Shown here: positions 1 to 64,000 of the stretch, one piece after another
Position numbering within the stretch: the first letter of the stretch is position 1
Layout: every line of letters begins with the position of its first letter
Assembly (NCBI RefSeq): GCF_002572525.1
Contig: NZ_PDBS01000001.1
Location: 2,232,001-2,296,000 of the forward strand
Direction: 5' to 3'
DNA: 64,000 nucleotides
Source of the DNA: Natrinema sp. CBA1119
GTDB taxonomy: Archaea > Halobacteriota > Halobacteria > Halobacteriales > Natrialbaceae
Program-made: the position numbers and the translations under genes
Notes under the pieces: generated by a model
Databases searched by the model: none
What the model was told of the DNA's origin: nothing
The model's input: the letters and a program-made list of their open reading frames with translations, nothing else

Positions 1-1002
1 GCAGCCGGTGATATAGCCGTCCATGATCGTGATCGACTCGTTGCTGCCGTGGTGGAGGTGAACGCCGTGCTCTGGGCCGTTTTCCGGAGCGATCTCGAAG
101 TTTTTGAGGGTGCAGTTCCGGGTCGGGGTGTCGTCGTCCTCGACGAGCGTATACTCGCTCCCGTCCCACACGCCGTTCCAGGACGCCCCGGAGTACTGCG
201 CGTCGAACTGCACCGGCGCGTCCGACCCGCTCTCGCCGCCTCGAGTCGCCCAGTAGCCGTCCACGACGACGTTTTTCGACGAGACGACGTCGATATGATG
301 ATTGTAGGTGTGGTCGCCGTAGATATTCTCCAACCGGACGTTCGCCGCGTGCGCGGGCATGATCCCGGTCGTCTTCGGCGTGTCCACTCGGACGTTGCAC
401 ACCCCCCAGTTCGACGCGCCGTCGTATTCGGTCGCGTCGTAGCCCCTGTTGGAGAGGAGCGCCCGCCCCTCCTCACCGTCGGGCCGCGTCCCCTCGAGGA
501 CGGTCGAGCGACCCGCACCCATGACGATCGTATCGTCGCCCACCAGCGGCGTCCGCTCGAGCAGATATCGACCCGGCGGGAAGTAGACGATCCCCCCGCC
601 GGCCTTGTCGACCGTCTTCAGGAGGTCGTGGACGGCCGCTCCGACCTCGGTTTCGCCGTCGCCCTCGATTCCGTGAGCCTCGACGTTCCACACGGGGGTC
701 TCCGCGGTCCGCGCGTGGACCGCGCGTGTCGCTTCGAAGTGACTCGTTCCCGGAACCGGTTGCTCGGCGCTCCCTCGCCCGCCGAAATACTGCCAGTCCT
801 CGCTCGAGGCGTCCCAGCGCCAGGTGATCCCCTGATCGGTCGCGTGAAACAGTTCGTCGTCGTACTCGCCCGCCACGGGACGCTCGGCGATCGGCCCGTG
901 GACGATCGCGTGCTCGTCGACCGCCTCGACCGTGTCGGTGTGGTCCCACTCCTCGCCCTCGTCGAACGTTCCCAGCCCGAGCCGCGGTGTGTCATCGGCC
1001 AC
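1..1002 (-). CDS. Pectate-lyase-like right-handed beta-helix protein, C-terminus off window
   Basis: This gene runs off the left edge, so its 3' end is missing. The visible frame starts at a GTG (1002) and stays open to base 1. It begins VADDTPRLGLGTFDEG and holds a glycine-rich stretch followed by AGGGIVYFPPGRYLL, the usual opening of Pectate_lyase_3-type parallel beta-helices. After that come short strand repeats such as NVRLENIYGDHTYNHHID and KNVVVDGYWATRGG, again typical of beta-helix coils. Proteins of this class act on or bind surface polysaccharides. The Tat/lipobox signal expected for an exported protein lies immediately upstream but in a different frame (1005-1145), so either the gene is frameshifted or the start is internal. 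Substrate is not identifiable. Confidence 0.7.
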   Translation of the reverse strand, partial: MADDTPRLGLGTFDEGEEWDHTDTVEAVDEHAIVHGPIAERPVAGEYDDELFHATDQGITWRWDASSEDWQYFGGRGSAEQPVPGTSHFEATRAVHARTAETPVWNVEAHGIEGDGETEVGAAVHDLLKTVDKAGGGIVYFPPGRYLLERTPLVGDDTIVMGAGRSTVLEGTRPDGEEGRALLSNRGYDATEYDGASNWGVCNVRVDTPKTTGIMPAHAANVRLENIYGDHTYNHHIDVVSSKNVVVDGYWATRGGESGSDAPVQFDAQYSGASWNGVWDGSEYTLVEDDDTPTRNCTLKNFEIAPENGPEHGVHLHHGSNESITIMDGYITGC

Positions 1003-1004
1003 GC

Positions 1005-1145
1005 TTATTCGCCTCCGTACCCCCGTCCGTACGCCGTTCCGTAGCCGGATATCGCGGCCTCGCTGTTGGTACACCCGGCAAAGGTAACGCACGCGCCCGA
1101 CACCGCGAGGAGGACGTCCCGTCGCTGCAGCGCTGAACCGTTCAT
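1005..1145 (-). pseudogene. Tat lipoprotein signal ORF, probably the detached N-terminus of the beta-helix gene
   Basis: A 46-residue frame begins with an ATG at 1145. It carries a twin-arginine stretch (QRRDVLLAVSG), a hydrophobic core and a lipobox-like FAGC, then a Gly/Tyr-rich linker (SGYGTAYGRGYGGE), and stops at TAA. Haloarchaeal exported lipoproteins have this layout: Tat signal, lipobox Cys, flexible linker, then a catalytic domain. The catalytic domain follows directly but in another frame, starting at a GTG two bases after the stop. A single-base slip in the run of five Gs within the linker would join the two frames. I therefore read it as one broken lipoprotein gene, though translational coupling of two ORFs cannot be excluded. 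Confidence 0.55.
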
Positions 1146-1334
1146 ATCGTCTGACTCTCTCGATATCATATAAAAATGGTCATGTAATAGGTGAATCGGC
1201 CGTGCCCGGACTCGCAGCGCGACGCCGGCCCGAGATCGGCTCGACCCGTCGGTCACCGCTCGCGTGTCCCGATCGCCGGACAGTCTCGAGATCCTGACGC
1301 GCTACTTATCGCCTCGAGTGGCCTACGGAACAGG

Positions 1335-1526
1335 GTGAGAGCAGGAAAAGACGGTGAAAAGGTAGTTGCCACCTGTACGTCGTGCGGTTCCGTATTCGCC
1401 GCACAAATCGTCTCCGACGGCTCAGTTCTGCCAATCGGACGGCCACAAGGGTGCCAGTGCGGATCGGACGAATTCGAACCGGCAACGAGTTCTCGCGACC
1501 GGGATTTTGAGGGAATTTCGGACTGA
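1335..1526 (+). CDS. Small zinc-ribbon protein
   Basis: A 63-residue protein from a GTG start. It contains CTSC near residue 14 and CQC about 24 residues later, a four-ligand zinc-ribbon-like pattern (C-x2-C...C-x-C), followed by an acidic tail (GSDEFEPATSS). The frame is open further upstream to 1191, but that part reads like non-coding sequence, so the GTG next to the conserved body was chosen. Many haloarchaeal genomes carry stand-alone zinc mini-proteins of this size, and a nucleic-acid or protein-binding role is the usual guess. No function can be assigned from context, as neither neighbour is related. Confidence 0.6.
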   Translation: MRAGKDGEKVVATCTSCGSVFAAQIVSDGSVLPIGRPQGCQCGSDEFEPATSSRDRDFEGISD

Positions 1527-1919
1527 CTTGTCTCGCTCAAGGATCTGGTAGAGGAGGGAAAACTCTAAGCGGAGAAGTGTGCACTCACCGCGAGCGAATC
1601 GACGACCGACCCGTTGAGGAGGGAGGAGTACTTTTAATCAACATTTTGCCGAGCGACCGAACGCCAGCGAGGGAGCGCAGAGCAAAATGTTGGTGTGCCT
1701 ACGTACCTTTTTCCGCCTCGGGTTCGCTCGCGGTGCTCGCTCACCTCTCGTCTGCTCACGGGTGCGTAGCGCTCGTTCGCATGGCCCGCGAGACCGGAGG
1801 TCCCGCGCTGGCGCAAAAATCTACGCTAAAAAGGCCGCCTCCACGAGCTTCGCCCGTTCCGGCGGTGAACCGCTCGCTTCGCTCGCGGATGCTGGCAACG
1901 GTAAGTCCTTCGCCTTCAA
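1527..1919. other. Intergenic region without a recognisable gene
   Basis: I see no convincing reading frame. The stretch contains short self-complementary runs such as cgctcgcttcgctcgcgg and repeated gctcgc/gcgagc words, which are common in haloarchaeal spacers. The open frames over it have no protein-like composition. Confidence 0.5.
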
Positions 1920-3011
1920 TTAGTCCGACCGCGTTGCCGCGGGTATCGTAAACGAGAACGTCGCTCCATCTTCCGAGTCGGACGTGATCCAGATCTCACC
2001 GTCGTGCCGTTCGATGATACGTTTACAAAGCGTGAGCCCGATCCCCGTCCCGGCGTGCTCCTCGTAGCTATGGAGACGCTGGAACATCTCGAAAACTTGG
2101 TCTGCGTCCGCCGAGTCGATGCCGATTCCCTCGTCACTGACCGAAATGATCCACTCGTCCCCATCGAGCGTTGCGGAAATCGTCACTTGTGCTGCCTGCT
2201 CGCCGCTATACTGGATCGCATTGTCCAGCAGATTCTGAAATACGTGGCGAAGCTGACTGGCGTCGCCCGTGACGGTCGGCAACGATTCGCTGGTAATCTC
2301 GGCGTCGGCGTTCTCGATCCGCATGTCGAGATCCATCAGTACGTCGTCCAGCACCGTCTCGAGATCGACCGAATCGGTGGGGTCATCTTGTGTCTCGGCT
2401 CGTGAGTATTTGAGCAGTCCCTCGATCATCTCGCGCATCCGCTCGGCACCGTCGACGGCGAACTCGATAAACTCGCCTGCGTCCTCGTCAAGTTCGTCCC
2501 CATACTGACTCTCGAGTAGTTGGAGATAGCTCGTGACCATCCGTAACGGTTCCCGAAGGTCGTGGGAAACCGCGTAGGCGAACTGCTTGAAGTGTTCGTT
2601 TGACGTCTCAAGCCGTTGCTGGTACTCGTGGCGCTCGGTGATATCGAAATGTGCGATGGCGACGTATCTCTGATCACCGTCGGTGAACGATGCTGCCTGC
2701 ATGAGGAACCAGCGTTCCTCATTCGGAGAGTGACACGGATATTCGAATTCGAACTGTTCTCGGTCGCCCGCGAGGAGTTCGGATAACCCAACGGCGGCAG
2801 TCTGCCCGGTTTCCGTCTCCGCTTGGTTGGTAATCTCGAGATAATTGGTTCCGATCAGATCCGGCTGACAATCGATACCATTCGATTTGCCGAATTCCTG
2901 CCATGCGTGGTTCGTATGCAGTATTGTGCCGTCGTCATCGAGGATAGCAAAATTGATCGGGAGCGTATCAAGTGCTGCTGGAACGAGCGCTTCACGCTCC
3001 CGTGAGGTCAT
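1920..3011 (-). CDS. PAS domain sensor histidine kinase
   Basis: A 363-residue cytoplasmic histidine kinase without membrane segments. Residues about 10-130 form a PAS sensor domain (INFAILDDDGTILHTN; FDITERHEYQQRL). A HisKA dimerisation domain follows with the phospho-acceptor H-box SHDLREPLR near residue 150. The HATPase_c domain shows an N-box (QNLLDNAIQYS), a G1 box (SDEGIGID) and a G2 box (GTGIGL). All catalytic motifs look intact, so it should autophosphorylate. No receiver-domain partner is adjacent. Its ATG overlaps the stop of a tiny upstream ORF (ATGA), which suggests coupled translation. Base composition is less GC-rich than most of the window. The sensed signal is unknown. Confidence 0.92.
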   Translation of the reverse strand: MTSREREALVPAALDTLPINFAILDDDGTILHTNHAWQEFGKSNGIDCQPDLIGTNYLEITNQAETETGQTAAVGLSELLAGDREQFEFEYPCHSPNEERWFLMQAASFTDGDQRYVAIAHFDITERHEYQQRLETSNEHFKQFAYAVSHDLREPLRMVTSYLQLLESQYGDELDEDAGEFIEFAVDGAERMREMIEGLLKYSRAETQDDPTDSVDLETVLDDVLMDLDMRIENADAEITSESLPTVTGDASQLRHVFQNLLDNAIQYSGEQAAQVTISATLDGDEWIISVSDEGIGIDSADADQVFEMFQRLHSYEEHAGTGIGLTLCKRIIERHDGEIWITSDSEDGATFSFTIPAATRSD

Positions 3012-3097
3012 GACTGCACCATCTCGCTGGAGTTATCTTCGACACGGACGGTTCCGTTTGTGTCTGCAGGATTCTTTTGGGGAGTACTGTCTGACAT
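3008..3097 (-). CDS. 29-residue ORF coupled to the histidine kinase
   Basis: A short acidic, Asn/Ser-rich ORF starts MSDSTPQKNPADT. Its stop overlaps the kinase start as ATGA. Haloarchaeal kinases are often preceded by a small regulator in this position, and this ORF could be a leader peptide or the remnant of such a gene. It has no recognisable domain. The ATGA overlap is the main support. Confidence 0.35.
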   Translation of the reverse strand: MSDSTPQKNPADTNGTVRVEDNSSEMVQS

Positions 3098-3584
3098 GGT
3101 GAGTCGCTCGAGTGTCGGTTCTGTACTGCGCCTGTAGTCGTTCCACGACCATTCTGCCCCGGGATTTCCCCTCTCTGCGGGGTGACGTACGGGACAAAAT
3201 ATCTCCATCTAAACAGACGGTGCTGCATGCGTATAAGAGATGCATTCACCCGTATCATCAAACAAATCGGTCACAATCCGTTTCCACAGCGGAGGGGAAT
3301 CCCCCCTCGCACTGGTCGAACACCTCTGCAACTAGGTGAGTAGCGAACCGAAAACGACAGCGAGAACGCGCTGTGCAGGCAACCACAATAGAACGGTAAT
3401 CTGGGGTGAAGTCAGAAGAACACTTCTTGAAAATCGCAGTGTAGCTCGAGGACGACCCGAATAAATACGGACACGTAACCGGAAAGCCATGCCGAACGAC
3501 AGAGCGAATATGCCGCTCTAACGGTCATGTGGTTATCGAAAGAAAGGCCACCTTGGTGCGATTACCGAACGCGCGGAGCGGGTA
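3098..3584. other. Intergenic region between kinase operon and tRNA
   Basis: No gene is supported here. The stretch around 3230-3240 (TATAAG on the plus strand) is AT-rich and could contain promoter elements for the leftward kinase transcript, but the long distance to 3097 makes this uncertain. Confidence 0.4.
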
Positions 3585-3656
3585 TGGACTCGTCGGGATT
3601 TGAACCCGAGGCCTCTTCCTTGCGAAGGAAGCGATCTACCACTGATCTACGAGCCC
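3585..3656 (-). tRNA. tRNA-Ala (CGC)
   Basis: The minus strand folds as a complete 72-nt tRNA. The acceptor arm GGGCTCG pairs with CGAGTCC and has discriminator A. The D arm has GATC/GATC pairing. The anticodon stem CTTCC/GGAAG encloses the loop TTCGCAA, giving anticodon CGC, which reads GCG (Ala). The T arm is TCGGG-TTCAAAT-CCCGA. CCA is not encoded and no intron is seen. Confidence 0.95.
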
Positions 3657-3871
3657 TCGACCGTTCATACCCTCGGTTTCTATTTGAGGCTTGTGTTTCG
3701 GAGACGGAACGGCACACGGCACCACGGTGCAGTTCCGACTGGCGGTGTCGTGAGTCCCGGACTCATTGCCACGAAGAACCCACTCGGATCCAGCCGATAG
3801 CATCACTGCACTCGAGCCGATTTGTCTCCGCTCGAGCACGCAGTCCCACGTGGAGTCCGCCGACCGCACGC

Positions 3872-4537
3872 TCAAACGGCGAGCACGCGAGCGCGTCCGG
3901 CGACCGCCCCGACCAGGAACCCCGCGAAGTGAGCGATCAACGCCACGCCGGGCGAGGCGGTGGCGAGGGTGACCGCGATCGCGAGGCCGACGACGACGAG
4001 GATCGACAGCCACTGCGGGACGTCGACGAACGAGGCCAGCCCGCTCGAGAGCCGATTCGACGCGACGAGATAGCCCAGCAGGGCGAAGACGGCCCCGCTG
4101 GCGCCGAGGACGCCCACCGTCGGCGCGATGGGAACGAAGGGCACCGCCGCGAGCACCCCCGTGAGAACGATCTGGGCCACGCCCGCGATCGCGCCCGTTA
4201 TCGCGAAGAAGGCGTGAAAGCGGGTCCGCGTCGTCGCTCGGGCGACCGGCCAGCCGAAGACGACCAGTGCAAGGGTGTTCGAGAGCAGATGGCCGATCCC
4301 GCTGTGTGCGTAGACGCTCGTGACGACTGTCCACGGGTTCGTCGACAGCGGCGGCGCGAGGACGAACAACGCGCCCATCACGCCCGCGAACGCAGTGAGT
4401 CCCTGGACGACGAAGACGACGGCGAAAACGACGAGCACCTCGAGGATCGGACTCCCCGATTCAGTCTGCGTGCCGTCGCTCCCGTCGGAATCGGGCCGCA
4501 GATAGGTGTTTGACTGTGACCGCGAGCGCTGCGCCAT
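3872..4537 (-). CDS. Rhomboid family intramembrane serine protease
   Basis: A polytopic membrane protein of about 221 residues with six or so hydrophobic segments after a short polar N-terminus. Rhomboid hallmarks are present: HSGIGHLLSN in the second helix region, the serine motif GASGAVFALLGY, and a C-terminal helix carrying the partner histidine (IAHFAGFLVGA). The serine and histidine of the dyad are both visible, so the enzyme should be active against membrane substrates. The frame is open upstream, but the ATG at 4537 (MAQRSRSQ) fits family length best. It stands alone between tRNA-Ala and rpsJ. Confidence 0.88.
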   Translation of the reverse strand: MAQRSRSQSNTYLRPDSDGSDGTQTESGSPILEVLVVFAVVFVVQGLTAFAGVMGALFVLAPPLSTNPWTVVTSVYAHSGIGHLLSNTLALVVFGWPVARATTRTRFHAFFAITGAIAGVAQIVLTGVLAAVPFVPIAPTVGVLGASGAVFALLGYLVASNRLSSGLASFVDVPQWLSILVVVGLAIAVTLATASPGVALIAHFAGFLVGAVAGRARVLAV

Positions 4538-4644
4538 ACGAGTGACTGCCACGGCGACCGACAAAAGTCCCGCCGCTTTCCGAAACGGTGGGGGCGCAAA
4601 TAGCGCGTGGATCCCGAGGAGACTCGCCGCTTCGGGCCGCGAAG

Positions 4645-4727
4645 CTACAGTAGTCACTGCAAGTCATTGCACACCCGATCGCACGACAGCTGTGCGATCA
4701 GTGTGTAAATCGTTACAGTCGGTACTC
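4645..4727. repeat. Palindromic repeat family A, copy 1
   Basis: An imperfect palindrome of about 83 bp. The core hairpin is GATCGCAC-gacagct-GTGCGATC, with flanks TCATTGCACAC and GTGTGTAAATCG. Related copies lie at 6631, 37171 and 54324. This copy lies 73 bp beyond the stop of rpsJ. Confidence 0.8.
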
Positions 4728-4800
4728 TCTCACTGGGGAGCTACTCGAGGGCGACAAAAACAGTATATAACTCGTGTATAAGTCGGAGCCGAAACCGACC

Positions 4801-5109
4801 TCAGTCTTCGAGGACGATCTCGATCGAGACGTCGTTTGGCACCTGAATGCGCATGAGCTGACGGAGTGCGCGTTCGTCGGCGTCCAGATCGATCAGGCGC
4901 TTGTGGACGCGCATCTCCCAGTGCTCCCACGTCGCAGTGCCCTCGCCGTCGGGCGACTTCCGGGTCGGCACCTCGAGGGTCTTCGTCGGCAGCGGGATCG
5001 GACCGCTCAGGTTGACGCCGGTGTTGTTCGCGATCTCGCGGACATCGTCGCAGATGTCGTCTAGGTCGTCTGGACTCGTGCCCGCGAGTCGAACGCGTGC
5101 TTGCTGCAT
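4801..5109 (-). CDS. rpsJ: 30S ribosomal protein S10 (uS10)
   Basis: A 102-residue protein of normal archaeal uS10 length. It begins [10 protein letters not shown] and contains the uS10 signature region ([20 protein letters not shown]) and the helix [11 protein letters not shown]. It is a component of the small ribosomal subunit head. It lies directly downstream of the EF-1A gene, with the EF-1A stop next to its ATG, the usual archaeal arrangement, so the two are almost certainly co-transcribed and translationally coupled. Confidence 0.97.
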
Positions 5110-6375
5110 TTATTCTTTCTCGTGAACTTCGAGGACCTTTCCGGCGGCGATGGTCTGACCCATGTCGCGGATGGCGAAGCTCCCGAGTTCGGGGATCTCG
5201 CTGGACGGCTCGATGCTGAGGGGCTTTTGCGGTCGGATGGTGACCACGGCAGCGTCACCCGACTGGATGAAGTCGGGGTTCTCCTCGGCGACCTCGCCGC
5301 TTGCGGGGTCCATCTTCTTGTCGATGGACTCGATCGTACAGGCGACCTGGGCCGTGTGTGCGTGGAAGACCGGGGTGTAGCCGGCCGTGATCACGGACGG
5401 GTGCTGCATGACGACGACCTGCGCCTGGAACGTCTCGGCGACGCTCGGTGGGTCGTCGGCTGGGCCACAGACGTCACCGCGGCGGATGTCGTCCTTGCCG
5501 ATACCGCGGACGTTGAATCCGACGTTGTCACCGGGCTCTGCTTTGGGCACCTCTTCGTGGTGCATCTCGATCGTCTTGACCTCGCCGCCCACGTCGCTGG
5601 GCTGGAAGGAGACGTTGTCGCCGGTGTTCAGGAGACCGGTCTCGATACGTCCGACGGGGACGGTACCGATACCGGAGATGGTGTAGACGTCCTGAATCGG
5701 GAGTCGAAGCGGCGCGTCCGTCGGTGGCTCCGGCTCCGGCAGGCTGTTGAGGGCCTCGAGCAGTATCTCGCCGTCGTACCACGGCGTGTTGTCGGACTCC
5801 TCGGCGATGTTGTCGCCCTCGAACGCCGAAATCGGGATGAACGAGGCGTCGTCGGTGTTGAACTGGACCTGCTTGAGCAGCTGTTCGACTTCCTCGACGA
5901 CGTCGTCGTACGTCGACTCCTTGTAGTCGACGATGTCCATCTTGTTGATGCCGACGATGAGCTCGTCGATACCGAGGGTTCGAGCCAGGAAGACGTGCTC
6001 CTGGGTCTGGGGCGCGACACCGTCGTCAGCGGCGACGACGAGGACGGCGTTGTCCGCCTGGGATGCGCCCGTGATCATGTTCTTCACGAAGTCGCGGTGG
6101 CCAGGACAGTCGACGATGGTGAAGTCGTACTCGTCGGTCGAGAACTCCTGGTGGGCGATGTCGATGGTGACACCACGCTCTCGCTCTTCTGCGAGGTTGT
6201 CCATGACGTAGGCGAACTCGAAGCCGCCTTTGCCCTTCTCTTCTGCTTCTTCGCGGTGCTGTTCGATGACGTGCTCGGGTACGCTCCCCGTCTCGTAGAG
6301 GAGTCGTCCCACGAGCGTACTCTTCCCGTGGTCAACGTGACCGATGATGGCCAGGTTCTGGTGTTGGTCGCTCAT
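5110..6375 (-). CDS. tuf: Translation elongation factor EF-1 alpha
   Basis: A 421-residue GTPase that delivers aminoacyl-tRNA to the ribosome. It shows the P-loop GHVDHGKST at residues 12-20, the switch-II motif DCPGHRDF, the guanine specificity motif NKMD, and EF-Tu domains 2 and 3 after about residue 220. Length and motifs are complete. It is the first gene of a two-gene unit with rpsJ. A strong BRE/TATA-like element lies a short distance upstream (6398-6408), consistent with high expression. Confidence 0.98.
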
Positions 6376-6397
6376 TGTTGTAGCTCACGCGCTGAGG

Positions 6398-6408
6398 CGC
6401 TTATATCG
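6398..6408 (-). promoter_or_regulatory. Probable TATA box for EF-1A/rpsJ
   Basis: On the minus strand the sequence CGATATAAGCG sits about 25-30 bases before a start point expected just ahead of the EF-1A ATG (6375). A purine-rich stretch upstream could act as the BRE. Confidence 0.6.
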
Positions 6409-6630
6409 GTCTCTTTGGCTCGTTGCGGTTAAAACCATTTCGAAAGCGTATTCAGCCGATCCCGCCGCCGTCTTGCGGTTTGGCTAGCATTCACACGCCA
6501 CGGAACGTTCGGCAGCGGAGGGCGAGGTGGAAAACAGACCGTGAGAACGGCGATTTCCGCTCGAGCGAGCGCCGAATTCCCGGCGCGCGATTCCGGTGGC
6601 CTGCCGAGATGGATCCGTTTGCAGTTGTTA

Positions 6631-6715
6631 CTATAGTAGCCACTGCAAGTCATTGCACGCCTGATCGACCGACAGCTGTCCGATCAGTGTGTGAATCGTT
6701 TCAGTGGCCACTAGA
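6631..6715. repeat. Palindromic repeat family A, copy 2
   Basis: An 85 bp palindrome beginning CTATAGTAGCCACTG and ending CAGTGGCCACTAG. Its core is CTGATCG/CGATCAG around the perfect palindrome GACAGCTGTC. It lies 24 bp beyond the stop of the homoserine dehydrogenase gene. Confidence 0.85.
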
Positions 6716-6738
6716 GAACAGAGCAGAACGGACCGCGG

Positions 6739-7686
6739 CTACAGCGGCGGCAGTCGACCGATATCCGAGAGGACCGCTGTGGCCGTCTCCGGGCCGCCGG
6801 CACCGCGGCCGCTCGAGTGGAGCGATCCCGCGTTCCGGGTCTCGATCTGGACGATGTTGCGCGTGCCGGTCACGGCCAGCGCGCCGTTTTCGGGGACGAG
6901 TCGCGGACCGACGCGGATACCGTCGCGCGTGGCCTCCCCGATGAGTCGAATCGTGCGGCCGTCCTCGGCCGCGAGGTCGAGCGCGCTGCCCGGAATCGAC
7001 TGAATCCCTTCGACCGTCGCGTCCTCGAGTGCGAAGCCACCGTCGGCCAGCACGTTCGCGAGGATGACGAACTTGAGGGCGGCGTCGGTACCGTCCACGT
7101 CGAAGGTGGGATCAGCCTCGGCGACGCCCAGGTCCTGGGCCTCGGCGAGAACGTGCTCGTAGTCGAGCCCCTCGGCGGCCATCCGGGTGAGAATGAAGTT
7201 CGCGGTGCCGTTGAGGACGCCCCGAACCGCGGTGACGGCCTGTGGCGTACAGTCCTCGATCGTCGAGAGCACGGGAATCGCGCCGCCGACGGTCGCCTCG
7301 AATCGGATCGAGCCCGCACTCTCGGCCTCGAGCGCGCGGAGCTCTTCGTAGCGCTCGGCGACCGGCCCCTTGTTTGCCAGTACGACGTGGCGGTCGGCCT
7401 CGAGCGCCCGCTGGACGTGCGAGAAACCGGGTTCGGCGTCGCCGAGTGTCGTCGGCGTCGCTTCGACCAGCACGTCGTAGCCCGTGTCGAAGACGTCCTC
7501 GGGATCGGCGGTTCCGACGGGTTCGCCGCCGACTTTGTGCTCGAGGGCGTCCTGGACGGCGATGCCGTCCGGATCGACTGCGGCGCTGGTGGAGTCGGCG
7601 AGTGCGACGACATCGTGGCCGTATTCGGCGGCGAGATCGGCCACGGAGCGACCGACGTCACCGGCGCCGAGAATCGCGAGATCCAT
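6739..7686 (-). CDS. hom: Homoserine dehydrogenase
   Basis: A 315-residue NAD(P)-dependent enzyme that reduces aspartate semialdehyde to homoserine for threonine and methionine synthesis. The N-terminal Rossmann fold has GAGDVGRSVADLAAEYG. The catalytic domain has the conserved lysines (LANKGPVAERY; ALKFVILANVLA) and the family motif GGAIPVLSTIEDC...GVLNGTANFILT. Length fits the short ACT-less archaeal form. The regulatory ACT module is a separate gene immediately upstream, whose stop overlaps this ATG (TGATG), so the two are one operon and probably one regulated complex. Confidence 0.95.
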   Translation of the reverse strand: MDLAILGAGDVGRSVADLAAEYGHDVVALADSTSAAVDPDGIAVQDALEHKVGGEPVGTADPEDVFDTGYDVLVEATPTTLGDAEPGFSHVQRALEADRHVVLANKGPVAERYEELRALEAESAGSIRFEATVGGAIPVLSTIEDCTPQAVTAVRGVLNGTANFILTRMAAEGLDYEHVLAEAQDLGVAEADPTFDVDGTDAALKFVILANVLADGGFALEDATVEGIQSIPGSALDLAAEDGRTIRLIGEATRDGIRVGPRLVPENGALAVTGTRNIVQIETRNAGSLHSSGRGAGGPETATAVLSDIGRLPPL

Positions 7687-8261
7687 CAGGCCTCACCTCC
7701 GACGAGGGGTTCGACGACGGTCAAATCCTTGTCGGTACCGATCGAGCGGATGGCTGCGATCACCGCTGTGGACCGCCCGGAGTTGACTGCGAGCCGGGCT
7801 CGAGCGCTCGCGACGGCTTCGGTCCCGTCGGGCGCGGCCAGCGAGAGGTCCTGTACGACAGCGTTGGCCTCGTCCTCGATTCGCGAGAGCGTGTTCGAGA
7901 GATCGGTTTCTACAAGGTGGCCGATCAGGATGACGTTGATCTCCTCGCCGTAGTGCTCTTCGCCGGCCTGGATGACGTTGACGCCGGCGTCGCGCAGCGC
8001 CTCGACGATCCCGTCGAACCGGTCGGGCGGACACTCGATGTCGACCTCAACGGGGATGTGCCCTCGAGGCGTGATGTTGCCGCGTTCGTGGTGGATGCTC
8101 AACAGATTGCCGCCGTTGTCGGCGATCGGCGCGAGCGCGCGGAGCAACTCGCCGGGTTCGTCGACGAGCTCGAGTCGGACGGTATAGGCGCGGACGCCGC
8201 CGTCCGTCTCGGCGTCGGGTTTGTCGTCGTCGGGTTCGGATGCGTCACCCATCGACGGCAC
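7686..8261 (-). CDS. ACT-domain protein, probable regulator of homoserine dehydrogenase
   Basis: A 191-residue protein with an acidic N-terminus, then an ACT domain (VRLELVDEPGELLRALAPIA) followed by a second ligand-binding-like region ending near VVEPLVGGEA. ACT domains bind amino acids and confer feedback control. Coupling to hom by a one-base overlap suggests that it senses threonine or a related amino acid, which is an inference. An ATG three codons in (8252, MGDASEPDD) is an equally plausible start. Confidence 0.85.
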   Translation of the reverse strand: MPSMGDASEPDDDKPDAETDGGVRAYTVRLELVDEPGELLRALAPIADNGGNLLSIHHERGNITPRGHIPVEVDIECPPDRFDGIVEALRDAGVNVIQAGEEHYGEEINVILIGHLVETDLSNTLSRIEDEANAVVQDLSLAAPDGTEAVASARARLAVNSGRSTAVIAAIRSIGTDKDLTVVEPLVGGEA

Positions 8262-8409
8262 CTCCTGCCTGTGGGCGTCTACTCGTCGTCATAGTATCTG
8301 ATGTCCGTACGGGGCGCGTAAAAGGATATAGGATTTCCCAAACGAGCCGTCCCTGTCAACGACGGCCACACGCCCACGAGCTGTCGAGCCGATCCTCGCT
8401 CGACAACTC

Positions 8410-8775
8410 TCAAAGGTGATCTTTTCCCGGATTCGACGATCCCCAGTCGCCGCGGCCGCCCTCGGTCCGGTCGACGCCCATGATCGACTCGGGCTGGTCG
8501 GGGCCGCCGAGGCTGTCGCGCGCGTCGGGCACCCGGATCGTCACGTCGCTGATCTCGGGCCACGTGATGAGTTCGGCCTCGATGTTGCCCGTCGTCACGT
8601 CGCTGACCGAACAGCCCTTGCAGCCGCCGCCGAGTTCGATGACGACCTCACCGGTCTCGGGATCGGCGGCGCGGACCGCGCTGGTCCCGCCGTGCATCTG
8701 GATGATCGGCATCTCGCGGGCCAGCCACTTCTCGACGCGTTCCCGCAGCGACGGCTCGTCCTCGGAGTCAGTCAT
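8410..8775 (-). CDS. NifU C-terminal domain protein (Fe-S scaffold type)
   Basis: A 121-residue protein. Residues about 8-85 form a NifU C-terminal (Nfu) domain. It contains the invariant CxxC in GGGCKGCSVSDVTTG, which would bind a [4Fe-4S] cluster between two monomers, and a conserved MHGGTSAVRA. The rest is an acidic, low-complexity tail (about residues 90-121) of no recognised type. A role in Fe-S cluster delivery is known for the family. It is flanked by unrelated genes. Confidence 0.88.
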   Translation of the reverse strand: MTDSEDEPSLRERVEKWLAREMPIIQMHGGTSAVRAADPETGEVVIELGGGCKGCSVSDVTTGNIEAELITWPEISDVTIRVPDARDSLGGPDQPESIMGVDRTEGGRGDWGSSNPGKDHL

Positions 8776-8835
8776 GAGACGTGCTAGGATCTCGAATGGT
8801 GAATAAGTTCGGTCGCGCGGCCGAAATCCGGCGAA

Positions 8836-10173
8836 TTAATCCTGAACGTTTCCGCGCCGGCGCAGCCACTCGAGTGCGACCGCGCCACCGGCGAGGCCGG
8901 CGACGCCGGTGAAGCCGGGGATCGGATCGTTCCCGTCCGCCCCGCCGACCGGGGCGGGCTCGGTCGGGAACGTGTAGAGCGCCCCCTCGAGCGACGTATT
9001 CGGGATCCCTTCGGTACTGCTCGCGATGAACGTCTCGCCGGGCTCGAGGACGCGGGCCGTCCAGAACCCGGTTTCCTCGGTATTCCGCCACTCGGCGAGC
9101 AGTTCGGGTGCGGCGGGATCGGACACGTCGTGGATCTTCACGCCGGCTCGGTACCACGACGAGTAGAGCCGACCGTCGCGAAGCTCGAAGTTGTGCGAGG
9201 TCGTCCACATGCCGCCGGGTTTAGATTCGTCATCCGCCCGCGGGGCGTCGATCGACCCCCGATGGACGGGTGCAGCGGAATCACTCACGTCGTAGAGGTC
9301 GATTCCACCCGGTCGATCCGGCTCCGCGCCACCGGTCGCCCAGGCCTCCCTGCCGACCGCCATGAGATCGCCGCCGTCGTTCACCGCAGCGTAATGGTCG
9401 TTCCCGGGCAGTCCGTAGACGGCATCCCGCCAGTCGTCGATCGCGCGCTCCGCCTCGAGCGTGGTGTCCCGGACGTGGGAGATGGACGCCGGCTCGGTCG
9501 GCTCGCTGACGTCGAGCAGATAGGTGCCGGCGTTCCAACAGGGGAGGTAAGCGATCCCATCCTGCACGTACACGTCGTGGATGTAGCGGGCGAGCCAGTG
9601 GACGTCGCGCCAGCCGGGTTCGTGATCCAGCAGCGACCAGGCACCGATCTGCGAAATATCGTCGCCGCCGACATCGAAAATCACGAGCCGGTTCCTTTCT
9701 TCACCGTTCTCGACGACGTACAGCGATTCGTCCTCGAGATAACAGTTGTGGACGTGGTAGCCGGTCCGATGTTCACCGACCGGCTCGGGGTTTTCGGGAT
9801 CACTGACGTCGTAACAGCGGAACCCGGCGACGCTGGATCTCTGGTTGGCCGGCCCCGCGACGACCAGCAGGTCACCGTCGACCGAGACGTCGAGGATCTC
9901 GGTCATCGTCTCGCCCTCGAGTTGGATGTCACGGTCCACCGCGAGGAGCGTTGGCTCGGCGGGATCGCTCACGTCCACGGTCGCGAACCCGAACGTGGCA
10001 GAGACGTAGGCGGTCTCTCCGTCGTCCCCGACGACGGCTTCCGCTGCACCGGTGATGGGGAGTCGGCCGAGGGGCTCGATCGTCGCTTGCCCTCGAACGG
10101 TCCCGACAACTCCCGGGATGGATAGGCTAAGACCGGCAACGCCGCTCGTTTGCAGCACCGCTCGCCGCTTCAT
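8836..10173 (-). CDS. Exported LVIVD-repeat beta-propeller protein with PGF-CTERM anchor
   Basis: A 445-residue exported protein. It starts with a Tat signal (MKRRAVLQTSG plus hydrophobic core). The body has repeated DVSDPxxP units, for example TVDVSDPAEPTLLAV and CYDVSDPENPEPVG, the LVIVD repeats expected to form a beta-propeller. The C-terminus ends in PIPGFTGVAGLAGGA, a hydrophobic stretch and LRRRG. That matches a PGF-CTERM sorting signal, which archaeosortase A removes while attaching lipid to the protein. It should therefore be a lipid-anchored cell-surface protein. Ligand and function are unknown. Confidence 0.85.
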   Translation of the reverse strand: MKRRAVLQTSGVAGLSLSIPGVVGTVRGQATIEPLGRLPITGAAEAVVGDDGETAYVSATFGFATVDVSDPAEPTLLAVDRDIQLEGETMTEILDVSVDGDLLVVAGPANQRSSVAGFRCYDVSDPENPEPVGEHRTGYHVHNCYLEDESLYVVENGEERNRLVIFDVGGDDISQIGAWSLLDHEPGWRDVHWLARYIHDVYVQDGIAYLPCWNAGTYLLDVSEPTEPASISHVRDTTLEAERAIDDWRDAVYGLPGNDHYAAVNDGGDLMAVGREAWATGGAEPDRPGGIDLYDVSDSAAPVHRGSIDAPRADDESKPGGMWTTSHNFELRDGRLYSSWYRAGVKIHDVSDPAAPELLAEWRNTEETGFWTARVLEPGETFIASSTEGIPNTSLEGALYTFPTEPAPVGGADGNDPIPGFTGVAGLAGGAVALEWLRRRGNVQD

Positions 10174-10274
10174 GGATAGAGCAGCATCGTACAGCTACAT
10201 AGAAGTGGCCACTCGAGCGCGCGAGCAGAAACAGATGCGTACGTGAGTCCAGAAAGCAGCCATCCGCGAGCGGC

Positions 10275-11252
10275 TCAGCGGCGCAGCCGTCGCCGGTCGC
10301 CGGTCCCTTCGGTCATGGCGCTGGCGAGCGCCCCTTCGACGACGACGTCGTCGCCGAGTTCGGTGAGGCGGATCTCGGGGACGTTCGTCATCACCATCTC
10401 CGCGACGCGCTCGCGAATCGGGTCGACGACGAGTTCCTCGTTGTGCAACGCGACCGCGCCGCCGACGGAGACGACGATCGGCGCGAACGCGTGGACCACG
10501 TTGGTCACGCCGATCGCGTTCCAGTGGGCGAGCTGTTCGATGACGTAATCGGCCAGCTCGTCCTCGCCGGCGAGATCGAAGACGTCCTTCGCCGTGAAAT
10601 CCGGCCCCTCGAGCGGGAGGTCGGTCGAGATCGTCGGATCGTCGTCGGCGAGCAGTCGGGCGTAGTCGGGGATGGCGTTGCCGGAGCAGTAGGCCTCCCA
10701 GTGACCGTCGTGGCCGCACCCACAGGTCAGCCGACCGCGGGGATCGACGACGTAGTGGCCGACCTCGCCGGCGTTGCCGTCCCAGCCGCTCGTGATCCGG
10801 CCGTCGGAGCAGACGCCGGCACCGATCCCAGAGGAGATGGTGATGTAGACCATGTCGTCCGGGTTGCTGGCGGCGTGAAACCGCTCGCCGATGACGCCCG
10901 CGGTGGTGTCGTTGTGGAGGTAGACGTCGTCGCTGTCGATCAGCTTCGCGATCGGTCCCGTCAGCGGAATTCGATCGATCGAGTCCGGCAAGTTGGCCGG
11001 ATCGATCACTGTTCCCTCCGCGAGATCGAACGGACCGATCGAGCCGATCCCGGCGGCGGCGATCCGCTTGGGATCGACATCGGCCTCGCCACAGGCGTCG
11101 CGAAGCGTTCGAAGAACACCCTCCGTCACGTCGATGCCCGTCGGCCCGCGCGGTGTCGACCGGCGGCTCGCACCGACCGTCGTCCCGTCGGCCTCGGCGA
11201 CGACGGCCCGGACGTTGGTCGCACCGAGGTCGACGCCCGCATAGTAGACCAT
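10275..11252 (-). CDS. ROK family sugar kinase, probable glucokinase
   Basis: A 325-residue ROK kinase that should phosphorylate a hexose with ATP. The N-terminal phosphate motif is GVDLGATNVRAVVAE. The sugar-binding helix contains HNDTTAGVIGERF, followed by GIGAGVCSDG and the ExGH motif NAGEVGHYVVD. The ROK zinc-binding signature is CGCGHDGHWE, with a His where bacterial members usually have Cys (CxCGxxGC), a small deviation that may alter metal binding. It is a stand-alone gene. Glucose as substrate is likely from family membership but not proven by sequence. Confidence 0.85.
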   Translation of the reverse strand: MVYYAGVDLGATNVRAVVAEADGTTVGASRRSTPRGPTGIDVTEGVLRTLRDACGEADVDPKRIAAAGIGSIGPFDLAEGTVIDPANLPDSIDRIPLTGPIAKLIDSDDVYLHNDTTAGVIGERFHAASNPDDMVYITISSGIGAGVCSDGRITSGWDGNAGEVGHYVVDPRGRLTCGCGHDGHWEAYCSGNAIPDYARLLADDDPTISTDLPLEGPDFTAKDVFDLAGEDELADYVIEQLAHWNAIGVTNVVHAFAPIVVSVGGAVALHNEELVVDPIRERVAEMVMTNVPEIRLTELGDDVVVEGALASAMTEGTGDRRRLRR

Positions 11253-11464
11253 GCTGTCCTAGAGACGACCGCGGCCGTACTTAACTACCCAGATTATACT
11301 CGACAACGAGTAGCGATTTCGATACGTTGTGGTATCGATAGCGAGCGCCGCGGTTGCGTCTATCGGCGGCGACGACGGTGTGGCGGCGGTGATGGCGACG
11401 ACGATAGCAATTCCCTCGGCGATCCGGCAACATATGTATGCCACTTCGTAACGTATGCCATCGT

Positions 11465-11896
11465 ATGGCTACCGACGACACGTTCCCGGAATCAGCGGCC
11501 GAATCGGAGCCGAACCCCGCGCTGTCCGAGACGGAACTCGAGGCCCTTCACGAGGTCGAACTGGGGCTCGAGTGGGCCCAGCGCGCCCAGGGCTGTCTGC
11601 TCGAGTTCCACCACGCGACGGGCCACGGCATGGATCACCTCTCCCGGGCCGAGGAGTTGCTCAGGGCGGCCGGCCGCGACGACCTCGCGGGGGCGATTCG
11701 GGCTGACCTCCTTCCCCACGGCGTCGTCGACGAGGACCGGTGGTCATACGACGTCCTCGAGAACTTCCAGGAGAGCCTGCTGGCCGAGACGCGGTCGCTC
11801 GAGCGACGGATTCGACGGGAGTTGGCCGACGGGGAGCGCCACGTCCGCGAGCGCCGACAGGAGCGAGCGTGGAAGCGACGCGCTGATGAGCTGTGA
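11465..11896 (+). CDS. Conserved haloarchaeal helical protein of unknown function
   Basis: A 143-residue acidic protein, predicted mostly helical. It has a GLEWAQRAQGCLLEFHH segment, the motif HATGHGMDHLSRAEELLR, then WSYDVLENFQESLL and a basic C-terminus rich in Arg (RRIRRELADGERHV). The clustered His residues (HH, H, H) with nearby Glu could bind metal, which is speculative. The ATG at 11465 follows an ATG at 11438, and the later start better matches the acidic N-terminus typical of the lineage. No domain was recognised and the neighbours give no clue. Confidence 0.7.
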   Translation: MATDDTFPESAAESEPNPALSETELEALHEVELGLEWAQRAQGCLLEFHHATGHGMDHLSRAEELLRAAGRDDLAGAIRADLLPHGVVDEDRWSYDVLENFQESLLAETRSLERRIRRELADGERHVRERRQERAWKRRADEL

Positions 11897-11951
11897 GGAG
11901 ACCGAAGAAAGCGGCGCGGTGGATCGGCGGTGAGTCCCGCGATGTGGGTCG

Positions 11952-12416
11952 CTACTCCATTACGTCGAGATCGCGGAAGTAGGTGACCGGGCAGGGGGCC
12001 TGCAGGATGATCTCCTGGGAGACGGAACCGAGAACGGCCTTTTCGGCGGGTGAACGTCGCCGACCGCCGACGACCATTCGATCCGCATCGACGTCGATCG
12101 CCATATCGACGACTTTGGAACTGACCTCGCCGAGTGCACCTTTGATTTCGTAGTCGACGCCGGCCTCCTCGAAGCGCTCGGCGAGTTCGGGAACCGGTGC
12201 GCGCCGGGCGGCGACCTCATCGGGGTCGACATCCTCGACGCGGGCCTCAAGATCGAGGTCGTCGTGGACGTCCTCGTACTCGTCTTTCGTGAAGGCGTGG
12301 CCGATAACGACCGTGGCACCGAGGGGATCGGCGATCTCGAGAACCGTTTCGGCGAGCTCCGGTGCGCGTACTGTGTCCATCGGTCCGACTGCGAGAAGTA
12401 CTGTATCGATTGCCAT
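11952..12416 (-). CDS. Universal stress protein family (UspA)
   Basis: A 154-residue single Usp domain. It begins MAIDTVLLAVGP and ends with VGGRRRSPAEKAVLGSVSQEILLQ-like sequence (exact: SQEIILQ) and CPVTYFRD. The ATP-binding Usp motif G-x2-G-x9-G-S is recognisable as GGRRRSPAEKAVLGS. Its closest relative in the window is the Usp at 12633-13094, which shares the same start and tail, so the pair is a recent duplication separated by a palindromic repeat. Confidence 0.88.
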   Translation of the reverse strand: MAIDTVLLAVGPMDTVRAPELAETVLEIADPLGATVVIGHAFTKDEYEDVHDDLDLEARVEDVDPDEVAARRAPVPELAERFEEAGVDYEIKGALGEVSSKVVDMAIDVDADRMVVGGRRRSPAEKAVLGSVSQEIILQAPCPVTYFRDLDVME

Positions 12417-12482
12417 ACCGGCACACTGTTCGGGCCATCCGCTTAAGTATTCTCGTCGTTGCAGTATTCGAGGAACGACGCG

Positions 12483-12569
12483 TGATACGGACTGCTGTCA
12501 GTCATTTCCGATGCGATCGAGATACGACCCGCGGTCGCAACGGTAAATCGTTACAGCAGACCGTATGAG
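12483..12569. repeat. Palindromic repeat family B, copy 1
   Basis: An 87 bp imperfect palindrome from TGATACGGACTGCTGTCA to TTACAGCAGACCGTATGAG. Its interior is diverged compared with the copy at 45861. It lies between the two Usp genes. Confidence 0.75.
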
Positions 12570-12632
12570 TGGCCGGGAACCCCCGCTCTCCGCCGACGCG
12601 CTGTCGCTCGAGGGCGGACCGGCGGCGATCGA

Positions 12633-13094
12633 TCAGTCCTCGAATTCCTCGCTCCGGACGAAGGTGACGGGGCACGGCGCCGAGAGCAGTACTTCCTGGG
12701 CCGTCGAGCCGAAGACGGCCTTCCCCGTCGGCGATCGACGCCGTCCGCCGACGACGACCCGGTCGGCACCGGTGCTCGTGGCCAGATCGATGATCGACGG
12801 CCCGTGTTCCCCGACCGCGCCACGGATCTCGTAGTCGACATCGTGTTCGTCCAGGACGGCCTGCAGATCGTGGATCGTCGAGTGGCGCGACGCGACCGCG
12901 TCGGGGTCGATCTCGTCGACGGTCCGGTCGAAGTCGAGGCGGTCGAGCACCTGGCTGTACTCGTCGCTGGTGAACACGTGTGCGAGGATGACTGTCGCCC
13001 CGGCGGGTTTCGCGACCTCGAGGACCGCTTCGGCCAGTTGGTCGCTGCGGTCTGCGTCACCGGGTCCGACTGCGAGTAACACTGTGTCTAGCAT
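12633..13094 (-). CDS. Universal stress protein family (UspA)
   Basis: A 153-residue single-domain Usp, paralogous to the gene at 11952-12416: both start with DTVLLAVGP and end with a GGRRRSPxxKAVxGS nucleotide-binding loop plus APCPVTFxR. Usp proteins bind ATP or act as stress-related dimers, and the exact role is unknown. Both copies lie on the minus strand with their own upstream regions. Confidence 0.88.
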   Translation of the reverse strand: MLDTVLLAVGPGDADRSDQLAEAVLEVAKPAGATVILAHVFTSDEYSQVLDRLDFDRTVDEIDPDAVASRHSTIHDLQAVLDEHDVDYEIRGAVGEHGPSIIDLATSTGADRVVVGGRRRSPTGKAVFGSTAQEVLLSAPCPVTFVRSEEFED

Positions 13095-13294
13095 GGATGA
13101 CGGATTGACCGCACACCACCGTAAATCCGCGGGTCGCCGAACATGGACGTTAATCGCAGAACACGCACGTACGCAGGTCGCGAAACGCGAGCGCGAGTCA
13201 CGGAATGCGATCGCGCGTCACGAAACACCGGCCGTCGCCGGCGAGTACAACCCGTTCCGGACGGTTTTTCCGCTCTGTCGTCGACTACGGACGC

Positions 13295-14035
13295 ATGGAC
13301 GGACCCGATCTCACGGGGCGAACGGTCCTCGTCACGGGCAGCGCGAAAGGCGTCGGGCGCGAACTGCTGTTGGCGACGGCCGAGCGCGGCGCGGCGACGG
13401 CGGTCCACTACCACACCAGCGCCGAGGCGGCCCGCGACGTGGCCGAGACGGCCCGCGACCGCGGTGCGAGCGCGGCGATGACGGTTCAGGGCGACGTCAC
13501 CGATCCCGAGAGCGTCGACGGACTCTTCGCGGCGGTCGAAGCCGAACTCGGGAGCGTCGACGTGCTGGTCAACAACGTCGGTGACTTCGCGCCCGCCCAC
13601 TGGGCCGACCTCGAGTTCGAGGCCTGGAACCGCGTCCTCGAGACGAATCTCAACGGGACCTACCTCTGTTCGAAGCGAGCGCTGCTCGGAATGCGTGAGA
13701 GCGAGTACGGCCGGATCGTGAACATCGGCTACGCCTCGAGCGAGCAGGGACTCGTCAGTCCGAAGAACTTCCCCTATTTCGTGGCCAAGAAGGGAATATT
13801 GATGTTCACGCGCATGCTCGCGGCCGACACGCAGGACGACGGGATCACGGTCAACGCCATTTCTCCGTACGTCGTCGAGAACTCCGACGAATTCCCCGAG
13901 GAACTGCCTCGCGATCGGCCCGCGAGCTTCGAGGACCTGATCGCGCCGCTGTACTTCTACCTCGACCCCGACAGCGGCTACGTCAGCGGGGAGAACCTCG
14001 AGGTCGACGGCGGCTGGTTGCCTGAAACAGTGTGA
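13295..14035 (+). CDS. Short-chain dehydrogenase/reductase
   Basis: A 246-residue classical SDR. The NAD(P)-binding motif is TGSAKGVG at residues 11-18, followed by NNVGD, the catalytic serine region (YASSEQG) and YFVAKKG (YxxxK). The C-terminal PGG-type region is SGYVSGENLEVDGGW. An Arg or His is absent after beta-2 (VHYHTSAEA), so cofactor preference is unclear. It resembles 3-oxoacyl-ACP reductase-type enzymes, but the substrate cannot be told. The ATG at 13295 starts directly at the conserved domain. The frame's upstream extension is not protein-like. Confidence 0.88.
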   Translation: MDGPDLTGRTVLVTGSAKGVGRELLLATAERGAATAVHYHTSAEAARDVAETARDRGASAAMTVQGDVTDPESVDGLFAAVEAELGSVDVLVNNVGDFAPAHWADLEFEAWNRVLETNLNGTYLCSKRALLGMRESEYGRIVNIGYASSEQGLVSPKNFPYFVAKKGILMFTRMLAADTQDDGITVNAISPYVVENSDEFPEELPRDRPASFEDLIAPLYFYLDPDSGYVSGENLEVDGGWLPETV

Positions 14036-14146
14036 TCGTTACAGTGAGGATCGATATGAGTGCAGAGGAAGGTGGATCAGAGGCGCAATTCAGAAAGAAT
14101 CCATCATTCAGAAGCTTTTTCATGTACCGGATGAGGGATTAGTTAT

Positions 14147-14551
14147 ATGGGAAAGAGACCGATTGAGATAATTCTAAGTACCGCCGTTATTTTCATGGCT
14201 GGTTTCATCCTCTGGCCACCTCGCGATACCATCTGGCAGTGGTGGACAGTGATAGCTGAAGGGCCGGAAAGGGGTCTGATAGCGCTAGTAGTATTGATCG
14301 GACTATCTGCGGCAACTGGTCTCGGACTGTCGACGGTCGGTAACGTTCGTCCGTCTAGTTTACTTACCGGCGGTATTCTGGCTTTCATTGCCGGGATGGC
14401 ACTGATAAGTCTCATCATTTCGCCAGATAGTCCATCACATTTCCTTCTGTATGGGTTTATTCTTGTACTCATTTTCCTCGGAGCCGCCATCGGATACGTA
14501 GTTCGTTCCAACGACAAATCACAGTCGAGTAAACGGACTGGATCCGCCTAA
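14147..14551 (+). CDS. Four-helix membrane protein of unknown function
   Basis: A 134-residue protein with four hydrophobic segments (about residues 7-22, 43-62, 71-91 and 99-117) and a short basic tail. Its codon use is clearly less GC-rich than both neighbours, and the spacers on both sides are also AT-richer, which suggests acquisition by transfer. No family recognised. It has its own short upstream region after the SDR gene. Confidence 0.6.
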   Translation: MGKRPIEIILSTAVIFMAGFILWPPRDTIWQWWTVIAEGPERGLIALVVLIGLSAATGLGLSTVGNVRPSSLLTGGILAFIAGMALISLIISPDSPSHFLLYGFILVLIFLGAAIGYVVRSNDKSQSSKRTGSA

Positions 14552-14666
14552 CGGCTCCTGTCAGGACGGATCTTTTTCCGCTGTCTCTGTCGACGCAACG
14601 AGATCGAACCTTCACTGCCGGTTGGCGACAAGCGCCGTCAAGTAACCGGTCGCAGTCGAACGGCGT

Positions 14667-15359
14667 TCAACCGACCGTTCTGAGAATATTCCGGAGGGTC
14701 GCGGGACCGTTCCTCACGAGCGCTCGCGGAAATCGTCTCCGAGGCGACCTGAGCGCCGCCCGGAGGACGGCGCTCTCGTTCTCCGTGATCCCCGCCCCGT
14801 GCCCGACGAGGACGCGCTCCGGCTCGAGGTCGTTCAGTTGGCGCGGCGGCCTAAGCCGACGCAACAACTGTAAGCCGAGTCGTTCCTCCCCGATCAGGAA
14901 CGAATCGATCGTCCCCAGCGAATCGGGAACGATGAGGGTTCCGCTGGCCTCGTGAGAGAGGATCACCTCGTCCCAGACGGAAAACGGTCGACTGGGAATC
15001 GCGCGAATACTCGAGTCCGGGAACGAGCCACTGTAGCGCTCGAGCGGCGCGTCGATGCGCTGCTCGACGCGTCCCATCCAGTCGGGAACGGAGACGGGGA
15101 CGTCGTACCGGTCTGCGAACACGTCGGCGTCACGGGAGTGCCAACACGAGAGGACGGCGACGCCGGCGACCGCACCGAAATCCGCCAGCACGCGATCGAT
15201 ATCGGGAGCGTCTAACGGATCGAGAAGCCAGACCCCGTCGGCCGTTCGAATCGCGTGGCTCACGCGCTGGCCGCCTTCTTCGGGATGGGCCATCCAACTT
15301 ACCCCGTCGGACCAGTCGGTGCATATCTGCGCGCCCGCCGATTCGCCGCGATCGAACAT
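14667..15359 (-). CDS. Metallo-beta-lactamase-like fold protein lacking the usual metal motif
   Basis: A 230-residue protein starting MFDRGESAG. It resembles haloarchaeal MBL-fold hypothetical proteins: SHAIRTADGVWLLDPLDAP near the start, then AVLSCWHSRDADVFADRYDVPV where an HxHxDH motif normally sits (here WHSRDAD, incomplete), then SHEASGTLIVPDSLGT and LVGHGAGI. Loss of metal ligands suggests no canonical hydrolase activity. An upstream in-frame start exists at 15458, but the sequence before 15359 is not domain-like. It is divergent from the MOSC gene. Confidence 0.65.
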   Translation of the reverse strand: MFDRGESAGAQICTDWSDGVSWMAHPEEGGQRVSHAIRTADGVWLLDPLDAPDIDRVLADFGAVAGVAVLSCWHSRDADVFADRYDVPVSVPDWMGRVEQRIDAPLERYSGSFPDSSIRAIPSRPFSVWDEVILSHEASGTLIVPDSLGTIDSFLIGEERLGLQLLRRLRPPRQLNDLEPERVLVGHGAGITENESAVLRAALRSPRRRFPRALVRNGPATLRNILRTVG

Positions 15360-15495
15360 CGCTATCGGTTCCTCTCGAGGCCGCTTCCATAATTCTCTCG
15401 CCGACGGATCACTGCTCGAAATGATCGACCCGAGATCGCGGCCGCTCGCGGAGCGCATCGAACACTATACTTCGACCGCGGCCGTCTCCGTCCCC

Positions 15496-15960
15496 ATGCC
15501 ATCGACGGGAACAGTCCGAGCGATCCACGTCGCGCCGGAACAGGGAGCACCGACGGAACGTGTCGATCGCGTCCGAGCTGTCGCCGGGTGCGGCCTCGAG
15601 GGCGATCGCTACTATCGCGCCGACGGCACGTTCGCCGACCGCGAGGGCAGCGACGTTACGCTCATCGAAAGCGAGGCGCTGGCCGGGGTCGAACGCGACT
15701 ACGAGATCGACCTCGAGCCCGGCGTTCACCGCCGGAATCTGACGACCGAGGGGATCGCACTGAATCATCTGGTCGACGTGCAGTTCCGGATCGGCGAGGT
15801 CGTCTGCGAGGGAGTCGAACTCTGCGAACCGTGTTCGTCCCTCGAGTCCCACCTCGCGGAAAATGGGATCCGGGAAGCGCTGGTTCACCGCGGCGGACTC
15901 CGAGCGCGGATCCTCGAGGGAGCCACGGTGGCGACCGGCGATCGAGTCGAACGGATCTAG
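15496..15960 (+). CDS. MOSC domain protein
   Basis: A 154-residue single MOSC domain, the C-terminal domain found in molybdenum cofactor sulfurases and in YiiM-type enzymes. It contains EGDRYY, LIESEALAG, the RRNLTTEGIALNHLV block and the CEPCSSLE segment carrying a conserved cysteine thought to bind sulfur or metal. It ends with RGGLRARILEG. Family members move sulfur or reduce N-hydroxylated bases with molybdenum cofactor. The adjacent YqcI/YcgG gene makes an N-oxygenation context conceivable, which is an inference. The plus ATG at 15496 begins at the domain edge. Confidence 0.88.
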   Translation: MPSTGTVRAIHVAPEQGAPTERVDRVRAVAGCGLEGDRYYRADGTFADREGSDVTLIESEALAGVERDYEIDLEPGVHRRNLTTEGIALNHLVDVQFRIGEVVCEGVELCEPCSSLESHLAENGIREALVHRGGLRARILEGATVATGDRVERI

Positions 15961-16051
15961 CGCTTCTTCTCCATAATACCCTACATATGTACCGATAGCC
16001 CGCACCCGCGAAAACAAAACCTACATTTTCCCGGAGTACAAGTGAGAACTG

Positions 16052-16849
16052 ATGAACGAGTCTGGGATCCAGTCGCTGATGGATCAGGAAACGCTCGACC
16101 GGCGCGTTCGGACCGGAGCGGCCCCCCAGTGGGTCGCCGATCACTGGCAGTCGTTTCGCGATGGACTGCTCGGCGAGCGAAACGAGACGCCGTTTCCGTG
16201 CTTCTTCGGGGCCGAGTCGGTGCAAAACGGCGACCCGCTCTACACGGCAGTGCCGTCGCTGAGCGACGCCGACGCACTGCTGACGCTGCGGGATCGCATC
16301 CTCGAGTACCTCGCGGTCCGCGAAGAGCACTCGGCCCGCGCGTCGCTGGTGACGTTCTTCAAGCCGCCGGAACGACCGCTGTCCGAGCGGGAGTACCATC
16401 GGACGCTATGGCACATCCTGCAGACGCTGCACCTCCACGATCCCGAGCCCTGGCCCGCGGACATCCCCACCGACCCCGACGATCCCTACTGGGAGTTCTG
16501 TCTCGGCGGCGAGCCCATGTTCCCGACCTGTCGGGCGCCCTTCTACGAGCACCGAAAGAGCCGCTACTGTCCCGTCGGCCTCGAGATCACGTTCCAGCCG
16601 CGGGCGCTGTTCGAGACCCTCGGCGTGACCGGTGATACCGAGGCCGGCCAACACGCTCGCGACGTCATTCAGGGGCGCCTCGAGGACTACGACGGAGTCT
16701 GTCCGCACGCCGATCTCGGGGACTGGGGCGTCGAGGGCGACCGGGAGTGGCCCCAGTATATGCTCTCGGCGGACGACGAGCAAGCGCCGTCGACCTGTCC
16801 GATCACGATCACTCGAGCCCATCCGAAACCCGCCGCACAGCTCCCATGA
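16052..16849 (+). CDS. YqcI/YcgG family protein (GntA-like heme-dependent N-hydroxylase family)
   Basis: A 265-residue protein of the YqcI/YcgG family. Conserved blocks are [55 protein letters not shown] and the heme-ligand region [22 protein letters not shown]. The best-studied relative, GntA, is a heme enzyme that N-hydroxylates a guanidino compound, so an oxygenase role is likely, but substrate identity is unknown. Its stop overlaps the start of the next gene (ATGA), linking it to an isochorismatase-type hydrolase. No signal peptide. Confidence 0.85.
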
Positions 16850-17448
16850 CGGACGCCGAAGCGGAGGTGGGTGTCGACGACGCGGCCCTCGACCGCGACC
16901 GACTCCGGAACGCCGTCCTCGTGCCGATCGACTTCCAGCGGGGGTTCGACGACCCCTCGTGGGGCGACCGCAACAATCCCGACGCCGAGGCGAACGCGGC
17001 GCGCCTGCTCGAGCACTGGCGCGATCGAACCCGACCGATCGTCCACGTTCGCCACGATTCGACGGAGCCCGGTTCCCCGCTCCGCGGCGACGAGCCCGGC
17101 TTCGCGTTCACGCCCGAAACGGCACCGCTCGAGGGCGAGCCGACGGTCGTGAAGTCGGTCAACAGCGCGTTCATCGGAACGGATCTCGAGACGTGGCTGC
17201 GCGATCGCGGCCTCGAGACGGTCGTCCTCGTGGGACTCACGACGGACCACTGCGTCTCCACGACGGCGCGGATGGCGGAGAACCTCGGCTTCGATCCGAT
17301 CGTCGTCAGCGACGCCACCGCGACGTTCGAGCGCGCGTTCGACGGCGAAACCTTCGACGCGGAGACGGTCCACCGCACGGCCCTGACTCACCTCGAGGGA
17401 GAGTTCGCCGACGTGGCGACGACCGCCGAACTTCTCGGCGAGGGCTGA
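16846..17448 (+). CDS. Isochorismatase-like cysteine hydrolase
   Basis: A 200-residue cysteine hydrolase. The catalytic triad is recognisable as Asp in [11 protein letters not shown], Lys in [10 protein letters not shown] and Cys in [18 protein letters not shown]. Members hydrolyse amides such as nicotinamide, ureido or carbamoyl compounds, or isochorismate. It is translationally coupled to the YqcI/YcgG gene by an ATGA overlap, so the two probably act on the same pathway. The stop TGA is the first three bases of a family B palindromic repeat. Confidence 0.9.
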
Positions 17449-17532
17449 TACGGTCTGTTGTACCGATGTACCGGAGTAACCGAAGGACGGTTCCGGGTTG
17501 CTCCGGAACTGACTGACAGCAGTCCGTCTGAG
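17446..17532. repeat. Palindromic repeat family B, copy 2
   Basis: An 87 bp element from TGATACGGTCTGTTGTAC to CAGCAGTCCGTCTGAG, with a stem CCGGAGTAACC/GGTTGCTCCGG inside. Its first triplet is the stop codon of the isochorismatase-like gene. Confidence 0.75.
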
Positions 17533-17623
17533 TCGCTCGCTTCCGATCGGCTCGAGTCGAGAGCCGTTTCGATTCGCGACAGTCCGCAGTACAGTTATGT
17601 TTCGCCTTCTCTCACGGCTACCT

Positions 17624-18109
17624 ATGCGAGTCGCAGTCGCCGGGACGTTCGGGCCGCTCCACGACGGGCATCGAACCCTGCTCGAGCACGCGCTCCGGTT
17701 TGGCGAGGACGGTGTCGTCGTCGCACTGACCAGCGACGAGTTGGCCGTCGAGACCCGCCACGACCCCCGTCCGATCCCGTCGTTCGAGGAGCGAACCCGG
17801 ACCGTGACCGACGCGATCGGCGAGATCGACGAGTGGGATCGCGACATCGAAATCCGCACCCTCGAGACCGAGTACGGGATCGCGACCGACGAGCCGTCGA
17901 TCGACGCGCTGGTGGTCTCCCCCGAGACGGCCCCCGAACTCGAGGCGATCAACGGATTGCGGCGCGAGCAGGGGTTCGAATCGCTGTCGGGGATCGTCGC
18001 ACCGTACGTCTACGCCGACGACGGCGACCGGATCTCGTCGACCCGGATCGTCGCGGGGGAGATCGACGAACACGGACGCGTCCTCGAGTCCCAGCGTGGC
18101 AGTCGATAG
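17624..18109 (+). CDS. coaD: CoaD-like phosphopantetheine adenylyltransferase
   Basis: A 161-residue nucleotidyltransferase. The signature GTFGPLHDGHRTLLEHA contains the (T/H)xGH motif, and ISSTRIVAGEID is the C-terminal SSTR motif. The archaeal enzyme adenylates 4'-phosphopantetheine to dephospho-CoA. It complements the dephospho-CoA kinase gene at 35787 in the same CoA pathway. The start ATG at 17624 places the motif at residue 7, as usual. Confidence 0.88.
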   Translation: MRVAVAGTFGPLHDGHRTLLEHALRFGEDGVVVALTSDELAVETRHDPRPIPSFEERTRTVTDAIGEIDEWDRDIEIRTLETEYGIATDEPSIDALVVSPETAPELEAINGLRREQGFESLSGIVAPYVYADDGDRISSTRIVAGEIDEHGRVLESQRGSR

Positions 18110-18208
18110 CCACGGTCCGTCCCGAGAGTCTTATCCCCCACGATCTGTCGGCCCGGACGGCCGTCGGTGTCACAATAGTAATGGATGGGGAGACAGTCAG
18201 TGTAGGTG

Positions 18209-18619
18209 ATGAACGGTGATCGACGGCCGCTGTTGTTCGTTCTACTGGGTAGTTCGCTGCTCGTAACGGCGATACTTCACCTGGTATTCCTTCCGCGATA
18301 TTTTCCCGAAACCGTCCTGTTGACCGTGCTGACGCTCGGCGCTGGCGTGGTGACGTACACGCTCGTCTTCTACGCGCTCGGTCGAGCAACCGCTGCTCCG
18401 CAAGAGCAGGAGTTTCCGAACATGCGATCTGCGGATATCGGGGTCGCGCTCCTTCTTATTTCGGCACTGATCCTGCTCGTACTCGACGCGGTCGGTATCC
18501 CGCTCGACGGGCTGATCGGAATATACGCACTGCCCGCGCTCGGGATCTACGCCGGCCTCGCGCTGTTCGGGTGGTCGATCGGCCGCCGAACCGAGGCGAT
18601 CAACGAGATCGTCCGCTGA
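18209..18619 (+). CDS. Four-helix membrane protein of unknown function
   Basis: A 136-residue hydrophobic protein with four predicted helices. The linker between helices two and three is polar (RATAAPQEQEFPNMR). It ends in a short positive tail (RRTEAINEIVR). No family recognised. A GTG immediately before the ATG gives an alternative start. The gene lies just after coaD and before a convergent UspA gene. Confidence 0.6.
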   Translation: MNGDRRPLLFVLLGSSLLVTAILHLVFLPRYFPETVLLTVLTLGAGVVTYTLVFYALGRATAAPQEQEFPNMRSADIGVALLLISALILLVLDAVGIPLDGLIGIYALPALGIYAGLALFGWSIGRRTEAINEIVR

Positions 18620-18648
18620 CCGAGGGCTTCGGAAGTCACTCGCGACGG

Positions 18649-19095
18649 CTACTCGTCCGGATTCGATCCCGAGTTCGCGACGAAAACCGGAACGTCGCCG
18701 AACCGGATGGCGTGATCGGTGACGCTCCCCATCGCCATCCGGTGGACGCCACCGCGGCCGCGAGTCCCCATCACGATGAGGTCGGCGTCGATCTCTCGAG
18801 CGTACTCGAGGAGCGCCTCCTCCGGCGGGCCGTCGAGCACCGTTCCCGTGACCTCGAGTCCGGCCGCCTCGGCCCGGTTGACGACCGCGTCGACGTATTC
18901 CTGCGCCCGGCCGTGAATCGCGTCCTCGGCGCTCGCGGCGTCACCGGGGAGACGGAGGTCGGCCAGCGGACCGGTATCGGCGACGCAGACGACATGAACC
19001 CGCGCGTCGTGGCTCTTCGCGAGATCGATACCCGTCTCGGCGGCGGCCTCGGCGTGGTCGCTGCCGTCCGTCGGCAGCAGGATCGTGTCGAACAT
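18649..19095 (-). CDS. Universal stress protein family (UspA)
   Basis: A 148-residue Usp of the ATP-binding type. It begins MFDTILLPTDGSDHA and shows the G-x2-G-x9-G-S loop GTRGRGGVHRMAMGSVT. It is more canonical than the paralogous pair at 11952-13094, which have GGRRRS loops. The last residues (SNSGSNPDE-like, exact: NSGSNPDE) are acidic. It shares no operon. Confidence 0.9.
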   Translation of the reverse strand: MFDTILLPTDGSDHAEAAAETGIDLAKSHDARVHVVCVADTGPLADLRLPGDAASAEDAIHGRAQEYVDAVVNRAEAAGLEVTGTVLDGPPEEALLEYAREIDADLIVMGTRGRGGVHRMAMGSVTDHAIRFGDVPVFVANSGSNPDE

Positions 19096-19179
19096 CGTCC
19101 CGATCTACGACGGCCGGTGTGAAATCCCTGCCGAAACGACAGGTAGTGGATCGGAGGTGGAAGAGTCGGCGACCGCGGC

Positions 19180-19977
19180 TCAAACGAACGCCAGCGGCAC
19201 CATCACGAGGACGCCGACGACGATGCCGCCCGCGAGCTCCGGCTTGCCGCCTCGCGGCAGCCGTTCGCCGATCTCGAGCGCCTCGGGGACGAACTCGGTG
19301 AGCACGAGATAGATCATCGCGCCGGCGGCGAAGCCGAAGCCGTAAGGCAGGAACTCGCGGGCGTAGCGGACGAACCCGAACGCGATGACGGCCCCGATCG
19401 GCTGTGGCAGACTCGAGAAGACGGCCCACCAGACCAGCTTCCAGTTCGCGACGTCCATCGAGCGCAGCGGGATCGAGATCGCGGTCCCCTCGGGGACGTT
19501 GTGAATCGAGATGGCGATCGTCATGAAGATCGCCAGCACCGGGACGGTGAAGCCGAGGAACTGGGTTCCCCCCTCGAGGCCGAGATCGGCGAAGGAGACG
19601 CCGATCGCCACGCCCTCGGGAAAGCTGTGGACGGTCAGGATGCCGAGGATGAGGATGAGCTTCTTGAAATCGGCTTCCTCGTACTGCTTGGGGTCGATGT
19701 CGGTGTCCATTAGCACGTCGTGAGCGATGACGACGAGCGCGACGCCGGCCGCCATCCCGATCGCGATCTCGAGGGGCGTCCCGTCGGCCAGTCCCTCCTC
19801 GACGAGACCGAACAGCGACGCCGAGACCATGATCCCCGACGAGAGCCCCCAGAGAACGACGCTTCGCCGATCGCTGATTCCCTCGAAGAAGAAAAACGGC
19901 AGCGCACCGAGGCCGGTCGCTAGCGCCGTGATCAACCCGGCGACGAACACCAACGCGAGGTTCTCGAGGAGCGCCAT
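19180..19977 (-). CDS. ZIP family metal transporter
   Basis: A 265-residue transporter with eight or so hydrophobic segments. The ZIP metal-binding helices show TVHSFPEGVAIG (helix IV) and ISIHNVPEGTAISIPL (helix V), which carry the His/Glu ligands of the binuclear site. A cytoplasmic loop (DTDIDPKQYEEADFKK) lies between helices three and four, as expected. It probably imports Zn2+ or Fe2+. It is divergent from the potassium channel gene at 20059. Confidence 0.92.
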   Translation of the reverse strand: MALLENLALVFVAGLITALATGLGALPFFFFEGISDRRSVVLWGLSSGIMVSASLFGLVEEGLADGTPLEIAIGMAAGVALVVIAHDVLMDTDIDPKQYEEADFKKLILILGILTVHSFPEGVAIGVSFADLGLEGGTQFLGFTVPVLAIFMTIAISIHNVPEGTAISIPLRSMDVANWKLVWWAVFSSLPQPIGAVIAFGFVRYAREFLPYGFGFAAGAMIYLVLTEFVPEALEIGERLPRGGKPELAGGIVVGVLVMVPLAFV

Positions 19978-20058
19978 CTGTCCAACGATCGGAACGGACG
20001 CTTAAATCGACGGCGAAGGCGGCGTCTCTGGCCGTTTCGTCGGCGGGAATCCCGTCGT

Positions 20059-21783
20059 ATGCGGGGAGAGTCGGTGACCGACGGTTCACCACCGAAGCCG
20101 CTGATCGGTACCGTCAACAGCCGGCCGTCCAATGGCTCGGGTATGTCACTGTGGCGCTCGCGTCGAACCGGCTACTACCTCGCGCTGGTGGCCGGGACTA
20201 CCATCGTTGCCACCGCGCTGTACAACTACGGCATGGCGACGTTAGAGAACGACCCGCAGCCGCTCTACCGGTCGCTCGAGGTCGTCTTCCAGACGTACAC
20301 GACGACCGGCTACGGCGAGGACGCGCCGTGGAGCACGCTCCAGATGAATCTCTTGATGATCGTGTTGCAACTCACGGGAATCGGCCTGATCCTCACCGGG
20401 GTCGACGTCTTCGCCGTTCCGTGGCTCCGACGGGCACTCGAGACGACGGCCCCGACGACCGCCCCGGATCTCGAGGATCACGTCGTCATCTGCGAGTACA
20501 CGTCGCGCGGCGAGGCGTTCATCGAGGAGCTCGAGTCCCGCGGCCGGGAGTACGTCGTCGTCGAGTCCGATGCGGAGGCGGCGACGGAACTGCACGAGGC
20601 CGACTACCGGGTCGTCCACGGCGATCCGGAGTCGACGGCGGTGCTCGAGAACGCCGGCATCGAACGGGCGACGGCGGTCGTGGCCGATTCGGCCGACGAT
20701 ACGAACGCGAGTATCGTCCTCTCCGCGCGCGAGGCCAACCCCGACGTGCAGATCGTGACGCTGGTCGAGGACAACCGCCTCGGGGAGTACCACCGGATCG
20801 CGGGAGCGGACGAGGTGCTCTCGCCCCGTCAGCTACTCGGCGAGAGCCTCGCCCACCGGGTGCCGACGGCCGTGACGACCGCGGTCGACGAGGGCGTCGA
20901 AATCGGGGACGACCTGGAGCTGGTCGAGCTCTCGATCGCCGAGGGAAGCGATCTCTGTCAGCGAACGACCAGGGATGTCGGGCTCCGAGAGCGCTTCGGC
21001 GTGGACGGGATCGGTGCCTGGTTCGACGGCACCTTCGAGAGTCCGCTTCCGTCGGACCGCGAACTCGATACGGGGACGCGATTACTCGTCGCGGGCGAGC
21101 CGGACCGTGTCGACGAGTTACGGGCCGAGGCGGCGTCGACGGTCCAGCCGTTTTCGGCCCAGCACGTCGTGATCGCCGGCTACGGCGAGGCGGGGATGGC
21201 GGCGGCCGACGCCCTCGCCGAGACGAACACTCGAGTGACGGTTCTCGACAGCGTCGACGGGGAGGGCGTCGATGTCGTCGGCGACGCGCGCGATCCGGAT
21301 GCGGTCCGGAAGGCGGGTCTCGACGACACGTCCGGTATGATCATTACCCTCGACGACGACACGACCGCTGTCTTCGCGACGCTCGTCGCGCGAGATCAGA
21401 ACCCGTCGGTCGACATCATCGTCCGGGCGAACGACGCCGATAACGTCGGGAAGCTGTACCGGGCGGGTGCCGACTACGTGCAGTCGCTCGCGACGGTCAG
21501 CGGCCGCATGCTCGCCTCGACCGTTCTGGCGGACGAGGAGCGGCTGGCCGTCGACAGACAGATCGACGTCGTGAAGCTCCCCGCCGGGCGGCTGGCGGGC
21601 CGGACGGTCGTCGATGCCGACGTCCGCTCTCGGACCGGCTGTACCGTTATCGCCGCAGTCAGGGACGGCGAGACGATATCCGAGTTCGATCCGACGTCGT
21701 TCGTTTTCGAGACGGGCGACGAGGTCATCCTCGCCGGCACCGACGAGAGCGTGCAGTCCTTCGAAGAAGCGTTCCTCGCCTGA
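20059..21783 (+). CDS. Two-helix potassium channel with tandem RCK (TrkA-N/TrkA-C) domains
   Basis: A 574-residue channel protein. After a short N-terminus there are two transmembrane helices with a pore loop whose filter reads TTTGYGE (residues about 75-82), a K+-selective variant of TVGYGD. Two RCK modules follow: the first starts DHVVICEYTSRGEAF (near residue 137), the second HVVIAGYGEAGMAAADAL, each with a TrkA-C domain after it. RCK modules bind nucleotide or Ca2+ and gate the pore. The first NAD loop is irregular (CEYTSRG rather than GxGxxG), so the second may be the nucleotide-binding one. An ATG at 20143 is an alternative start. Confidence 0.93.
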   Translation: MRGESVTDGSPPKPLIGTVNSRPSNGSGMSLWRSRRTGYYLALVAGTTIVATALYNYGMATLENDPQPLYRSLEVVFQTYTTTGYGEDAPWSTLQMNLLMIVLQLTGIGLILTGVDVFAVPWLRRALETTAPTTAPDLEDHVVICEYTSRGEAFIEELESRGREYVVVESDAEAATELHEADYRVVHGDPESTAVLENAGIERATAVVADSADDTNASIVLSAREANPDVQIVTLVEDNRLGEYHRIAGADEVLSPRQLLGESLAHRVPTAVTTAVDEGVEIGDDLELVELSIAEGSDLCQRTTRDVGLRERFGVDGIGAWFDGTFESPLPSDRELDTGTRLLVAGEPDRVDELRAEAASTVQPFSAQHVVIAGYGEAGMAAADALAETNTRVTVLDSVDGEGVDVVGDARDPDAVRKAGLDDTSGMIITLDDDTTAVFATLVARDQNPSVDIIVRANDADNVGKLYRAGADYVQSLATVSGRMLASTVLADEERLAVDRQIDVVKLPAGRLAGRTVVDADVRSRTGCTVIAAVRDGETISEFDPTSFVFETGDEVILAGTDESVQSFEEAFLA

Positions 21784-21818
21784 GAGCCGACGCCGCGTTC
21801 ACCGGCTCCCGCTCCGAA

Positions 21819-23069
21819 TCAGAACAGGGAGCCGAGATCGAGATCCAACTGCTGTTTCGCGAATCGGGCGAGCAACGGCGCGTCCTCGAGTCCGATCAGG
21901 TTCGCGATGGCGCGGACGTTCCCCTTGTTCGCCTCGGCAAGCGTGTCGTCGTCGAGGCGCTGGAGGTCCTGCATGAGCTCGTCGTAGCGGTCGTTCGGTG
22001 CGAGATAGAGGAGCTGGGTCATCAGCAGCCGGCTCTTCGCGTTAGGGGCGACGTCGCGGCGCCAGAGGGTGTCGTAGACCTCGAGGGTCTCGGCGGTCGG
22101 CTCGACGCTGTCGTGTTTGAGGACGCTATCTGCAGTGGCGGCGGCCGCACGACCGGACTGCATGCACTTGTTGATCCCCTCGCCCCAGAGCGGGTCGAGG
22201 CTCGGCACGGTGTCGCCGATGGCCATGAACCGATCGGTGTGGAGTTTCCCCGGCGCCTGAATGTGCGCCGAGCCGCGGTGTTGTTTGCCCTCGATCGGTT
22301 CGGCGTCCCGGAACCGGGGGTCCGTCTCGAGCCAGTGAGAGAGGTAGTCGTCGATGGTGAAATCGTCGCGACTGTACTGTTCGTGGCTGCCGTTCTGGAT
22401 GTAACAGAGGCCGACCTTGGCGGTGTCCTCACCCGTGTGGAAAATCCAGGAGTAGCCGCCGGGTGCGATCTCGTGGTCGAGTCGCAACATCATGGCGTCG
22501 CGCAGGTCCGCGAAGCCGGGGCGATCGATGTCGATCCCTTCGAACTCGTACTCGATACCGATGGCGTGGTTTTCCCGCTTGAGATCGACGACGCCGAGTT
22601 TCTTCGCGAGGGGTGCGCTCGGCCCCGTCGCGTCGATCGTGATATCGCCGTAGACCTCCTCGTCGCCGTTGTAGGTGACGCCGACGATCTCGCCGTTCTC
22701 CATAATCGGCGCGGTGACGCGAGCGTCGAATCGATACTCGGCGCCGCGGTCGCGGCTGTCTGTCACCAGATAGCGTTTGAAATCCGCGAACTCGAGCACC
22801 GCGCCGGTCTGGTCGCGGACGTAGTGCTCGGTCGGCGACTCGAGGACGACGCTGTCGGTGTACTGCATGACCACGTCGTCGGGGATACCGAAGGACGCCA
22901 TCATGGAGTGGAAGGTTCCCGCGGTGGACTTGTTGCTCTGTCGCGGGAACTCCTCTTCGGCCTCGGTCTCGAGGACGACGACGTCGTACCCCCTGGCGGC
23001 GAGATCGCGGGCACACTGTGCGCCGGCGGGACCGGCACCGGCGATGACTACGTCGTAGCGGTCGTTCAT
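21819..23069 (-). CDS. FAD-dependent oxidoreductase, geranylgeranyl-reductase type
   Basis: A 416-residue flavoprotein. The N-terminal FAD fold is VIAGAGPAGAQCARDLAARG, and the second conserved site is MAIGDTVPSLDPLWGEGINKCMQSG. Relatives reduce isoprenoid double bonds in archaeal lipids or carotenoids, and archaeal lipid saturation is the likely role here. The GDTxxxxxPLWGEGI variant differs from the usual GDAAG-x2-NPLTGGGI of digeranylgeranylglycerophospholipid reductase, so a subtype with another substrate is possible. It faces the acyl-CoA synthetase divergently. Confidence 0.82.
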   Translation of the reverse strand: MNDRYDVVIAGAGPAGAQCARDLAARGYDVVVLETEAEEEFPRQSNKSTAGTFHSMMASFGIPDDVVMQYTDSVVLESPTEHYVRDQTGAVLEFADFKRYLVTDSRDRGAEYRFDARVTAPIMENGEIVGVTYNGDEEVYGDITIDATGPSAPLAKKLGVVDLKRENHAIGIEYEFEGIDIDRPGFADLRDAMMLRLDHEIAPGGYSWIFHTGEDTAKVGLCYIQNGSHEQYSRDDFTIDDYLSHWLETDPRFRDAEPIEGKQHRGSAHIQAPGKLHTDRFMAIGDTVPSLDPLWGEGINKCMQSGRAAAATADSVLKHDSVEPTAETLEVYDTLWRRDVAPNAKSRLLMTQLLYLAPNDRYDELMQDLQRLDDDTLAEANKGNVRAIANLIGLEDAPLLARFAKQQLDLDLGSLF

Positions 23070-23217
23070 GTAATGCAGACTGTAGTGGACCTTAATTAGT
23101 TTGTCCAGTTACGACGGCTAGTACGGAGTCGAGCCCCTTGAGCGCTAACCCGGCAGAGACGGCCGGACGGGTGAATCCAACGGAACGAATTTAGGCATTG
23201 GTCGTGTCGGCCTGTTC

Positions 23218-24888
23218 ATGGTTACCACAGAACCCGCCGAGTTTCCGGACGGGGTTCCGAGCGAACCCGACGTTCCCCTCGGGAAGCGACCGCTTCACGA
23301 GTACGTCGCCCACTACGCGGCGGAGCGGCCGGACAGCGTTGCGATCGACTACTACGGCGCACGGCTCACCTATGGAGAACTCGACGACTCGATCGATCGC
23401 TTCGCGACCGAACTGGCCGAGCGCGGGTACGGCCGCGGGGACAGCCTCCTCTTGCTCCTGCAGAACTGCCCGCAGTACGTGATCGCCTACTACGCGGCCC
23501 AGAAAGTAGGGATGCGAGTCAGTCCCTGCAGCCCGATGGCGAAGGAACACCGCGTGAGCTATCAACTGTCCGACGGGGGCGCGCGAATCGCCGTCGCGGG
23601 GGACACTCACGCGCCGCTGCTCGAGGCCGTCCGCGAGGAATCGCCGCTCGAGGAGATCGTTTACACGCGCTTCGAGACGTTTCTGCCCGACGAGCCGGTG
23701 CCCGCGATCCACGAGGACATGGTGGACGCGATCGAGACGACGCAGCAGCCCGAATCGGATGGCGTTCGGTATCTCGAGTCGATCCTCGAGGAAACGCCCG
23801 CCGAGCCGCCGGCCGTCGAGGTCGCGATGGACGATATCTGCCTCTTGCAATACACTTCGGGAACGACCGGTCTGCCCAAGGGCTGCATGCACAGCTACGC
23901 GAACGTCCTGTTCGCCGCGGCCACGTCCTCGGCGCTGACCGACCGGGACGAGCACACGCGCCACCTCGCGGTGATGCCGGTCTTCCACGTGGCCGGGAAG
24001 CTCAACGCCGTCGACTCCCCGATGATTCGGGGCGGGACGACCGTCCTCCTGACCCGATACGAGCCCGAGGCCTACGTCGACGCGCTCGCGGCCCACGAGC
24101 CGACCAACGGCTGGATCACCACGCCGATGGTCCGGGAGCTGCTGCCGTTGCTGGAAGCCGAGGAGCGACCGATCGACTCGCTCGAGTCGATGCCGGTGAC
24201 GAGTTTCGGACAGGCGCTGACCGAGGCCCTCTGCGAGCGGTGGGCGGACGCGACCGACTCGGCGATGTACGAGGCGGCCTACGGTCTGACCGAAACCCAC
24301 ACGCGGGACACGTTCACGCAGGGTCTCGGCGTGATCGAGGAGGGATTCGTCGGCAAGCCGGTCTACGAGACCGATATCGTGATCCGAGACTGGGAGAGCC
24401 ACGAGGAGGTCCCTCGCGGGGAAACCGGCGAGATCACCGTGAAGTCGCCGTCGCTGTTCGAGGGCTATCTCGGCAAACCCGAGGAGACCGAGGCCGCCTT
24501 CCACGACGGCTACGTCCTGACCGGCGACATCGGCCGCGTGACCGAGGACGGTGCACTCTACTTCCTCGGCCGGCGCACGTACATGATCAAGTCCAGCGGC
24601 TACTCGATTGCGCCCGCCGAAGTCGAGGAAGTGCTGAAGACCCATCCTAGTGTCGCCAACGCCGCCGTCGCCGGCCGCGACCACGAGACCAAAGGGGCTG
24701 AAGTCGTCGCGGCCGTCACGACCGCCGACGACTCGTTCGCCGGAGACGAGTTCCTCGAGTGGGCCAGAGACCGACTGGCCGCGTACAAGCGGCCCCGCGA
24801 CGTCGTCGTGCTCGAGGGGTTGCCCGTGACGGACATGGGGAAGCTTGATCGGGAGCGACTCGAGGACGTGATCGCCGATCGGGCGTAG
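23218..24888 (+). CDS. AMP-forming acyl-CoA synthetase
   Basis: A 556-residue ANL superfamily ligase. The A3 motif is YTSGTTGLPKG at about residue 215. Later motifs include YGLTET, YVLTGDIG and KSSGYSIAPAEVE, with the C-terminal lysine region YKRPRDVVV and PVTDMGKLDRERL. It should adenylate a carboxylic acid and form a CoA thioester. The substrate is not evident, and medium or long-chain fatty acids or aromatic acids are possible. The ATG at 23218 follows a short leader. The neighbours do not form an operon with it. Confidence 0.92.
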   Translation: MVTTEPAEFPDGVPSEPDVPLGKRPLHEYVAHYAAERPDSVAIDYYGARLTYGELDDSIDRFATELAERGYGRGDSLLLLLQNCPQYVIAYYAAQKVGMRVSPCSPMAKEHRVSYQLSDGGARIAVAGDTHAPLLEAVREESPLEEIVYTRFETFLPDEPVPAIHEDMVDAIETTQQPESDGVRYLESILEETPAEPPAVEVAMDDICLLQYTSGTTGLPKGCMHSYANVLFAAATSSALTDRDEHTRHLAVMPVFHVAGKLNAVDSPMIRGGTTVLLTRYEPEAYVDALAAHEPTNGWITTPMVRELLPLLEAEERPIDSLESMPVTSFGQALTEALCERWADATDSAMYEAAYGLTETHTRDTFTQGLGVIEEGFVGKPVYETDIVIRDWESHEEVPRGETGEITVKSPSLFEGYLGKPEETEAAFHDGYVLTGDIGRVTEDGALYFLGRRTYMIKSSGYSIAPAEVEEVLKTHPSVANAAVAGRDHETKGAEVVAAVTTADDSFAGDEFLEWARDRLAAYKRPRDVVVLEGLPVTDMGKLDRERLEDVIADRA

Positions 24889-25311
24889 CGGTCGCGAACC
24901 GCGAACCGTTCGATACACGGGAACCGCGTCTTACTCCAGACCGACCATCTGGCGTGCTGTGGCGCGCGCTGGGCCGCGGCGAATTGCGAGGCCTGAACGG
25001 GTGACGGCCTCGATACTGTGAGCGGTGACCAGAGGGAACCGCGAACGAATCGGCTGGGGAGGGCGTGTCGATTCCGTATTGCCACGATAGCTGGTCGCTT
25101 CATTTCACGCAGTCACTATAGTTGCAGTTGTTACTATAGCAGAACCCACGACTCCATTCATTGCTTGCAGTAAACGGGACGTTCAGTACGCGTCGTTAAG
25201 CGAACGGCTGACGGCCACGTCAATACGGGCGACGAAACGGCTACCGACGGCCGCAAACTGGCCGCCAACTGCAGCGGCCGAATCCGTTCGGTGGTAGTCC
25301 CACAGGGGGAA
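24889..25311. other. Intergenic region with a partial repeat
   Basis: No gene is supported in this 423-base stretch. At 25113-25141 the sequence CACTATAG...GTTACTATAGCAG repeats the end words of family A repeats and shares GCAGTTGTTACTATAG with the flank of the copy at 6631, so it may be a decayed copy. The rest shows no structure I can interpret. Confidence 0.45.
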
Positions 25312-25336
25312 AATATTAGTATTTGCTTGTATAAGC
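25312..25336 (+). promoter_or_regulatory. arsR-arsM promoter with ArsR-type operator
   Basis: An AT-rich TATA-like segment (AATATTAGT) lies 28-35 bases before the arsR ATG. It is followed by the interrupted inverted repeat GCTT-GTAT-AAGC at 25325-25336, close to the expected start of transcription. Autorepression by ArsR released by arsenite is the known pattern. Confidence 0.55.
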
Positions 25337-25346
25337 TAGTGCTGAT

Positions 25347-25706
25347 ATGGGAGAAGGTGCAATCGCTGATGAAACCACGGAAGGGGCCGACGCCTGCTGT
25401 GCACCGCCCGGAGACATCGACTCAGATGCGATGGCGACGGACCTCCAAGTACTGACCGCCATGGGGAACGACACGCGATACGAACTACTTCGCCGCATCG
25501 CGAACGCCGATGATGGCGTCTGCGTCTGCGATCTCGAAGCCACGGTTGGGGTCAGTCAGAGCGCCGTCAGCCAAGCGCTTTCCCGCTTGTACACCGCAGG
25601 ACTGGTCACGCGCCGCAAGGAAGGGTCCTGGCGATACTATGAACCGACTGAGACGACCGCGGCTCTCCTCGAAACGCTCGACGACCTGCGAGGTGCCCAT
25701 GAGTAA
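25347..25706 (+). CDS. arsR: ArsR family metalloregulator
   Basis: A 119-residue winged-helix repressor. The helix-turn-helix spans about residues 60-90 (VSQSAVSQALSRLYTAGLVTRRKEG). The metal site is GVCVCDLEATVG, the CVCDL arsenite-binding motif, and an extra CC near residue 18 may add ligands. It should repress its own operon until As(III) or Sb(III) binds. Its stop overlaps the ATG of arsM, which confirms co-transcription. Confidence 0.93.
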   Translation: MGEGAIADETTEGADACCAPPGDIDSDAMATDLQVLTAMGNDTRYELLRRIANADDGVCVCDLEATVGVSQSAVSQALSRLYTAGLVTRRKEGSWRYYEPTETTAALLETLDDLRGAHE

Positions 25707-26544
25707 CGATACTGATACGGTGGCCGGTGATCGTGACCCCGAAGAGACTCTCGAGATGGTGCGCGAACGCTACGGGACAATCGCTTCGGACGGTCAGGAC
25801 TGCTGTGGTGACGTCGGTATCGATGTCACCGATGACGGTGGGTGCTGTAACGGCAACGCAGACGTGACCGGGAGCGAACGCCTCGGTTACGATACGGACG
25901 ATATCGCGTCGGTCGCCGACGGTGCAGACCTCGGCCTCGGGTGCGGAAACCCGAAGGCGTTCGCCGAGATGGCGCCCGGCGAGACAGTGCTCGACCTTGG
26001 CTCAGGTGCGGGCTTCGACTGCTTCCTCGCTGCACAGGAGATCGGACAGGATGGGGCCGTCATCGGTGTCGACATGACACCAGAAATGGTCTCGAAAGCG
26101 AGGGAGAACGTCGCGAAGAACGACGCCGACAACGTCGAGTTTCGCCTCGGCGAGATCAGCCACCTCCCCGTTGCCGATGCGACCGTCGACGTTGTTATCT
26201 CGAACTGCGTCGTCAACCTCGCCCCGAAAAAACAACTCGTGTTCGACGATGCCTACCGTGTTCTCAAGCCCGGTGGGCGCGTCGCCATCTCGGACGTGGT
26301 CCAAACCGCGCCGTTCCCCGACGACGTCAAGATGGACCCGAACTCGCTAACTGGCTGCGTCGCCGGTGCGTCAACCGTTGAGGATCTTGAAGCGATGCTC
26401 GACAGTGCTGGCTTCGAAGCAATCGAGATAGCGCCCAAGGATGAGAGCACCGAGTTCATCAGTGATTGGGACGCCGATCGCGACCTCGGTGACTACCTCG
26501 TCTCTGCCACTATCGAGGCTCGGAAACCAGCGCACGACTTCTGA
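25699..26544 (+). CDS. arsM: Arsenite S-adenosylmethionine methyltransferase
   Basis: A 281-residue methyltransferase. The SAM site is VLDLGSGAGFDCFLAAQ, and the motif IISN-type post-I region is VISNCVVNLAPKK. Cysteines expected to bind As(III) are GLGCGNP, NCVVNL and LTGCVAG. An N-terminal cysteine-rich part (DGQDCCGDVG and GGCCNGNA) is typical of haloarchaeal ArsM. It methylates arsenite to volatile or less toxic forms. The overlap with arsR makes a compact detoxification operon. No arsenic efflux pump is present in the window. Confidence 0.94.
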   Translation: MSNDTDTVAGDRDPEETLEMVRERYGTIASDGQDCCGDVGIDVTDDGGCCNGNADVTGSERLGYDTDDIASVADGADLGLGCGNPKAFAEMAPGETVLDLGSGAGFDCFLAAQEIGQDGAVIGVDMTPEMVSKARENVAKNDADNVEFRLGEISHLPVADATVDVVISNCVVNLAPKKQLVFDDAYRVLKPGGRVAISDVVQTAPFPDDVKMDPNSLTGCVAGASTVEDLEAMLDSAGFEAIEIAPKDESTEFISDWDADRDLGDYLVSATIEARKPAHDF

Positions 26545-26575
26545 CTGATCGAGAGGTACGACCAGTCTTGATTAG

Positions 26576-26933
26576 TTAATATCTTTTCGACCGGAGGCCG
26601 TGTCGGTTGCGTGCAATTTTCAGCCACGGTCCAGAATCGACGAGAAACACGGCGTCGTCGACGTCGTGTTTCTCGGTTAGTTCAGAGAGAAAAATCGAGG
26701 TAACACTCTCGTTCCGCGTCGGAAACAGCCTGCCGTGGAGATATTTGTTCGTTTCGGGACCGACAGCAGCGTACAGCCAGTAGCGCTGATCGTCGAGATG
26801 GGTCACGATCTCGTCGAGCGCGAAGTGATACGTTGCACAACTGGAGCTGGATACTGAGATCCATGAGCTCGCGCTCCACAAAATCTAGCTCGATCCCGAT
26901 GCTAGATCCGTTGAGGCGGTCGAATTCTGGGAT
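26576..26933 (-). pseudogene. Degenerate IS6-family transposase fragment
   Basis: The minus strand encodes pieces of an IS6/ISH-type DDE transposase. The N-terminal piece reads IPEFDRLNGSS...ELDFVERELMDLSIQL up to about 26830. Then it jumps, in another frame, to the middle domain FALDEIVTHLDDQRYWLYAAV, and continues through LFPTRNESVTSIFLSELTEKHDVDDAVFLVDSGPWL before stopping at 26576. The part between the N-terminal domain and the catalytic Asp region is missing, as is the C-terminus with the last acidic residue. It cannot be active. It lies right after the ars operon, so the ars genes may have arrived with mobile DNA. No terminal inverted repeats are visible. Confidence 0.75.
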
Positions 26934-27035
26934 AGCACAACGAATTCCACCGCCTCACACCTTCACACTCTACTCTGAACAGCGCCCAGTCGATGAACAG
27001 TATACCCTTTATGCGACGGCCGTCTAGCACACTGC

Positions 27036-27365
27036 ATGAGCGATGGAGCGACAGCGGGGGATGCCGCGACGGCGTTCGCCAGTCGGGCAGAGGCGGCCCA
27101 CGGCGAGTCGATCCGTCACCTCGTCGCGTTCGGGGCTGCCGCCCGTGGCGACGACCGCGGCGTCCACACCGAGACCGAGATCCTGCTGGTCCTCGAGGAG
27201 GACGACGAAACGGTCGAGCGGGAACTCCGCGCGCTCGCCGAGACAGTCGGACTCGAACGCGGCGTCGTTTTCTCGGTGCACGTACTGCCGGCGGATCGGT
27301 TCGAAGCGAAACGGGAGCACCCGTTCGTCCGGACGGCGCTCGAAGAAGGGACCGCGCATGTGTAG
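27036..27365 (+). CDS. Degenerate minimal nucleotidyltransferase-like protein
   Basis: A 109-residue protein resembling the MNT (pol-beta nucleotidyltransferase) fold. Residues about 26-52 read IRHLVAFGAAARGDDRGVHTETEILLVL, matching GSxARG...SDxDLLV except that the catalytic Asp pair is replaced by Glu (TETEILL). Activity is therefore doubtful, as a metal-binding Glu pair has not been shown in this family. The C-terminal part resembles the end of MNT domains. It precedes the MBL hydrolase gene by about 110 bases. It could instead be a non-catalytic partner. Confidence 0.6.
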   Translation: MSDGATAGDAATAFASRAEAAHGESIRHLVAFGAAARGDDRGVHTETEILLVLEEDDETVERELRALAETVGLERGVVFSVHVLPADRFEAKREHPFVRTALEEGTAHV

Positions 27366-27473
27366 ACTGGGGCTCTCGGAGTGCCTCGAGAGCGTATCGA
27401 TCCGGTCGGTGAGTACTGATGAGACGGTGAGAGTTGACGGGACGGTGAGCGCCGACGGGAGGGCTGCGTAACC

Positions 27474-28298
27474 ATGCGAGTGACCCTGCTTGGAACCGGC
27501 GACACGACCGGAACGCCGACCGTCGGCTGTGACTGCGATACCTGTACGGCCGCCCGTGAGCGCGGCGTCGAGCGCACGCGGTTCTCGGTTCACGTCGAAA
27601 ACGAGCGTACGGGAGAGTCGCTGCTGATCGACTTCAGCCCCGACTTTCGCTACCAGTTCCTCCGCGACGACGTCCCGCTTCCCGACGCGGCCGTCATCAC
27701 GCACATTCACTTCGACCACCTCGACGGGCTGGGCAACGTCTTTCGCGTCGTGGACTCGCTCGAGGTCTACGCGGCCGACGAGACCGATCCCCAGACGGGC
27801 AAAAGCGTCGCCGAAACGGTCCGGGACGACTACCACTATCTCGATCCTGTCACCGTCGTTCCGACGACGCCCCTCGAGACGGTCCGCATCTGTGGCCTCG
27901 ACGTGACGCTGGTCCCCGTCGAACACCCGCCGCTGGTCTGCTACGGACTCGCTATCGAAGATCCATGGACGGGCGCAAAGCTGTCGATCACGGGCGATAC
28001 GAGCTACGATATTCCCGAGGAGTCCCGCGCGGTACTGGCCGACGCTGACCTCCTGCTCGCCGACGGGATCGTCCCCGCGAGCCTCTGTGAGCACCACCCC
28101 CTCGGCGGTCGCCACGAGGACAGCGAGGGCACCCCTCGGACGTTCGGCACGAAACACATGACTCGAGAGGGGGCGCTCGCGATGGCCGAGCAGCTGAACG
28201 CCGACCGGACGCGACTGGTCCACCTCGCGCACTTCTACCCCGCCGAGGAGGCGTTCGAGGAACCGCTGGCGATCGACGGCGAGGAGTACGTCCTCTAG
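27474..28298 (+). CDS. MBL-fold metallo-hydrolase, PhnP-like
   Basis: A 274-residue metallo-beta-lactamase-fold enzyme. The metal motif is THIHFDHLDGLGN (HxHxDH). Other ligand regions are ITGDTSYDIPEE and VHLAHFYP. The N-terminal CDCDTCTAARERG cysteines are the same as in PhnP-type phosphodiesterases, which have an extra zinc. The substrate is likely a cyclic phosphate or nucleotide. It lies downstream of the MNT-like gene and convergent to the DUF5787 gene. Confidence 0.88.
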   Translation: MRVTLLGTGDTTGTPTVGCDCDTCTAARERGVERTRFSVHVENERTGESLLIDFSPDFRYQFLRDDVPLPDAAVITHIHFDHLDGLGNVFRVVDSLEVYAADETDPQTGKSVAETVRDDYHYLDPVTVVPTTPLETVRICGLDVTLVPVEHPPLVCYGLAIEDPWTGAKLSITGDTSYDIPEESRAVLADADLLLADGIVPASLCEHHPLGGRHEDSEGTPRTFGTKHMTREGALAMAEQLNADRTRLVHLAHFYPAEEAFEEPLAIDGEEYVL

Positions 28299-28325
28299 GG
28301 GTCGAGCGGACACGATCGAACGCCG

Positions 28326-29324
28326 TCAGTCGAACTGATCGAGTCCCGACTGTTGCCGTCGTTTTCCGCCCGGGTCGGCCATCCACGCGCTTCGACGGTC
28401 GCGCTCGTCCGCGAGAGCTATTTCGGGTTCCGCGGCCGCGTCGTAACCCGAACACGCCGGTCCGCACTCCGCCGCGGCGTCGACGACCCGCTCTTTCCAC
28501 TCGCAGTACGGCAGCGTCGCGCCGCCAGCGTCGTCGGGGAGACAGGCCGAACAGGCCGGAAAGTCGTACGTTCGCCATCCCTTCCCATAGGCGCGTTCGG
28601 CGATCCGCCGGCGCGCCCGAGCTTTCGCCGCGGGGGAAACGACCTCGATCTCGGTACGACCGGGATGGGACTCGAGCGGTTCGATCCCCGGCTCGGCGAC
28701 GGGCAGCGACGCGGGTTCGCGAATCACCTCGACCTCGAGTGGGCGTCCGCCGTCTGACTCGTCACGGTGAACCCGCCAGACGCCGACTTGCTCGGGGAGA
28801 CGGTTTAGATGCGCGCGCGTCACGTAACTCTCGGTCGCGAGCACGACCGCGTCGACCAGCGCGAGGCTTACGTCCGTTCGCAGTTGCGCCTCGAGGTCGC
28901 CCGGCCGGCCGAGGTCTGGCTTGTTCTCGATGCCGACGATGCGACCGTACCAGTCGGGATAGCGGGCGACCTGTCGAACGTGGTCGCGACTGCTGGCCGC
29001 GCTGGCGGCGTGATCGCGTTCGAAGAAGCCGATCTCGAGCGCGCGCTCGAGGGCGCTCCGGGCGCGCTCGGGGTGGCAGTCGAAGGCGTCTTTCCAGTAG
29101 CGCGCTCGGCCGGTGCCGACGGCCGACTCGATGGCGGCGTCGGGGATCGACTCGCTCGTGATCGCGACGCGATCCTCGAATTTGGGACCGGGCTCGACGC
29201 AGAGCACGTCGAGGATCCGCCCGCCGGGATCGGCGACGCTGCCGCCGAGCTGGCGGGCGACGATCCCCTCCCGGTGGGACTCGAGGTGGGCGCACAACTC
29301 GAGTTCGAACGCGAACTCTGACAC
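28326..29324 (-). CDS. DUF5787 family protein, possible PD-(D/E)XK nuclease with Cys cluster
   Basis: A 332-residue haloarchaeal protein from a GTG start (VSEFAFELELCAHLE). It contains an Asp at residue 39 (RILDVLCVE), then E-x-K at 133-135 (VGIENKPDL) and a Gln nearby (EAQLRTD), a layout like the PD-(D/E)XK nuclease core. The C-terminal part carries CSAC, YCEW and ECGPAC, five cysteines that could bind an Fe-S cluster or zinc, as in Cas4/AddB nucleases. The nuclease reading is an inference. A long open frame continues upstream of 29324, but it is out of phase with real sequence. Confidence 0.75.
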   Translation of the reverse strand: MSEFAFELELCAHLESHREGIVARQLGGSVADPGGRILDVLCVEPGPKFEDRVAITSESIPDAAIESAVGTGRARYWKDAFDCHPERARSALERALEIGFFERDHAASAASSRDHVRQVARYPDWYGRIVGIENKPDLGRPGDLEAQLRTDVSLALVDAVVLATESYVTRAHLNRLPEQVGVWRVHRDESDGGRPLEVEVIREPASLPVAEPGIEPLESHPGRTEIEVVSPAAKARARRRIAERAYGKGWRTYDFPACSACLPDDAGGATLPYCEWKERVVDAAAECGPACSGYDAAAEPEIALADERDRRSAWMADPGGKRRQQSGLDQFD

Positions 29325-29419
29325 GGTAGTGGGGAGGGCAGCGGGCGAGAAAAGTCGTCGGGTTCGGTGGCTCGAGCGTCGGGGAAAGACACTATTCGCT
29401 GGCGGGTGTGGACCCACCC

Positions 29420-30328
29420 ATGAGCGAGGACCGGTCGGCGGCCGCGGTCTTCGGACTCCTCTCCGACGAGACCCGTATCGCGGTGCTCCGGAAGATCGCC
29501 GTCGCCCAGAGCGAGCGGGGCCACACCGCCGGCCCGGCCGAACTCTCCTTCTCGGCGATCTACGACCGGGTCGCGATCGATAACACCGCCAAACTCTCCT
29601 ATCACCTCGGCGAACTCGAGGGGCTGTTCCTGCGCAAGACCGACGACGGCTACTCGCTGACCCACGCGGGCGAGCGGATCGTCCGGCTGCTCCTCTCGGA
29701 GAACTACGGCGAGGTGACCGGGTTCGACCGAACCGCGGTCCCGGGATCGTGTCTCCTCTGTGGCGCGTCGTCGCTCGAGGCCACCCTCGACAGCCAGTTC
29801 CTGACGATCGGCTGTCTGGACTGCGAGCGAAATGTCGCCGGCTACGAGGTCCCGCCGGCGCAGGTCCGGGAGCGGTCCGCGTCGGCCGCCGTCGAGGCGC
29901 TCGTCCACCGGATGGGCGCCCACTACCGCCAGGTCCGCGGCGGTGTCTGTCCGTCCTGCGGCGGGCGACTCTCGCTCGAGGTGCGCGAACTCGGCGAGCC
30001 CGAGGCCGACCCGTTCGTCGCGATCGACCGCTGTGCGGACTGTCTGCGGTCGTACTCGGCCCCGCTGACGCTCCGCTCGGCGTACCACCCCGAGGCGATC
30101 GCGTTCTGCTGGGAGCGCGGCGTCGATGTCCTCTCGACGGCCCCGTGGGAACTCCTGGGACGCGTCCACGATGGCGGGTGGTCCAGCGCGAAGACCGCCA
30201 CCGAGCCCGCCGCCTACGAGGTGATGTTCGGGCTCGCAGGCGACGTTCTCCGACTCGGACTCGGGGCCGACCTGTCGGTCGAGCGGACCGAGCGCGTGCG
30301 ACGGAACTCGGTCGGCGACGACCGATAG
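29420..30328 (+). CDS. Winged-helix transcription regulator with two zinc ribbons
   Basis: A 302-residue protein. Residues about 5-90 form an ArsR-like winged helix (AVFGLLSDETRIAVLRKIAV; AKLSYHLGELEGLFL). The middle has CLLCGASS...CLDCERN (first zinc pair) and CPSCGGR...CADCLRSY (second zinc pair). A further domain of unknown type follows (SAYHPEAIAFCWERGVDV). This architecture is seen in haloarchaeal regulators. The target and signal are unknown. It is divergent from the DUF5787 gene, which it may control. Confidence 0.85.
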   Translation: MSEDRSAAAVFGLLSDETRIAVLRKIAVAQSERGHTAGPAELSFSAIYDRVAIDNTAKLSYHLGELEGLFLRKTDDGYSLTHAGERIVRLLLSENYGEVTGFDRTAVPGSCLLCGASSLEATLDSQFLTIGCLDCERNVAGYEVPPAQVRERSASAAVEALVHRMGAHYRQVRGGVCPSCGGRLSLEVRELGEPEADPFVAIDRCADCLRSYSAPLTLRSAYHPEAIAFCWERGVDVLSTAPWELLGRVHDGGWSSAKTATEPAAYEVMFGLAGDVLRLGLGADLSVERTERVRRNSVGDDR

Positions 30329-30540
30329 TGAAAGCCTCCCAACAAAACGGCCGTTGAGCGGAGACGCCGGTGAGCGATCCGAGACGGACCGGCTTCCCGC
30401 CGACCCCCCACGAGCCGCTCAACGAGCGTTTTGAAACGGATCTGTTACATGTAATTTCTTCGATAATACTTACGTAGTCGGATCCGCTGGGTAGTGACCG
30501 AGATGGAATTCGACTCCACGTCGACTCGAGGTGAGAACCC

Positions 30541-33207
30541 ATGACGAGTCTGACACTGGACGACTGCATCGATTTCGTCACGACCCACAGCCGTCTCGTG
30601 CTGGTGGTACTGTTGATACTGACCGCGGCGATGGGCGTCGGGGTGACCGAACTGGACACGGAGGGTCAGGCGGGACAGGACGACTTCCCCGAGACGGATC
30701 GATCGGAGACGGCGGCGGCGATCGAGGAGCGCTACGGCGGACCGGCGAACGGAACGGAGACCGCCTCGAGCGCGGTCTACGTCAGGGCCGCGGACGGCAA
30801 CGCCCTCTCGAGGGCGGCGCTGCTCGATGCCCTGCGCTACCAGCGATCGGTGACGACGAACGAGACGCTCGCAGCCGCGCTGACCGACGGCGACAGCGGC
30901 GGTGACGGGACCGGCAGCGTCGGCTCCCCCAATGGCTCCGTCGTCAGCGTCGCGAACCTCGTAGCGATCCGCGCGGCCGAGGACCCCGACGCCGACCTCG
31001 AGGCCCAGATCCGCGCTCTCGAGTCGGCGAGCGAGGGCGAGGTCGCGTCGCTGGTCGAACGGACGCTCGCCGAGGACCCCGAGGCCCGCCGGTTGGTCGC
31101 CGACGGGGCCGACTCGGGCGCGGCGACCGCGGAGGGCCACCGAATGCTGTTCCGGTTCGCGGCCGGCGACGACGGGGCACCGCCGAGCGACGCCCAACGT
31201 GTCCTCTACGACGCCGCGGCCGAGCGCGACGGAACAGTCGCGAGCGCCGGCGGCGGGAACGGCGTCGCCCTCGAGTACTTCACGCTCGGCCAGCACGCGT
31301 TCGACGAGTCGAACCGACAGCTGAACGAGAACACGATGGAGTTGCTCGTGCCGCTGACACTGGCGCTGATCCTCGGCGTCCTGGCGTTCACCTACCGCGA
31401 CCCGGTCGACGTCTTGGTGGGGATGATCGGCGTCGTGACCGCCATCGTCTGGATGTTCGGGATCTTGGGGTGGCTCGGCGTCTCCGCCGGCATGACGATG
31501 TTCATCGGCCCGATCCTGATCGCCGGACTCAGCATCGACTTCGGGTTCCACGTCTTCATGCGGTATCGCGAGCAGCGTTCCGCGGGCCCTGACGACGACC
31601 GGGCACCGGCGGGCATCCGGCCGTCGATGCGGCGGGCCGTTCGATCCGTGGCGCTCGCGCTCGGCCTCGTGACGCTGACTGCCGCGATCGGCTTTCTCTC
31701 GAACGTCGTCAACCCCGTCGGGCTCATCCGCGATCTCGCGGTCGGGATCACGCTCGGTGTCGTCTCGGCGTTCGTGATCTTCGTCACGCTCGTCCCCGCG
31801 CTGAAGATCGGCGTCGACGGCTCGCTCGAGCGCGTCGGGATCGACCGGCACAAGCGCCCGCTCGGCGACGGGGCGTACCTCGGCGGACTGCTCCGGGGCA
31901 GCGTTGCCCTCGCGCGGCGGGCCGCACCGCTGGTCCTTGTCGTCGCCCTGCTCGCCGGCGCCGGCGGTGCAGTCGCCTGGACCGGCCTCGAGGAGGAGGG
32001 CGTCCAGACGCAGGACGACCCCGCCGCGGAGTGGAAACAGTCCCTCCCCGGCCCGCTCGCGTGGGAGGTCGCCGACTACGACCGCCACCAGCGCCACGTC
32101 CGGGAGGCCTACCGGCCGCGTGCGGCCGGCGACGGCGATCGGTTCCAGCTGCTGATCGAGGGCGACGTGACCGCCGACGGGAGCCTCGAGCGCGTCCGGG
32201 CCGGCCTCGAGCGGGGCGAGGAGACCGGGGCGATCCCCGAGGAATCGGCCCGGACCGACGCGGACGTGCGCTCGCCGCTGTCGGTCATGGAAACGGCCGC
32301 GGCCGAGAACGACTCGTTCGCCGCGACGCTCGAGTCGGCCGACACCGACGGCGACGGGGTGCCCGATCGGGACCTCGAGTCGGTTTACGACGCCCTCTAC
32401 GCGACCGCGCCCGAGGCTGCGAGTTCGGTGATCGAGCGGACTGACGACGGGGAATACCGGTCGCTTCGGGTCCTCGGTCCGCCCGAGCGGACCGGCTTCG
32501 ACGACGGCCGTGTCGACGACATCGAGGCGATGGCGGCGACGATCGAATCGGGCGACGGCGCGGCCGGCGACGCGAACGCCCGCGAAGCCGATCTCGATCT
32601 CACCGTCACCGCCGTCAGCGAGACGATCGTCACCGAGTCCCAGCTCGCGGTGATCACCGACGGGATTCTCCGGGTCCTGTTGCTGGCGCTCGGTGCGGTC
32701 TTCGTCACCCTCGTGGCCACCTATCGCCGTCTGCACGGAAGTGCGACCCTCGGGGCGGTGACCGGCCTCCAGATCGCGCTGGTGACGGCGCTGGTCGTCG
32801 GCGGCATGTTCGTACTCGACGTACCCCTGACCCTGCTGACCGCGCTCTTGATGAGCCTGGTGATCGGGCTGGGGATCGACTACAGCATCCACGTCAGCGA
32901 CCGCTTCGCGCAGGAACTCGAGCGGGGGACGGCACCGTTCGCGGCGCTCGAGGCGGCCGTCGTCGGGACCGGCGGAGCGTTGCTCGGCAGTACGCTCACG
33001 TCGGCGGGCGCGTTCGCGACGTTGCTCTTGCATCCCCACCCGCAACTCGAGAGCTTCGGGACGCTGGTCGTGCTCGCGCTCGTCACCGCGTTCGCGGTCA
33101 GCGTGGTCGTCCTGCCGAGCGCGCTCGTGGTCTGGGTGCGCTACGCGCCGTCGGCGGAGCCGACGGGCCGCCCGGCGGGCGGCGGTCCCGAGTCGGCGCG
33201 GGAATAG
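30541..33207 (+). CDS. MMPL/RND superfamily exporter
   Basis: An 888-residue membrane protein with duplicated halves of about six helices each and large external domains. The proton-relay-like motifs are ILIAGLSIDFGFHVFMRYRE in the first half and VIGLGLGIDYSIHVSDRF-type (exact: LGIDYSIHVSDRF) in the second. Family members export lipids or hydrophobic compounds by proton motive force. No adaptor or outer membrane component is expected in archaea. It is preceded by an AT-rich upstream region with an ATACTTACG-like TATA element. Confidence 0.9.
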   Translation: MTSLTLDDCIDFVTTHSRLVLVVLLILTAAMGVGVTELDTEGQAGQDDFPETDRSETAAAIEERYGGPANGTETASSAVYVRAADGNALSRAALLDALRYQRSVTTNETLAAALTDGDSGGDGTGSVGSPNGSVVSVANLVAIRAAEDPDADLEAQIRALESASEGEVASLVERTLAEDPEARRLVADGADSGAATAEGHRMLFRFAAGDDGAPPSDAQRVLYDAAAERDGTVASAGGGNGVALEYFTLGQHAFDESNRQLNENTMELLVPLTLALILGVLAFTYRDPVDVLVGMIGVVTAIVWMFGILGWLGVSAGMTMFIGPILIAGLSIDFGFHVFMRYREQRSAGPDDDRAPAGIRPSMRRAVRSVALALGLVTLTAAIGFLSNVVNPVGLIRDLAVGITLGVVSAFVIFVTLVPALKIGVDGSLERVGIDRHKRPLGDGAYLGGLLRGSVALARRAAPLVLVVALLAGAGGAVAWTGLEEEGVQTQDDPAAEWKQSLPGPLAWEVADYDRHQRHVREAYRPRAAGDGDRFQLLIEGDVTADGSLERVRAGLERGEETGAIPEESARTDADVRSPLSVMETAAAENDSFAATLESADTDGDGVPDRDLESVYDALYATAPEAASSVIERTDDGEYRSLRVLGPPERTGFDDGRVDDIEAMAATIESGDGAAGDANAREADLDLTVTAVSETIVTESQLAVITDGILRVLLLALGAVFVTLVATYRRLHGSATLGAVTGLQIALVTALVVGGMFVLDVPLTLLTALLMSLVIGLGIDYSIHVSDRFAQELERGTAPFAALEAAVVGTGGALLGSTLTSAGAFATLLLHPHPQLESFGTLVVLALVTAFAVSVVVLPSALVVWVRYAPSAEPTGRPAGGGPESARE

Positions 33208-33330
33208 CGGGGCCGTTCCGGATCCCGACCGCCGGCTGAACCCCTCTCGCTTTCGACTGCCGGCCGACCCGGCCCCGTTCCGTGCCGACGATCCGCATGC
33301 AGTGTCGGCCCGGGGAAGGGATAGCTCGCA

Positions 33331-33340
33331 ACCTTTATCA
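33331..33340 (+). promoter_or_regulatory. Probable TATA element of the aIF2-gamma operon
   Basis: ACCTTTATCA sits about 45 bases before the ATG at 33382, which would give a short leader of around 20 bases. It is the best TATA-like stretch upstream. Confidence 0.45.
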
Positions 33341-33381
33341 GTCGCACAGCGGAATCACTACCCAAGATTACTCATCGTCTT

Positions 33382-34614
33382 ATGGTAGGAAATCGACAAC
33401 CGGAGGTGAACATCGGGCTCGTCGGTCACGTAGATCACGGCAAGACGACGCTGGTGCAAGCGTTGAGCGGTTCGTGGACGGACCAGCACTCCGAGGAGAT
33501 GAAACGCGGTATCTCCATCAGACTCGGCTACGCCGACGCGACCTTCCGCTACTGCGAGGGAGCGGACGAACCCGAATGTTACACCGTAGAGGAGGAGTGT
33601 CCGGACGGCTCGGAAAGCGAGCCGCTTCGGACCGTCTCGTTCGTCGACGCCCCGGGTCACGAGACTCTGATGGCGACGATGCTCTCGGGCGCGTCGCTGA
33701 TGGATGGCGCGGTGCTGGTCGTCAGCGCCAACGAACCAGTCCCCCAGCCCCAGACCGAAGAGCACCTGATGGCGCTCGACATCATCGGCATCGACAACAT
33801 CGTCATCGCCCAGAACAAGGTCGACCTCGTCGACGCCGAGACCGCCCGCAACAACTACGAACAGATCAAAGAGTTCGTCGAGGGGACGGTCGCGGAGGAC
33901 GCTCCGATCGTCCCCGTCTCCGCGGGACAGGAGGTCAATCTCGACCTGCTGATTCAGGCGATCGAAGAGGAGATCCCGACCCCCGAGCGGGATCCCGACA
34001 CCGATGCTCGGATGCACGTCGCCCGCAGTTTCGACATCAACAAACCCGGGACGACGGCGAAAGACCTCGCCGGCGGCGTTCTCGGCGGTAGTCTAGTTCG
34101 GGGTGAACTCGAGGTCGGTGACGATATCGAGATCCGACCCGGCCGCGAGGTCGAGGAGGGCGGCCAGAGCGAGTACGTCCCGATTCAGACGAGCATCCGC
34201 TCGTTGCAGGCCGGCGGCGAGACCGTCGACACCGTCACGCCGGGCGGCCTGCTCGGCGTCGGAACCAAGCTCGACCCCTCGCTGACGAAAGGCGACGCGC
34301 TGGCGGGCCGGATGGCCGGACCGCCGGGAACGCTCCCGCCGACGTGGAACGAGTTCACGATGGACGTCGACCTGCTCGAGCGGGTCGTCGGCGCGGAGCA
34401 GGGCGAGACGGTCGACGAGATCAGTACGGGCGAGCCGCTGATGATGACCGTCGGCACGGCGACGACCGTCGGCTCGGTCACCAGTGCCCGCAGCGGCGAG
34501 TGTGAGGTCAAACTCAAGCGGCCCGTCGCCGCCGATCCAGGGACGAAAATCGCGATCAACCGCCGCATCGGCGCGCGCTGGCGGCTGATCGGCCTGGGAA
34601 CGCTCACGGACTGA
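33382..34614 (+). CDS. eif2g: Translation initiation factor aIF2 subunit gamma
   Basis: A 410-residue GTPase, the core of aIF2 that brings initiator tRNA to the ribosome. Motifs are GHVDHGKTT (P-loop), [12 protein letters not shown] (G3) and NKVD (G4). A zinc-knuckle-like insert with CEGADEPEC and ECPDG, typical of aIF2-gamma, lies near residues 55-75. Domains 2 and 3 follow. It is the first gene of a conserved operon with PIN, rpoE1 and spt4. Confidence 0.97.
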
Positions 34615-34618
34615 GGCG

Positions 34619-35011
34619 ATGAGCACGCGGATGCGGGTCGCCCTCGACACGAGCGCGCTCATGATGCCGGTCGAACTCGACGTGCGGCTGTTCGAGGAAC
34701 TCGAACGATTGCTCGATTCATTCGAGCCGACGATTCCACAGGCCGTCCTCGAGGAGCTTCGGCGGCTGTCCGAGAAGGGCGGCCAGGAGGGGACGGCCGC
34801 GACCGTCGGCCACGATCTGGCGACCGAGCGCTGTCTCGTCGTCGACACGGAGGCGTCGTACGCGGACGACGCTCTGGTCGAACTCGCTCGCGAGGGGACC
34901 GTCGACTACGTCGTGACGAACGACCGCCCGCTGCGCGACCGGGTGCTCGAGGCGAGCAGACCGGTAATTGCATTACGCGGGAGAAACAAGTTAGCGATCA
35001 CTCAACCATAG
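34619..35011 (+). CDS. PIN-domain ribonuclease-like protein of the aIF2-gamma operon
   Basis: A 130-residue PIN domain. Acidic residues are present at the expected places: VALDTSALMMPVE (Asp), LEELRRLSEKGG (Glu) and DYVVTNDRPLRD (Asp). It resembles Fcf1-type PIN nucleases of the archaeal/eukaryotic rRNA-processing group. It sits between aIF2-gamma and rpoE1 with only a few bases between genes. This placement is conserved in archaea and suggests a role in rRNA or mRNA processing, not a toxin, because no antitoxin gene is adjacent. Confidence 0.88.
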   Translation: MSTRMRVALDTSALMMPVELDVRLFEELERLLDSFEPTIPQAVLEELRRLSEKGGQEGTAATVGHDLATERCLVVDTEASYADDALVELAREGTVDYVVTNDRPLRDRVLEASRPVIALRGRNKLAITQP

Positions 35012-35581
35012 ATGTACAAACGGGTCAGGCTGAAGGACACGGTAGAAGTACCGCCGGAAGAACTCGGCGACGTTTCGCCGAATCGAGTCAAACGACTGCT
35101 CCAGGACAAACTCGAGGGGCGCATGGACGAGGAGGTGGGGAGCATCGTCTCCGTCACCAACGTCCACGATATCGGAGAGGGGACGGTGTTGCCGAATCGG
35201 CCGGGCGTCTACTACGAGGCCGAGTTCGACGCGGTGACGTTCGATCCGCAGATGCAGGAAGTCGTCGACGGCACCGTCGTCGAAGTCGTCGAGTTCGGTG
35301 CCTTCGTCGGCATCGGTCCCGTCGACGGCCTGCTGCACGTCTCCCAGATCAGTGACGAGTATCTCGCCTTCGACGGCGAGAACCAGCGGCTCGCCTCGAA
35401 CGAGTCCGCCCGCTCGCTCGGCGTCGACGACGCCGTCCGGGCTCGCATCGTCACCAAGAGCATCGACGAGCGCAACCCGCGCGACTCGAAGATCGGCCTC
35501 ACCGCGAAACAGCCGGGGCTGGGCAAACACGGCTGGCTCGAGGAAGAACGCGAGAAACGCGAAGCGACCGCAGGTGAATAA
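35012..35581 (+). CDS. rpoE1: RNA polymerase subunit Rpo7 (RpoE1)
   Basis: A 189-residue protein homologous to eukaryal Rpb7. It starts MYKRVRLKDTVEVPP and carries the N-terminal tip domain, then an S1-type OB fold (VDGTVVEVVEFGAFVGIGPVDGLLHVSQISDEY). It forms the stalk with Rpo4 and binds RNA. Its ATG follows the preceding stop directly. Next gene spt4 is three bases downstream. Confidence 0.96.
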   Translation: MYKRVRLKDTVEVPPEELGDVSPNRVKRLLQDKLEGRMDEEVGSIVSVTNVHDIGEGTVLPNRPGVYYEAEFDAVTFDPQMQEVVDGTVVEVVEFGAFVGIGPVDGLLHVSQISDEYLAFDGENQRLASNESARSLGVDDAVRARIVTKSIDERNPRDSKIGLTAKQPGLGKHGWLEEEREKREATAGE

Positions 35582-35583
35582 CC

Positions 35584-35781
35584 ATGGCATCCGACCGTCT
35601 CGTCTGTCGCGAGTGTCACCGGGTCAACGAACCGGACAACGAAACCTGTGACGCCTGCAACTCCTCGTCGCTGACCGAGGACTGGGCGGGCTATGTCATC
35701 ATCGCCCACCCCGAGGAAAGCGAGATTGCGACGGAGATGCAGATCACCGAATCGGGCGCGTACGCCCTGAAGGTTCGCTGA
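35584..35781 (+). CDS. spt4: Transcription elongation factor Spt4 (RpoE2)
   Basis: A 65-residue zinc protein. Two pairs of cysteines are visible: CRECHR and CDACNSS, forming the zinc finger of Spt4. The C-terminus (YVIIAHPEESEIATEM) is the usual Spt5-binding region. It pairs with Spt5 to keep RNA polymerase processive. It is part of the aIF2-gamma operon. Confidence 0.95.
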   Translation: MASDRLVCRECHRVNEPDNETCDACNSSSLTEDWAGYVIIAHPEESEIATEMQITESGAYALKVR

Positions 35782-35786
35782 TTGGC

Positions 35787-36368
35787 GTGACCCGCGACGA
35801 CAACGACGACGCGTCCGCCGCCGACGACCAGCTACTGGTTTTACCTGACGACCTCCGCCACGAGCTCAAGGAGCCGATGGGACCGATCGAAACGGACGCC
35901 GACCGACTCCTCGAGACTGTCGACGGACCCCTGATCGCCGTCGGCGACGTCGTCACTTACCACCTCCTCGAGGCGGGCCACCGGCCCGATGTCGCGCTCG
36001 TGGATGGCCGGACCAAGCGCAGCAAGGTCGACGAGGAGATCCGCGAGGCGGTCACCGAGGGCGCGAGCATCGAGGTGCGGAACCCGCCCGCCGAACTCTC
36101 CGTGCCGGTCGTTCGCGCGCTCCGGCGCGCGCTCTCGACCGACGACCCGACCACGATACTGGTCGACGGCGAGGAGGATCTGGTCGCGCTGCCGGCCATC
36201 GTCGCCGCGCCCGAGGGCGCGAGCGTCGTTTACGGCCAGCCCGACGAGGGAATGGTCCACGTGCAAGTCACCGACGACCACCGCACCGACATGCGCGACC
36301 TGCTCGAGCGCTTCGAGGGCGACACCGAGCGCTTCTGGGACCTGCTCGAATCAGATACTGACTCGTAA
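35787..36368 (+). CDS. GTP-dependent dephospho-CoA kinase (DUF359 family)
   Basis: A 193-residue DUF359-type protein from a GTG. Conserved regions are VGDVVTYHLLEAGHRPDVALVDGRTKR, RNPPAELS and TILVDGEEDLVALPAIVAAPEGASVVYGQPDEGMV. This archaeal family phosphorylates dephospho-CoA with GTP in the last step of CoA synthesis. It is the last gene of the operon and completes the pathway together with the CoaD-like enzyme at 17624. Its stop TAA lies within a half repeat of family B. Confidence 0.92.
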   Translation: MTRDDNDDASAADDQLLVLPDDLRHELKEPMGPIETDADRLLETVDGPLIAVGDVVTYHLLEAGHRPDVALVDGRTKRSKVDEEIREAVTEGASIEVRNPPAELSVPVVRALRRALSTDDPTTILVDGEEDLVALPAIVAAPEGASVVYGQPDEGMVHVQVTDDHRTDMRDLLERFEGDTERFWDLLESDTDS

Positions 36369-36391
36369 ATCGTTGCAACAGACGGTATCAG
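36366..36391. repeat. Palindromic repeat family B, half copy
   Basis: TAAATCGTTGCAACAGACGGTATCAG matches the right half of the family B repeat. Its first three bases are the stop codon of the dephospho-CoA kinase gene. The left half is missing. Confidence 0.6.
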
Positions 36392-36474
36392 CCGCGTAAC
36401 GTCAGTCTCACGCCGACGATGTGGCGGGTCAGGTTCGATGCCACCGACGCAAACGGAGTGTCGCTCCGGATCCG

Positions 36475-37098
36475 TTACCCGTCGGAGCTGTTCCCCGCCA
36501 GACAGTCGTTTTCTCGAGTTTCGAGTCCCCCGTCGTCGGGGTTCCGTACCGTATCGACCTCGAGGTCGTCGAGCGAGAGCTTGGTGATGAACTGGCGATC
36601 GGTATGGATCGTCCCGTCCTCGATCGTGATACTCGATGCCGAGATTCGCATCTGGTCCTGGGAGCCTTCGGTGTCGTATTCGGTGACCTGGTCCTCGCCG
36701 AACGAGAGATCTCCCTCGAGGTGAGTGAACTTCTGGCTGAGACCCTGGAACTCGACGTCATCGGATCGTATCGACACCCTGACAGTCTCACCGGTGACGG
36801 GCATCTCGACGTCTTTGAAGAGGTGGAGTCCTTCGATCGTTCCCTCGTCGATCTGGGCGACGTTGACGGAGTACTGTCCGCACGTTTCGGTGCTCCCCAT
36901 CGTCGACCGTTGTTCGAACCCCTCTCCGTGGAGTTCGTCGAACGTAATCGCGAACGTTCCGACGCCGGCGGCCGGAACTGCGGCGCCGACACCGGCCGTT
37001 ATCATGCCGGTCAAGACACAGACCAGCACGACGTTCGTGACGAGAAAGCTGACGAGAAACCGTTTGCGATCGATTGGCACGAGTGTCCCGTATTCCAT
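36475..37098 (-). CDS. DUF6230-like membrane-anchored or exported protein
   Basis: A 207-residue protein. It has an N-terminal hydrophobic segment (FLVSFLVTNVVLVCVLTG) and an extracellular domain with strands such as EMPVTGETVRVSIRSDDVEFQGLSQKF and a C-terminal cysteine (NDCLAGNSS). It resembles DUF6230 proteins, which occur in actinobacteria and haloarchaea and form predicted surface structures. The next gene in the same direction upstream (37445-38779) shares the phrases LQLNDVEFQ/SDDVEFQ, so the two may work together. The function is unknown. Confidence 0.6.
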   Translation of the reverse strand: MEYGTLVPIDRKRFLVSFLVTNVVLVCVLTGMITAGVGAAVPAAGVGTFAITFDELHGEGFEQRSTMGSTETCGQYSVNVAQIDEGTIEGLHLFKDVEMPVTGETVRVSIRSDDVEFQGLSQKFTHLEGDLSFGEDQVTEYDTEGSQDQMRISASSITIEDGTIHTDRQFITKLSLDDLEVDTVRNPDDGGLETRENDCLAGNSSDG

Positions 37099-37170
37099 CG
37101 AACGTATAGTTATAAATTTGCGTGCGTATCCGAGGCCCTATAAACCGGATCAGATATGTTCCATTCCTCT

Positions 37171-37256
37171 CTGTAGTACCGACTGAAACGATTCACACAC
37201 TGATCGCATAGCAGTCGCGCGATCAGGTGTGTCTTGACTTTCAGTGGCTACGATAG
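37171..37256. repeat. Palindromic repeat family A, inverted copy 3
   Basis: An 86 bp palindrome in reverse orientation relative to the others, running from CTGTAGTACCGACTGAAACG through TTTCAGTGGCTACGATAG, with GATCGCA...GCGATC-like core. It lies 188 bp beyond the stop of the repeat-rich gene at 37445. Confidence 0.8.
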
Positions 37257-37444
37257 AACGAGTACCGCCGGCGGAACTGGTGCATGGCCGTGATCACTGT
37301 TCGAACCGGTCCGGCTGGAACGAATCGTGAACCGATCGGGAGTTGGAGGCGCTGAGCGATGTCCGAACGGTATCGACTGCACCGTGTTTCGGCTAGGGGT
37401 TCCGATCGACTATCGGAACGATCGGTCGCAGCCCCCGTCGGGAG

Positions 37445-38212
37445 CTAGCCGATCGCGGAATCGGTCGTGGCGGAGATGGCATCTGTCGTTCCGTCTGTGA
37501 TACCACCGATTATGCCCGTCGTCCCGTCCGCGGTCTCGTCGACTACATCGGTGGTTCCGTCTACGGTTTCGTCGGCAACGTCCGTGGTCCCGTTCACAGT
37601 ATCGTCGACCGCGTCGGTAGTCCCGTCTACGGTTTCGTCGACCGCGTCCGTCGTGTTATCTACGGGTTCGTCGAGCGCCGTGTCATCCACGGTCTCGTCG
37701 ATTGCATCCGTCGTATCGTTCGTGGTATCGTCGACCGCATCCGTCGTGGTGTCTACAGTCCCGTCGACTGCATCGGTCGTGGTATTCGTCATGTCGTCAA
37801 CCGCGTCCGTCGTATTGTTCGTGGTATCGTCGACCGCATCCGTCGTATTGTCCACAGTGTCGTCGACCGAATCCGTGGTATTATCCACAGTATCGTTGAC
37901 CGCATCCGTCGTCTCATTCGTGGTATCGTCGACCGGATCCGTCGTATTGTCCCCGGTGTCGTCGTCCGGATCTGTGGTGTTGTCCCCGGTATCACCGTCC
38001 GAACCCGTGGTGTTATCCTCGGTATCGTCGTCCGGATCCGTTGTATTGTCCCCAGTATCATCGTCCGGATTCATCGTGTTATCCTCTGTATCGCCGTTCG
38101 AATCCGTCGTGTTGCCTCCGGTGTCGTCGTCCGGATCCGTCGTGTTGCCTCCGGTGTCGTCGTCCGGATCCGTCGTATTGTCAGCAGTGTCGTCGGTTTC
38201 GTTTGCCGCGGG
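37445..38212 (-). repeat. Tandem 33-bp coding repeats
   Basis: The 3' part of the gene at 37445-38779 consists of tandem units of about 33 bp encoding 11 residues each, of two subtypes, roughly two dozen copies. Copies are degenerate at the DNA level, so replication slippage has been followed by divergence. Confidence 0.85.
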
Positions 38213-38779
38213 GTCCGTTTCGTCGATCCCGTAGTCTTCGAGTCCGAACAGACTTTTGATGGTCTTGATCGCGTTGATCGAATCGGGGAGCTGTTTCAGG
38301 AGCTCCAGTACCGCCTCCGGCGAGAGAACGACGGTCATCGAGTCGGCCTCGCCCTGCTCGAACTCGACGTCAGTCCACGGGCCGGTAAGTGTGGTGTCCT
38401 GGAACTCGACATCGTTGAGTTGGAGTTCGATACTCTCCTTCTCGTGATCCGACCCGCTAAAACAGATCGTGCTCGCGGCGATCAATCCGGATTCGATTCC
38501 GAACGTCGCTTGCCCGTCGGACGGGCCGGTGCTGGTGGCGGAGACGTCCCCCGATTTCGTTCGGAGATTCGTCGCCTCCTGCTTGTAGGCGTTCATCGAG
38601 ATATTCTCGAGCGTCGGCGACGGGAGACACGCCAGAGACTCGAGGGGGTCTCCGTCCAGTTGTGCGGCTTCGTTCGACGACGAACTCGGGCCCGATGCCC
38701 CGGAGTAGGCCACGGCCGGCGGGCTCGCAATGACCACGAGGACGAGGAACGCGGCCACGAAGGTGCTGCGGTCGATCAT
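37445..38779 (-). CDS. Exported Asn-Thr-Thr repeat protein, probably N-glycosylated
   Basis: A 444-residue protein with an N-terminal signal (FVAAFLVLVVIASPPAVA). A domain of about 140 residues follows (CLPSPTLENISMNAYK; GIESGLIAASTICFSG; IELQLNDVEFQDTTL). From residue 190 to the end it has degenerate 11-residue repeats of two kinds, TxGNTTDPDDD first and TVDNTTDAVDD later, with one irregular stretch near DEPVD. NTT is an N-glycosylation sequon, so a densely glycosylated, acidic surface stalk is likely. There is no membrane anchor at the C-terminus. The upstream domain resembles the DUF6230-like neighbour, suggesting a paired role. Confidence 0.75.
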   Translation of the reverse strand: MIDRSTFVAAFLVLVVIASPPAVAYSGASGPSSSSNEAAQLDGDPLESLACLPSPTLENISMNAYKQEATNLRTKSGDVSATSTGPSDGQATFGIESGLIAASTICFSGSDHEKESIELQLNDVEFQDTTLTGPWTDVEFEQGEADSMTVVLSPEAVLELLKQLPDSINAIKTIKSLFGLEDYGIDETDPAANETDDTADNTTDPDDDTGGNTTDPDDDTGGNTTDSNGDTEDNTMNPDDDTGDNTTDPDDDTEDNTTGSDGDTGDNTTDPDDDTGDNTTDPVDDTTNETTDAVNDTVDNTTDSVDDTVDNTTDAVDDTTNNTTDAVDDMTNTTTDAVDGTVDTTTDAVDDTTNDTTDAIDETVDDTALDEPVDNTTDAVDETVDGTTDAVDDTVNGTTDVADETVDGTTDVVDETADGTTGIIGGITDGTTDAISATTDSAIG

Positions 38780-38930
38780 TGGTACTGACTGTCGTATCTA
38801 CCGCAATGTCATCACCCGTAATAGCTATTGACTGGCGTATCCCGGGCTCTTTATACCAGTCCGTCGGCGGAACCGCGGCCGCCCCAGCGATCGCGCGTCG
38901 GCGAATCGGACGCCGTCGAGACCGCGCACG

Positions 38931-39926
38931 TCACTCCACGACAGTGTGCTCGAGCGTGCCGATCCCCTCGATCTCGAGCGCCACCGTATTGCCGTCCTCG
39001 AGCCAGTTCCCCAGTTCCAGCCCACAGCCCTCGCCGACAGTGCCGCTGCCGATGACGTCGCCGGGGTGGAGCGTCTCGGACTGGGAGACGTGTTCGACGA
39101 TCTCCGCGAAGGAGTGGTACATCTCGTCGACGGTGCCCTCCGACCAGACCTCGCCGTCGATTCGGGCGGTCATCGGGGCCTCGAGCACGTCGATGTCCTC
39201 GCGCGGGACGAAATAGGGGCCGAGCCCGTTCGCGAAGTCCTTCCCCTTCGCGGGGCCCAATCGCCCCTCCATCTCCCGCCCCTGGATGTCGCGGGCGCTG
39301 AAATCGTTGAAGACGGTGTAGCCGGCGATGTGTGCTTCGGCCTCCTCGGCCGGGATGTCCCGGCCCCGCTTCCCGATGACCGCTGCGATCTCGAGTTCGT
39401 AGTCCATGATCGACGAGTAGTCTGGCCACTCGATCGTCTCGCCCGGCGCGACGACGCTGTCGGCGTTGCCCTTGTAGTAGACCGGGAGTTCGTACCAGAC
39501 GTCGGCGATCTCGCCGTCCATGCTGTTCTGGACGTGCTCTTCGATCGCCATGCAGTCGCGCAGCGAGTTCGGTCGGGGAAGCGGTGCGAGCAGGTCGTAC
39601 TCGCCGGGCTCGTACCGGATCTTCGCACCGCCGGGACCGCGCTCCGCGTCGGTCTCGGCCGCGTACTCGAGCGCTTCCCTGGCGTCCGCGATAGCTTGAT
39701 CGCCGCGCTCGAGAAAGGCGATCATCTCCGGGGGAACGTGTGCGCGGGCGAGGTCCGCAGGTGCGGGTTCACCTTCGGTCTCGAGGGCAGCGCCGTAGGC
39801 GGCGGTGAGGTCCACGAGCGTCGCGTCACCGGCGGGCGTATCGTCGGATTCGCTCGACTCGTCGACGGCACCGATGCGTTCGACCGGACCGACCGGCGTA
39901 TTGACTTCGAAGGTCGCGAGTTTCAT
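38931..39926 (-). CDS. Fumarylacetoacetate hydrolase family enzyme
   Basis: A 331-residue FAH-fold enzyme. Metal-binding residues are in the blocks EIAAVIGKRGRDIPAEEA, YTVFNDFSARDIQGREM and KGKDFANGLGPYFVP, and the C-terminal part has SETLHPGDVIGSGTVGEGCG. The family cleaves C-C bonds in diketo acids or isomerises/hydrates maleylpyruvate-like compounds. It is translationally coupled to a cyclase family gene (ATGA overlap), so the pair likely acts in aromatic compound or tryptophan catabolism. The exact substrate is unknown. Confidence 0.9.
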   Translation of the reverse strand: MKLATFEVNTPVGPVERIGAVDESSESDDTPAGDATLVDLTAAYGAALETEGEPAPADLARAHVPPEMIAFLERGDQAIADAREALEYAAETDAERGPGGAKIRYEPGEYDLLAPLPRPNSLRDCMAIEEHVQNSMDGEIADVWYELPVYYKGNADSVVAPGETIEWPDYSSIMDYELEIAAVIGKRGRDIPAEEAEAHIAGYTVFNDFSARDIQGREMEGRLGPAKGKDFANGLGPYFVPREDIDVLEAPMTARIDGEVWSEGTVDEMYHSFAEIVEHVSQSETLHPGDVIGSGTVGEGCGLELGNWLEDGNTVALEIEGIGTLEHTVVE

Positions 39927-40747
39927 GCGGTCTCACCTCCCGTCTCGTCCCCGATAAGGGCGACCGGTCGCACCCAGCCCGCGCTTCCGCCCTCGATTGT
40001 GATGGGGAACGCGACGATCGGCACGTCGGTCCTGCGGGGTAGCACGTCGAGGTTGGCCATCTTCTCGATCTGGCAGTACTCGACCTCGCGACCGGCGAAG
40101 TGAGCTGGCCACAGTTCGTCCTCGTCGCCCGATTCGACGTAGCGCTCGCCCATCGCCGCGAACGGTTTGTCGAAGCCGTAGGCGTCCGTGCCGATCACCT
40201 TCACGCCCTGCTCGACGAGGTACTTCGTCCCCTCGGCGCTCATTCCGGGGAACTCGGTCAGGTACTCGGGCCGGCCCCACAGCTCGTCGGCTCCGGTCTC
40301 GAGCAGGACGATCTCGCCCGGCGAGAGGTCGTGGTCCAGTTCGTCGAGGGCGTCCTCGAGATCTCTCACCGAAATCTCCGCGCCGGCGTCCATCCACCGG
40401 AAATCGAGCACGACCGCGTTCCCGCGACACCACTCGAGGGGGATCTCCTCGATCGTCTTCGCCGGTTCGCCGTCGACCTCGGGGCCGTAATGCCAGGGCG
40501 CGTCGAGATGGGTCCCAGCGTGGGGAATCACCTCGAGGTCCTCCCACGCCAGTCCCATCCCGTCGGGGAAGTCGTCGGCCTCGACGTCGTACCCCTGTGC
40601 CTGCAGCGTCTCGGCGAGGCGCTCCGCGCCCGCTTCGTGGTCGAACGCGTCGATGCTCGGCGGCGTGGGCTCGCTCGCGACGCCGTCCTCGAGGCCGATG
40701 CTCAGGTCGATCAGCGTGGTCTCGTCGGCTGTTACCAAGTCTCTCAC
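39923..40747 (-). CDS. Cyclase family protein (kynurenine formamidase-like)
   Basis: A protein of about 274 residues from a GTG. The motif HAGTHLDAPWHYG is the HxGTHxDxPxH metal site of the cyclase/kynurenine formamidase family. Other conserved parts are VLLETGADELWG and IGTDAYGFDKPF. Members hydrolyse N-formylkynurenine or related amides. The operon partner is an FAH-type enzyme. The start is uncertain, since the frame is open to 40831 and several GTG codons are possible. Confidence 0.82.
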   Translation of the reverse strand: MRDLVTADETTLIDLSIGLEDGVASEPTPPSIDAFDHEAGAERLAETLQAQGYDVEADDFPDGMGLAWEDLEVIPHAGTHLDAPWHYGPEVDGEPAKTIEEIPLEWCRGNAVVLDFRWMDAGAEISVRDLEDALDELDHDLSPGEIVLLETGADELWGRPEYLTEFPGMSAEGTKYLVEQGVKVIGTDAYGFDKPFAAMGERYVESGDEDELWPAHFAGREVEYCQIEKMANLDVLPRRTDVPIVAFPITIEGGSAGWVRPVALIGDETGGETA

Positions 40748-40892
40748 AGTCGCCACGATTCGGGGAACCCAGTTAACAGTGACTCCGATCCGCTGGATTC
40801 TAGACCGGCCAGTTCCGGTGGCCGCGGCCACTACTGTTGCGAGACATATACAAAATAAGAATCATTATGAACCTAGTAGTGCGGTTTTGGAC

Positions 40893-41075
40893 ATGGAGAC
40901 GGAATCCGCGTCGTGGGTCGCTCTTTTCACCGTGGGGATGTCGCTCACCGTCGTCGGGCTGCTCCTCTTGGATACGATGGCATGGTACGTCCAGTACGCC
41001 GCGTTGGGGCTGTCGGTCGTCCTCGTGGGTATCGCAGCGTATCAAGTGATATCGGCCGAATCACGCGCGGGGTGA
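40893..41075 (+). CDS. Small two-helix membrane protein
   Basis: A 60-residue protein with two hydrophobic helices (about residues 8-27 and 32-50) separated by a short turn (TMAWYVQYA). An AT-rich stretch (TACAAAATAAG) about 30-45 bases upstream could be its promoter. Haloarchaea have many such unstudied small membrane proteins. No function is assignable. Confidence 0.55.
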   Translation: METESASWVALFTVGMSLTVVGLLLLDTMAWYVQYAALGLSVVLVGIAAYQVISAESRAG

Positions 41076-41205
41076 GCGAATCGCCGGAAATGGGGTGGCT
41101 AACGGCCACCCCTCCGAGCGGCCGCTATCGACACCTCGTCGGCACTGGGATCCCGATCGACGCGTCTCGAGTAACTATTTACTCTCCGCCGTGAACGTGA
41201 CGAGC

Positions 41206-42297
41206 ATGTACGATTTCGTCGTCGTCGGCGTCGGGCCGCCGGGCGCGCGCTTCGCCCGCCGGGCCGCCGAAGAAGGCTACGACGTGCTCGCCCTCGAGAA
41301 AGGAGAGATCGGCGAGCCACTCGCCTGTTCGGGTCACGTCAGTACCGACATCTGGGAGTTCACCGGCGACGGCGCTCGAGAGGAACTGTTCCAGAACGAA
41401 ATCTACGGCGCGCGGTTCCACGTCGGCGGGCCCGGCAGCGACGCCTACCCGTTCTACAAGGACGAGGTCGCGTCGAACGTCATCGACCGCGTCGGCCTCG
41501 ACCGCCATCTCGCCGACCTGGCTCGGGAGGCGGGTGCGGACGTCCGCGAGGAACACACCGTCACTGCAGTCACCGAACACCGGGATCGAGTCGAAATCGT
41601 CGCCAGCGGACCCGACGGAACCGTCGAATTCGAGGCGAAGATGGTCGCCGGCTGCGACGGGCCGCGCTCGAGAGTGCGGGACGAACTCGCACTTCCCACG
41701 CCCGAGGAGTTCCTCCACGGCGTGCTCGCCTTCTCCGAGGAAGACGACCACGAGGACTTCGTCGACGTCCACCTCACGCCGCCGACCTTCTTCGCGTGGC
41801 GGATCCCCCGCGGCGACGCCGGCGTCGAGTACGGCCTCGCGGCCCCGCCGGGCGTGCAGGTGACCAAGCACTTCGAGGAGCTCATCGACGGCTACGAGAT
41901 CGACGTCTCTCACCGCTGTTCGGGGGCGATCCCGGTCGGGTCGCCCGACCGGGTGACGACCCGCCGGGCCTTCCTCATCGGCGACGCGGCCGCCCAGACC
42001 AAGCCCTTCACCGGGGGCGGCATTCTCTATAGCATGACCAGCGCCGACCACGCCGCCCGCGAGATCGATCCCGATCGGCCGACCACGCTCGCGACCTACG
42101 AACGCGCCTGGCGCGACGACCTCGAGCGCGAACAGGAACTCGGGCGCTGGATTCGGCGGGCCTACTCGCTGCCCGAGCCCGTCCAACGGCTCGGCCTCGG
42201 AGCGCTCTCGGGCGAGATCGGCGTCCACATGGACCGACCGACGTCGCTGGTCTCGCCGACCCACCTGAAAGCCATGCTCTCGCGGCTCCGCGGCTAG
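41206..42297 (+). CDS. FAD-dependent oxidoreductase, geranylgeranyl-reductase type
   Basis: A 363-residue flavoprotein. The FAD motif is VVVGVGPPGARFARRAAEEG, with Pro at the fifth position (GxGPPG). Next come ACSGHVSTDIWEF and GDAAAQTKPFTGGGILYSM, the usual second FAD site of archaeal lipid reductases. It could saturate archaeal lipids or modify carotenoid precursors. It is distinct from the reductase at 21819, whose second site reads GDTVPSLDPLWGEGI. The neighbour MATE gene is in the same direction 95 bases downstream. Confidence 0.85.
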   Translation: MYDFVVVGVGPPGARFARRAAEEGYDVLALEKGEIGEPLACSGHVSTDIWEFTGDGAREELFQNEIYGARFHVGGPGSDAYPFYKDEVASNVIDRVGLDRHLADLAREAGADVREEHTVTAVTEHRDRVEIVASGPDGTVEFEAKMVAGCDGPRSRVRDELALPTPEEFLHGVLAFSEEDDHEDFVDVHLTPPTFFAWRIPRGDAGVEYGLAAPPGVQVTKHFEELIDGYEIDVSHRCSGAIPVGSPDRVTTRRAFLIGDAAAQTKPFTGGGILYSMTSADHAAREIDPDRPTTLATYERAWRDDLEREQELGRWIRRAYSLPEPVQRLGLGALSGEIGVHMDRPTSLVSPTHLKAMLSRLRG

Positions 42298-42392
42298 ATC
42301 CGCTCGAGATCGGTCGGGACCCGCGGAGCGATAACCCCCCTCGAGTACCGGAGTCGACAGACCGAAGGCGGCGGTCCCGAAACGAGGGATAG

Positions 42393-43829
42393 ATGACGGG
42401 GCGGCAGTGGCGGTCAGCCGCGCTCGCGTTCGTGGCCGCGATCCTCGAGCGGGCCGGAATCATCGACGGGGAGCGGTTTCGCCCGACGATGGAACTGGCC
42501 TGGCCGCGGATCGTCACCGGCTTCGCGATCATGTCCAAGCAGACGGCCGACCTCGCGATGGTCGGGGCCGCCGTCGGGACGGCCGGCACCGCGGGACTGG
42601 CCTTCGCGCTAGGTTACTGGCAGATCGTTACGCTGCTGGGGCTCGGGGTCGCGGGCGGGACAGTCACGCTCGTCTCGCAGAACTACGGCGGCGAGGCGAC
42701 CGATCGCGCGTCGGTGGCCGTCAACCAGAGCGTCGTCCTCGCCGTCGCACTGTCGGTCCCGATTGCGATCCTCTTCGTCGCCATTCCCGGCCCCCTGATC
42801 CGTCTGCTCGGATCCGGATCGGATGCGCTCGTTCACGGGCGGATCTACCTCGTCTACGTCGCGCCGGCCGTGGTCTTCGAAGTGCTCAACCTGATCGCCA
42901 GCCGCACCTACACCGGCGTCGGCGACACGTTCACCGAGATGGTCGCCCGCGCCGGCGGTGCAGTGCTCAACGTCGTCCTCAGCGGACTGCTGATCTTCGG
43001 GTTCGGTCTCGGCGCTGCCGGCGCGGCCGTCGGGACGACCCTCGCCAGCGGGTTCGTGACGGTCGTCCTGGCGTGGGGGATGCTCGGCCGGTCGTACGGC
43101 CGGCTCGGCATGGAACCCAGCCCCGTCCCGATCACGCCGTCGGGCCCATGGCTCGAGCCGACGCTGCTGCGGCAATTGATCGAGGTCTCGCTGCCGGAGA
43201 TCGGCCGCCGGCTCGCACAGGGGCTCGTCGTCTTCCCGCTGCTGTGGATCGCCGCCTCCTTCGGCCCCGTCGTCGTGACGGCGCTCGAGGTCGGCCGACG
43301 GGTGCGAGCGCTGATCAACAGCGTCAACTGGGGGCTGTCGCTGGCCGCGAGCTCGCTGGTCGGCCAACACCTTGGCGCGGACGAGGAAGGGGAGGCGGGA
43401 GCCTACGGCGCGGCGATCATCCGGCTCTCGACGGTGCTCTACGTCGTTATCGGGGCGCTGGTCGTGATCTTCGCTCGGCCGATCGCGGGGCTGTTCGTGA
43501 GCGATCCCCCGGCGGTCACGCAGGCCGCGGTCTTCGTCGCCGTCGGCGCGGTTAGTTCGGTTGGCTACGGCATCGACGGCGCCGCTGCCGGGGCCTTGCT
43601 CGGTGCCGGCGACACCCGCTGGCCGTTCGTCGCCTCCCTGCTCGGCCGGTACGCCTTCGCGCTCCCGGCGGCCGCGCTCGGACTAGTCACGCCGCTCGGC
43701 GTCGGCGGGCTCTATCTGGCGCTCTTCCTCGAGACGAGCGTGCCCGGCGGGATCAACTATTGGCTGTTCCACAGCGGCCGCTGGAAGGCGGTGAGCCGGC
43801 GGTACCGGCCGTCGTCGGACGCCGGCTGA
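42393..43829 (+). CDS. MATE family efflux transporter
   Basis: A 478-residue exporter with twelve predicted helices in two halves. MATE features include AWPRIVTGFAIMSKQTADLAMVG (N-terminal helix), GVAGGTVTLVSQNYGG, and the second half SLAASSLVGQHLGADEEGEAG. It should export cationic drugs or metabolites with Na+ or H+ exchange. A frameshifted dodecin gene remnant begins five bases after its stop. Confidence 0.92.
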   Translation: MTGRQWRSAALAFVAAILERAGIIDGERFRPTMELAWPRIVTGFAIMSKQTADLAMVGAAVGTAGTAGLAFALGYWQIVTLLGLGVAGGTVTLVSQNYGGEATDRASVAVNQSVVLAVALSVPIAILFVAIPGPLIRLLGSGSDALVHGRIYLVYVAPAVVFEVLNLIASRTYTGVGDTFTEMVARAGGAVLNVVLSGLLIFGFGLGAAGAAVGTTLASGFVTVVLAWGMLGRSYGRLGMEPSPVPITPSGPWLEPTLLRQLIEVSLPEIGRRLAQGLVVFPLLWIAASFGPVVVTALEVGRRVRALINSVNWGLSLAASSLVGQHLGADEEGEAGAYGAAIIRLSTVLYVVIGALVVIFARPIAGLFVSDPPAVTQAAVFVAVGAVSSVGYGIDGAAAGALLGAGDTRWPFVASLLGRYAFALPAAALGLVTPLGVGGLYLALFLETSVPGGINYWLFHSGRWKAVSRRYRPSSDAG

Positions 43830-43833
43830 GCGG

Positions 43834-43993
43834 AGGAGCGAGTCGTGGGAGGACGCAGCCCAGACCGCGCTCGAGGACGCGGATGAGACCCCCGAGGGGA
43901 TCACTGGACCGAGATCGAGTCACAGACGGTGGATGGCCAGGACGGGCAGATCGAATCGTGCACGACGATTTACGTCTCGTTTGGGCTCCAGCG
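43834..43993 (+). pseudogene. Dodecin-like gene remnant, frameshifted and lacking its N-terminus
   Basis: Immediately after the MATE stop, frame one reads ESWEDAAQTALEDADETPEGITG, the helix and turn of dodecin. At about 43911 the reading continues in the next frame as EIESQTVDGQDGQIESCTTIYVSFGLQ, the two C-terminal strands. Joined, these match the usual dodecin pattern SWEEA...IxGIEIxS...DGxIExY...VSF. The first beta strand and the start codon are missing, and one frameshift separates the parts. Dodecins are small flavin-storing proteins. This copy cannot encode a full one, so I read it as a decayed gene, perhaps truncated when the MATE gene was inserted. Confidence 0.65.
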
Positions 43994-44111
43994 GTCGGGC
44001 CTCGAGACGGCCGTCGCCGACCCGGCAACGGTCGACGCCGTAGCGGTCCCACAGCTCCTCGTCGACCAGTCGATCGGTACCGGCTCGAAAACGGATCGTC
44101 AGTCGGTCGCG

Positions 44112-44384
44112 CTACGCGGTCGCGGCGATGTCGGATTCGAACAGCGGAACCCCGTTTCGCTCGAGGTAGACGAAGAGCCGAACGAGCGCGAGGCCGACGG
44201 CGAGCACGGCGACGGTCCCGAGCGCGACGAGCATGACGTCTTCGGGGATCCCCATCGATGCCAGCGCCATCGACGCCGTGAGCGCGAGCACCGTGACGGT
44301 CGTCACCAGCCGCATGGTCGACCAACTCAGCGAGGACCACGTCGATGCCGGAACGTACCGCCCTCGAGACTGCGTGTAACCCAT
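44112..44384 (-). CDS. Small two-helix membrane protein
   Basis: A 90-residue protein with a polar N-terminus (MGYTQSRGRYVPASTWSS), two hydrophobic helices (LVTTVTVLALTASMALASMG and VMLVALGTVAVLAVGLALVR) and a short tail. No family recognised. A TATA-like stretch at about 44407-44414 and a palindrome at 44391-44405 lie just ahead of the ATG, so it probably has its own promoter although it follows the DUF389 gene in the same direction. Confidence 0.6.
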   Translation of the reverse strand: MGYTQSRGRYVPASTWSSLSWSTMRLVTTVTVLALTASMALASMGIPEDVMLVALGTVAVLAVGLALVRLFVYLERNGVPLFESDIAATA

Positions 44385-44390
44385 GCGAAA

Positions 44391-44405
44391 TAGTTGGGCC
44401 AACTA
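44391..44405. promoter_or_regulatory. Palindrome near the promoter of the membrane protein
   Basis: TAGTTGG-G-CCAACTA is a near-perfect 7-bp-armed inverted repeat located between the TATA-like CTTATAGTG and the ATG at 44384, a position suited to a repressor site. The binding protein is unknown. Confidence 0.45.
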
Positions 44406-44407
44406 CA

Positions 44408-45763
44408 CTATAAGTCTTGTTCCGGCGGTCGGCTCGCAGACTGGACCGTTTCCCGTCCGCCGGCGTTTCCACCGCGCTCCTGGGCAACGACGTACTGGAC
44501 CTCGACGATCAGCGAGTCGTCGCTGTGAGGTCTGATCTCCTCGTAGAGCCGGTCTGCCAGCCCCGGTTCCGGACCGGATTCCCGGCCGGAGACCGTAACG
44601 ACGACCCGCTCGACCGACTGGATCGGGTAGTTGCCGTCGAGTTCGACCGCGACGTCGTCGCTCTCGAGGGCGGCGTATCGGGGCTCCTCGAGGACCGCCT
44701 CGACCTCGTCTTCGGCGGCCGACTGGAGTTCGGTCGTATGGAAATCCAGCAGGGTGACGCCGGCTAGCGGCGCGGTCAGCACCAGCAGGCCGACGCCGAA
44801 GACGGCCGCGTACGTGTAGGTCGGCGTCCGAGTCGGCGACACCTCGAACAGCCCCTGCGGGCGGTAGCCCGCGACCCACAGCGTCCCCAGCGCAGCGAGA
44901 TTGATCGACAGGAGGTTGACGATCACGAGGACGGCGGCACCGATCGCCGCGCCCGACATCCCCCAGGCGACCGTGATGCCGACCGCGGCCGATGGCGGAA
45001 TGAGCGCCGCGGCGATCATGACGCCGACGATGGCCTCCGAAAACCCCCGCGTGAGGCTCAAAATGCCGGCAATCCCCGCTCCTAGCGCGACCGCGAGCGA
45101 GAACAGGTTGGGAGCGACCCGCTCCTCGAGTTCGGTCGCGGCGACGATGTCGACACCCGCGGGCTCGAGGCCGGCCAGGCGGGCCAGCACCGCGAGGGCG
45201 ATGGAAGCGACGACGACCATCGTCACGCCGACGACCTGATAGCTGAAGCCGGTCGATTTGAGCCGGTCATCACCGGTCACGATGCCGACGTTGGCGGCCA
45301 GTGCGGGGCCGAGCAGCGGCGCGATGACCATCGCCCCGATCACGACCGCCGGCGAATCGGCCAGCAACCCGGCGGTGGCGACGACCGCGCTGATCAACAG
45401 CATGACGGTGTAGATCGCAAACGGGGGCGTGAGTTCGTCCGCCTTCGTGCGCAACACCTGTCTCGAGGTGCGTGAGCCCGTCTGGCCGCCGCGACTGTAC
45501 CGCTCCCGGAGCGTCTCGAACCCCTCGGAGACGACCGTCTCGGCGTTGATCACGACGACGCTGGCCTCGTCACTGACGCCGGCCCGCTGCAGCCGATCGA
45601 GCAGCGGTTCGACCGCCTGCGTCGGGATCGGAAACCGCACGACCGCTGCATACCCCCGGCCGCTGGTCTCGTCGCTGACGACGTAGTCGAATCCCTCGTC
45701 CTCGAGGATGTCGAGCACGGCCCGTCGCTTCCCCTCCGGCACCGTGATCTCCAGATAGCGCAT
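44408..45763 (-). CDS. DUF389 family membrane protein (TIGR00341 type)
   Basis: A 451-residue protein. Residues 1-90 are a cytoplasmic ACT-like domain starting MRYLEITVPEGKRR. Then come about eight membrane segments with VIGAMVIAPLLGPALAANVG and GVMIAAALIPPSAAVGITVA, the characteristic DUF389 blocks. A soluble C-terminal domain follows. The function of the family is unknown, and transport of a small molecule has been suggested. The ATG at 45763 fits the conserved N-terminus, whereas the frame extends to 45865. Confidence 0.85.
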   Translation of the reverse strand: MRYLEITVPEGKRRAVLDILEDEGFDYVVSDETSGRGYAAVVRFPIPTQAVEPLLDRLQRAGVSDEASVVVINAETVVSEGFETLRERYSRGGQTGSRTSRQVLRTKADELTPPFAIYTVMLLISAVVATAGLLADSPAVVIGAMVIAPLLGPALAANVGIVTGDDRLKSTGFSYQVVGVTMVVVASIALAVLARLAGLEPAGVDIVAATELEERVAPNLFSLAVALGAGIAGILSLTRGFSEAIVGVMIAAALIPPSAAVGITVAWGMSGAAIGAAVLVIVNLLSINLAALGTLWVAGYRPQGLFEVSPTRTPTYTYAAVFGVGLLVLTAPLAGVTLLDFHTTELQSAAEDEVEAVLEEPRYAALESDDVAVELDGNYPIQSVERVVVTVSGRESGPEPGLADRLYEEIRPHSDDSLIVEVQYVVAQERGGNAGGRETVQSASRPPEQDL

Positions 45764-45860
45764 ACTGGGGCCACACTCGAGTCGCGGATAGTCCTCGGGG
45801 CGGCAGTGGACGGGTTCCTGTGGTTGCCGGGGTCGATCAGTGGGTCGCCCGGACCGTCGA

Positions 45861-45948
45861 CTCATACGGTCTGCTGTACGTCATTTCCGGCGCGACCGCA
45901 GGCCAGATCGCGGTCGCGCCGGTACATCGGTACAGTAAACCGTATCAG
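45861..45948. repeat. Palindromic repeat family B, full copy
   Basis: An 88 bp palindrome from CTCATACGGTCTGCTG to CAGTAAACCGTATCAG. Its core is a 13-bp perfect stem CCGGCGCGACCGC/GCGGTCGCGCCGG with a ten-base loop. The complement of TCA at 45945 is the stop codon of the next gene. Confidence 0.85.
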
Positions 45949-46361
45949 TCGTCCGTGTCGTCGGTGCCGACGACCCCGCAAGCGATCGCCTCGGGCTCGA
46001 CCAGTTCCTCGCCGTCGACGGCGTCGGGATGCAACAGCAGAATCGTGTCGTCGGGCATCTCGTCCTCGACGCGGACCCGCCGCCCGAGCACTTCCTCGAG
46101 TTCCGCGACGTCGTCGATGTCGAACTCCCGTTCGATGAGGCGTTCGGCGTTGGCCCGCGAGAGGACGAAGACGAGGCTCCCCGGCTCGAGGTGTTCGCTC
46201 TCGGCGGCCTCGAGTACGGTCGCCAGCGAGTCGGAGCTCACGGCCTCGAGCGAGCGGATCGTCACCCGTTCGGTGCCCGAGCCGGGCGCTTGCTGTGACT
46301 GGGTCCGAATGCGGGCAGTTAGTTCCTCGAAGTCGGTCTCGGCGTCGAGGCGTGTTGGCAT
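45945..46361 (-). CDS. Conserved haloarchaeal acidic protein of unknown function
   Basis: A 138-residue acidic protein (MPTRLDAETDFEE...). It contains ERVTIRSLEAVSSDSLATVLEAAESEHLEPGSLVFVLSR and DDTILLLHPDAVDG. No domain is recognised. The stop TGA is the first triplet of the family B repeat read on this strand, so the repeat forms the end of the gene. There is no operon partner. Confidence 0.7.
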   Translation of the reverse strand: MPTRLDAETDFEELTARIRTQSQQAPGSGTERVTIRSLEAVSSDSLATVLEAAESEHLEPGSLVFVLSRANAERLIEREFDIDDVAELEEVLGRRVRVEDEMPDDTILLLHPDAVDGEELVEPEAIACGVVGTDDTDD

Positions 46362-46794
46362 ACTCGCGTTCGGTGACCGCGAGCCTTGACGGTGTGGCCG
46401 GCCAGTTCCGGGACTCGAGAGTAGTGGGTATGATGTCTATCCGACAGACAGTACTGACTCGATAAATCAGGGCTATAGAAATCAGGTCGAACGTATCTTT
46501 CGTGAGGTAGAACGACGAGCCTCTTCGTTCTCAAACTGTTTCAGCCACGTCGATCCAGCTACCGCAGACACCTGGCTTCAGGTCCACGCCGTCTGGTGGA
46601 ATCATATCTAAGTTAACACTACCGACGCAGCGCGCGCCACCGCACGCCGGTTCCCCAGTCCGGAGTATCGTGTAGGTCGATGGGGCTGAGCGGTCTCGCC
46701 TCGAGTCACGTCTTCCTCGGATCGATATCATCGAATTAGACAGTCAGTTGCGCCACAACAGCGGTTTTTACGCGGCGGTGGTGTACGAAGCCCG
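46362..46794. other. Intergenic region with a possible small Cys-rich ORF
   Basis: Mostly without supported genes. On the minus strand 46531-46731 encodes a 66-residue frame with EPACGGARCVGSVN and GVCGSWIDVAETV, which looks protein-like at its C-terminus but has an Arg-rich N-terminus like non-coding sequence. It could be the end of a real small gene or a remnant. I see no TATA or other structure beyond that. Confidence 0.35.
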
Positions 46795-47454
46795 ATGTCG
46801 ACGATAGCCGACCTTCGACTGCCGGCGGCGGAAACGGCGTTGGCAACCGCCTTCGAGCGCGCGCCGGCGGCCACGTTCGAACTCGAGTCCTCGGTATCGA
46901 AGACGCGCCCGTCGCTGTGGGTCGCCGGCGTCGATCGCGAGACGGTCGACGACGCGTTCGCGGCCGACCCCTCGGTCGAGGCAGCGGAACTCCTCGTCGA
47001 GACGGACTCGAGACTGCTGTACGACGTGACCTTCGCGGAGGAAACGGGGACCGAGATCCTCTGGAACGACCTGCTTCTCGACGGCGGCTCGCTGCTCGAG
47101 GCGCGGGCGACCGACGGCTGGTGGCAGGTGACGGTCCGGTACCGCGACCGCGACCTGCTCACCGAGGCCTACGAGCGGCTGGTCGGCCGTGGAATCAACG
47201 CCGACCTCCGGCGCGTGACCGACGTGACCGACGCCGACCGCCGCGAGACGCGGCTGACGCCCGAACAGCAGGAAGCCCTCGAGGCCGCACTCGAGTACGG
47301 CTACTTCGAGATTCCCCGCGGGGTGTCGATGGAGGAGTTGGCCGAGGAGCTCGGAATCTCCCATCAGGCGCTCTCCGAGCGGTTCCGGCGGGCCTACGAG
47401 ACGCTGGTCGACGCCGAACTCCAGCCCGCGGGAGAGGAGTCACAGCTCGAGTGA
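46795..47454 (+). CDS. Bacterio-opsin activator-type HTH_10 regulator
   Basis: A 219-residue protein. The N-terminal part (about 1-150) is a sensor-like domain of the bat/HTH_10 group, and the C-terminus holds the HTH_10 winged helix: LTPEQQEALEAALEYGYFEIPRG followed by SMEELAEELGISHQALSERFRRAYETLV. These regulators are common in haloarchaea. The target is unknown. It is followed by the pterin carbinolamine dehydratase gene about 100 bases downstream in the same direction. Confidence 0.88.
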   Translation: MSTIADLRLPAAETALATAFERAPAATFELESSVSKTRPSLWVAGVDRETVDDAFAADPSVEAAELLVETDSRLLYDVTFAEETGTEILWNDLLLDGGSLLEARATDGWWQVTVRYRDRDLLTEAYERLVGRGINADLRRVTDVTDADRRETRLTPEQQEALEAALEYGYFEIPRGVSMEELAEELGISHQALSERFRRAYETLVDAELQPAGEESQLE

Positions 47455-47552
47455 TCGCCAGTCGATCGGCCGCGACGGATTGTGATCGCGAGGCGGCGGC
47501 CGAATGGGAACGCGGCACAATCATTATTTGGGTGGCTTGCGTTCGCTACCAC

Positions 47553-47834
47553 ATGACTAACCTGCTTTCCGACGAGGAGATCGAGACGCAACTCCCCGAC
47601 GACTGGAACCGCGAGGGCGACGAGATCGTTCGTGTGTACGAGTTCGACGACTATCTTCGCGGCGTCAACTTCGCACAGATGGTCGGCGAGATCGCCGAAG
47701 CGCAGTTTCACCACCCCGAGATCATCATTCGCTACGCCGGCGTCGAGATCCGGTTGACATCCCACGAGGAAGGCGGCATCACCGACGATGACATCGAGAT
47801 GGCCGAACTGATCGAGTCCGAACGCGGCGACTGA
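47553..47834 (+). CDS. Pterin-4a-carbinolamine dehydratase
   Basis: A 93-residue protein of normal length. The active-site motif EAQFHHPEIIIRYAGVEIRLTSHEEGG contains the adjacent His residues (HHP) and a third His (SHEEGG). It dehydrates the 4a-hydroxy-pterin formed by pterin-dependent hydroxylases. No hydroxylase gene is present nearby in the window. The ATG at 47553 begins just before the first helix. Confidence 0.93.
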   Translation: MTNLLSDEEIETQLPDDWNREGDEIVRVYEFDDYLRGVNFAQMVGEIAEAQFHHPEIIIRYAGVEIRLTSHEEGGITDDDIEMAELIESERGD

Positions 47835-47852
47835 AATCGCAATACCCACACG

Positions 47853-48245
47853 ATGGACGCCCGCTACGTCTTCCGCGTGCGTGTCCGACTCGAGCCCGCC
47901 CAGGAGAACGTCTCCCTCGAGCCGAGCAGCGCCGAGACGACGGTCACGCTCTTTCGCGGGGCCCCGGAGCCGGGTACCGAGGGCTGGCTGTTTTTCCGGA
48001 ATACGCTGTGGCGCGGCGAGGTATCCGACGAGGACTACGCCCGCCGGCTCGCCGCGGAGTGGCTCGGCGTTCCCGAGCGGACCGTCGAATCGGTCGACTT
48101 CCGCGAACTGCAGGCCGACGAGGACTATCTCGAGGCGCTGCAATCGGAGATCGAGGCGGATCTCGAGGCGTTCAACGCCGATGATGTCTCCGAGGTGTTG
48201 TCGAAGTATCTGGGTTCGAGCGTTCGAGTGACGGATGCGTCGTGA
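47853..48245 (+). CDS. LWR-salt protein
   Basis: A 130-residue haloarchaeal protein of the LWR-salt family, named for FRNTLWRGEVSDED. It has TTVTLFRGAPEPGTEGWLFFRN and an acidic C-terminal helix region (SEIEADLEAFNADD). Function unknown. It follows the carbinolamine dehydratase by 18 bases, so they may share a transcript. Confidence 0.85.
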   Translation: MDARYVFRVRVRLEPAQENVSLEPSSAETTVTLFRGAPEPGTEGWLFFRNTLWRGEVSDEDYARRLAAEWLGVPERTVESVDFRELQADEDYLEALQSEIEADLEAFNADDVSEVLSKYLGSSVRVTDAS

Positions 48246-48323
48246 CCGCGCCGCGAGTTGACCGCGTTCCGTCCGGCGCGCGAGACTCGAAATCCGCAGT
48301 CACTCGAGGGGTACAGCCACTCG

Positions 48324-48779
48324 TTACTCGACATCGTCGTGCGTCAGCAACGGGCGCGTTCGTTCGTCCTCGGGTGAATCGTACGTGACGACCTCGAGGA
48401 GGTTGCCGTCCGGGTCGAGGAAGTAAAAGCCCTCGAACTCCCCCCAGTCGTAGGGTCCTTGCTTCGGGAACTGTCCCTCGAGGTCGGCCATCAGCGACTC
48501 GTAGGGCCCGCGATCGGTTGCGAACGCGAGGTGGGCCTTGTCGAGCGGGTGATCGAGCCCACGCTCATCCCAGTTCTCGGCGCGGCCGGTTTCGGCCAGC
48601 GTCACGACCGTCTCGCCGGCCCGAAACATCGCGTGTGCACCCTGGAAATCGTCGGGTGGTCTGACCAGTTCGAGATCGAGGACATCGCGGTAGAACTCGT
48701 AACAGGGCTCGAGCGCGTCGACGTCGACGTTGATGTGATCGACAGCGTCCATGTCGTGAAGTACCACGGGAGGGGACAT
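48324..48779 (-). CDS. VOC family (glyoxalase/dioxygenase) protein
   Basis: A 151-residue protein with one VOC module pair. Metal-ligand candidates are His in AVDHINVDVDALE, KAHLAFATDRGPY and Glu in DPDGNLLEVVTY. Members include glyoxalase I, fosfomycin resistance enzymes and ring-cleaving dioxygenases, so no reaction can be named. The start at 48779 (MSPPVVLHD) or 48752 (MDAVDHINV) is possible. Confidence 0.85.
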   Translation of the reverse strand: MSPPVVLHDMDAVDHINVDVDALEPCYEFYRDVLDLELVRPPDDFQGAHAMFRAGETVVTLAETGRAENWDERGLDHPLDKAHLAFATDRGPYESLMADLEGQFPKQGPYDWGEFEGFYFLDPDGNLLEVVTYDSPEDERTRPLLTHDDVE

Positions 48780-48881
48780 GAGGCTAGCCGTGGCAGCAGC
48801 GTCGACCGGCCTCGAGCGAGTATCGACTGCAGCGGTCCGCACCGTTCGGCCTCGAGCGAGTTTGCAACGAGCGGACGCCCC

Positions 48882-49277
48882 TCAGGAACGATCGACCCGC
48901 GAGGGCGACGGCGTCTGCCGCCACTCCGGTTCCTCCCGCGGCGGCGCGAGGACCCCGAGGCCGAGCGCATCCTCGCGATCCCGATTTTCCGCGCCGTGGC
49001 GTTCGTTGCTCGCGAATCGATACGCGTCGCCGGCCGTGAGCGGGTACTCCTCGCCCTCGACGATTGCGGTGAGTTCCCCCTCGAGGACGAACCCGATCTG
49101 TTCGTTGTCGTGCGCGTGGACCGGTAGCGTCGCTCCGGCTTCGATCCGCCAGTAGACCATGCCCGCTCGGTCTCCGGCGGGGAGCGCCGCGAGGTGGACG
49201 CCGTCAGCGACCTCCTCGAACGCCGCCCGGTCCGTCGATCGTTTCTCCATGTGAGCAGGCAACACTCCCCACGCCAT
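48882..49277 (-). CDS. Cupin domain protein
   Basis: A 131-residue single cupin. Motif one is PVHAHDNEQIGFVLEGELTAIVEG (HxHxNEQ...E variant), and motif two contains PLTAGDAYRFASNERHGAEN. It can bind a metal and may be an enzyme or a sensor. It is divergent from three NMT1-like genes, and a symmetric TATA element between them places its start at 49277, giving MAWGVLPAHMEKR. An ATG at 49250 is the alternative. Confidence 0.82.
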   Translation of the reverse strand: MAWGVLPAHMEKRSTDRAAFEEVADGVHLAALPAGDRAGMVYWRIEAGATLPVHAHDNEQIGFVLEGELTAIVEGEEYPLTAGDAYRFASNERHGAENRDREDALGLGVLAPPREEPEWRQTPSPSRVDRS

Positions 49278-49300
49278 CACTGATAAACGTATCGTGAAAA

Positions 49301-49310
49301 CGCTTTAAGC
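49301..49310. promoter_or_regulatory. Shared symmetric TATA element of a divergent gene pair
   Basis: CGCTTTAAGC contains TTTAA centred at 49306. It is 28 bases from the ATG at 49334 and 29 from the ATG at 49277. Leaderless transcripts in both directions from one nearly palindromic box fit the spacing. Confidence 0.5.
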
Positions 49311-49333
49311 ACCTCAGCGGTGTCGGTTGACAC

Positions 49334-50227
49334 ATGTTGACACACCAATCCATCAGGCTGTTTCACCTCCCGTTCTCGTTCATGCTGCCCCAGCGGGTGG
49401 CGGCCGAAGCGGGCTACTTCCGCGATGAGGGTCTCGCGGTCGAACTGGTCGAACGGGATAGACGCGACGTCGAAGTCAAGTATATCCCCGCGGAGGAAAC
49501 GCTGACGGACGATTACGACGTAGATCTCTACCCGATCTGCAAGTGGGAGAGCATCCGCCGGACGTGGGAGATGGGCGACGGCCGCATCGTCGCAAACGGC
49601 ACCTTCGCGAACCTTCCGTACACCGTCTTCACGCGACCGGACTCCGACCTCGAGACCCCGGCCGACCTCGCGGAGGTCCCCGTCGGTGTCAACTTGCGAA
49701 CCGGGCAGGAGTATACCGCGCGAAAGGCTCTCGAGGAACACGTCCCGCCCGACGAGATCGACCTCGTCGGCTGCGGAATGCCGACCGACAGGCTGCAGGC
49801 CCTTCGCGAGGGGCGCGTCGACGCCGTGACGCTCATCGACCCCCACAGTACCCTCGCCGACCACCTCGGTTTCCGACGGCTCCTCGAGTACGACAACCAC
49901 ATGGGTATCGTCGGCAGCGCCGAAATCGATCGTGACCTGCTCGAGGCGTTCCTGCGGGCCTACGGCCGCGCGGTCGACGACATCAACGCCGATCCCGACG
50001 CCTTCCGCGGGACGTATCTCGAGTTGCTCGAGGCCGACGCGGCGGTCGCGCCAGACCTGTTCGACGAGATCGACGTCGACGCCGTCCGCGAAGAGATCGA
50101 CGTGCCCGAGTACGAGGTCCCCGAGCCCGCCGACCGCGGGGAACTCGACGACCACCTCGAGTGGATGCAGGCCCGCGGATTGATCGGCGAGGACGCGACG
50201 ATCGACGACATCGTCGCGCCGCTGTGA
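49334..50227 (+). CDS. NMT1/THI5-like binding-protein homologue without signal peptide (1)
   Basis: A 297-residue periplasmic-binding-fold protein of the NMT1/SsuA type. Features are QRVAAEAGYFRDEGLAVELV (typical start), VPVGVNLRTGQEYTARKALEE (lobe crossover), DRLQALREGRVDAVTLID and an acidic C-terminus. No Tat or Sec signal precedes it: it starts MLTHQSIRLFHLPFSF, a hydrophobic strand that is part of the fold, not a signal. No ABC permease or ATPase genes are adjacent. It is the first of three tandem homologues and probably cytosolic. Confidence 0.82.
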   Translation: MLTHQSIRLFHLPFSFMLPQRVAAEAGYFRDEGLAVELVERDRRDVEVKYIPAEETLTDDYDVDLYPICKWESIRRTWEMGDGRIVANGTFANLPYTVFTRPDSDLETPADLAEVPVGVNLRTGQEYTARKALEEHVPPDEIDLVGCGMPTDRLQALREGRVDAVTLIDPHSTLADHLGFRRLLEYDNHMGIVGSAEIDRDLLEAFLRAYGRAVDDINADPDAFRGTYLELLEADAAVAPDLFDEIDVDAVREEIDVPEYEVPEPADRGELDDHLEWMQARGLIGEDATIDDIVAPL

Positions 50228-50273
50228 TCGCGCATCGAGACGCCCCAAGCGCCACCTCCATCCAGACTCCACC

Positions 50274-51314
50274 ATGACCGATATCGACATCAGTTCCCAA
50301 CAGGCCGCGATCGACGAGTTCCAGAGCGACCCCGACGACCGTCCCGTTCTGCGGGCGCGGTTCGAACACAACGGTAGCCCGCGGTACATGCTCTATACGA
50401 TCAAACGGTTCGGCTACGACCACGACCACGGCTTTCACCTCGACCTGCAACTCGTCTCCGACGAACTCGAGGCGGGCCGCGAGACCGTCGAGGCGAAACT
50501 CCAGGACGGCGACGCCGACCTGATCGACATCGACTACATCTCGACGGCCCGCGAGCGCGCCGACGGCGCGCCGATCGTCGCCTTCCACCCCTACGGCCAG
50601 ACCGTCGGCGGGCTGGTCGTCCCCGACGACTCGCCGATCGACGGGCTCGCGGATCTCTCGGGCCACCGGATCGGCGTCGTCAGACGCCTCGACAAGAACT
50701 GGATCCTCGTCCGGGCGGCCTGTCGGGAGTTCCACGGCTTCGATCCGGACGAGACGACGACGCCGGTCGAAGCCGGTTCGAAGGTCGAACTCACCCGGCT
50801 GCTCGAGGAGAGCGAGGTCGACGCAATCCTTCAGTTCTGGCAGATTATCCCGGAGATCGTCGAGACCGGACCCTACCGCGAGGTGCTGCCGATGTCGCGG
50901 CTGGTAGACCGCCTCGCGGACGGCGGTACCGACACCGACATCGACACTGACACCGACGGCGATCGCCCGATTCCGGTCTCGACGTTCCTGACGAGTGAGG
51001 GATATCTGGCCAACCATCCCGATGCTGTCCGCGGGTTTCAGAGCGCGTTTCAGGACGCCGTCGAGCGACTGCAACGCGACGACGAACTCTGGGACGAGAT
51101 CGGCGCACAACTCATGTACGAGGACGACCCCACGGTCATCCGAGCCGTCCGCGATCGGTGGCGGGAGATGGTCGTTCCCGACTGGGACGAGTCGACGGTC
51201 GAGGGGATGGAGCGGCTGTTCGACGACCTGCGCGCGGTCGCCGGCGCGGACGCGCTCGGCGTCGACGAACTCCCGGACGGACTGTTCCGGCCGGAACTCG
51301 AGGTGGATGCATGA
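50274..51314 (+). CDS. NMT1/THI5-like binding-protein homologue without signal peptide (2)
   Basis: A 346-residue homologue. It starts MTDIDISSQQAAIDEFQSD and lacks an export signal. Landmarks are MLYTIKRFGYDHDHGFHLD (N-lobe), KLQDGDADLIDIDYIS, SGHRIGVVRRLDKNW and VEAGSKVELTRLLEESEVDAI. It has a low-complexity acidic insert (TDTDIDTDTDGD) near residue 220. Its stop overlaps the start of the third gene (ATGA). The ligand is unknown. Confidence 0.8.
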   Translation: MTDIDISSQQAAIDEFQSDPDDRPVLRARFEHNGSPRYMLYTIKRFGYDHDHGFHLDLQLVSDELEAGRETVEAKLQDGDADLIDIDYISTARERADGAPIVAFHPYGQTVGGLVVPDDSPIDGLADLSGHRIGVVRRLDKNWILVRAACREFHGFDPDETTTPVEAGSKVELTRLLEESEVDAILQFWQIIPEIVETGPYREVLPMSRLVDRLADGGTDTDIDTDTDGDRPIPVSTFLTSEGYLANHPDAVRGFQSAFQDAVERLQRDDELWDEIGAQLMYEDDPTVIRAVRDRWREMVVPDWDESTVEGMERLFDDLRAVAGADALGVDELPDGLFRPELEVDA

Positions 51315-52300
51315 CTGCGACGGACAGCGAGCCCATCTCGTTCCAACTCAACTGGGAACCCAACGGCTTCCAGTCGCCGTACTTCCTCGCCCGCGAAGCG
51401 GGGTTCTACGAGGCGGAGGGCCTCGAGGTCGAGTTCGTCGAGGGACACGGCTCGCCCTTCGCGGTCGAACGCGCCGCTCGCGGCGAGAGCGATATCGCGC
51501 TCGCCGGCGCGAGCGCCGTGTTGGCGAAACAAAGCGAAGGACTCGAGCCGCTCGCGGTCGCGGCGGTGACCCAGAAGACGCCAGCGGCCGTCTACACCCT
51601 GCGGGACGTCTTTGGCGAGGAACTCACCGAACCCGAACAGCTCGCGGGCCGAACGGTTGCGCCCTCCGCCACGAAGACGCGGATCCTCACCGCTCAGCTG
51701 CTCGCGAACGCGGGCATCCGCGACGAGGTCGAACTCCTCGAGGTCGACCCGCACACGCACCACCGCGTCCAGCACAAGGTGGTCGACGGGACGGTCGACG
51801 CGGCGGTCGGCGTCGTCACGAACGGGATCGAGATCGGCCGGAAACACGATCGGACGGCCGACGAACTCCCGATCGGCGACTATCTTGATATCTACGGGAT
51901 GACGCTCGTCACCGGCCACGAGTTCGCGGACGAGAACCCGGAGACGATTCGGTCGTTCCTGCGGGCGACCGCGCGCGGCTGGGCTGCCGCGACTCGCGAC
52001 CCCGAGCGCGCGATCGACGTGCTCGTCGACCGGAACGCCACGCTCGAGCGCAATCGAGAGATCGAACGGCGCAAGTTCGAAACCGCCGCGAACCGACTGC
52101 AGTTCACGCCGTATGCTCAGGATCACGGCTGGGGTGTGCAGGATCCGGCCCGCTGGCGGCGACTCGGGGAGACGCTCTCGGAGACGGCACTGCTCGAGGG
52201 AGCGATCGATCCAGACGCCGTGTGGACCGACGAGTTTCGGCCCGCCGACGAGCCGATCGTCGCCGAGTACGCCGACCGGGTCCGGCCGACAGCGGAGTGA
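51311..52300 (+). CDS. NMT1/THI5-like binding-protein homologue without signal peptide (3)
   Basis: A 329-residue homologue and the most canonical of the three. It starts MTATDSEPISFQLNWEPNGF, matching the THI5/NMT1 opening LNWxPxxxx, and continues SPYFLAREAGFYEAEGLEVEFVEG, LAGRTVAPSATKTRILTAQ and HTHHRVQHKVVDGTVDAAVG. It has no signal peptide and no CCCFC motif, so the yeast Thi5 suicide mechanism is not supported. It is coupled to the second copy by ATGA. Confidence 0.83.
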   Translation: MTATDSEPISFQLNWEPNGFQSPYFLAREAGFYEAEGLEVEFVEGHGSPFAVERAARGESDIALAGASAVLAKQSEGLEPLAVAAVTQKTPAAVYTLRDVFGEELTEPEQLAGRTVAPSATKTRILTAQLLANAGIRDEVELLEVDPHTHHRVQHKVVDGTVDAAVGVVTNGIEIGRKHDRTADELPIGDYLDIYGMTLVTGHEFADENPETIRSFLRATARGWAAATRDPERAIDVLVDRNATLERNREIERRKFETAANRLQFTPYAQDHGWGVQDPARWRRLGETLSETALLEGAIDPDAVWTDEFRPADEPIVAEYADRVRPTAE

Positions 52301-52403
52301 TCGCGTCTCCGATTTCCGCCGCGATCGGCCGTGTTCTCCATCAGTGGCCGTTCCGCGACGGTCGACAGGCATTTACTGGAGAACCCCGTATATCTGTGTC
52401 CGA

Positions 52404-53072
52404 ATGGCCCTCGAGCAATCCGAGTACGACTTCTGGCTGCTGGACCTCGATGGGACCCTCGTCGACGTCGAGTGGTCTTACACCCGCGAGGTGTTCGACC
52501 GGGTCGGCGACCGGCTGGGGCGGGAGTTCACCGACCGGGAGGCCGACATCCTCTGGAGCGGCCTGACTGGCTCCCGGGATCGCCAGCTCGAGGAGTGGGG
52601 GGTCGACCCGCAGGCGTTCTGGGAGGTCTTCCACGACGAGGAGGACCCGCTGGTGCGGGCCGAACAGACCTACCTCCACGAGGACGCCGCGTTCGTCGCC
52701 GACCTCGAGGCACCGGTCGGGCTCGTCACACACTGTCAGGAGTTCCTCACCGAGCCGGTGTTGGAACACGTCGGGATCCGCGACTGGTTCGACGCGCGTC
52801 TGTGCTGTACCGAGGAGACGGGCTGGAAGCCCGACCCGGACCCTGTCGAGCGCGTCATGACCGATCTCGGTGTTGCTCACAACGGCCACCGGGGTGTGCT
52901 CGCCGGCGACGGTGCTTGCGACATCGGTGCGGCGTGGAACGCCGGACTCGACGCGATTCACGTCGAACGCGTCGGCCACGAGCGGCGGGGCCGGTGCGTG
53001 CTCGGCGATCACCGCGTCCGCTCGTTCGACGAACTGGGGTTCGATGGACCGCATCGATCGGCGACCGACTGA
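52404..53072 (+). CDS. HAD family hydrolase
   Basis: A 222-residue HAD phosphatase-like protein. Motif I is LLDLDGTLVDVEW, and motif II region is VGLVTHCQEF (His where Ser/Thr-x-N is common). Lys in ETGWKPDPDPVE is motif III, and LAGDGACDIGAAWNAGLD is motif IV. The substrate is unknown. It follows the NMT1-like genes by 104 bases on the same strand, so it may belong to that transcription unit. Confidence 0.88.
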   Translation: MALEQSEYDFWLLDLDGTLVDVEWSYTREVFDRVGDRLGREFTDREADILWSGLTGSRDRQLEEWGVDPQAFWEVFHDEEDPLVRAEQTYLHEDAAFVADLEAPVGLVTHCQEFLTEPVLEHVGIRDWFDARLCCTEETGWKPDPDPVERVMTDLGVAHNGHRGVLAGDGACDIGAAWNAGLDAIHVERVGHERRGRCVLGDHRVRSFDELGFDGPHRSATD

Positions 53073-53285
53073 CGTTTCACGGCGAGCACCCGTTCCAGTG
53101 GGCGTCTGAGAGAACGTGTGAAAATTGAGAGCACGGATCACGATATCCTCTCTCTCCTGCAGGCGGCGAATCGAGGCAGATTTCACGCACGTCGAGAGCG
53201 ACGGCCGGATCTCGCTCGGGACCGACAGTGGGGATGTCGGTAAGACCACAAAGAATTCAACGGTCCAGTCGGAGACGGAGTTACG

Positions 53286-53483
53286 ATGAAGTACTGCCTC
53301 GACTGCGACTGGCATCTAAACGCCGCCAGCGAACCGTCACAGCGCGACCGCTCGCGGGCGGCGATCGAGCATCACGTCGAGACGGGACACGCGATCGACT
53401 CGAGCGAATCGGTTGTCCGCCCGACAATTCCCGACGTCGCCGGCGAGATATTCGTTCGCGACCTCGTTCCCTCGAGCGACTGA
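53286..53483 (+). CDS. Small zinc-finger protein
   Basis: A 65-residue protein starting MKYCLDCDWHLNAAS. CLDC pairs with HHVETGH later to make a C2H2-type zinc site. Similar mini-proteins occur widely in haloarchaea, with unknown roles. It is a single-gene unit convergent with the next gene. Confidence 0.65.
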   Translation: MKYCLDCDWHLNAASEPSQRDRSRAAIEHHVETGHAIDSSESVVRPTIPDVAGEIFVRDLVPSSD

Positions 53484-53512
53484 GAACCGAGCGGCCGGCG
53501 TCTCGCCGTGGC

Positions 53513-53773
53513 TCACCCGTAGTGTTTCTCGAGGTAGTCGACGATCTCGTCGCTCTCGTAGCGCGATTCCTCGCGGTCGGTGTCGACGAGGAACGGAATC
53601 GGGTCCTCGCCGCCCAGACCGATCATCGCCCCGTGACGCCACTCGTTGAGCACCTCGCGGTTGCCGCCGGGTCGGCGGGGGTTGTGAGTCACGTACGAAC
53701 CGCCGAGAGCCGTCAGCTTCTCGCGGACGTCCACGCTGTGTGGACAGTCCTCCGCCTGATAGAGCGCGAGCAT
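53513..53773 (-). CDS. Glutaredoxin/GST-N-like thioredoxin-fold protein
   Basis: An 86-residue thioredoxin-fold protein. It starts MLALYQAEDCPHSVDVREKL with a CPHS active site (CxxS, glutaredoxin monothiol type) and has IPFLVDTDREE (cis-Pro) and DEIVDYLEKHYG at the end, as in GST N-terminal domains. Possible roles are redox regulation or glutathione-like thiol exchange. The upstream in-frame starts add sequence unlike the family. Confidence 0.8.
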   Translation of the reverse strand: MLALYQAEDCPHSVDVREKLTALGGSYVTHNPRRPGGNREVLNEWRHGAMIGLGGEDPIPFLVDTDREESRYESDEIVDYLEKHYG

Positions 53774-53922
53774 CCTGCGTACGGTGACCACACCACCGCT
53801 CTCCGTAAACGGTGGCCGCGCAGCCACTGACGAATCGTCGGCGAGTTACGGAGTCGCATTCATGTATTCTTACCATTTAATCGACAGGAAAGCTTATGCC
53901 GGGATGCTCTGGTTATCGGTGC

Positions 53923-54255
53923 ATGGCACGCGACACGCCGGTACAAAACCGGACTACCAACGCTGCGAACGACACACAATTGCCGAACCTCGTCACGATC
54001 GTCGGTCGAGGAGTCCCCTCGAACTACGAGATCGCCGTCGATGGTGACCTCGAGATGCTGGCGGACGATCCGATGGCCGAGGGAACCGTCCTCTCGGGGA
54101 GCGTCGCGGAGGGGGCAATCGATGTCGGCGTCCAGCGGTTTCGCTTCTCCGGCGAGATGGCGAACGTCCGACTCGTCGACTGGAACGGCAACGAAGTGCC
54201 CGACTCCGCGAGCGTCCCGACGGTCCACGTCGAGTACGGCGCGCCGAACCGGTAA
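53923..54255 (+). CDS. Conserved haloarchaeal protein of unknown function
   Basis: A 110-residue acidic protein (MARDTPVQNRTTNAAND). It has LVTIVGRGVPSNYEIAVDGDLEM, AEGTVLSGSVAEGAIDVGVQRFRFSG and NVRLVDWNGNEVP. It appears beta-rich. A TATA-like CTTATG lies 28 bases before the ATG, consistent with a leaderless start. Function unknown. Confidence 0.65.
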   Translation: MARDTPVQNRTTNAANDTQLPNLVTIVGRGVPSNYEIAVDGDLEMLADDPMAEGTVLSGSVAEGAIDVGVQRFRFSGEMANVRLVDWNGNEVPDSASVPTVHVEYGAPNR

Positions 54256-54323
54256 CGGGGTCGCGTCTCCCGACGGGAGACGATCCGGGTAGGGGTTTCG
54301 CGGACGCTGTCGAGTGACCGTCG

Positions 54324-54409
54324 CTATAGTAGCCACTGAAAGTCATTGCACGCCTGATCGACTGACAGCTGTCCGATCAGTGTGTGAATCGTTTCAGTGG
54401 CTGCTATAG
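54324..54409. repeat. Palindromic repeat family A, copy 4 with terminal inverted repeats
   Basis: An 86 bp palindrome, the most symmetric copy. The ends CTATAGTAGCCACTGAAA and TTTCAGTGGCTGCTATAG are inverted repeats with one mismatch. The centre is CTGATCG...CGATCAG around GACAGCTGTC. It lies 66 bp beyond the hemA stop, between convergent genes. Confidence 0.85.
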
Positions 54410-54475
54410 TTTGACGGTGGCTACTTTGAACCGGAAAACGCACTCGAGAGACTTCGATGGAACTCCGCCGCGTCG

Positions 54476-55837
54476 TCAGTCGTCGTCGGTCGCGCCGAGA
54501 CTCGCGTCACCGGTCGTCGTGTCACCGGTCGTCGCGTCGCCGGTGACGGCGGCAGCCATCGATGGCGGCGCGATCGGCCCGTCGTTCGCGCCGAACTCCG
54601 GATCGAACAGTTGGAGCGCGGTATGGATGGTGCTCCAGTCGTCTTCCGCCGCCGCCTCCCGCAGGCTCTTGGTCGGCGGTGCGAGCAACTGATTGACCAG
54701 CGAGTCGGCCATCGCCTCGACGACTTCGCGGTGCTCGTCGGACCCCTCGTCACCCTCGAGGTGCGAGAGGGCCGTCTCGACCTCTCGTTCCTTGATCCGC
54801 TCGGCGGACTCGTACATCGCGGCGATGGCCTCGTCGGCGCGGGCGCGCTTGTACTGCTCCGTGAGCAGGTCGAACTCCCGGTCGATCATCGATTCGACCT
54901 CGCGAGCCGCGTCGGCTCGCTGGTCACGGGTCTCCGCGGTGATCGACTCGAGGTCGTCCAGATCGAAGATCCGCACCGCGGGCAGCGTGGCGGTCGCCGG
55001 TGCGACATCGCGAGGCTGCCCGAGATCGACGATTACCTGTTCACTTGCCTGCCCCTCGAAATGTTGGGGCTCGAGTATCGGCTCCTCGCTGCCGGTTGCC
55101 GTGACGACGACGTCGGCGCGGGTCGCGACGGTATCGAGCGCCTCCAGCGGCGCGGCGGTGGCATCGGTCTCATCCGCGATATCGTCGACGAGGTGGGCGG
55201 CGTGGGCGACGGTCCGGTTGACGACGATGAGTTCGTCGACGCTGGCGGTCGCGAGACTGCGAGCGGCGAGTTGTCCCATCTCGCCGGCTCCGACGACCAG
55301 CGCGGTCGCTCCCTCGAGCGGAATCTCCCGGGCGGCCCGTCGCGTCGCGGCCGAGCCCAGCGAGACGACGCCCTCGTTGATCGCCGTCTCGGTGCGGGCG
55401 CGCTCGCCGACGTGGATGGCCTTCGTGACGGCGGCCTCGAGCATCGAGCCGATGCCGCCGGCGTCGCGGGCGTCCTCGTAGGCGGTCCGGACCTGGCCGA
55501 TGATCTGGTCCTCGCCGAGGATCACCGACTCGAGGCCGGCGGCGACTCGCAGCAGGTGCCGCAGGCTCTCGTCGTGGTCGGTGGTGACGACGGCCTCGTT
55601 GTCGATCGCGGCGAAAAACTCCGCGAGTGCGGCCCGGCCGACAGTGTGGTCCGACCCGACGACGTACGCCTCTACTCTGTTACACGTCGAAAGGACGTAC
55701 GCCTCTTCGATGTCGGGCACGGTCAGCAGCTCCGTCACGGCGGCCTCCTGATTCTCGGGGCTGGCGGCGGCGAGTTGGTCGACGCTACCGCTGTCGTGTG
55801 TCACCCGCGCTGCCGTAACGACCCCGGTCGAAATCAC
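54476..55837 (-). CDS. hemA: Glutamyl-tRNA reductase
   Basis: A 453-residue enzyme from a GTG. The catalytic cysteine is in YVLSTCNRVEAYV near residue 50. The NADPH domain has ALVVGAGEMGQLAARSLA. The C-terminal helical dimerisation domain follows, with a low-complexity TGDATTGDTTTGD tail. It makes glutamate-1-semialdehyde, the first step of tetrapyrrole synthesis. It overlaps the siroheme synthase gene (GTGA), and the two form an operon with the fused siroheme decarboxylase upstream. Confidence 0.95.
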   Translation of the reverse strand: MISTGVVTAARVTHDSGSVDQLAAASPENQEAAVTELLTVPDIEEAYVLSTCNRVEAYVVGSDHTVGRAALAEFFAAIDNEAVVTTDHDESLRHLLRVAAGLESVILGEDQIIGQVRTAYEDARDAGGIGSMLEAAVTKAIHVGERARTETAINEGVVSLGSAATRRAAREIPLEGATALVVGAGEMGQLAARSLATASVDELIVVNRTVAHAAHLVDDIADETDATAAPLEALDTVATRADVVVTATGSEEPILEPQHFEGQASEQVIVDLGQPRDVAPATATLPAVRIFDLDDLESITAETRDQRADAAREVESMIDREFDLLTEQYKRARADEAIAAMYESAERIKEREVETALSHLEGDEGSDEHREVVEAMADSLVNQLLAPPTKSLREAAAEDDWSTIHTALQLFDPEFGANDGPIAPPSMAAAVTGDATTGDTTTGDASLGATDDD

Positions 55838-56490
55838 GGCTGATCACTCCCAGTAGACGGTTGTTCGCCGAGCACGTCCTCGATCACTTGCGGACAGTTG
55901 GAAGTACCCGTACGTAAAGCTGTCCAAAGATCCGGAGAATTGACGACGTCGGTGACGACCCGTCGGCGTCGGTTGGCCGGCACGTCGCGCGCTTTGAGTT
56001 CCTCGCGCAATCCCGCACAGACTCGGGCCATTTCGCCGGCCCCGTCGAGGGTCTCCTCAAGTTCCTGCCGAAGGTACTTGCTCAGCGCGGGTGCCGTGCC
56101 ACCGGTCGCGACCGCGACGGTTACCGGCTCCTCGCGGACTGTCGCGGGAACAACGACGCTACCGGGATCGCGTTCGCCCGACCGATCCGCCCGATTGATG
56201 AGGATGCCTCGCTGGCGGGCCGCCTCGGTGACGGCCTCGTTGATCCCCTCGTCGTCCGTCGCCGCGACGATCAGGGCGGGCGCGGCGCGCTCGAGCCACC
56301 CCGCGATATCGTCGGGGCCGGGCGCGGCGCGGATCAGCTCGGCTCCGCCGAAGTCCCGGTCGGCGAAGTCGGGACTGACGACGAGTACCCGCGCTTCGCG
56401 GGCGAACCGCCGGGCCTTCCGGGCACCGACGGGGCCGCCGCCAAAGACGAGCACCGTCGCGTTCGTGAAATCGTGTAAGAGTGGAATCAT
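55834..56490 (-). CDS. Precorrin-2 dehydrogenase/sirohydrochlorin ferrochelatase-like protein
   Basis: A 218-residue CysG N-terminal-type protein. The NAD motif is LVFGGGPVGARKARRFA. Further conserved blocks are VAATDDEGINEAV and VVVPATVREEPVTVAVATGGTAPALSKYLR. It oxidises precorrin-2 to sirohydrochlorin and may insert iron, yielding siroheme. It stands between the fused Ahb gene and hemA, so it feeds the heme route that archaea run through siroheme. Confidence 0.92.
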   Translation of the reverse strand: MIPLLHDFTNATVLVFGGGPVGARKARRFAREARVLVVSPDFADRDFGGAELIRAAPGPDDIAGWLERAAPALIVAATDDEGINEAVTEAARQRGILINRADRSGERDPGSVVVPATVREEPVTVAVATGGTAPALSKYLRQELEETLDGAGEMARVCAGLREELKARDVPANRRRRVVTDVVNSPDLWTALRTGTSNCPQVIEDVLGEQPSTGSDQP

Positions 56491-56519
56491 CGTGTCTGAA
56501 GGGGTCCGTCTGTTCGCCG

Positions 56520-57602
56520 TTACCGCTCTCTGGTGTTGGCATCGGCACGCTCCGCCATCCGGATGCCGGTTTTCTTCAATATTTGCGTCGAAAACAGGGA
56601 GTCCCAGTCGTCGTCGGTCACGTCCCAGTACTCGGCCATGGTCTCGCGGACCTGCTCGATGCGCCGTTGGCTTTCGGACTCGCTGCGGCCGTGAGTCATC
56701 GCAAAGAAGTTGTACGGCCAGACGCCCTCGTGGCGCGGGCGCTGATAGCAGTGGGTGACGAAGGGCAACGCGGCGACTTCGGGGCCGACCTCGGGGACGA
56801 CCTCGTCCGGCACGTTCCAGACCGTCATTCCGTTTTCGGTGTAGCCAAGCGCGTAGTGATTCGGCACGACGCCGATTCGCCGGATCTTCCCCTCCCGTTC
56901 GAACCGTTTGATCGTCTCAAGCACCCACTCGAGATCCTGATCGATCGCATCGGCCACGTCCGCGTACGGCGTCTCGGTGAGCGGCACGCCGTCCTGTATC
57001 TCGAGGACGAGGTCGCGTTCGGCCGGGGTGAGCGTGGATTCGTCGGTCGGCGTGATATCCGGGCCGAGATCAGAACAGTCGATACCGGCTGCGTCGGTGT
57101 CTCCATCGCCGTCGAACGGTCCGTCGACGTAGAACTTGGCCTCGACGCGGAACTCCTGTTGTTTGGGGAGGTTGTACGTCTCCTGGCCCGTCTCCGCTTC
57201 GATTTCGCCGAGCACTTCCTCGACGCGGCCTTCATCGGCGACACTGACGACGAACCAGACGTTCAGGTGTGGATGCTCGCGCTCGTAGTTGTGAGCCACC
57301 TCGCGGTGGTCGTTAACCCGCTCGACGATCTCGTCGAACCGGTCCTCGGGGGCGTGCATGGCGACCAGCGTCGCCGCGCCGCCAATCTCCTGGGCGTTGA
57401 CGAGCGCACCGAACCGCGAGAGGACGCCGCGCTCGTCTACGTCCTGAATCGTCTCGAGTAACTCCGCTGCGTCGATGTCGACCCCGCGCTCGCGCATGGC
57501 GGCCGCGGCGGGCTCGAACGGCCGTTCCACGACGGGAAACCCGCCCTGGAAGGCGTTGACGATCGCCCGCTCGCGCTCCGTAAGGTCGACGTCCGTGGTC
57601 AT
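56520..57602 (-). CDS. ahbAB: Fused siroheme decarboxylase AhbA-AhbB
   Basis: A 360-residue protein with two AsnC/Lrp-like halves. The first half begins LTERERAIVNAFQGGFPVVERPF and includes EIGGAATLVAMHAPEDRF. The second begins LTPAERDLVLEIQDGVPLTETPY and has VPNHYALGYTENGMTVWNVPDE and the conserved His region THCYQRPRHEGVWPYNFFAMTHG. In other archaea AhbA and AhbB are separate subunits that decarboxylate siroheme to didecarboxysiroheme. Here both are one polypeptide, a fusion. The start at 57602 follows the family, whereas the frame is open to 57797. It heads a heme operon. Confidence 0.9.
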   Translation of the reverse strand: MTTDVDLTERERAIVNAFQGGFPVVERPFEPAAAAMRERGVDIDAAELLETIQDVDERGVLSRFGALVNAQEIGGAATLVAMHAPEDRFDEIVERVNDHREVAHNYEREHPHLNVWFVVSVADEGRVEEVLGEIEAETGQETYNLPKQQEFRVEAKFYVDGPFDGDGDTDAAGIDCSDLGPDITPTDESTLTPAERDLVLEIQDGVPLTETPYADVADAIDQDLEWVLETIKRFEREGKIRRIGVVPNHYALGYTENGMTVWNVPDEVVPEVGPEVAALPFVTHCYQRPRHEGVWPYNFFAMTHGRSESESQRRIEQVRETMAEYWDVTDDDWDSLFSTQILKKTGIRMAERADANTRER

Positions 57603-57769
57603 ACGAGGGTCTCGGGACTGGCGGTGTATAAGCGAACTGGAACGGTGACTCGATCGCATGCTGTGTCCGGTGCCGGACTGTCCGTTTGGTTTGATAGCAG
57701 CCGGTCTCGGAACCTGTGTCTCTGAAGTGGAGACGAAGAAATCGAACCCGTTCCCCCTGTTCTGATCCG

Positions 57770-57798
57770 TGTGGTGTTGCCATATTGTGTACACCACA
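57770..57798. promoter_or_regulatory. Inverted repeat operator of the toxin-antitoxin operon
   Basis: TGTGGTGT and ACACCACA are an 8-bp inverted repeat separated by 13 bases, overlapping a smaller palindrome GTGTACAC (57787-57794). It lies just upstream of a TATA-like GTTTACG (57801) and the ATG at 57831, a position where the antitoxin could repress. Confidence 0.55.
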
Positions 57799-57830
57799 GG
57801 GTTTACGTCCGTCTGCTTTGTATACCCAGT

Positions 57831-58181
57831 ATGAGCGGAGAGAACCGAGGAGACTCCGGGCAGTACACCGAAACCGTCACAGTGGATGCCGTTCTCGGCG
57901 TCTTCGAATCGGTCGACGGACCTGTCGTCACATCCGGGGACGTCGCTGAGGCGCTCGAGTGCTCCCGTGAGACGGCGCGCCGGAAGCTTCGTACCCTCGA
58001 GTCGCAGGGTCGGGTCGCCAGCCGAAAGACTGCTGGACGCGTCATCTGGTGGCTCGTGGAGGACTCGGAACCGATCGGAGAGATCAATCCGGACGATTCG
58101 TTCTGGGAGTTAGAACCGGGGGAATCGGGGGAGAGCGACGTTTCCGAGACTGTCGATGAGGTATTGTACGGCGACTCATGA
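57831..58181 (+). CDS. HTH antitoxin-like regulator of a PIN toxin
   Basis: A 116-residue protein. The helix-turn-helix spans VTSGDVAEALECSRETARRKLRTLESQGRVASRKTAG (about residues 35-72). The acidic C-terminus (WELEPGESGESDVSETVDEVLYG) likely wraps and neutralises the PIN toxin. Its stop overlaps the toxin start (ATGA), which supports a type II toxin-antitoxin pair. Such HTH antitoxins are known in haloarchaea beside VapC-like PIN proteins. Transfer is suggested by a composition less GC-rich than the flanks. Confidence 0.78.
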   Translation: MSGENRGDSGQYTETVTVDAVLGVFESVDGPVVTSGDVAEALECSRETARRKLRTLESQGRVASRKTAGRVIWWLVEDSEPIGEINPDDSFWELEPGESGESDVSETVDEVLYGDS

Positions 58182-58630
58182 GTGAGAAGGGGGCGGTACC
58201 GCTGTTCGTCGACACTGGAGCGTTCTACGCGCGAGCTGATGCGGACGATACACACCACGAGACTGCCAAACGAGTATTTGGGAGGATTCGGTCGGGCGAC
58301 CTTCTGTATCGGCCGATATACACGTCGCAAGCAGTCCTCTCGGAGCTCGCGACACTCCTTCTCTACAAAATCGGTCACACCGACGCTGTTCGCGCAATCA
58401 CGGCGATACGAGACGCGGAGAGCGTCAACGTCGTTCCAGTCAGTCGATCCGCCTTCGAGGCGGCCGCTGTGCAGTTCACCGAATACGATGACCAACAGAT
58501 TTCGTTCGTCGATCACGCGACTAGCGTTCTCGCCGACGAGCGGAACGTAGACCACGTCTTCGCCTTCGATAGTGACTTTCGAACGCTGGAATTCACGCTC
58601 GTTCCCGAAGACGTTACCAGTTCGGTTTAG
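58178..58630 (+). CDS. PIN-domain ribonuclease, VapC-like toxin
   Basis: A 150-residue PIN protein. The acidic residues fit the active site: PLFVDTGAFYARAD (Asp), LSELATLLLYKIG (Glu), QISFVDHATSV (Asp) and VDHVFAFDSDFRTLEF (Asp). VapC-type toxins cut tRNA or rRNA. It overlaps the HTH antitoxin gene by four bases, and its stop overlaps the stop of the convergent DUF5778 gene. Confidence 0.85.
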   Translation: MSEKGAVPLFVDTGAFYARADADDTHHETAKRVFGRIRSGDLLYRPIYTSQAVLSELATLLLYKIGHTDAVRAITAIRDAESVNVVPVSRSAFEAAAVQFTEYDDQQISFVDHATSVLADERNVDHVFAFDSDFRTLEFTLVPEDVTSSV

Positions 58631-59043
58631 TTGCTTTCGACACCTGTCACGTCGAAACCGAGCTCTCGAATCCCCTCGAGGATCGCCTCGTGGTCCGCGC
58701 TCGCCTCGTAGTAGATGACGATGTCGAAACTCCCCTCGCGCAGCAGTTGCTGGCACTCCCAAACGAATTCCTCGTCCTCGAGTGTCAGGCCCTGGTGTTG
58801 GTTCGAGGAGAAGTCGGTGTCGTCGTTGCCCGAGTAGACGTAGCAGTCCTGCGGGTCGTACCCCGACTGTTCGGCGATGATGTCGCCGACGTCGATCGTC
58901 GCCTGCATCATCTGCACGTCCTCGCTGCCGTCGTAGTCGGTGTGGACGATCGCCCCGTTGAGGGCGATGTCGCCGGGTTCGAGCAGCGCCCTGGTCCGCT
59001 GGTAGAGGTCCTCGTCGAGCGCGTCGGAGTTGGTGTTCGTCAT
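58627..59043 (-). CDS. DUF5778 family protein
   Basis: A 138-residue haloarchaeal protein of the DUF5778 type. Conserved blocks are DEDLYQRTRALLEPGDIALNG, HTDYDGSEDVQMMQATIDVGD and CYVYSGNDDTDFSSNQHQGLTLEDEEFVWE. It appears acidic and globular. No function is known. It ends in an overlap with the PIN gene on the opposite strand. Confidence 0.7.
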   Translation of the reverse strand: MTNTNSDALDEDLYQRTRALLEPGDIALNGAIVHTDYDGSEDVQMMQATIDVGDIIAEQSGYDPQDCYVYSGNDDTDFSSNQHQGLTLEDEEFVWECQQLLREGSFDIVIYYEASADHEAILEGIRELGFDVTGVESN

Positions 59044-59217
59044 TATTGGAATCGTACGGGGCCGGCCTGATAGCCGTCACGATTCCGACGGCGCGGGTGA
59101 CTCATCCCGGAGAGAGCGCCCCTGTCCTCACGCCCAGGAGTGTGAGGGTGTCGCTCCGTCTCGCTGTGGGAGGGTGACACGCAAGAATCATAGGTCTCGG
59201 TGACTTTTACCCGGGTA

Positions 59218-60150
59218 ATGAAGCGGTGGCTCCGCCAACGTGTCGATTCGGCCTACGAGCAGTTGCTCTCCAGGGAGATTTCCGGCGCGCCGACGCACGT
59301 CGCAGTGATTCAGGACGGGAACCGGCGGTACGCCCGCCGCCGGGGCGGCGACGCCCACGAGGGCCACCGGGCCGGTGCCGAAACGACCGAACGCGTCCTC
59401 GAGTGGTGTCAGGACATCGGCGTCGAAGAGCTGACGCTGTACACGTTCTCGACGGAGAACTTCGAGCGGCCGGCGGAGGAAAACGAGGCGCTGTTTGACC
59501 TCCTCTGTGAGAAACTCCACGAGTTCGCGGACGCCGACCGCGTCCACGAGAACGACGTCTGCATCCGCGCCATCGGCGAAACGGAGATGCTTCCCGAGCG
59601 GGTTCAAAACGCCGTCGAGTACGCCGAACGGCGCACGTCTGGCTACGATCGGTTCGTCCTCAACATCGCGCTCGCCTACGGCGGTCGCTCGAGACTGCTC
59701 GAGGCTGCCCGCGGGGTCGCGGCGGGCGTCGAAACGGGCGACCTCGAGCCCGACGAGATTGACGTCGAAGACATCGAGCGCCGACTGTACGATCAACCGG
59801 TTCGAGACGTCGACCTCATCATCAGACCGGGCGGCGACGAGCGGACGTCGAACTTCCTCCCGTGGCACGCCAACGGGAACGAGGCGGCCGTCTTCTTTTG
59901 TACGCCCTTCTGGCCGGAGTTCTCCAAGACGGACTTCCTCCGCGGGATTCGAACCTACGAACATCGTGAGGAATCCTGGCGACGAACCCGCGCTCGCCGT
60001 GCACTGGCCCTGCTCGGCGCGGTCAGCGAGCCGGAACTCGCCGAAGCTCGTTCGATCGTCGACCGGTTTCGCGACTCGCTCCCATCGGGCGAACGGCCCG
60101 ACGCCGGGGAACTCGAGAGCGGGGACTCGAGCAGTCAGGTTGCGGACTGA
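59218..60150 (+). CDS. uppS: Cis-prenyltransferase (undecaprenyl diphosphate synthase family), intact catalytic motif
   Basis: A 310-residue cis-prenyltransferase. The catalytic loop VIQDGNRRYARRRGG contains the essential Asp (residue 33). Other motifs are LTLYTFSTENFERP, LNIALAYGGRSRL and DLIIRPGGDERTSNF. It condenses isopentenyl units into a dolichol-type carrier for glycan assembly. The C-terminal YSELYF-type segment of the family is altered (WHANGNEAAVFF), and a basic tail follows. A second homologue lies 570 bases downstream on the other strand. Confidence 0.92.
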   Translation: MKRWLRQRVDSAYEQLLSREISGAPTHVAVIQDGNRRYARRRGGDAHEGHRAGAETTERVLEWCQDIGVEELTLYTFSTENFERPAEENEALFDLLCEKLHEFADADRVHENDVCIRAIGETEMLPERVQNAVEYAERRTSGYDRFVLNIALAYGGRSRLLEAARGVAAGVETGDLEPDEIDVEDIERRLYDQPVRDVDLIIRPGGDERTSNFLPWHANGNEAAVFFCTPFWPEFSKTDFLRGIRTYEHREESWRRTRARRALALLGAVSEPELAEARSIVDRFRDSLPSGERPDAGELESGDSSSQVAD

Positions 60151-60330
60151 CCCCGCTGTACGGCCACTATCGTCCTGCCGTCGGCTACTGCCCGCCGCCG
60201 TCCACCACTGCCTCCCCGCGTATCCATCGGTCGCAGAGCTGCCCGGCGATCGGGCGGCACCGATCCCTGTGGGATGCTAGCTACCCTCACCGCAAGACAT
60301 TTATCCATCAGTATAACAACACAATTTGCG

Positions 60331-60726
60331 ATGCCGGCTCCAAACAGTGCGCCCGTCGTCGATGTCGAGCGGTTCGTTCGGCTTACGAACGTCCCGCTCG
60401 ACGAGGCGTACGCGCTCCTTGCGAACCCCAGGACGCGTCTCACCCTCCACGTGCTCTCGACGTGTGAACCACCGCTCCCGGTCGACAGGCTGACCGACGC
60501 CGTCGCCGGTCGGGACGACGCCGACGAACGCGCCGTTCGCGTCTCGCTCAGCCACGTCGTCCTACCGAAACTCGAGGCGCGCGACATCCTCGAGTACGAC
60601 CGCGAGACGGACACGGTCCATCTGGAACGTCCCGTCGTCGCCGCGGACGATCGGGTCGCGGAACTCGCCGGTACGATCGAGTCGACGGGAACGAACACCT
60701 CACAGCGGCGTGACTCTGCCGACTAA
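60331..60726 (+). CDS. Winged-helix-like protein of haloarchaeal type
   Basis: A 131-residue acidic protein with a winged-helix-like layout: LDEAYALLANPRTRLTLHVLS, RLTDAVAGRD, VRVSLSHVVLPKLEARDILEYDRETDTVHLERP. Similar small proteins accompany haloarchaeal regulators (DUF7344-type), but I am not certain of the family. It lies between the two prenyltransferase homologues, and its stop overlaps that of the convergent gene. Confidence 0.65.
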   Translation: MPAPNSAPVVDVERFVRLTNVPLDEAYALLANPRTRLTLHVLSTCEPPLPVDRLTDAVAGRDDADERAVRVSLSHVVLPKLEARDILEYDRETDTVHLERPVVAADDRVAELAGTIESTGTNTSQRRDSAD

Positions 60727-61328
60727 CGGCCGTACCGTCGCGACCGGTTGCAGTACTCACGGACCGCCCGGAGAAAGTCTCGCTTGCGGAAGTCCCGCCA
60801 GTTGACGTCGGTGAAGTACAGTTCCGAGTAGACCGACTGCCAGATCATGAAATCGGAGAGTCGCTCCGCGCCGGTCTTGATAACCAGATCCGGCTCCGAC
60901 GGGAACACGAGGTGGCCTTCGACGTGTTCGTCGTCGATCTCGTCGGGATCGAGTTCGCCCGACTCGACCCGCTCCGCGAGGGTCCGCACCGCGCTGGTGA
61001 ACTCGTGTTTCCCGCCGAGGCCGATCCCGATCCGGATCGGGGCGTCCGCACGCGCCCTGTCCTCCGGGCCGCGAACGGCGACCGGCCGCGGCGCGTCGAT
61101 CGTCTCGAGTTCGCGCTGTAAGGCCGGCACCGCCGCCGCGTCGAGGACGCTCACGTAGACGGTCACCTGCGAGGCGTACTCGACAGCCCACTCGAAGAAG
61201 TCCGTGAGCGTCTCGTAGGCGCCTCGCTCTAACAGATCGCGTTCGGTGATCACGAGCGCGACGTGGTCTGGGGGGTCGCCGTCGTGACGGGCGATCCGGA
61301 GGGCGAGGTACCGTTCGTACAATCCCAC
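60723..61328 (-). CDS. Divergent cis-prenyltransferase homologue lacking the catalytic motif
   Basis: A 201-residue UppS-family protein from a GTG. The N-terminal part lacks DGNxR: the aligned stretch reads HVALVITERDLLERG. The C-terminus is clearly of the family: DLVIKTGAERLSDFMIWQSVYSELYFTDVNWRDFRKRDFL, with Lys replacing the first Arg of RxG and with the YSELYF motif intact. This is the reverse of the other homologue, which keeps the catalytic Asp but has lost YSELYF. The two may form a heteromer, as in eukaryotic DHDDS-NgBR. Alternatively it is a single enzyme of unknown substrate. Confidence 0.82.
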   Translation of the reverse strand: MGLYERYLALRIARHDGDPPDHVALVITERDLLERGAYETLTDFFEWAVEYASQVTVYVSVLDAAAVPALQRELETIDAPRPVAVRGPEDRARADAPIRIGIGLGGKHEFTSAVRTLAERVESGELDPDEIDDEHVEGHLVFPSEPDLVIKTGAERLSDFMIWQSVYSELYFTDVNWRDFRKRDFLRAVREYCNRSRRYGR

Positions 61329-61487
61329 ACGCGTGAGTTTCCCGGCGACTGTGATACGAGTTTCGGGTTTCTAACGGGCGCCCAGCGACGATACGTACAG
61401 CCCGAATGAGCCGTTAAACGCGGTGAAAACCGACTCGAGCAGCGTTCACGAACCTTGAAGTAATCGCCACAGAAATGGACCGATATC

Positions 61488-62810
61488 GTGACAGCACCCG
61501 TTCGGCGAGCCGGCGTGTTCGCGGCTCTCTGTACGCTCTCGCTGGCCGTTCCGCTCGTCGAACCGCGGGTGGCGGCCGCGGTCGCCGGTGTCGTCCTCCT
61601 GGGGGCCTACGTGATCACCGACGGCCCGCTCTTCGACCTGCTGGCGTATCCGGGTGATTACGAGGATTCACGACTCTACGGTCTCATCACGTTCGTTCTC
61701 GCGGCGGTCGCGCTCGGTCTCATGGCGACCGCGGCGTCGATGCCGATCGCCGTCTTCATCGGGACGATACTGCTGGTCGGCTACGGCAACCTCGGCGCGC
61801 AACTCGTCAGGCTACGAACGGACACCGATGTCGTTCGCGTGGGCGGCTTCTGTCTCGCGGCACTCGCAGCCGCTGTCGCCGGACAGGCGCTCACTCACTC
61901 GCTCACCGGTGACGCCGTCGCATCAGCACTGCCGCTGGTCGTCTTCTTGGCCGCCAGCGGTGCGTTCTTCGCCGCGCTCCTTCGCGACGTACTCCTCCCA
62001 TCCGACGACCCGATCATCGTCCTCTCGGTCGGCCTCCTGCTCTGGTTGCTCGCGGAACTCGAGCCGACTATCGGGACGGGCGAAATCGTCATCGCACTCG
62101 CCGTTACGGTCGCCTTCGGCTACGCATCCTACGCCCTTGAGACGGCGTCCATCGCGGGGATGCTCACCGGGATCTTGTTGGGGCTGCTAACGATCGTTCT
62201 CGGCGGCTACGGCTGGTTCACCGTCCTCATCTCCTTTTTCGCCATCGGCGGCCTCTCGACGAAGTTCCGATACGAGCGGAAGACGGAACTCGGCGTCGCC
62301 GAGGACAACAATGGGGCTCGGGGGAGCGGGAACGTCCTCGGCAACGCCGCCGTCGCGCTCGTCGCGGTGCTCGGCTACGCGGCCAGCGACGCCGGCTTCC
62401 TCCCTCGAGAGCCCGAACTGTTCCTCTTCGCCTTCGCGGGCTCGATCGCGACCGCGATGAGCGACACCCTCTCGAGCGAGATCGGCAGCGTCTTCGACCG
62501 GCCGCGGCTGATCACCACCCTCGAGCCGGTCGATCCCGGCACGGACGGCGGCGTCACCTGGCAGGGAGAACTCGCCGGCGTGGTCGGCGCAGCGGTCGTC
62601 GCCGCGATCGCGTACGGGCTCTTCCCCGACATCGAACTCGTCGGCGCGGCGATAATCGTCGCCGCGGGTATCGCCGGCATGACCGTCGATAGCCTGCTCG
62701 GGGCGACGCTCGAGGGAACGATTCTGGGGAATCAGGGCGTGAACTTCCTGGCGACGCTCTCCGGCGCGCTCGTCAGCGCCCTGCTGGTGCTCTCGATCGC
62801 CGTTTCTTGA
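61488..62810 (+). CDS. DUF92 family membrane protein
   Basis: A 440-residue membrane protein from a GTG, with ten or more helices. The DUF92 core (about residues 200-440) contains GGYGWFTVLISFFAIGGLSTKFRY, KTELGVAEDNNGARGSGNVLGNAA, ATAMSDTLSSEIGSVF and GMTVDSLLGATLEG. Plant VTE6 of this family is a phytyl-phosphate kinase, and TMEM19 is the animal relative. Beside two prenyltransferase genes, a polyprenyl-phosphate kinase role is a reasonable inference, not a proven one. An N-terminal half of several helices precedes the core. Confidence 0.85.
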   Translation: MTAPVRRAGVFAALCTLSLAVPLVEPRVAAAVAGVVLLGAYVITDGPLFDLLAYPGDYEDSRLYGLITFVLAAVALGLMATAASMPIAVFIGTILLVGYGNLGAQLVRLRTDTDVVRVGGFCLAALAAAVAGQALTHSLTGDAVASALPLVVFLAASGAFFAALLRDVLLPSDDPIIVLSVGLLLWLLAELEPTIGTGEIVIALAVTVAFGYASYALETASIAGMLTGILLGLLTIVLGGYGWFTVLISFFAIGGLSTKFRYERKTELGVAEDNNGARGSGNVLGNAAVALVAVLGYAASDAGFLPREPELFLFAFAGSIATAMSDTLSSEIGSVFDRPRLITTLEPVDPGTDGGVTWQGELAGVVGAAVVAAIAYGLFPDIELVGAAIIVAAGIAGMTVDSLLGATLEGTILGNQGVNFLATLSGALVSALLVLSIAVS

Positions 62811-62962
62811 GGGTCAGAACCGATCTCGGATTCGAAGCGTCCAACGATGCCGACAGTCACACCGTGACCGTTCGGTCCGTGGACACGGCTCGTGGGGCAC
62901 CGTACCGGACTGGCTACCCATTCTCCGTTCGACGGCCGGATTCAGTTGCGAAAAATCGCCAG

Positions 62963-64000
62963 TCACTCCGCGTCCGGCCGCTGCTCGGCGACGTCGTCGA
63001 CCGCGTGGATCCGAACGTTGGTCGGCCGCTTGGTGAACTGGCCGAGCGAGCGCGCGATGATTCGGTTGACGCCGCGGTCGGCCGCCAGATCGAGAAGCCG
63101 CTGGTCGAGGATCCCGTCGAGGACGACCGTCGTCGGCGCGGTCTCGAGGGCCTCGAGTGTCTCGTAGGCCTCGCTCGCGTCGGCGTCGTCGATCGGGTCG
63201 GCCTCGGCGTCGAGAAAGCGGACGCTGTCGGTACCCGCCCGAATGACCGCGGTCGCGTGCCCGTAGACCGTCTCGGGGGCGCGATCGGTATCGGACTCGG
63301 CGTCGGTCGCGGCCTCGTCCTGGCGCGCCCGTTCCGAATCCGTCTCCGCCTCCTCGGCGGACGCGCCCGACTGCGCCCGACTCGTCGCCGCTCGTTCCGG
63401 CTCGACCGCCGACGACGTCTCGAGGGCGGCGCTCGAGTCGGGAGCTCGCTCGCTCGACTCGAGATCGCCCTCGTCGTCGGGCTCCGTGGTCGTCGGTGAC
63501 GCGGTCGACACGTCGGACGGCGGCGGTGCCGGCGTCGTACTCCCGTCGGTCGCGGCGATCGCGTCCCGGGGTTCGTTCAGCTCCGAGACGGTCTCGTAGG
63601 GCACCTTGTTCCGGAGCGCGGCGAACAGTTCGTGGTGGTTCAGGTCCTCGACGGAGCTCTCGGTGGGCGCGAAGGCGACGTAGTCGAGGTCGCCGACCTG
63701 AGCGAGCTCCTCGAGGATGAGGTCCCCACCGCGGTCGCCGTCGAGGAAGGCCGTGACGGTGCGGTGACGAGTGAGTTCGGCCACGGCGTCGGGGACGCTC
63801 GTCCCCTCGACCGCGATGGCGTTTTTGATGCCGTACTTGAGCAGGGAGAGGACGTCGGCCCGGCCCTCGACGACGATGATCGCGTCGCTGTCCGTCACTC
63901 GGGGGCCGGCGGGGAGTCCCTCGTACTCGGTGATGTCTTCGACGCGAACCTGCTGGCGCACCTCCGCGAGGATCTCGTCGGAGGACATGATCGTATCGTC
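62963..64000 (-). CDS. dnaG: Archaeal DnaG primase-like protein, N-terminus off window
   Basis: The 5' part is cut by the right edge, and the visible 345 residues lack the N-terminal conserved domain. The Toprim domain shows AIIVVEGRADVLSLLKYGIKNA, FLDGDRGGDLILEELAQVG and VAFAPTESSVED, with Glu and Asp metal ligands. A long low-complexity Ser/Thr/Pro/Glu-rich linker follows (about 100 residues). The C-terminal block is DGILDQRLLDLAADRGVNRIIARSLGQFTKRPTNVRIH. Archaeal DnaG is associated with the exosome and has been reported to have primase activity. Confidence 0.93.
   Translation of the reverse strand, partial: DDTIMSSDEILAEVRQQVRVEDITEYEGLPAGPRVTDSDAIIVVEGRADVLSLLKYGIKNAIAVEGTSVPDAVAELTRHRTVTAFLDGDRGGDLILEELAQVGDLDYVAFAPTESSVEDLNHHELFAALRNKVPYETVSELNEPRDAIAATDGSTTPAPPPSDVSTASPTTTEPDDEGDLESSERAPDSSAALETSSAVEPERAATSRAQSGASAEEAETDSERARQDEAATDAESDTDRAPETVYGHATAVIRAGTDSVRFLDAEADPIDDADASEAYETLEALETAPTTVVLDGILDQRLLDLAADRGVNRIIARSLGQFTKRPTNVRIHAVDDVAEQRPDAE

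Follow-up and report, generated by a model that had tools for sequence, protein, structure and literature searches.

Function of three NMT1-fold genes in a Natrinema locus

The locus considered here lies within a 64-kb stretch of DNA (the window) from a salt-loving archaeon of the genus Natrinema. It raises the question of what three adjacent genes for NMT1/THI5-like proteins, facing a divergently transcribed cupin gene, contribute to the cell. A sequence-only reading of the window first described this arrangement, and profile searches bear it out: SBP1, SBP2 and SBP3 (together, the trio) exceed the PF09084 gathering score of 20.5 bits with 44, 42 and 118 bits, respectively (E-values 2e-11, 1e-10 and 8e-34), and the cupin matches Cupin_2 at 1e-17. 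The VOC gene, the kinship of SBP2 with PqqT and the link to a PQQ alcohol dehydrogenase described below were not part of that reading. The features of the locus are as follows.

48324..48752, minus strand: VOC-family protein (PF00903, Pfam 1e-7), constant module member
48882..49250, minus strand: cupin (Cupin_2, Pfam 1e-17), divergent from the trio
49251..49333, no strand: divergent intergenic region, from the sequence
49334..50227, plus strand: SBP1, predicted cytosolic NMT1-fold protein of the 'CxW' subfamily (PF09084)
50274..51314, plus strand: SBP2, predicted cytosolic PqqT homolog (PF09084, PDB matches, clade)
51311..52300, plus strand: SBP3, predicted cytosolic sister of an import lipoprotein and an HTH-NMT1 regulator (PF09084, 8e-34; clade 98/100)
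52404..53072, plus strand: HAD hydrolase, genus-level neighbor (5/29 trio loci)

The start codon (ATG) of SBP3 overlaps the stop codon of SBP2. The region 49251–49333 presumably holds promoters for both directions; scans of the locus for bacterial-type promoters and terminators gave no match, a null result expected of bacterial models applied to an archaeon.

Predicted location of the trio proteins

No lipobox was found in 75 trio proteins (25 each of SBP1, SBP2 and SBP3), while 9 of 10 import-type paralogs in the same comparison carry one. Hydrophobic N-termini are likewise absent from SBP2 (25/25) and SBP3, and the SBP1 frame in the window, with 298 codons for a protein of 297 amino acids, leaves no room for an upstream signal. 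SBP1, SBP2 and SBP3 are thus predicted to be cytosolic, in agreement with the sequence-only reading, which took them to be signal-less and distinct from transport receptors. Its further statement that no ABC permease or ATPase is nearby also holds, as haloarchaeal queries found none in the 64-kb window at E<1e-3. Transporter genes or signal peptides in relatives would, on the same reading, have spoken against a cytosolic location. ABC genes do occur near the trio in 8 of 29 relative loci; at those loci a separate lipoprotein receptor accompanies the transporter and the trio proteins are still signal-less, so that the cytosolic assignment stands.

Composition of the conserved module

The gene order of the trio is repeated at 29 loci spread over many genera, which excludes chance and confirms that the cluster is conserved across haloarchaea, a check that had been suggested from the sequence. 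A VOC gene is present in 28 of the 29 loci, immediately after SBP3 in other genera; its product has invariant H6, H74 and E120 and a nearly invariant E54 in the alignment, which suggests a metal site. The cupin, present in 25/29 loci, retains invariant H45, H47, E50/Q51 and H85, the typical cupin metal set. The conserved module therefore comprises the three SBP genes, the cupin and the VOC protein. The HAD hydrolase does follow the trio in the window, as originally described, but is confined to chromosomal Natrinema-type loci (5/29), which rules it out as a module member. A link to pterin or heme synthesis, raised by genes near the trio named from sequence as pterin-4a-carbinolamine dehydratase and hemA-like, was also rejected, as it reflects synteny within the genus and the module occurs elsewhere without these genes. 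Genes for tungsten-type aldehyde oxidoreductases (AOR) are found within or next to the module at five of the 29 loci (L044, L049, L076, L116 and L120).

Three subfamilies and their relatives

The trio had been described as a single set of tandem homologs; a tree instead places its members in three old NMT1 subfamilies, ruling out recent tandem duplication. SBP1 clusters with other cytosolic NMT1 proteins and carries invariant C69 and W71, which are conserved in paralogs and bacteria too. Its AlphaFold model (pLDDT 86.7) has a PBP fold over the full length and aligns alike with SsuA, ThiY, Thi5, PqqT, MqnD and DszB, so that this fold comparison did not separate binders from enzymes. With the cytosolic NMT1-fold enzymes DszB and MqnD the trio shares fold and probable location, and SBP1 has its invariant cysteine; the trio does not, however, belong with them by sequence. 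Bacterial relatives of SBP1 (Streptomyces, Thermocrispum, Geminicoccaceae) have varied neighbor genes that offer no functional clue.

SBP3 forms a clade (98/100 support) with two haloarchaeal protein types whose genes adjoin that of the dehydrogenase, an NMT1 ABC import lipoprotein and an HTH-NMT1 fusion regulator; all three types track the dehydrogenase, but SBP3 has neither lipobox nor HTH domain. In sequence searches SBP3 hits both ThiY and Thi5 (E 1e-12 to 1e-14); its model, which is weak over the last 67 residues, resembles them too. Both SBP1 and SBP3 are closer to ThiY/Thi5 than to PqqT by sequence or fold.

The SBP2 profile has PqqT, the PQQ-binding protein of Methylorubrum extorquens, as its sole PDB match (E 3e-31); a single-protein search likewise returned 9b1u, 9b1v and 9ooz (E 1.3e-25), all PQQ-bound PqqT, and the two proteins share one clade with 99/99 support. 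PqqT binds PQQ with a Kd of 50 nM (PMC12828617; PMC12124388). In a comparison of PQQ contacts resting on two engineered PqqT positions, K142 and Y161, the aligned SBP2 residues K141 and F188 are invariant in 25 SBP2 sequences, the replacement of tyrosine by phenylalanine keeping the aromatic character. In Alphaproteobacteria, six loci with PqqT-like genes were inspected; four adjoin a PQQ dehydrogenase gene and one adjoins pqqB-pqqC. SBP2 differs from the periplasmic PqqT in having no signal peptide, no adjoining permease or ATPase in the window, and a place in a three-protein module.

Association with a PQQ alcohol dehydrogenase

The distribution of the trio closely follows that of genes for a lanthanide-type PQQ alcohol dehydrogenase. 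With genomes treated as independent, the dehydrogenase is encoded in 53/54 trio genomes versus 16/337 others in the class, 43/43 versus 10/82 in the family and 18/18 versus 0/11 within the genus; counted by genus, the co-occurrence is 15/16 versus 5/70. NMT1-family proteins of the trio, importer or regulator group occur in all 69 dehydrogenase genomes and in 5 of 322 others. Outside the Natrinema chromosomal type, no more than about 10 kb separates the dehydrogenase from the trio in 9 of 24 loci. One genome lacking the dehydrogenase (G016) keeps only SBP3 fragments and the VOC gene at the syntenic site, and in another (G153) the trio adjoins two AOR genes, with no dehydrogenase at the threshold used. 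In sixteen dehydrogenase genomes, NMT1 proteins of the importer or regulator type take the place of the trio, which is thus not indispensable.

The dehydrogenase passes PF01011 and scores 373–378 bits against TIGR03075, under the curated cut-off of 480 bits. An alignment of six signal-less (c8) sequences found all checked PQQ and lanthanide residues in place: the vicinal cysteine pair, glutamate, asparagine, catalytic aspartate and the Asp-x-Asp lanthanide signature. A lysine is kept as well. The cysteine pair, glutamate, asparagine and Asp-x-Asp are shared with the lanthanide PQQ dehydrogenases XoxF and PedH, from which the haloarchaeal enzyme differs in being archaeal, in its score below the TIGR03075 cut-off and in lacking a signal peptide, for which the frame of 571–574 codons in most copies has no space. 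An exported blue-copper (halocyanin-like) gene adjoins that of the dehydrogenase, which hints at a possible site of action of the enzyme outside the membrane.

Searches of 125 genomes, in which positive controls worked, found no PqqC and no PqqE above the cut-off. The window genome, which has both trio and dehydrogenase, encodes no recognized PQQ synthesis; nor was an NMT1-type importer found there, the only NMT1-type proteins outside the trio being two weak matches.

Proposed role in PQQ handling

We propose, with a probability of about 0.6, that the trio captures PQQ, or a close analog, in the cytosol and delivers it to the archaeal lanthanide-type alcohol dehydrogenase. By analogy with PqqT, SBP2 would bind PQQ or a very close analog; SBP3 would share its ligand with the import receptor and HTH-fused regulator that are its sister proteins; and SBP1 may bind or process a related ligand. 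In bacteria, PQQ dehydrogenases are exported proteins that encounter the cofactor in the periplasm, where it is held by PqqT. The haloarchaeal dehydrogenase would instead fold in the cytosol, and then stay there or exit folded via Tat; either way, its cofactor would have to reach it inside the cell. PqqT-like proteins in the cytosol would hold on to the reactive quinone and pass it on to the dehydrogenase, possibly together with the metal. The cupin and VOC proteins are likely to act either on this ligand or on products of its damage. Weighing against the proposal are G153, the dehydrogenase genomes that lack the trio, the lack of both importer and recognized PQQ synthesis in the window genome, the closeness of SBP1 and SBP3 to ThiY/Thi5, the phenylalanine at the position of PqqT Y161, and the hint of an enzyme active outside the membrane.

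Alternatively, the trio, VOC protein and cupin could catalyze the synthesis or modification of PQQ, or of a PQQ-like quinone, through a pathway with no relation to PqqA-E. Enzymes have arisen from the NMT1 fold on several occasions (Thi5, DszB, MqnD-type), and the presence of the dehydrogenase where PqqC and PqqE were not found would be accounted for. Natrinema genomes such as G000 combine trio and dehydrogenase with no NMT1 importer, so that trio and importer look partly interchangeable. The invariance of SBP1 C69 even among distant relatives, the alignment of the SBP1 model with MqnD and DszB, and the metal-type ligands kept in the VOC protein and cupin also fit catalysis. However, the closest characterized relative of SBP2 is a pure binding protein, the kinship of SBP3 with an importer receptor suggests binding over catalysis, and some dehydrogenase genomes lack the trio; we consider this route unlikely. 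Somewhat more doubtful is its fuller form, an archaeal PqqA-E-free pathway in which SBP1-SBP2-SBP3, VOC protein and cupin make or convert a PQQ-type cofactor that feeds an intracellular lanthanide-type alcohol dehydrogenase.

A ligand serving as co-substrate or cofactor of the linked aldehyde oxidoreductases or another C1-pathway component, with the dehydrogenase link secondary, would suit the loci with AOR genes in or beside the module, including G153. We judge it improbable given the few loci with such genes, the PqqT-like SBP2 and the near-complete correlation with the dehydrogenase. The NMT1/THI5 name would imply binding of thiamine precursors (HMP/FAMP) or HMP synthesis, and the fold shared with ThiY and yeast Thi5, together with the SBP3 matches, agrees with it. 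The CCCFC motif is, however, absent from SBP1, SBP2 and SBP3 (SBP3 contains no cysteine), as the sequence-only reading argued in setting aside Thi5-type pyrimidine synthases; no recognized thiamine gene occurs among the neighbors inspected, and distribution follows the PQQ dehydrogenase, which together with the PqqT-like SBP2 makes a thiamine role very improbable. Least credible are ordinary ABC receptors with a transporter encoded elsewhere, since family membership in PF09084 and the ABC genes at some relative loci are outweighed by the missing lipoboxes and hydrophobic N-termini, the separate lipoprotein receptors at those loci and the near absence of other NMT1-type proteins from the window genome.

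Implications for haloarchaeal PQQ metabolism

To our knowledge, PQQ and lanthanide metabolism have been described almost entirely from bacteria, in which PQQ enzymes are periplasmic; in the open-access literature searched, no paper was found that deals with PQQ dehydrogenases of haloarchaea or with the supply of their cofactor. The archaea described here combine a putatively cytosolic PqqT homolog and a signal-less lanthanide-type PQQ dehydrogenase with no recognized PQQ synthesis. If the proposed delivery of PQQ by the trio is correct, some haloarchaea would use PQQ, and probably lanthanides too, with dedicated cytosolic carriers; the route by which they acquire PQQ would become directly testable, and a function would be gained for many proteins whose present annotation goes no further than 'ABC transporter substrate-binding protein'.

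Gene content and conservation of the module

The locus encodes three cytosolic NMT1/THI5-like proteins, SBP1, SBP2 and SBP3 (the trio), all above the PF09084 cut-off, in the following arrangement:

48324–48752, minus strand: VOC-family gene
48882–49250, minus strand: cupin
49334–50227, plus strand: SBP1, NMT1/THI5-like
50274–51314, plus strand: SBP2, NMT1/THI5-like
51311–52300, plus strand: SBP3, NMT1/THI5-like
52404–53072, plus strand: HAD

The positions of the cupin, trio and HAD genes agree to within a few codons with those of a sequence-only reading, from which the VOC-family gene, among the most constant partners of the module, was absent. That reading also described the trio as lacking signal peptides and nearby ABC permease or ATPase genes, and both points were borne out: SBP1, SBP2 and SBP3 carry no recognizable signal peptide or lipobox, and haloarchaeal ABC ATPase and permease queries match nothing in the window.

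The cluster is conserved in other haloarchaea. Among 29 loci with SBP1 and SBP2 gathered from many haloarchaeal genera, with genes called by our own codon-score caller, SBP3 and VOC are each present in 28 and the cupin in 25; the HAD gene, correctly placed downstream of the trio by the sequence-only reading, occurs in only five, all of the Natrinema chromosomal type. The conserved unit is thus cupin, SBP1–SBP2–SBP3 and VOC. Because the histidines of the cupin and the H/E/H/E residues of the VOC protein are retained, both proteins may be metal enzymes. In several genera, a short paralogue (~555 aa) of the aldehyde ferredoxin oxidoreductase AOR lies between the cupin and VOC genes:

L044:11413–13092, short AOR paralogue
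L076:12869–14530, short AOR paralogue
L116:12128–13795, short AOR paralogue
L120:9847–11538, short AOR paralogue

Relationship of SBP2 to PqqT

In a maximum-likelihood tree of NMT1 proteins, in which long branches were flagged, SBP2 groups with the bacterial PQQ-binding protein PqqT and alphaproteobacterial PqqT-like proteins (support 99/99). SBP3 falls in a clade (98/100) that also holds an HTH–NMT1 fusion regulator and the lipoprotein receptor of a haloarchaeal ABC system, and SBP1 joins further cytosolic NMT1 proteins from haloarchaea and bacteria (99/95). The SBP2–PqqT grouping is independently backed despite the long branches, because PqqT is the sole match of the SBP2 profile in the whole PDB (E 3e-31) and is matched at 1e-25 by the individual SBP2 sequence, whose next match reaches only E 0.13. 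PDB entries 9b1u, 9b1v and 9ooz are titled as PqqT with PQQ bound, 9b1v also with Gd3+, and PqqT binds PQQ with a Kd of 50 nM (PMC12828617; PMC12124388). SBP2 K141 aligns with PqqT K142 in 9b1u numbering (115 in 9ooz numbering, for a presumed offset of 27), and F188 aligns with position 161 of 9ooz; both residues are invariant across 25 SBP2 sequences.

The HTH–NMT1 protein (L054:14905–16155 and relatives), which clusters in the tree with SBP3 and the import receptor, is likely a ligand-sensing regulator of the PQQ system. Other haloarchaea encode a further cytosolic NMT1 protein, with 30% identity to SBP1 and a shared CxW motif, whose gene comes first in an ABC transporter operon (at about 8100–9600 in loci L109, L110, L111, L112 and L113).

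Among six alphaproteobacterial PqqT-like loci sampled, a PQQ dehydrogenase gene lies near the PqqT-like gene in four (Azospirillum, Pseudosulfitobacter, Shinella and Phyllobacterium), and pqqB–pqqC adjoins it in Roseomonas; no PQQ dehydrogenase gene was found within the stretch read in Paroceanicella.

A PQQ alcohol dehydrogenase homologue as probable partner

Of the 24 trio loci that are not of the Natrinema chromosomal type, 9 encode a PQQ alcohol dehydrogenase homologue (567–574 aa) within about 10 kb. The solved structures closest to it include quinoproteins of the PedH and XoxF types (6zcv and 4mae), both lanthanide enzymes. The homologue keeps the vicinal cysteines, Glu, Asn, catalytic Asp and second Asp; the residue roles are known from XoxF and PedH, the second Asp being the mark of lanthanide enzymes. 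As it scores below the TIGR03075 curated cut-off, we describe it as a homologue with an intact site rather than a proven member. The open frame spans 571–574 codons in most copies, leaving no space for a signal peptide. An orphan protein of ~300 aa with no Pfam match, possibly a dehydrogenase subunit, adjoins nearly every copy read (e.g. L054:4213–5064).

In the window genome, the signal-less homologue is encoded far from the trio (C1:440147–441847), with neighbors encoding a formaldehyde-dehydrogenase-like Zn enzyme, formate dehydrogenase alpha, a CobW-type GTPase, an HbpS-like protein and an exported blue-copper protein; this stretch (L086, G000:C1:431000–450999) looks like an archaeal methanol-to-CO2 gene set. 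The genome also encodes a more divergent second homologue, without the cysteine pair, at C1:3267956 (L087, G000:C1:3258000–3277999). It is preceded by a ~310-aa protein with no assigned family and a Tat-like RRDFLKALG start, and could possibly be exported piggy-back with this partner; the pair lies at L087:8968–11783.

Co-occurrence of the trio and the dehydrogenase

In the family sample (125 genomes; presence at E<=1e-30), the dehydrogenase was found in 43/43 genomes with strong SBP1 versus 10/82 without SBP1, a count that is not blind because the query was picked from its place beside the trio. Strong SBP1 matches (E<1e-100) are separated by a clear gap from weak paralogues (E>1e-35). Within the genus Natrinema, the figures were 18/18 versus 0/11. 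In the class sample (391 genomes), where scoring was restricted to the few best candidates per genome, they were 53/54 versus 16/337, or 15/16 versus 5/70 counted by genus. Part of the dehydrogenase matches are of the more divergent rather than the signal-less type. The p-values for these counts take genomes as independent and are thus too small; the pattern recurs within several genera (g1, g8, g9 and g21). Twenty trio genomes lie outside the family, unused in choosing the query except for one plasmid locus (L076), and 19 have the dehydrogenase.

Genome G016, a member of the genus that is without the dehydrogenase, contains a decayed trio at the syntenic site (L117, G016:C1:305000–324999): SBP3 is in fragments and VOC is kept, while SBP1, SBP2 and the cupin were not detected there. 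Genome G153 is an exception, with the trio and AOR genes and no dehydrogenase found. At least one NMT1 protein of the trio, importer or regulator group is present in 69/69 dehydrogenase genomes of the class sample versus 5/322 others.

Cofactor source and proposed mechanism

Among the 125 family genomes, PqqC had no match and PqqE none above cut-off; in bacterial genomes, the same models give matches of E 1e-110 and 1e-163 or better. Many dehydrogenase genomes encode the HTH–NMT1 regulator together with an NMT1 ABC importer, which the window genome and a number of its close relatives lack. These distributions fit either PQQ salvage with intracellular carriers or a role of the trio in PQQ synthesis; we favor salvage, because the closest relative of SBP2 is a binder and the sister of SBP3 is an import receptor.

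The NMT1 fold, the family and PqqT are already known; searches of the open literature returned no report of archaea that pair a signal-less lanthanide-type PQQ dehydrogenase with a conserved module containing PqqT homologues of the cytosol. In the most probable course of events under the favored salvage reading, PQQ would enter through the importer in genomes having one, SBP2, and probably SBP3 as well, would bind it inside the cell, and it would be handed to the dehydrogenase during folding. Cytosolic carriers would be needed if the dehydrogenase takes up PQQ before, or instead of, export; the Tat-like RRDFLK partner of the related dehydrogenase in the window genome (L087) suggests that the cofactor may be needed inside the cell.
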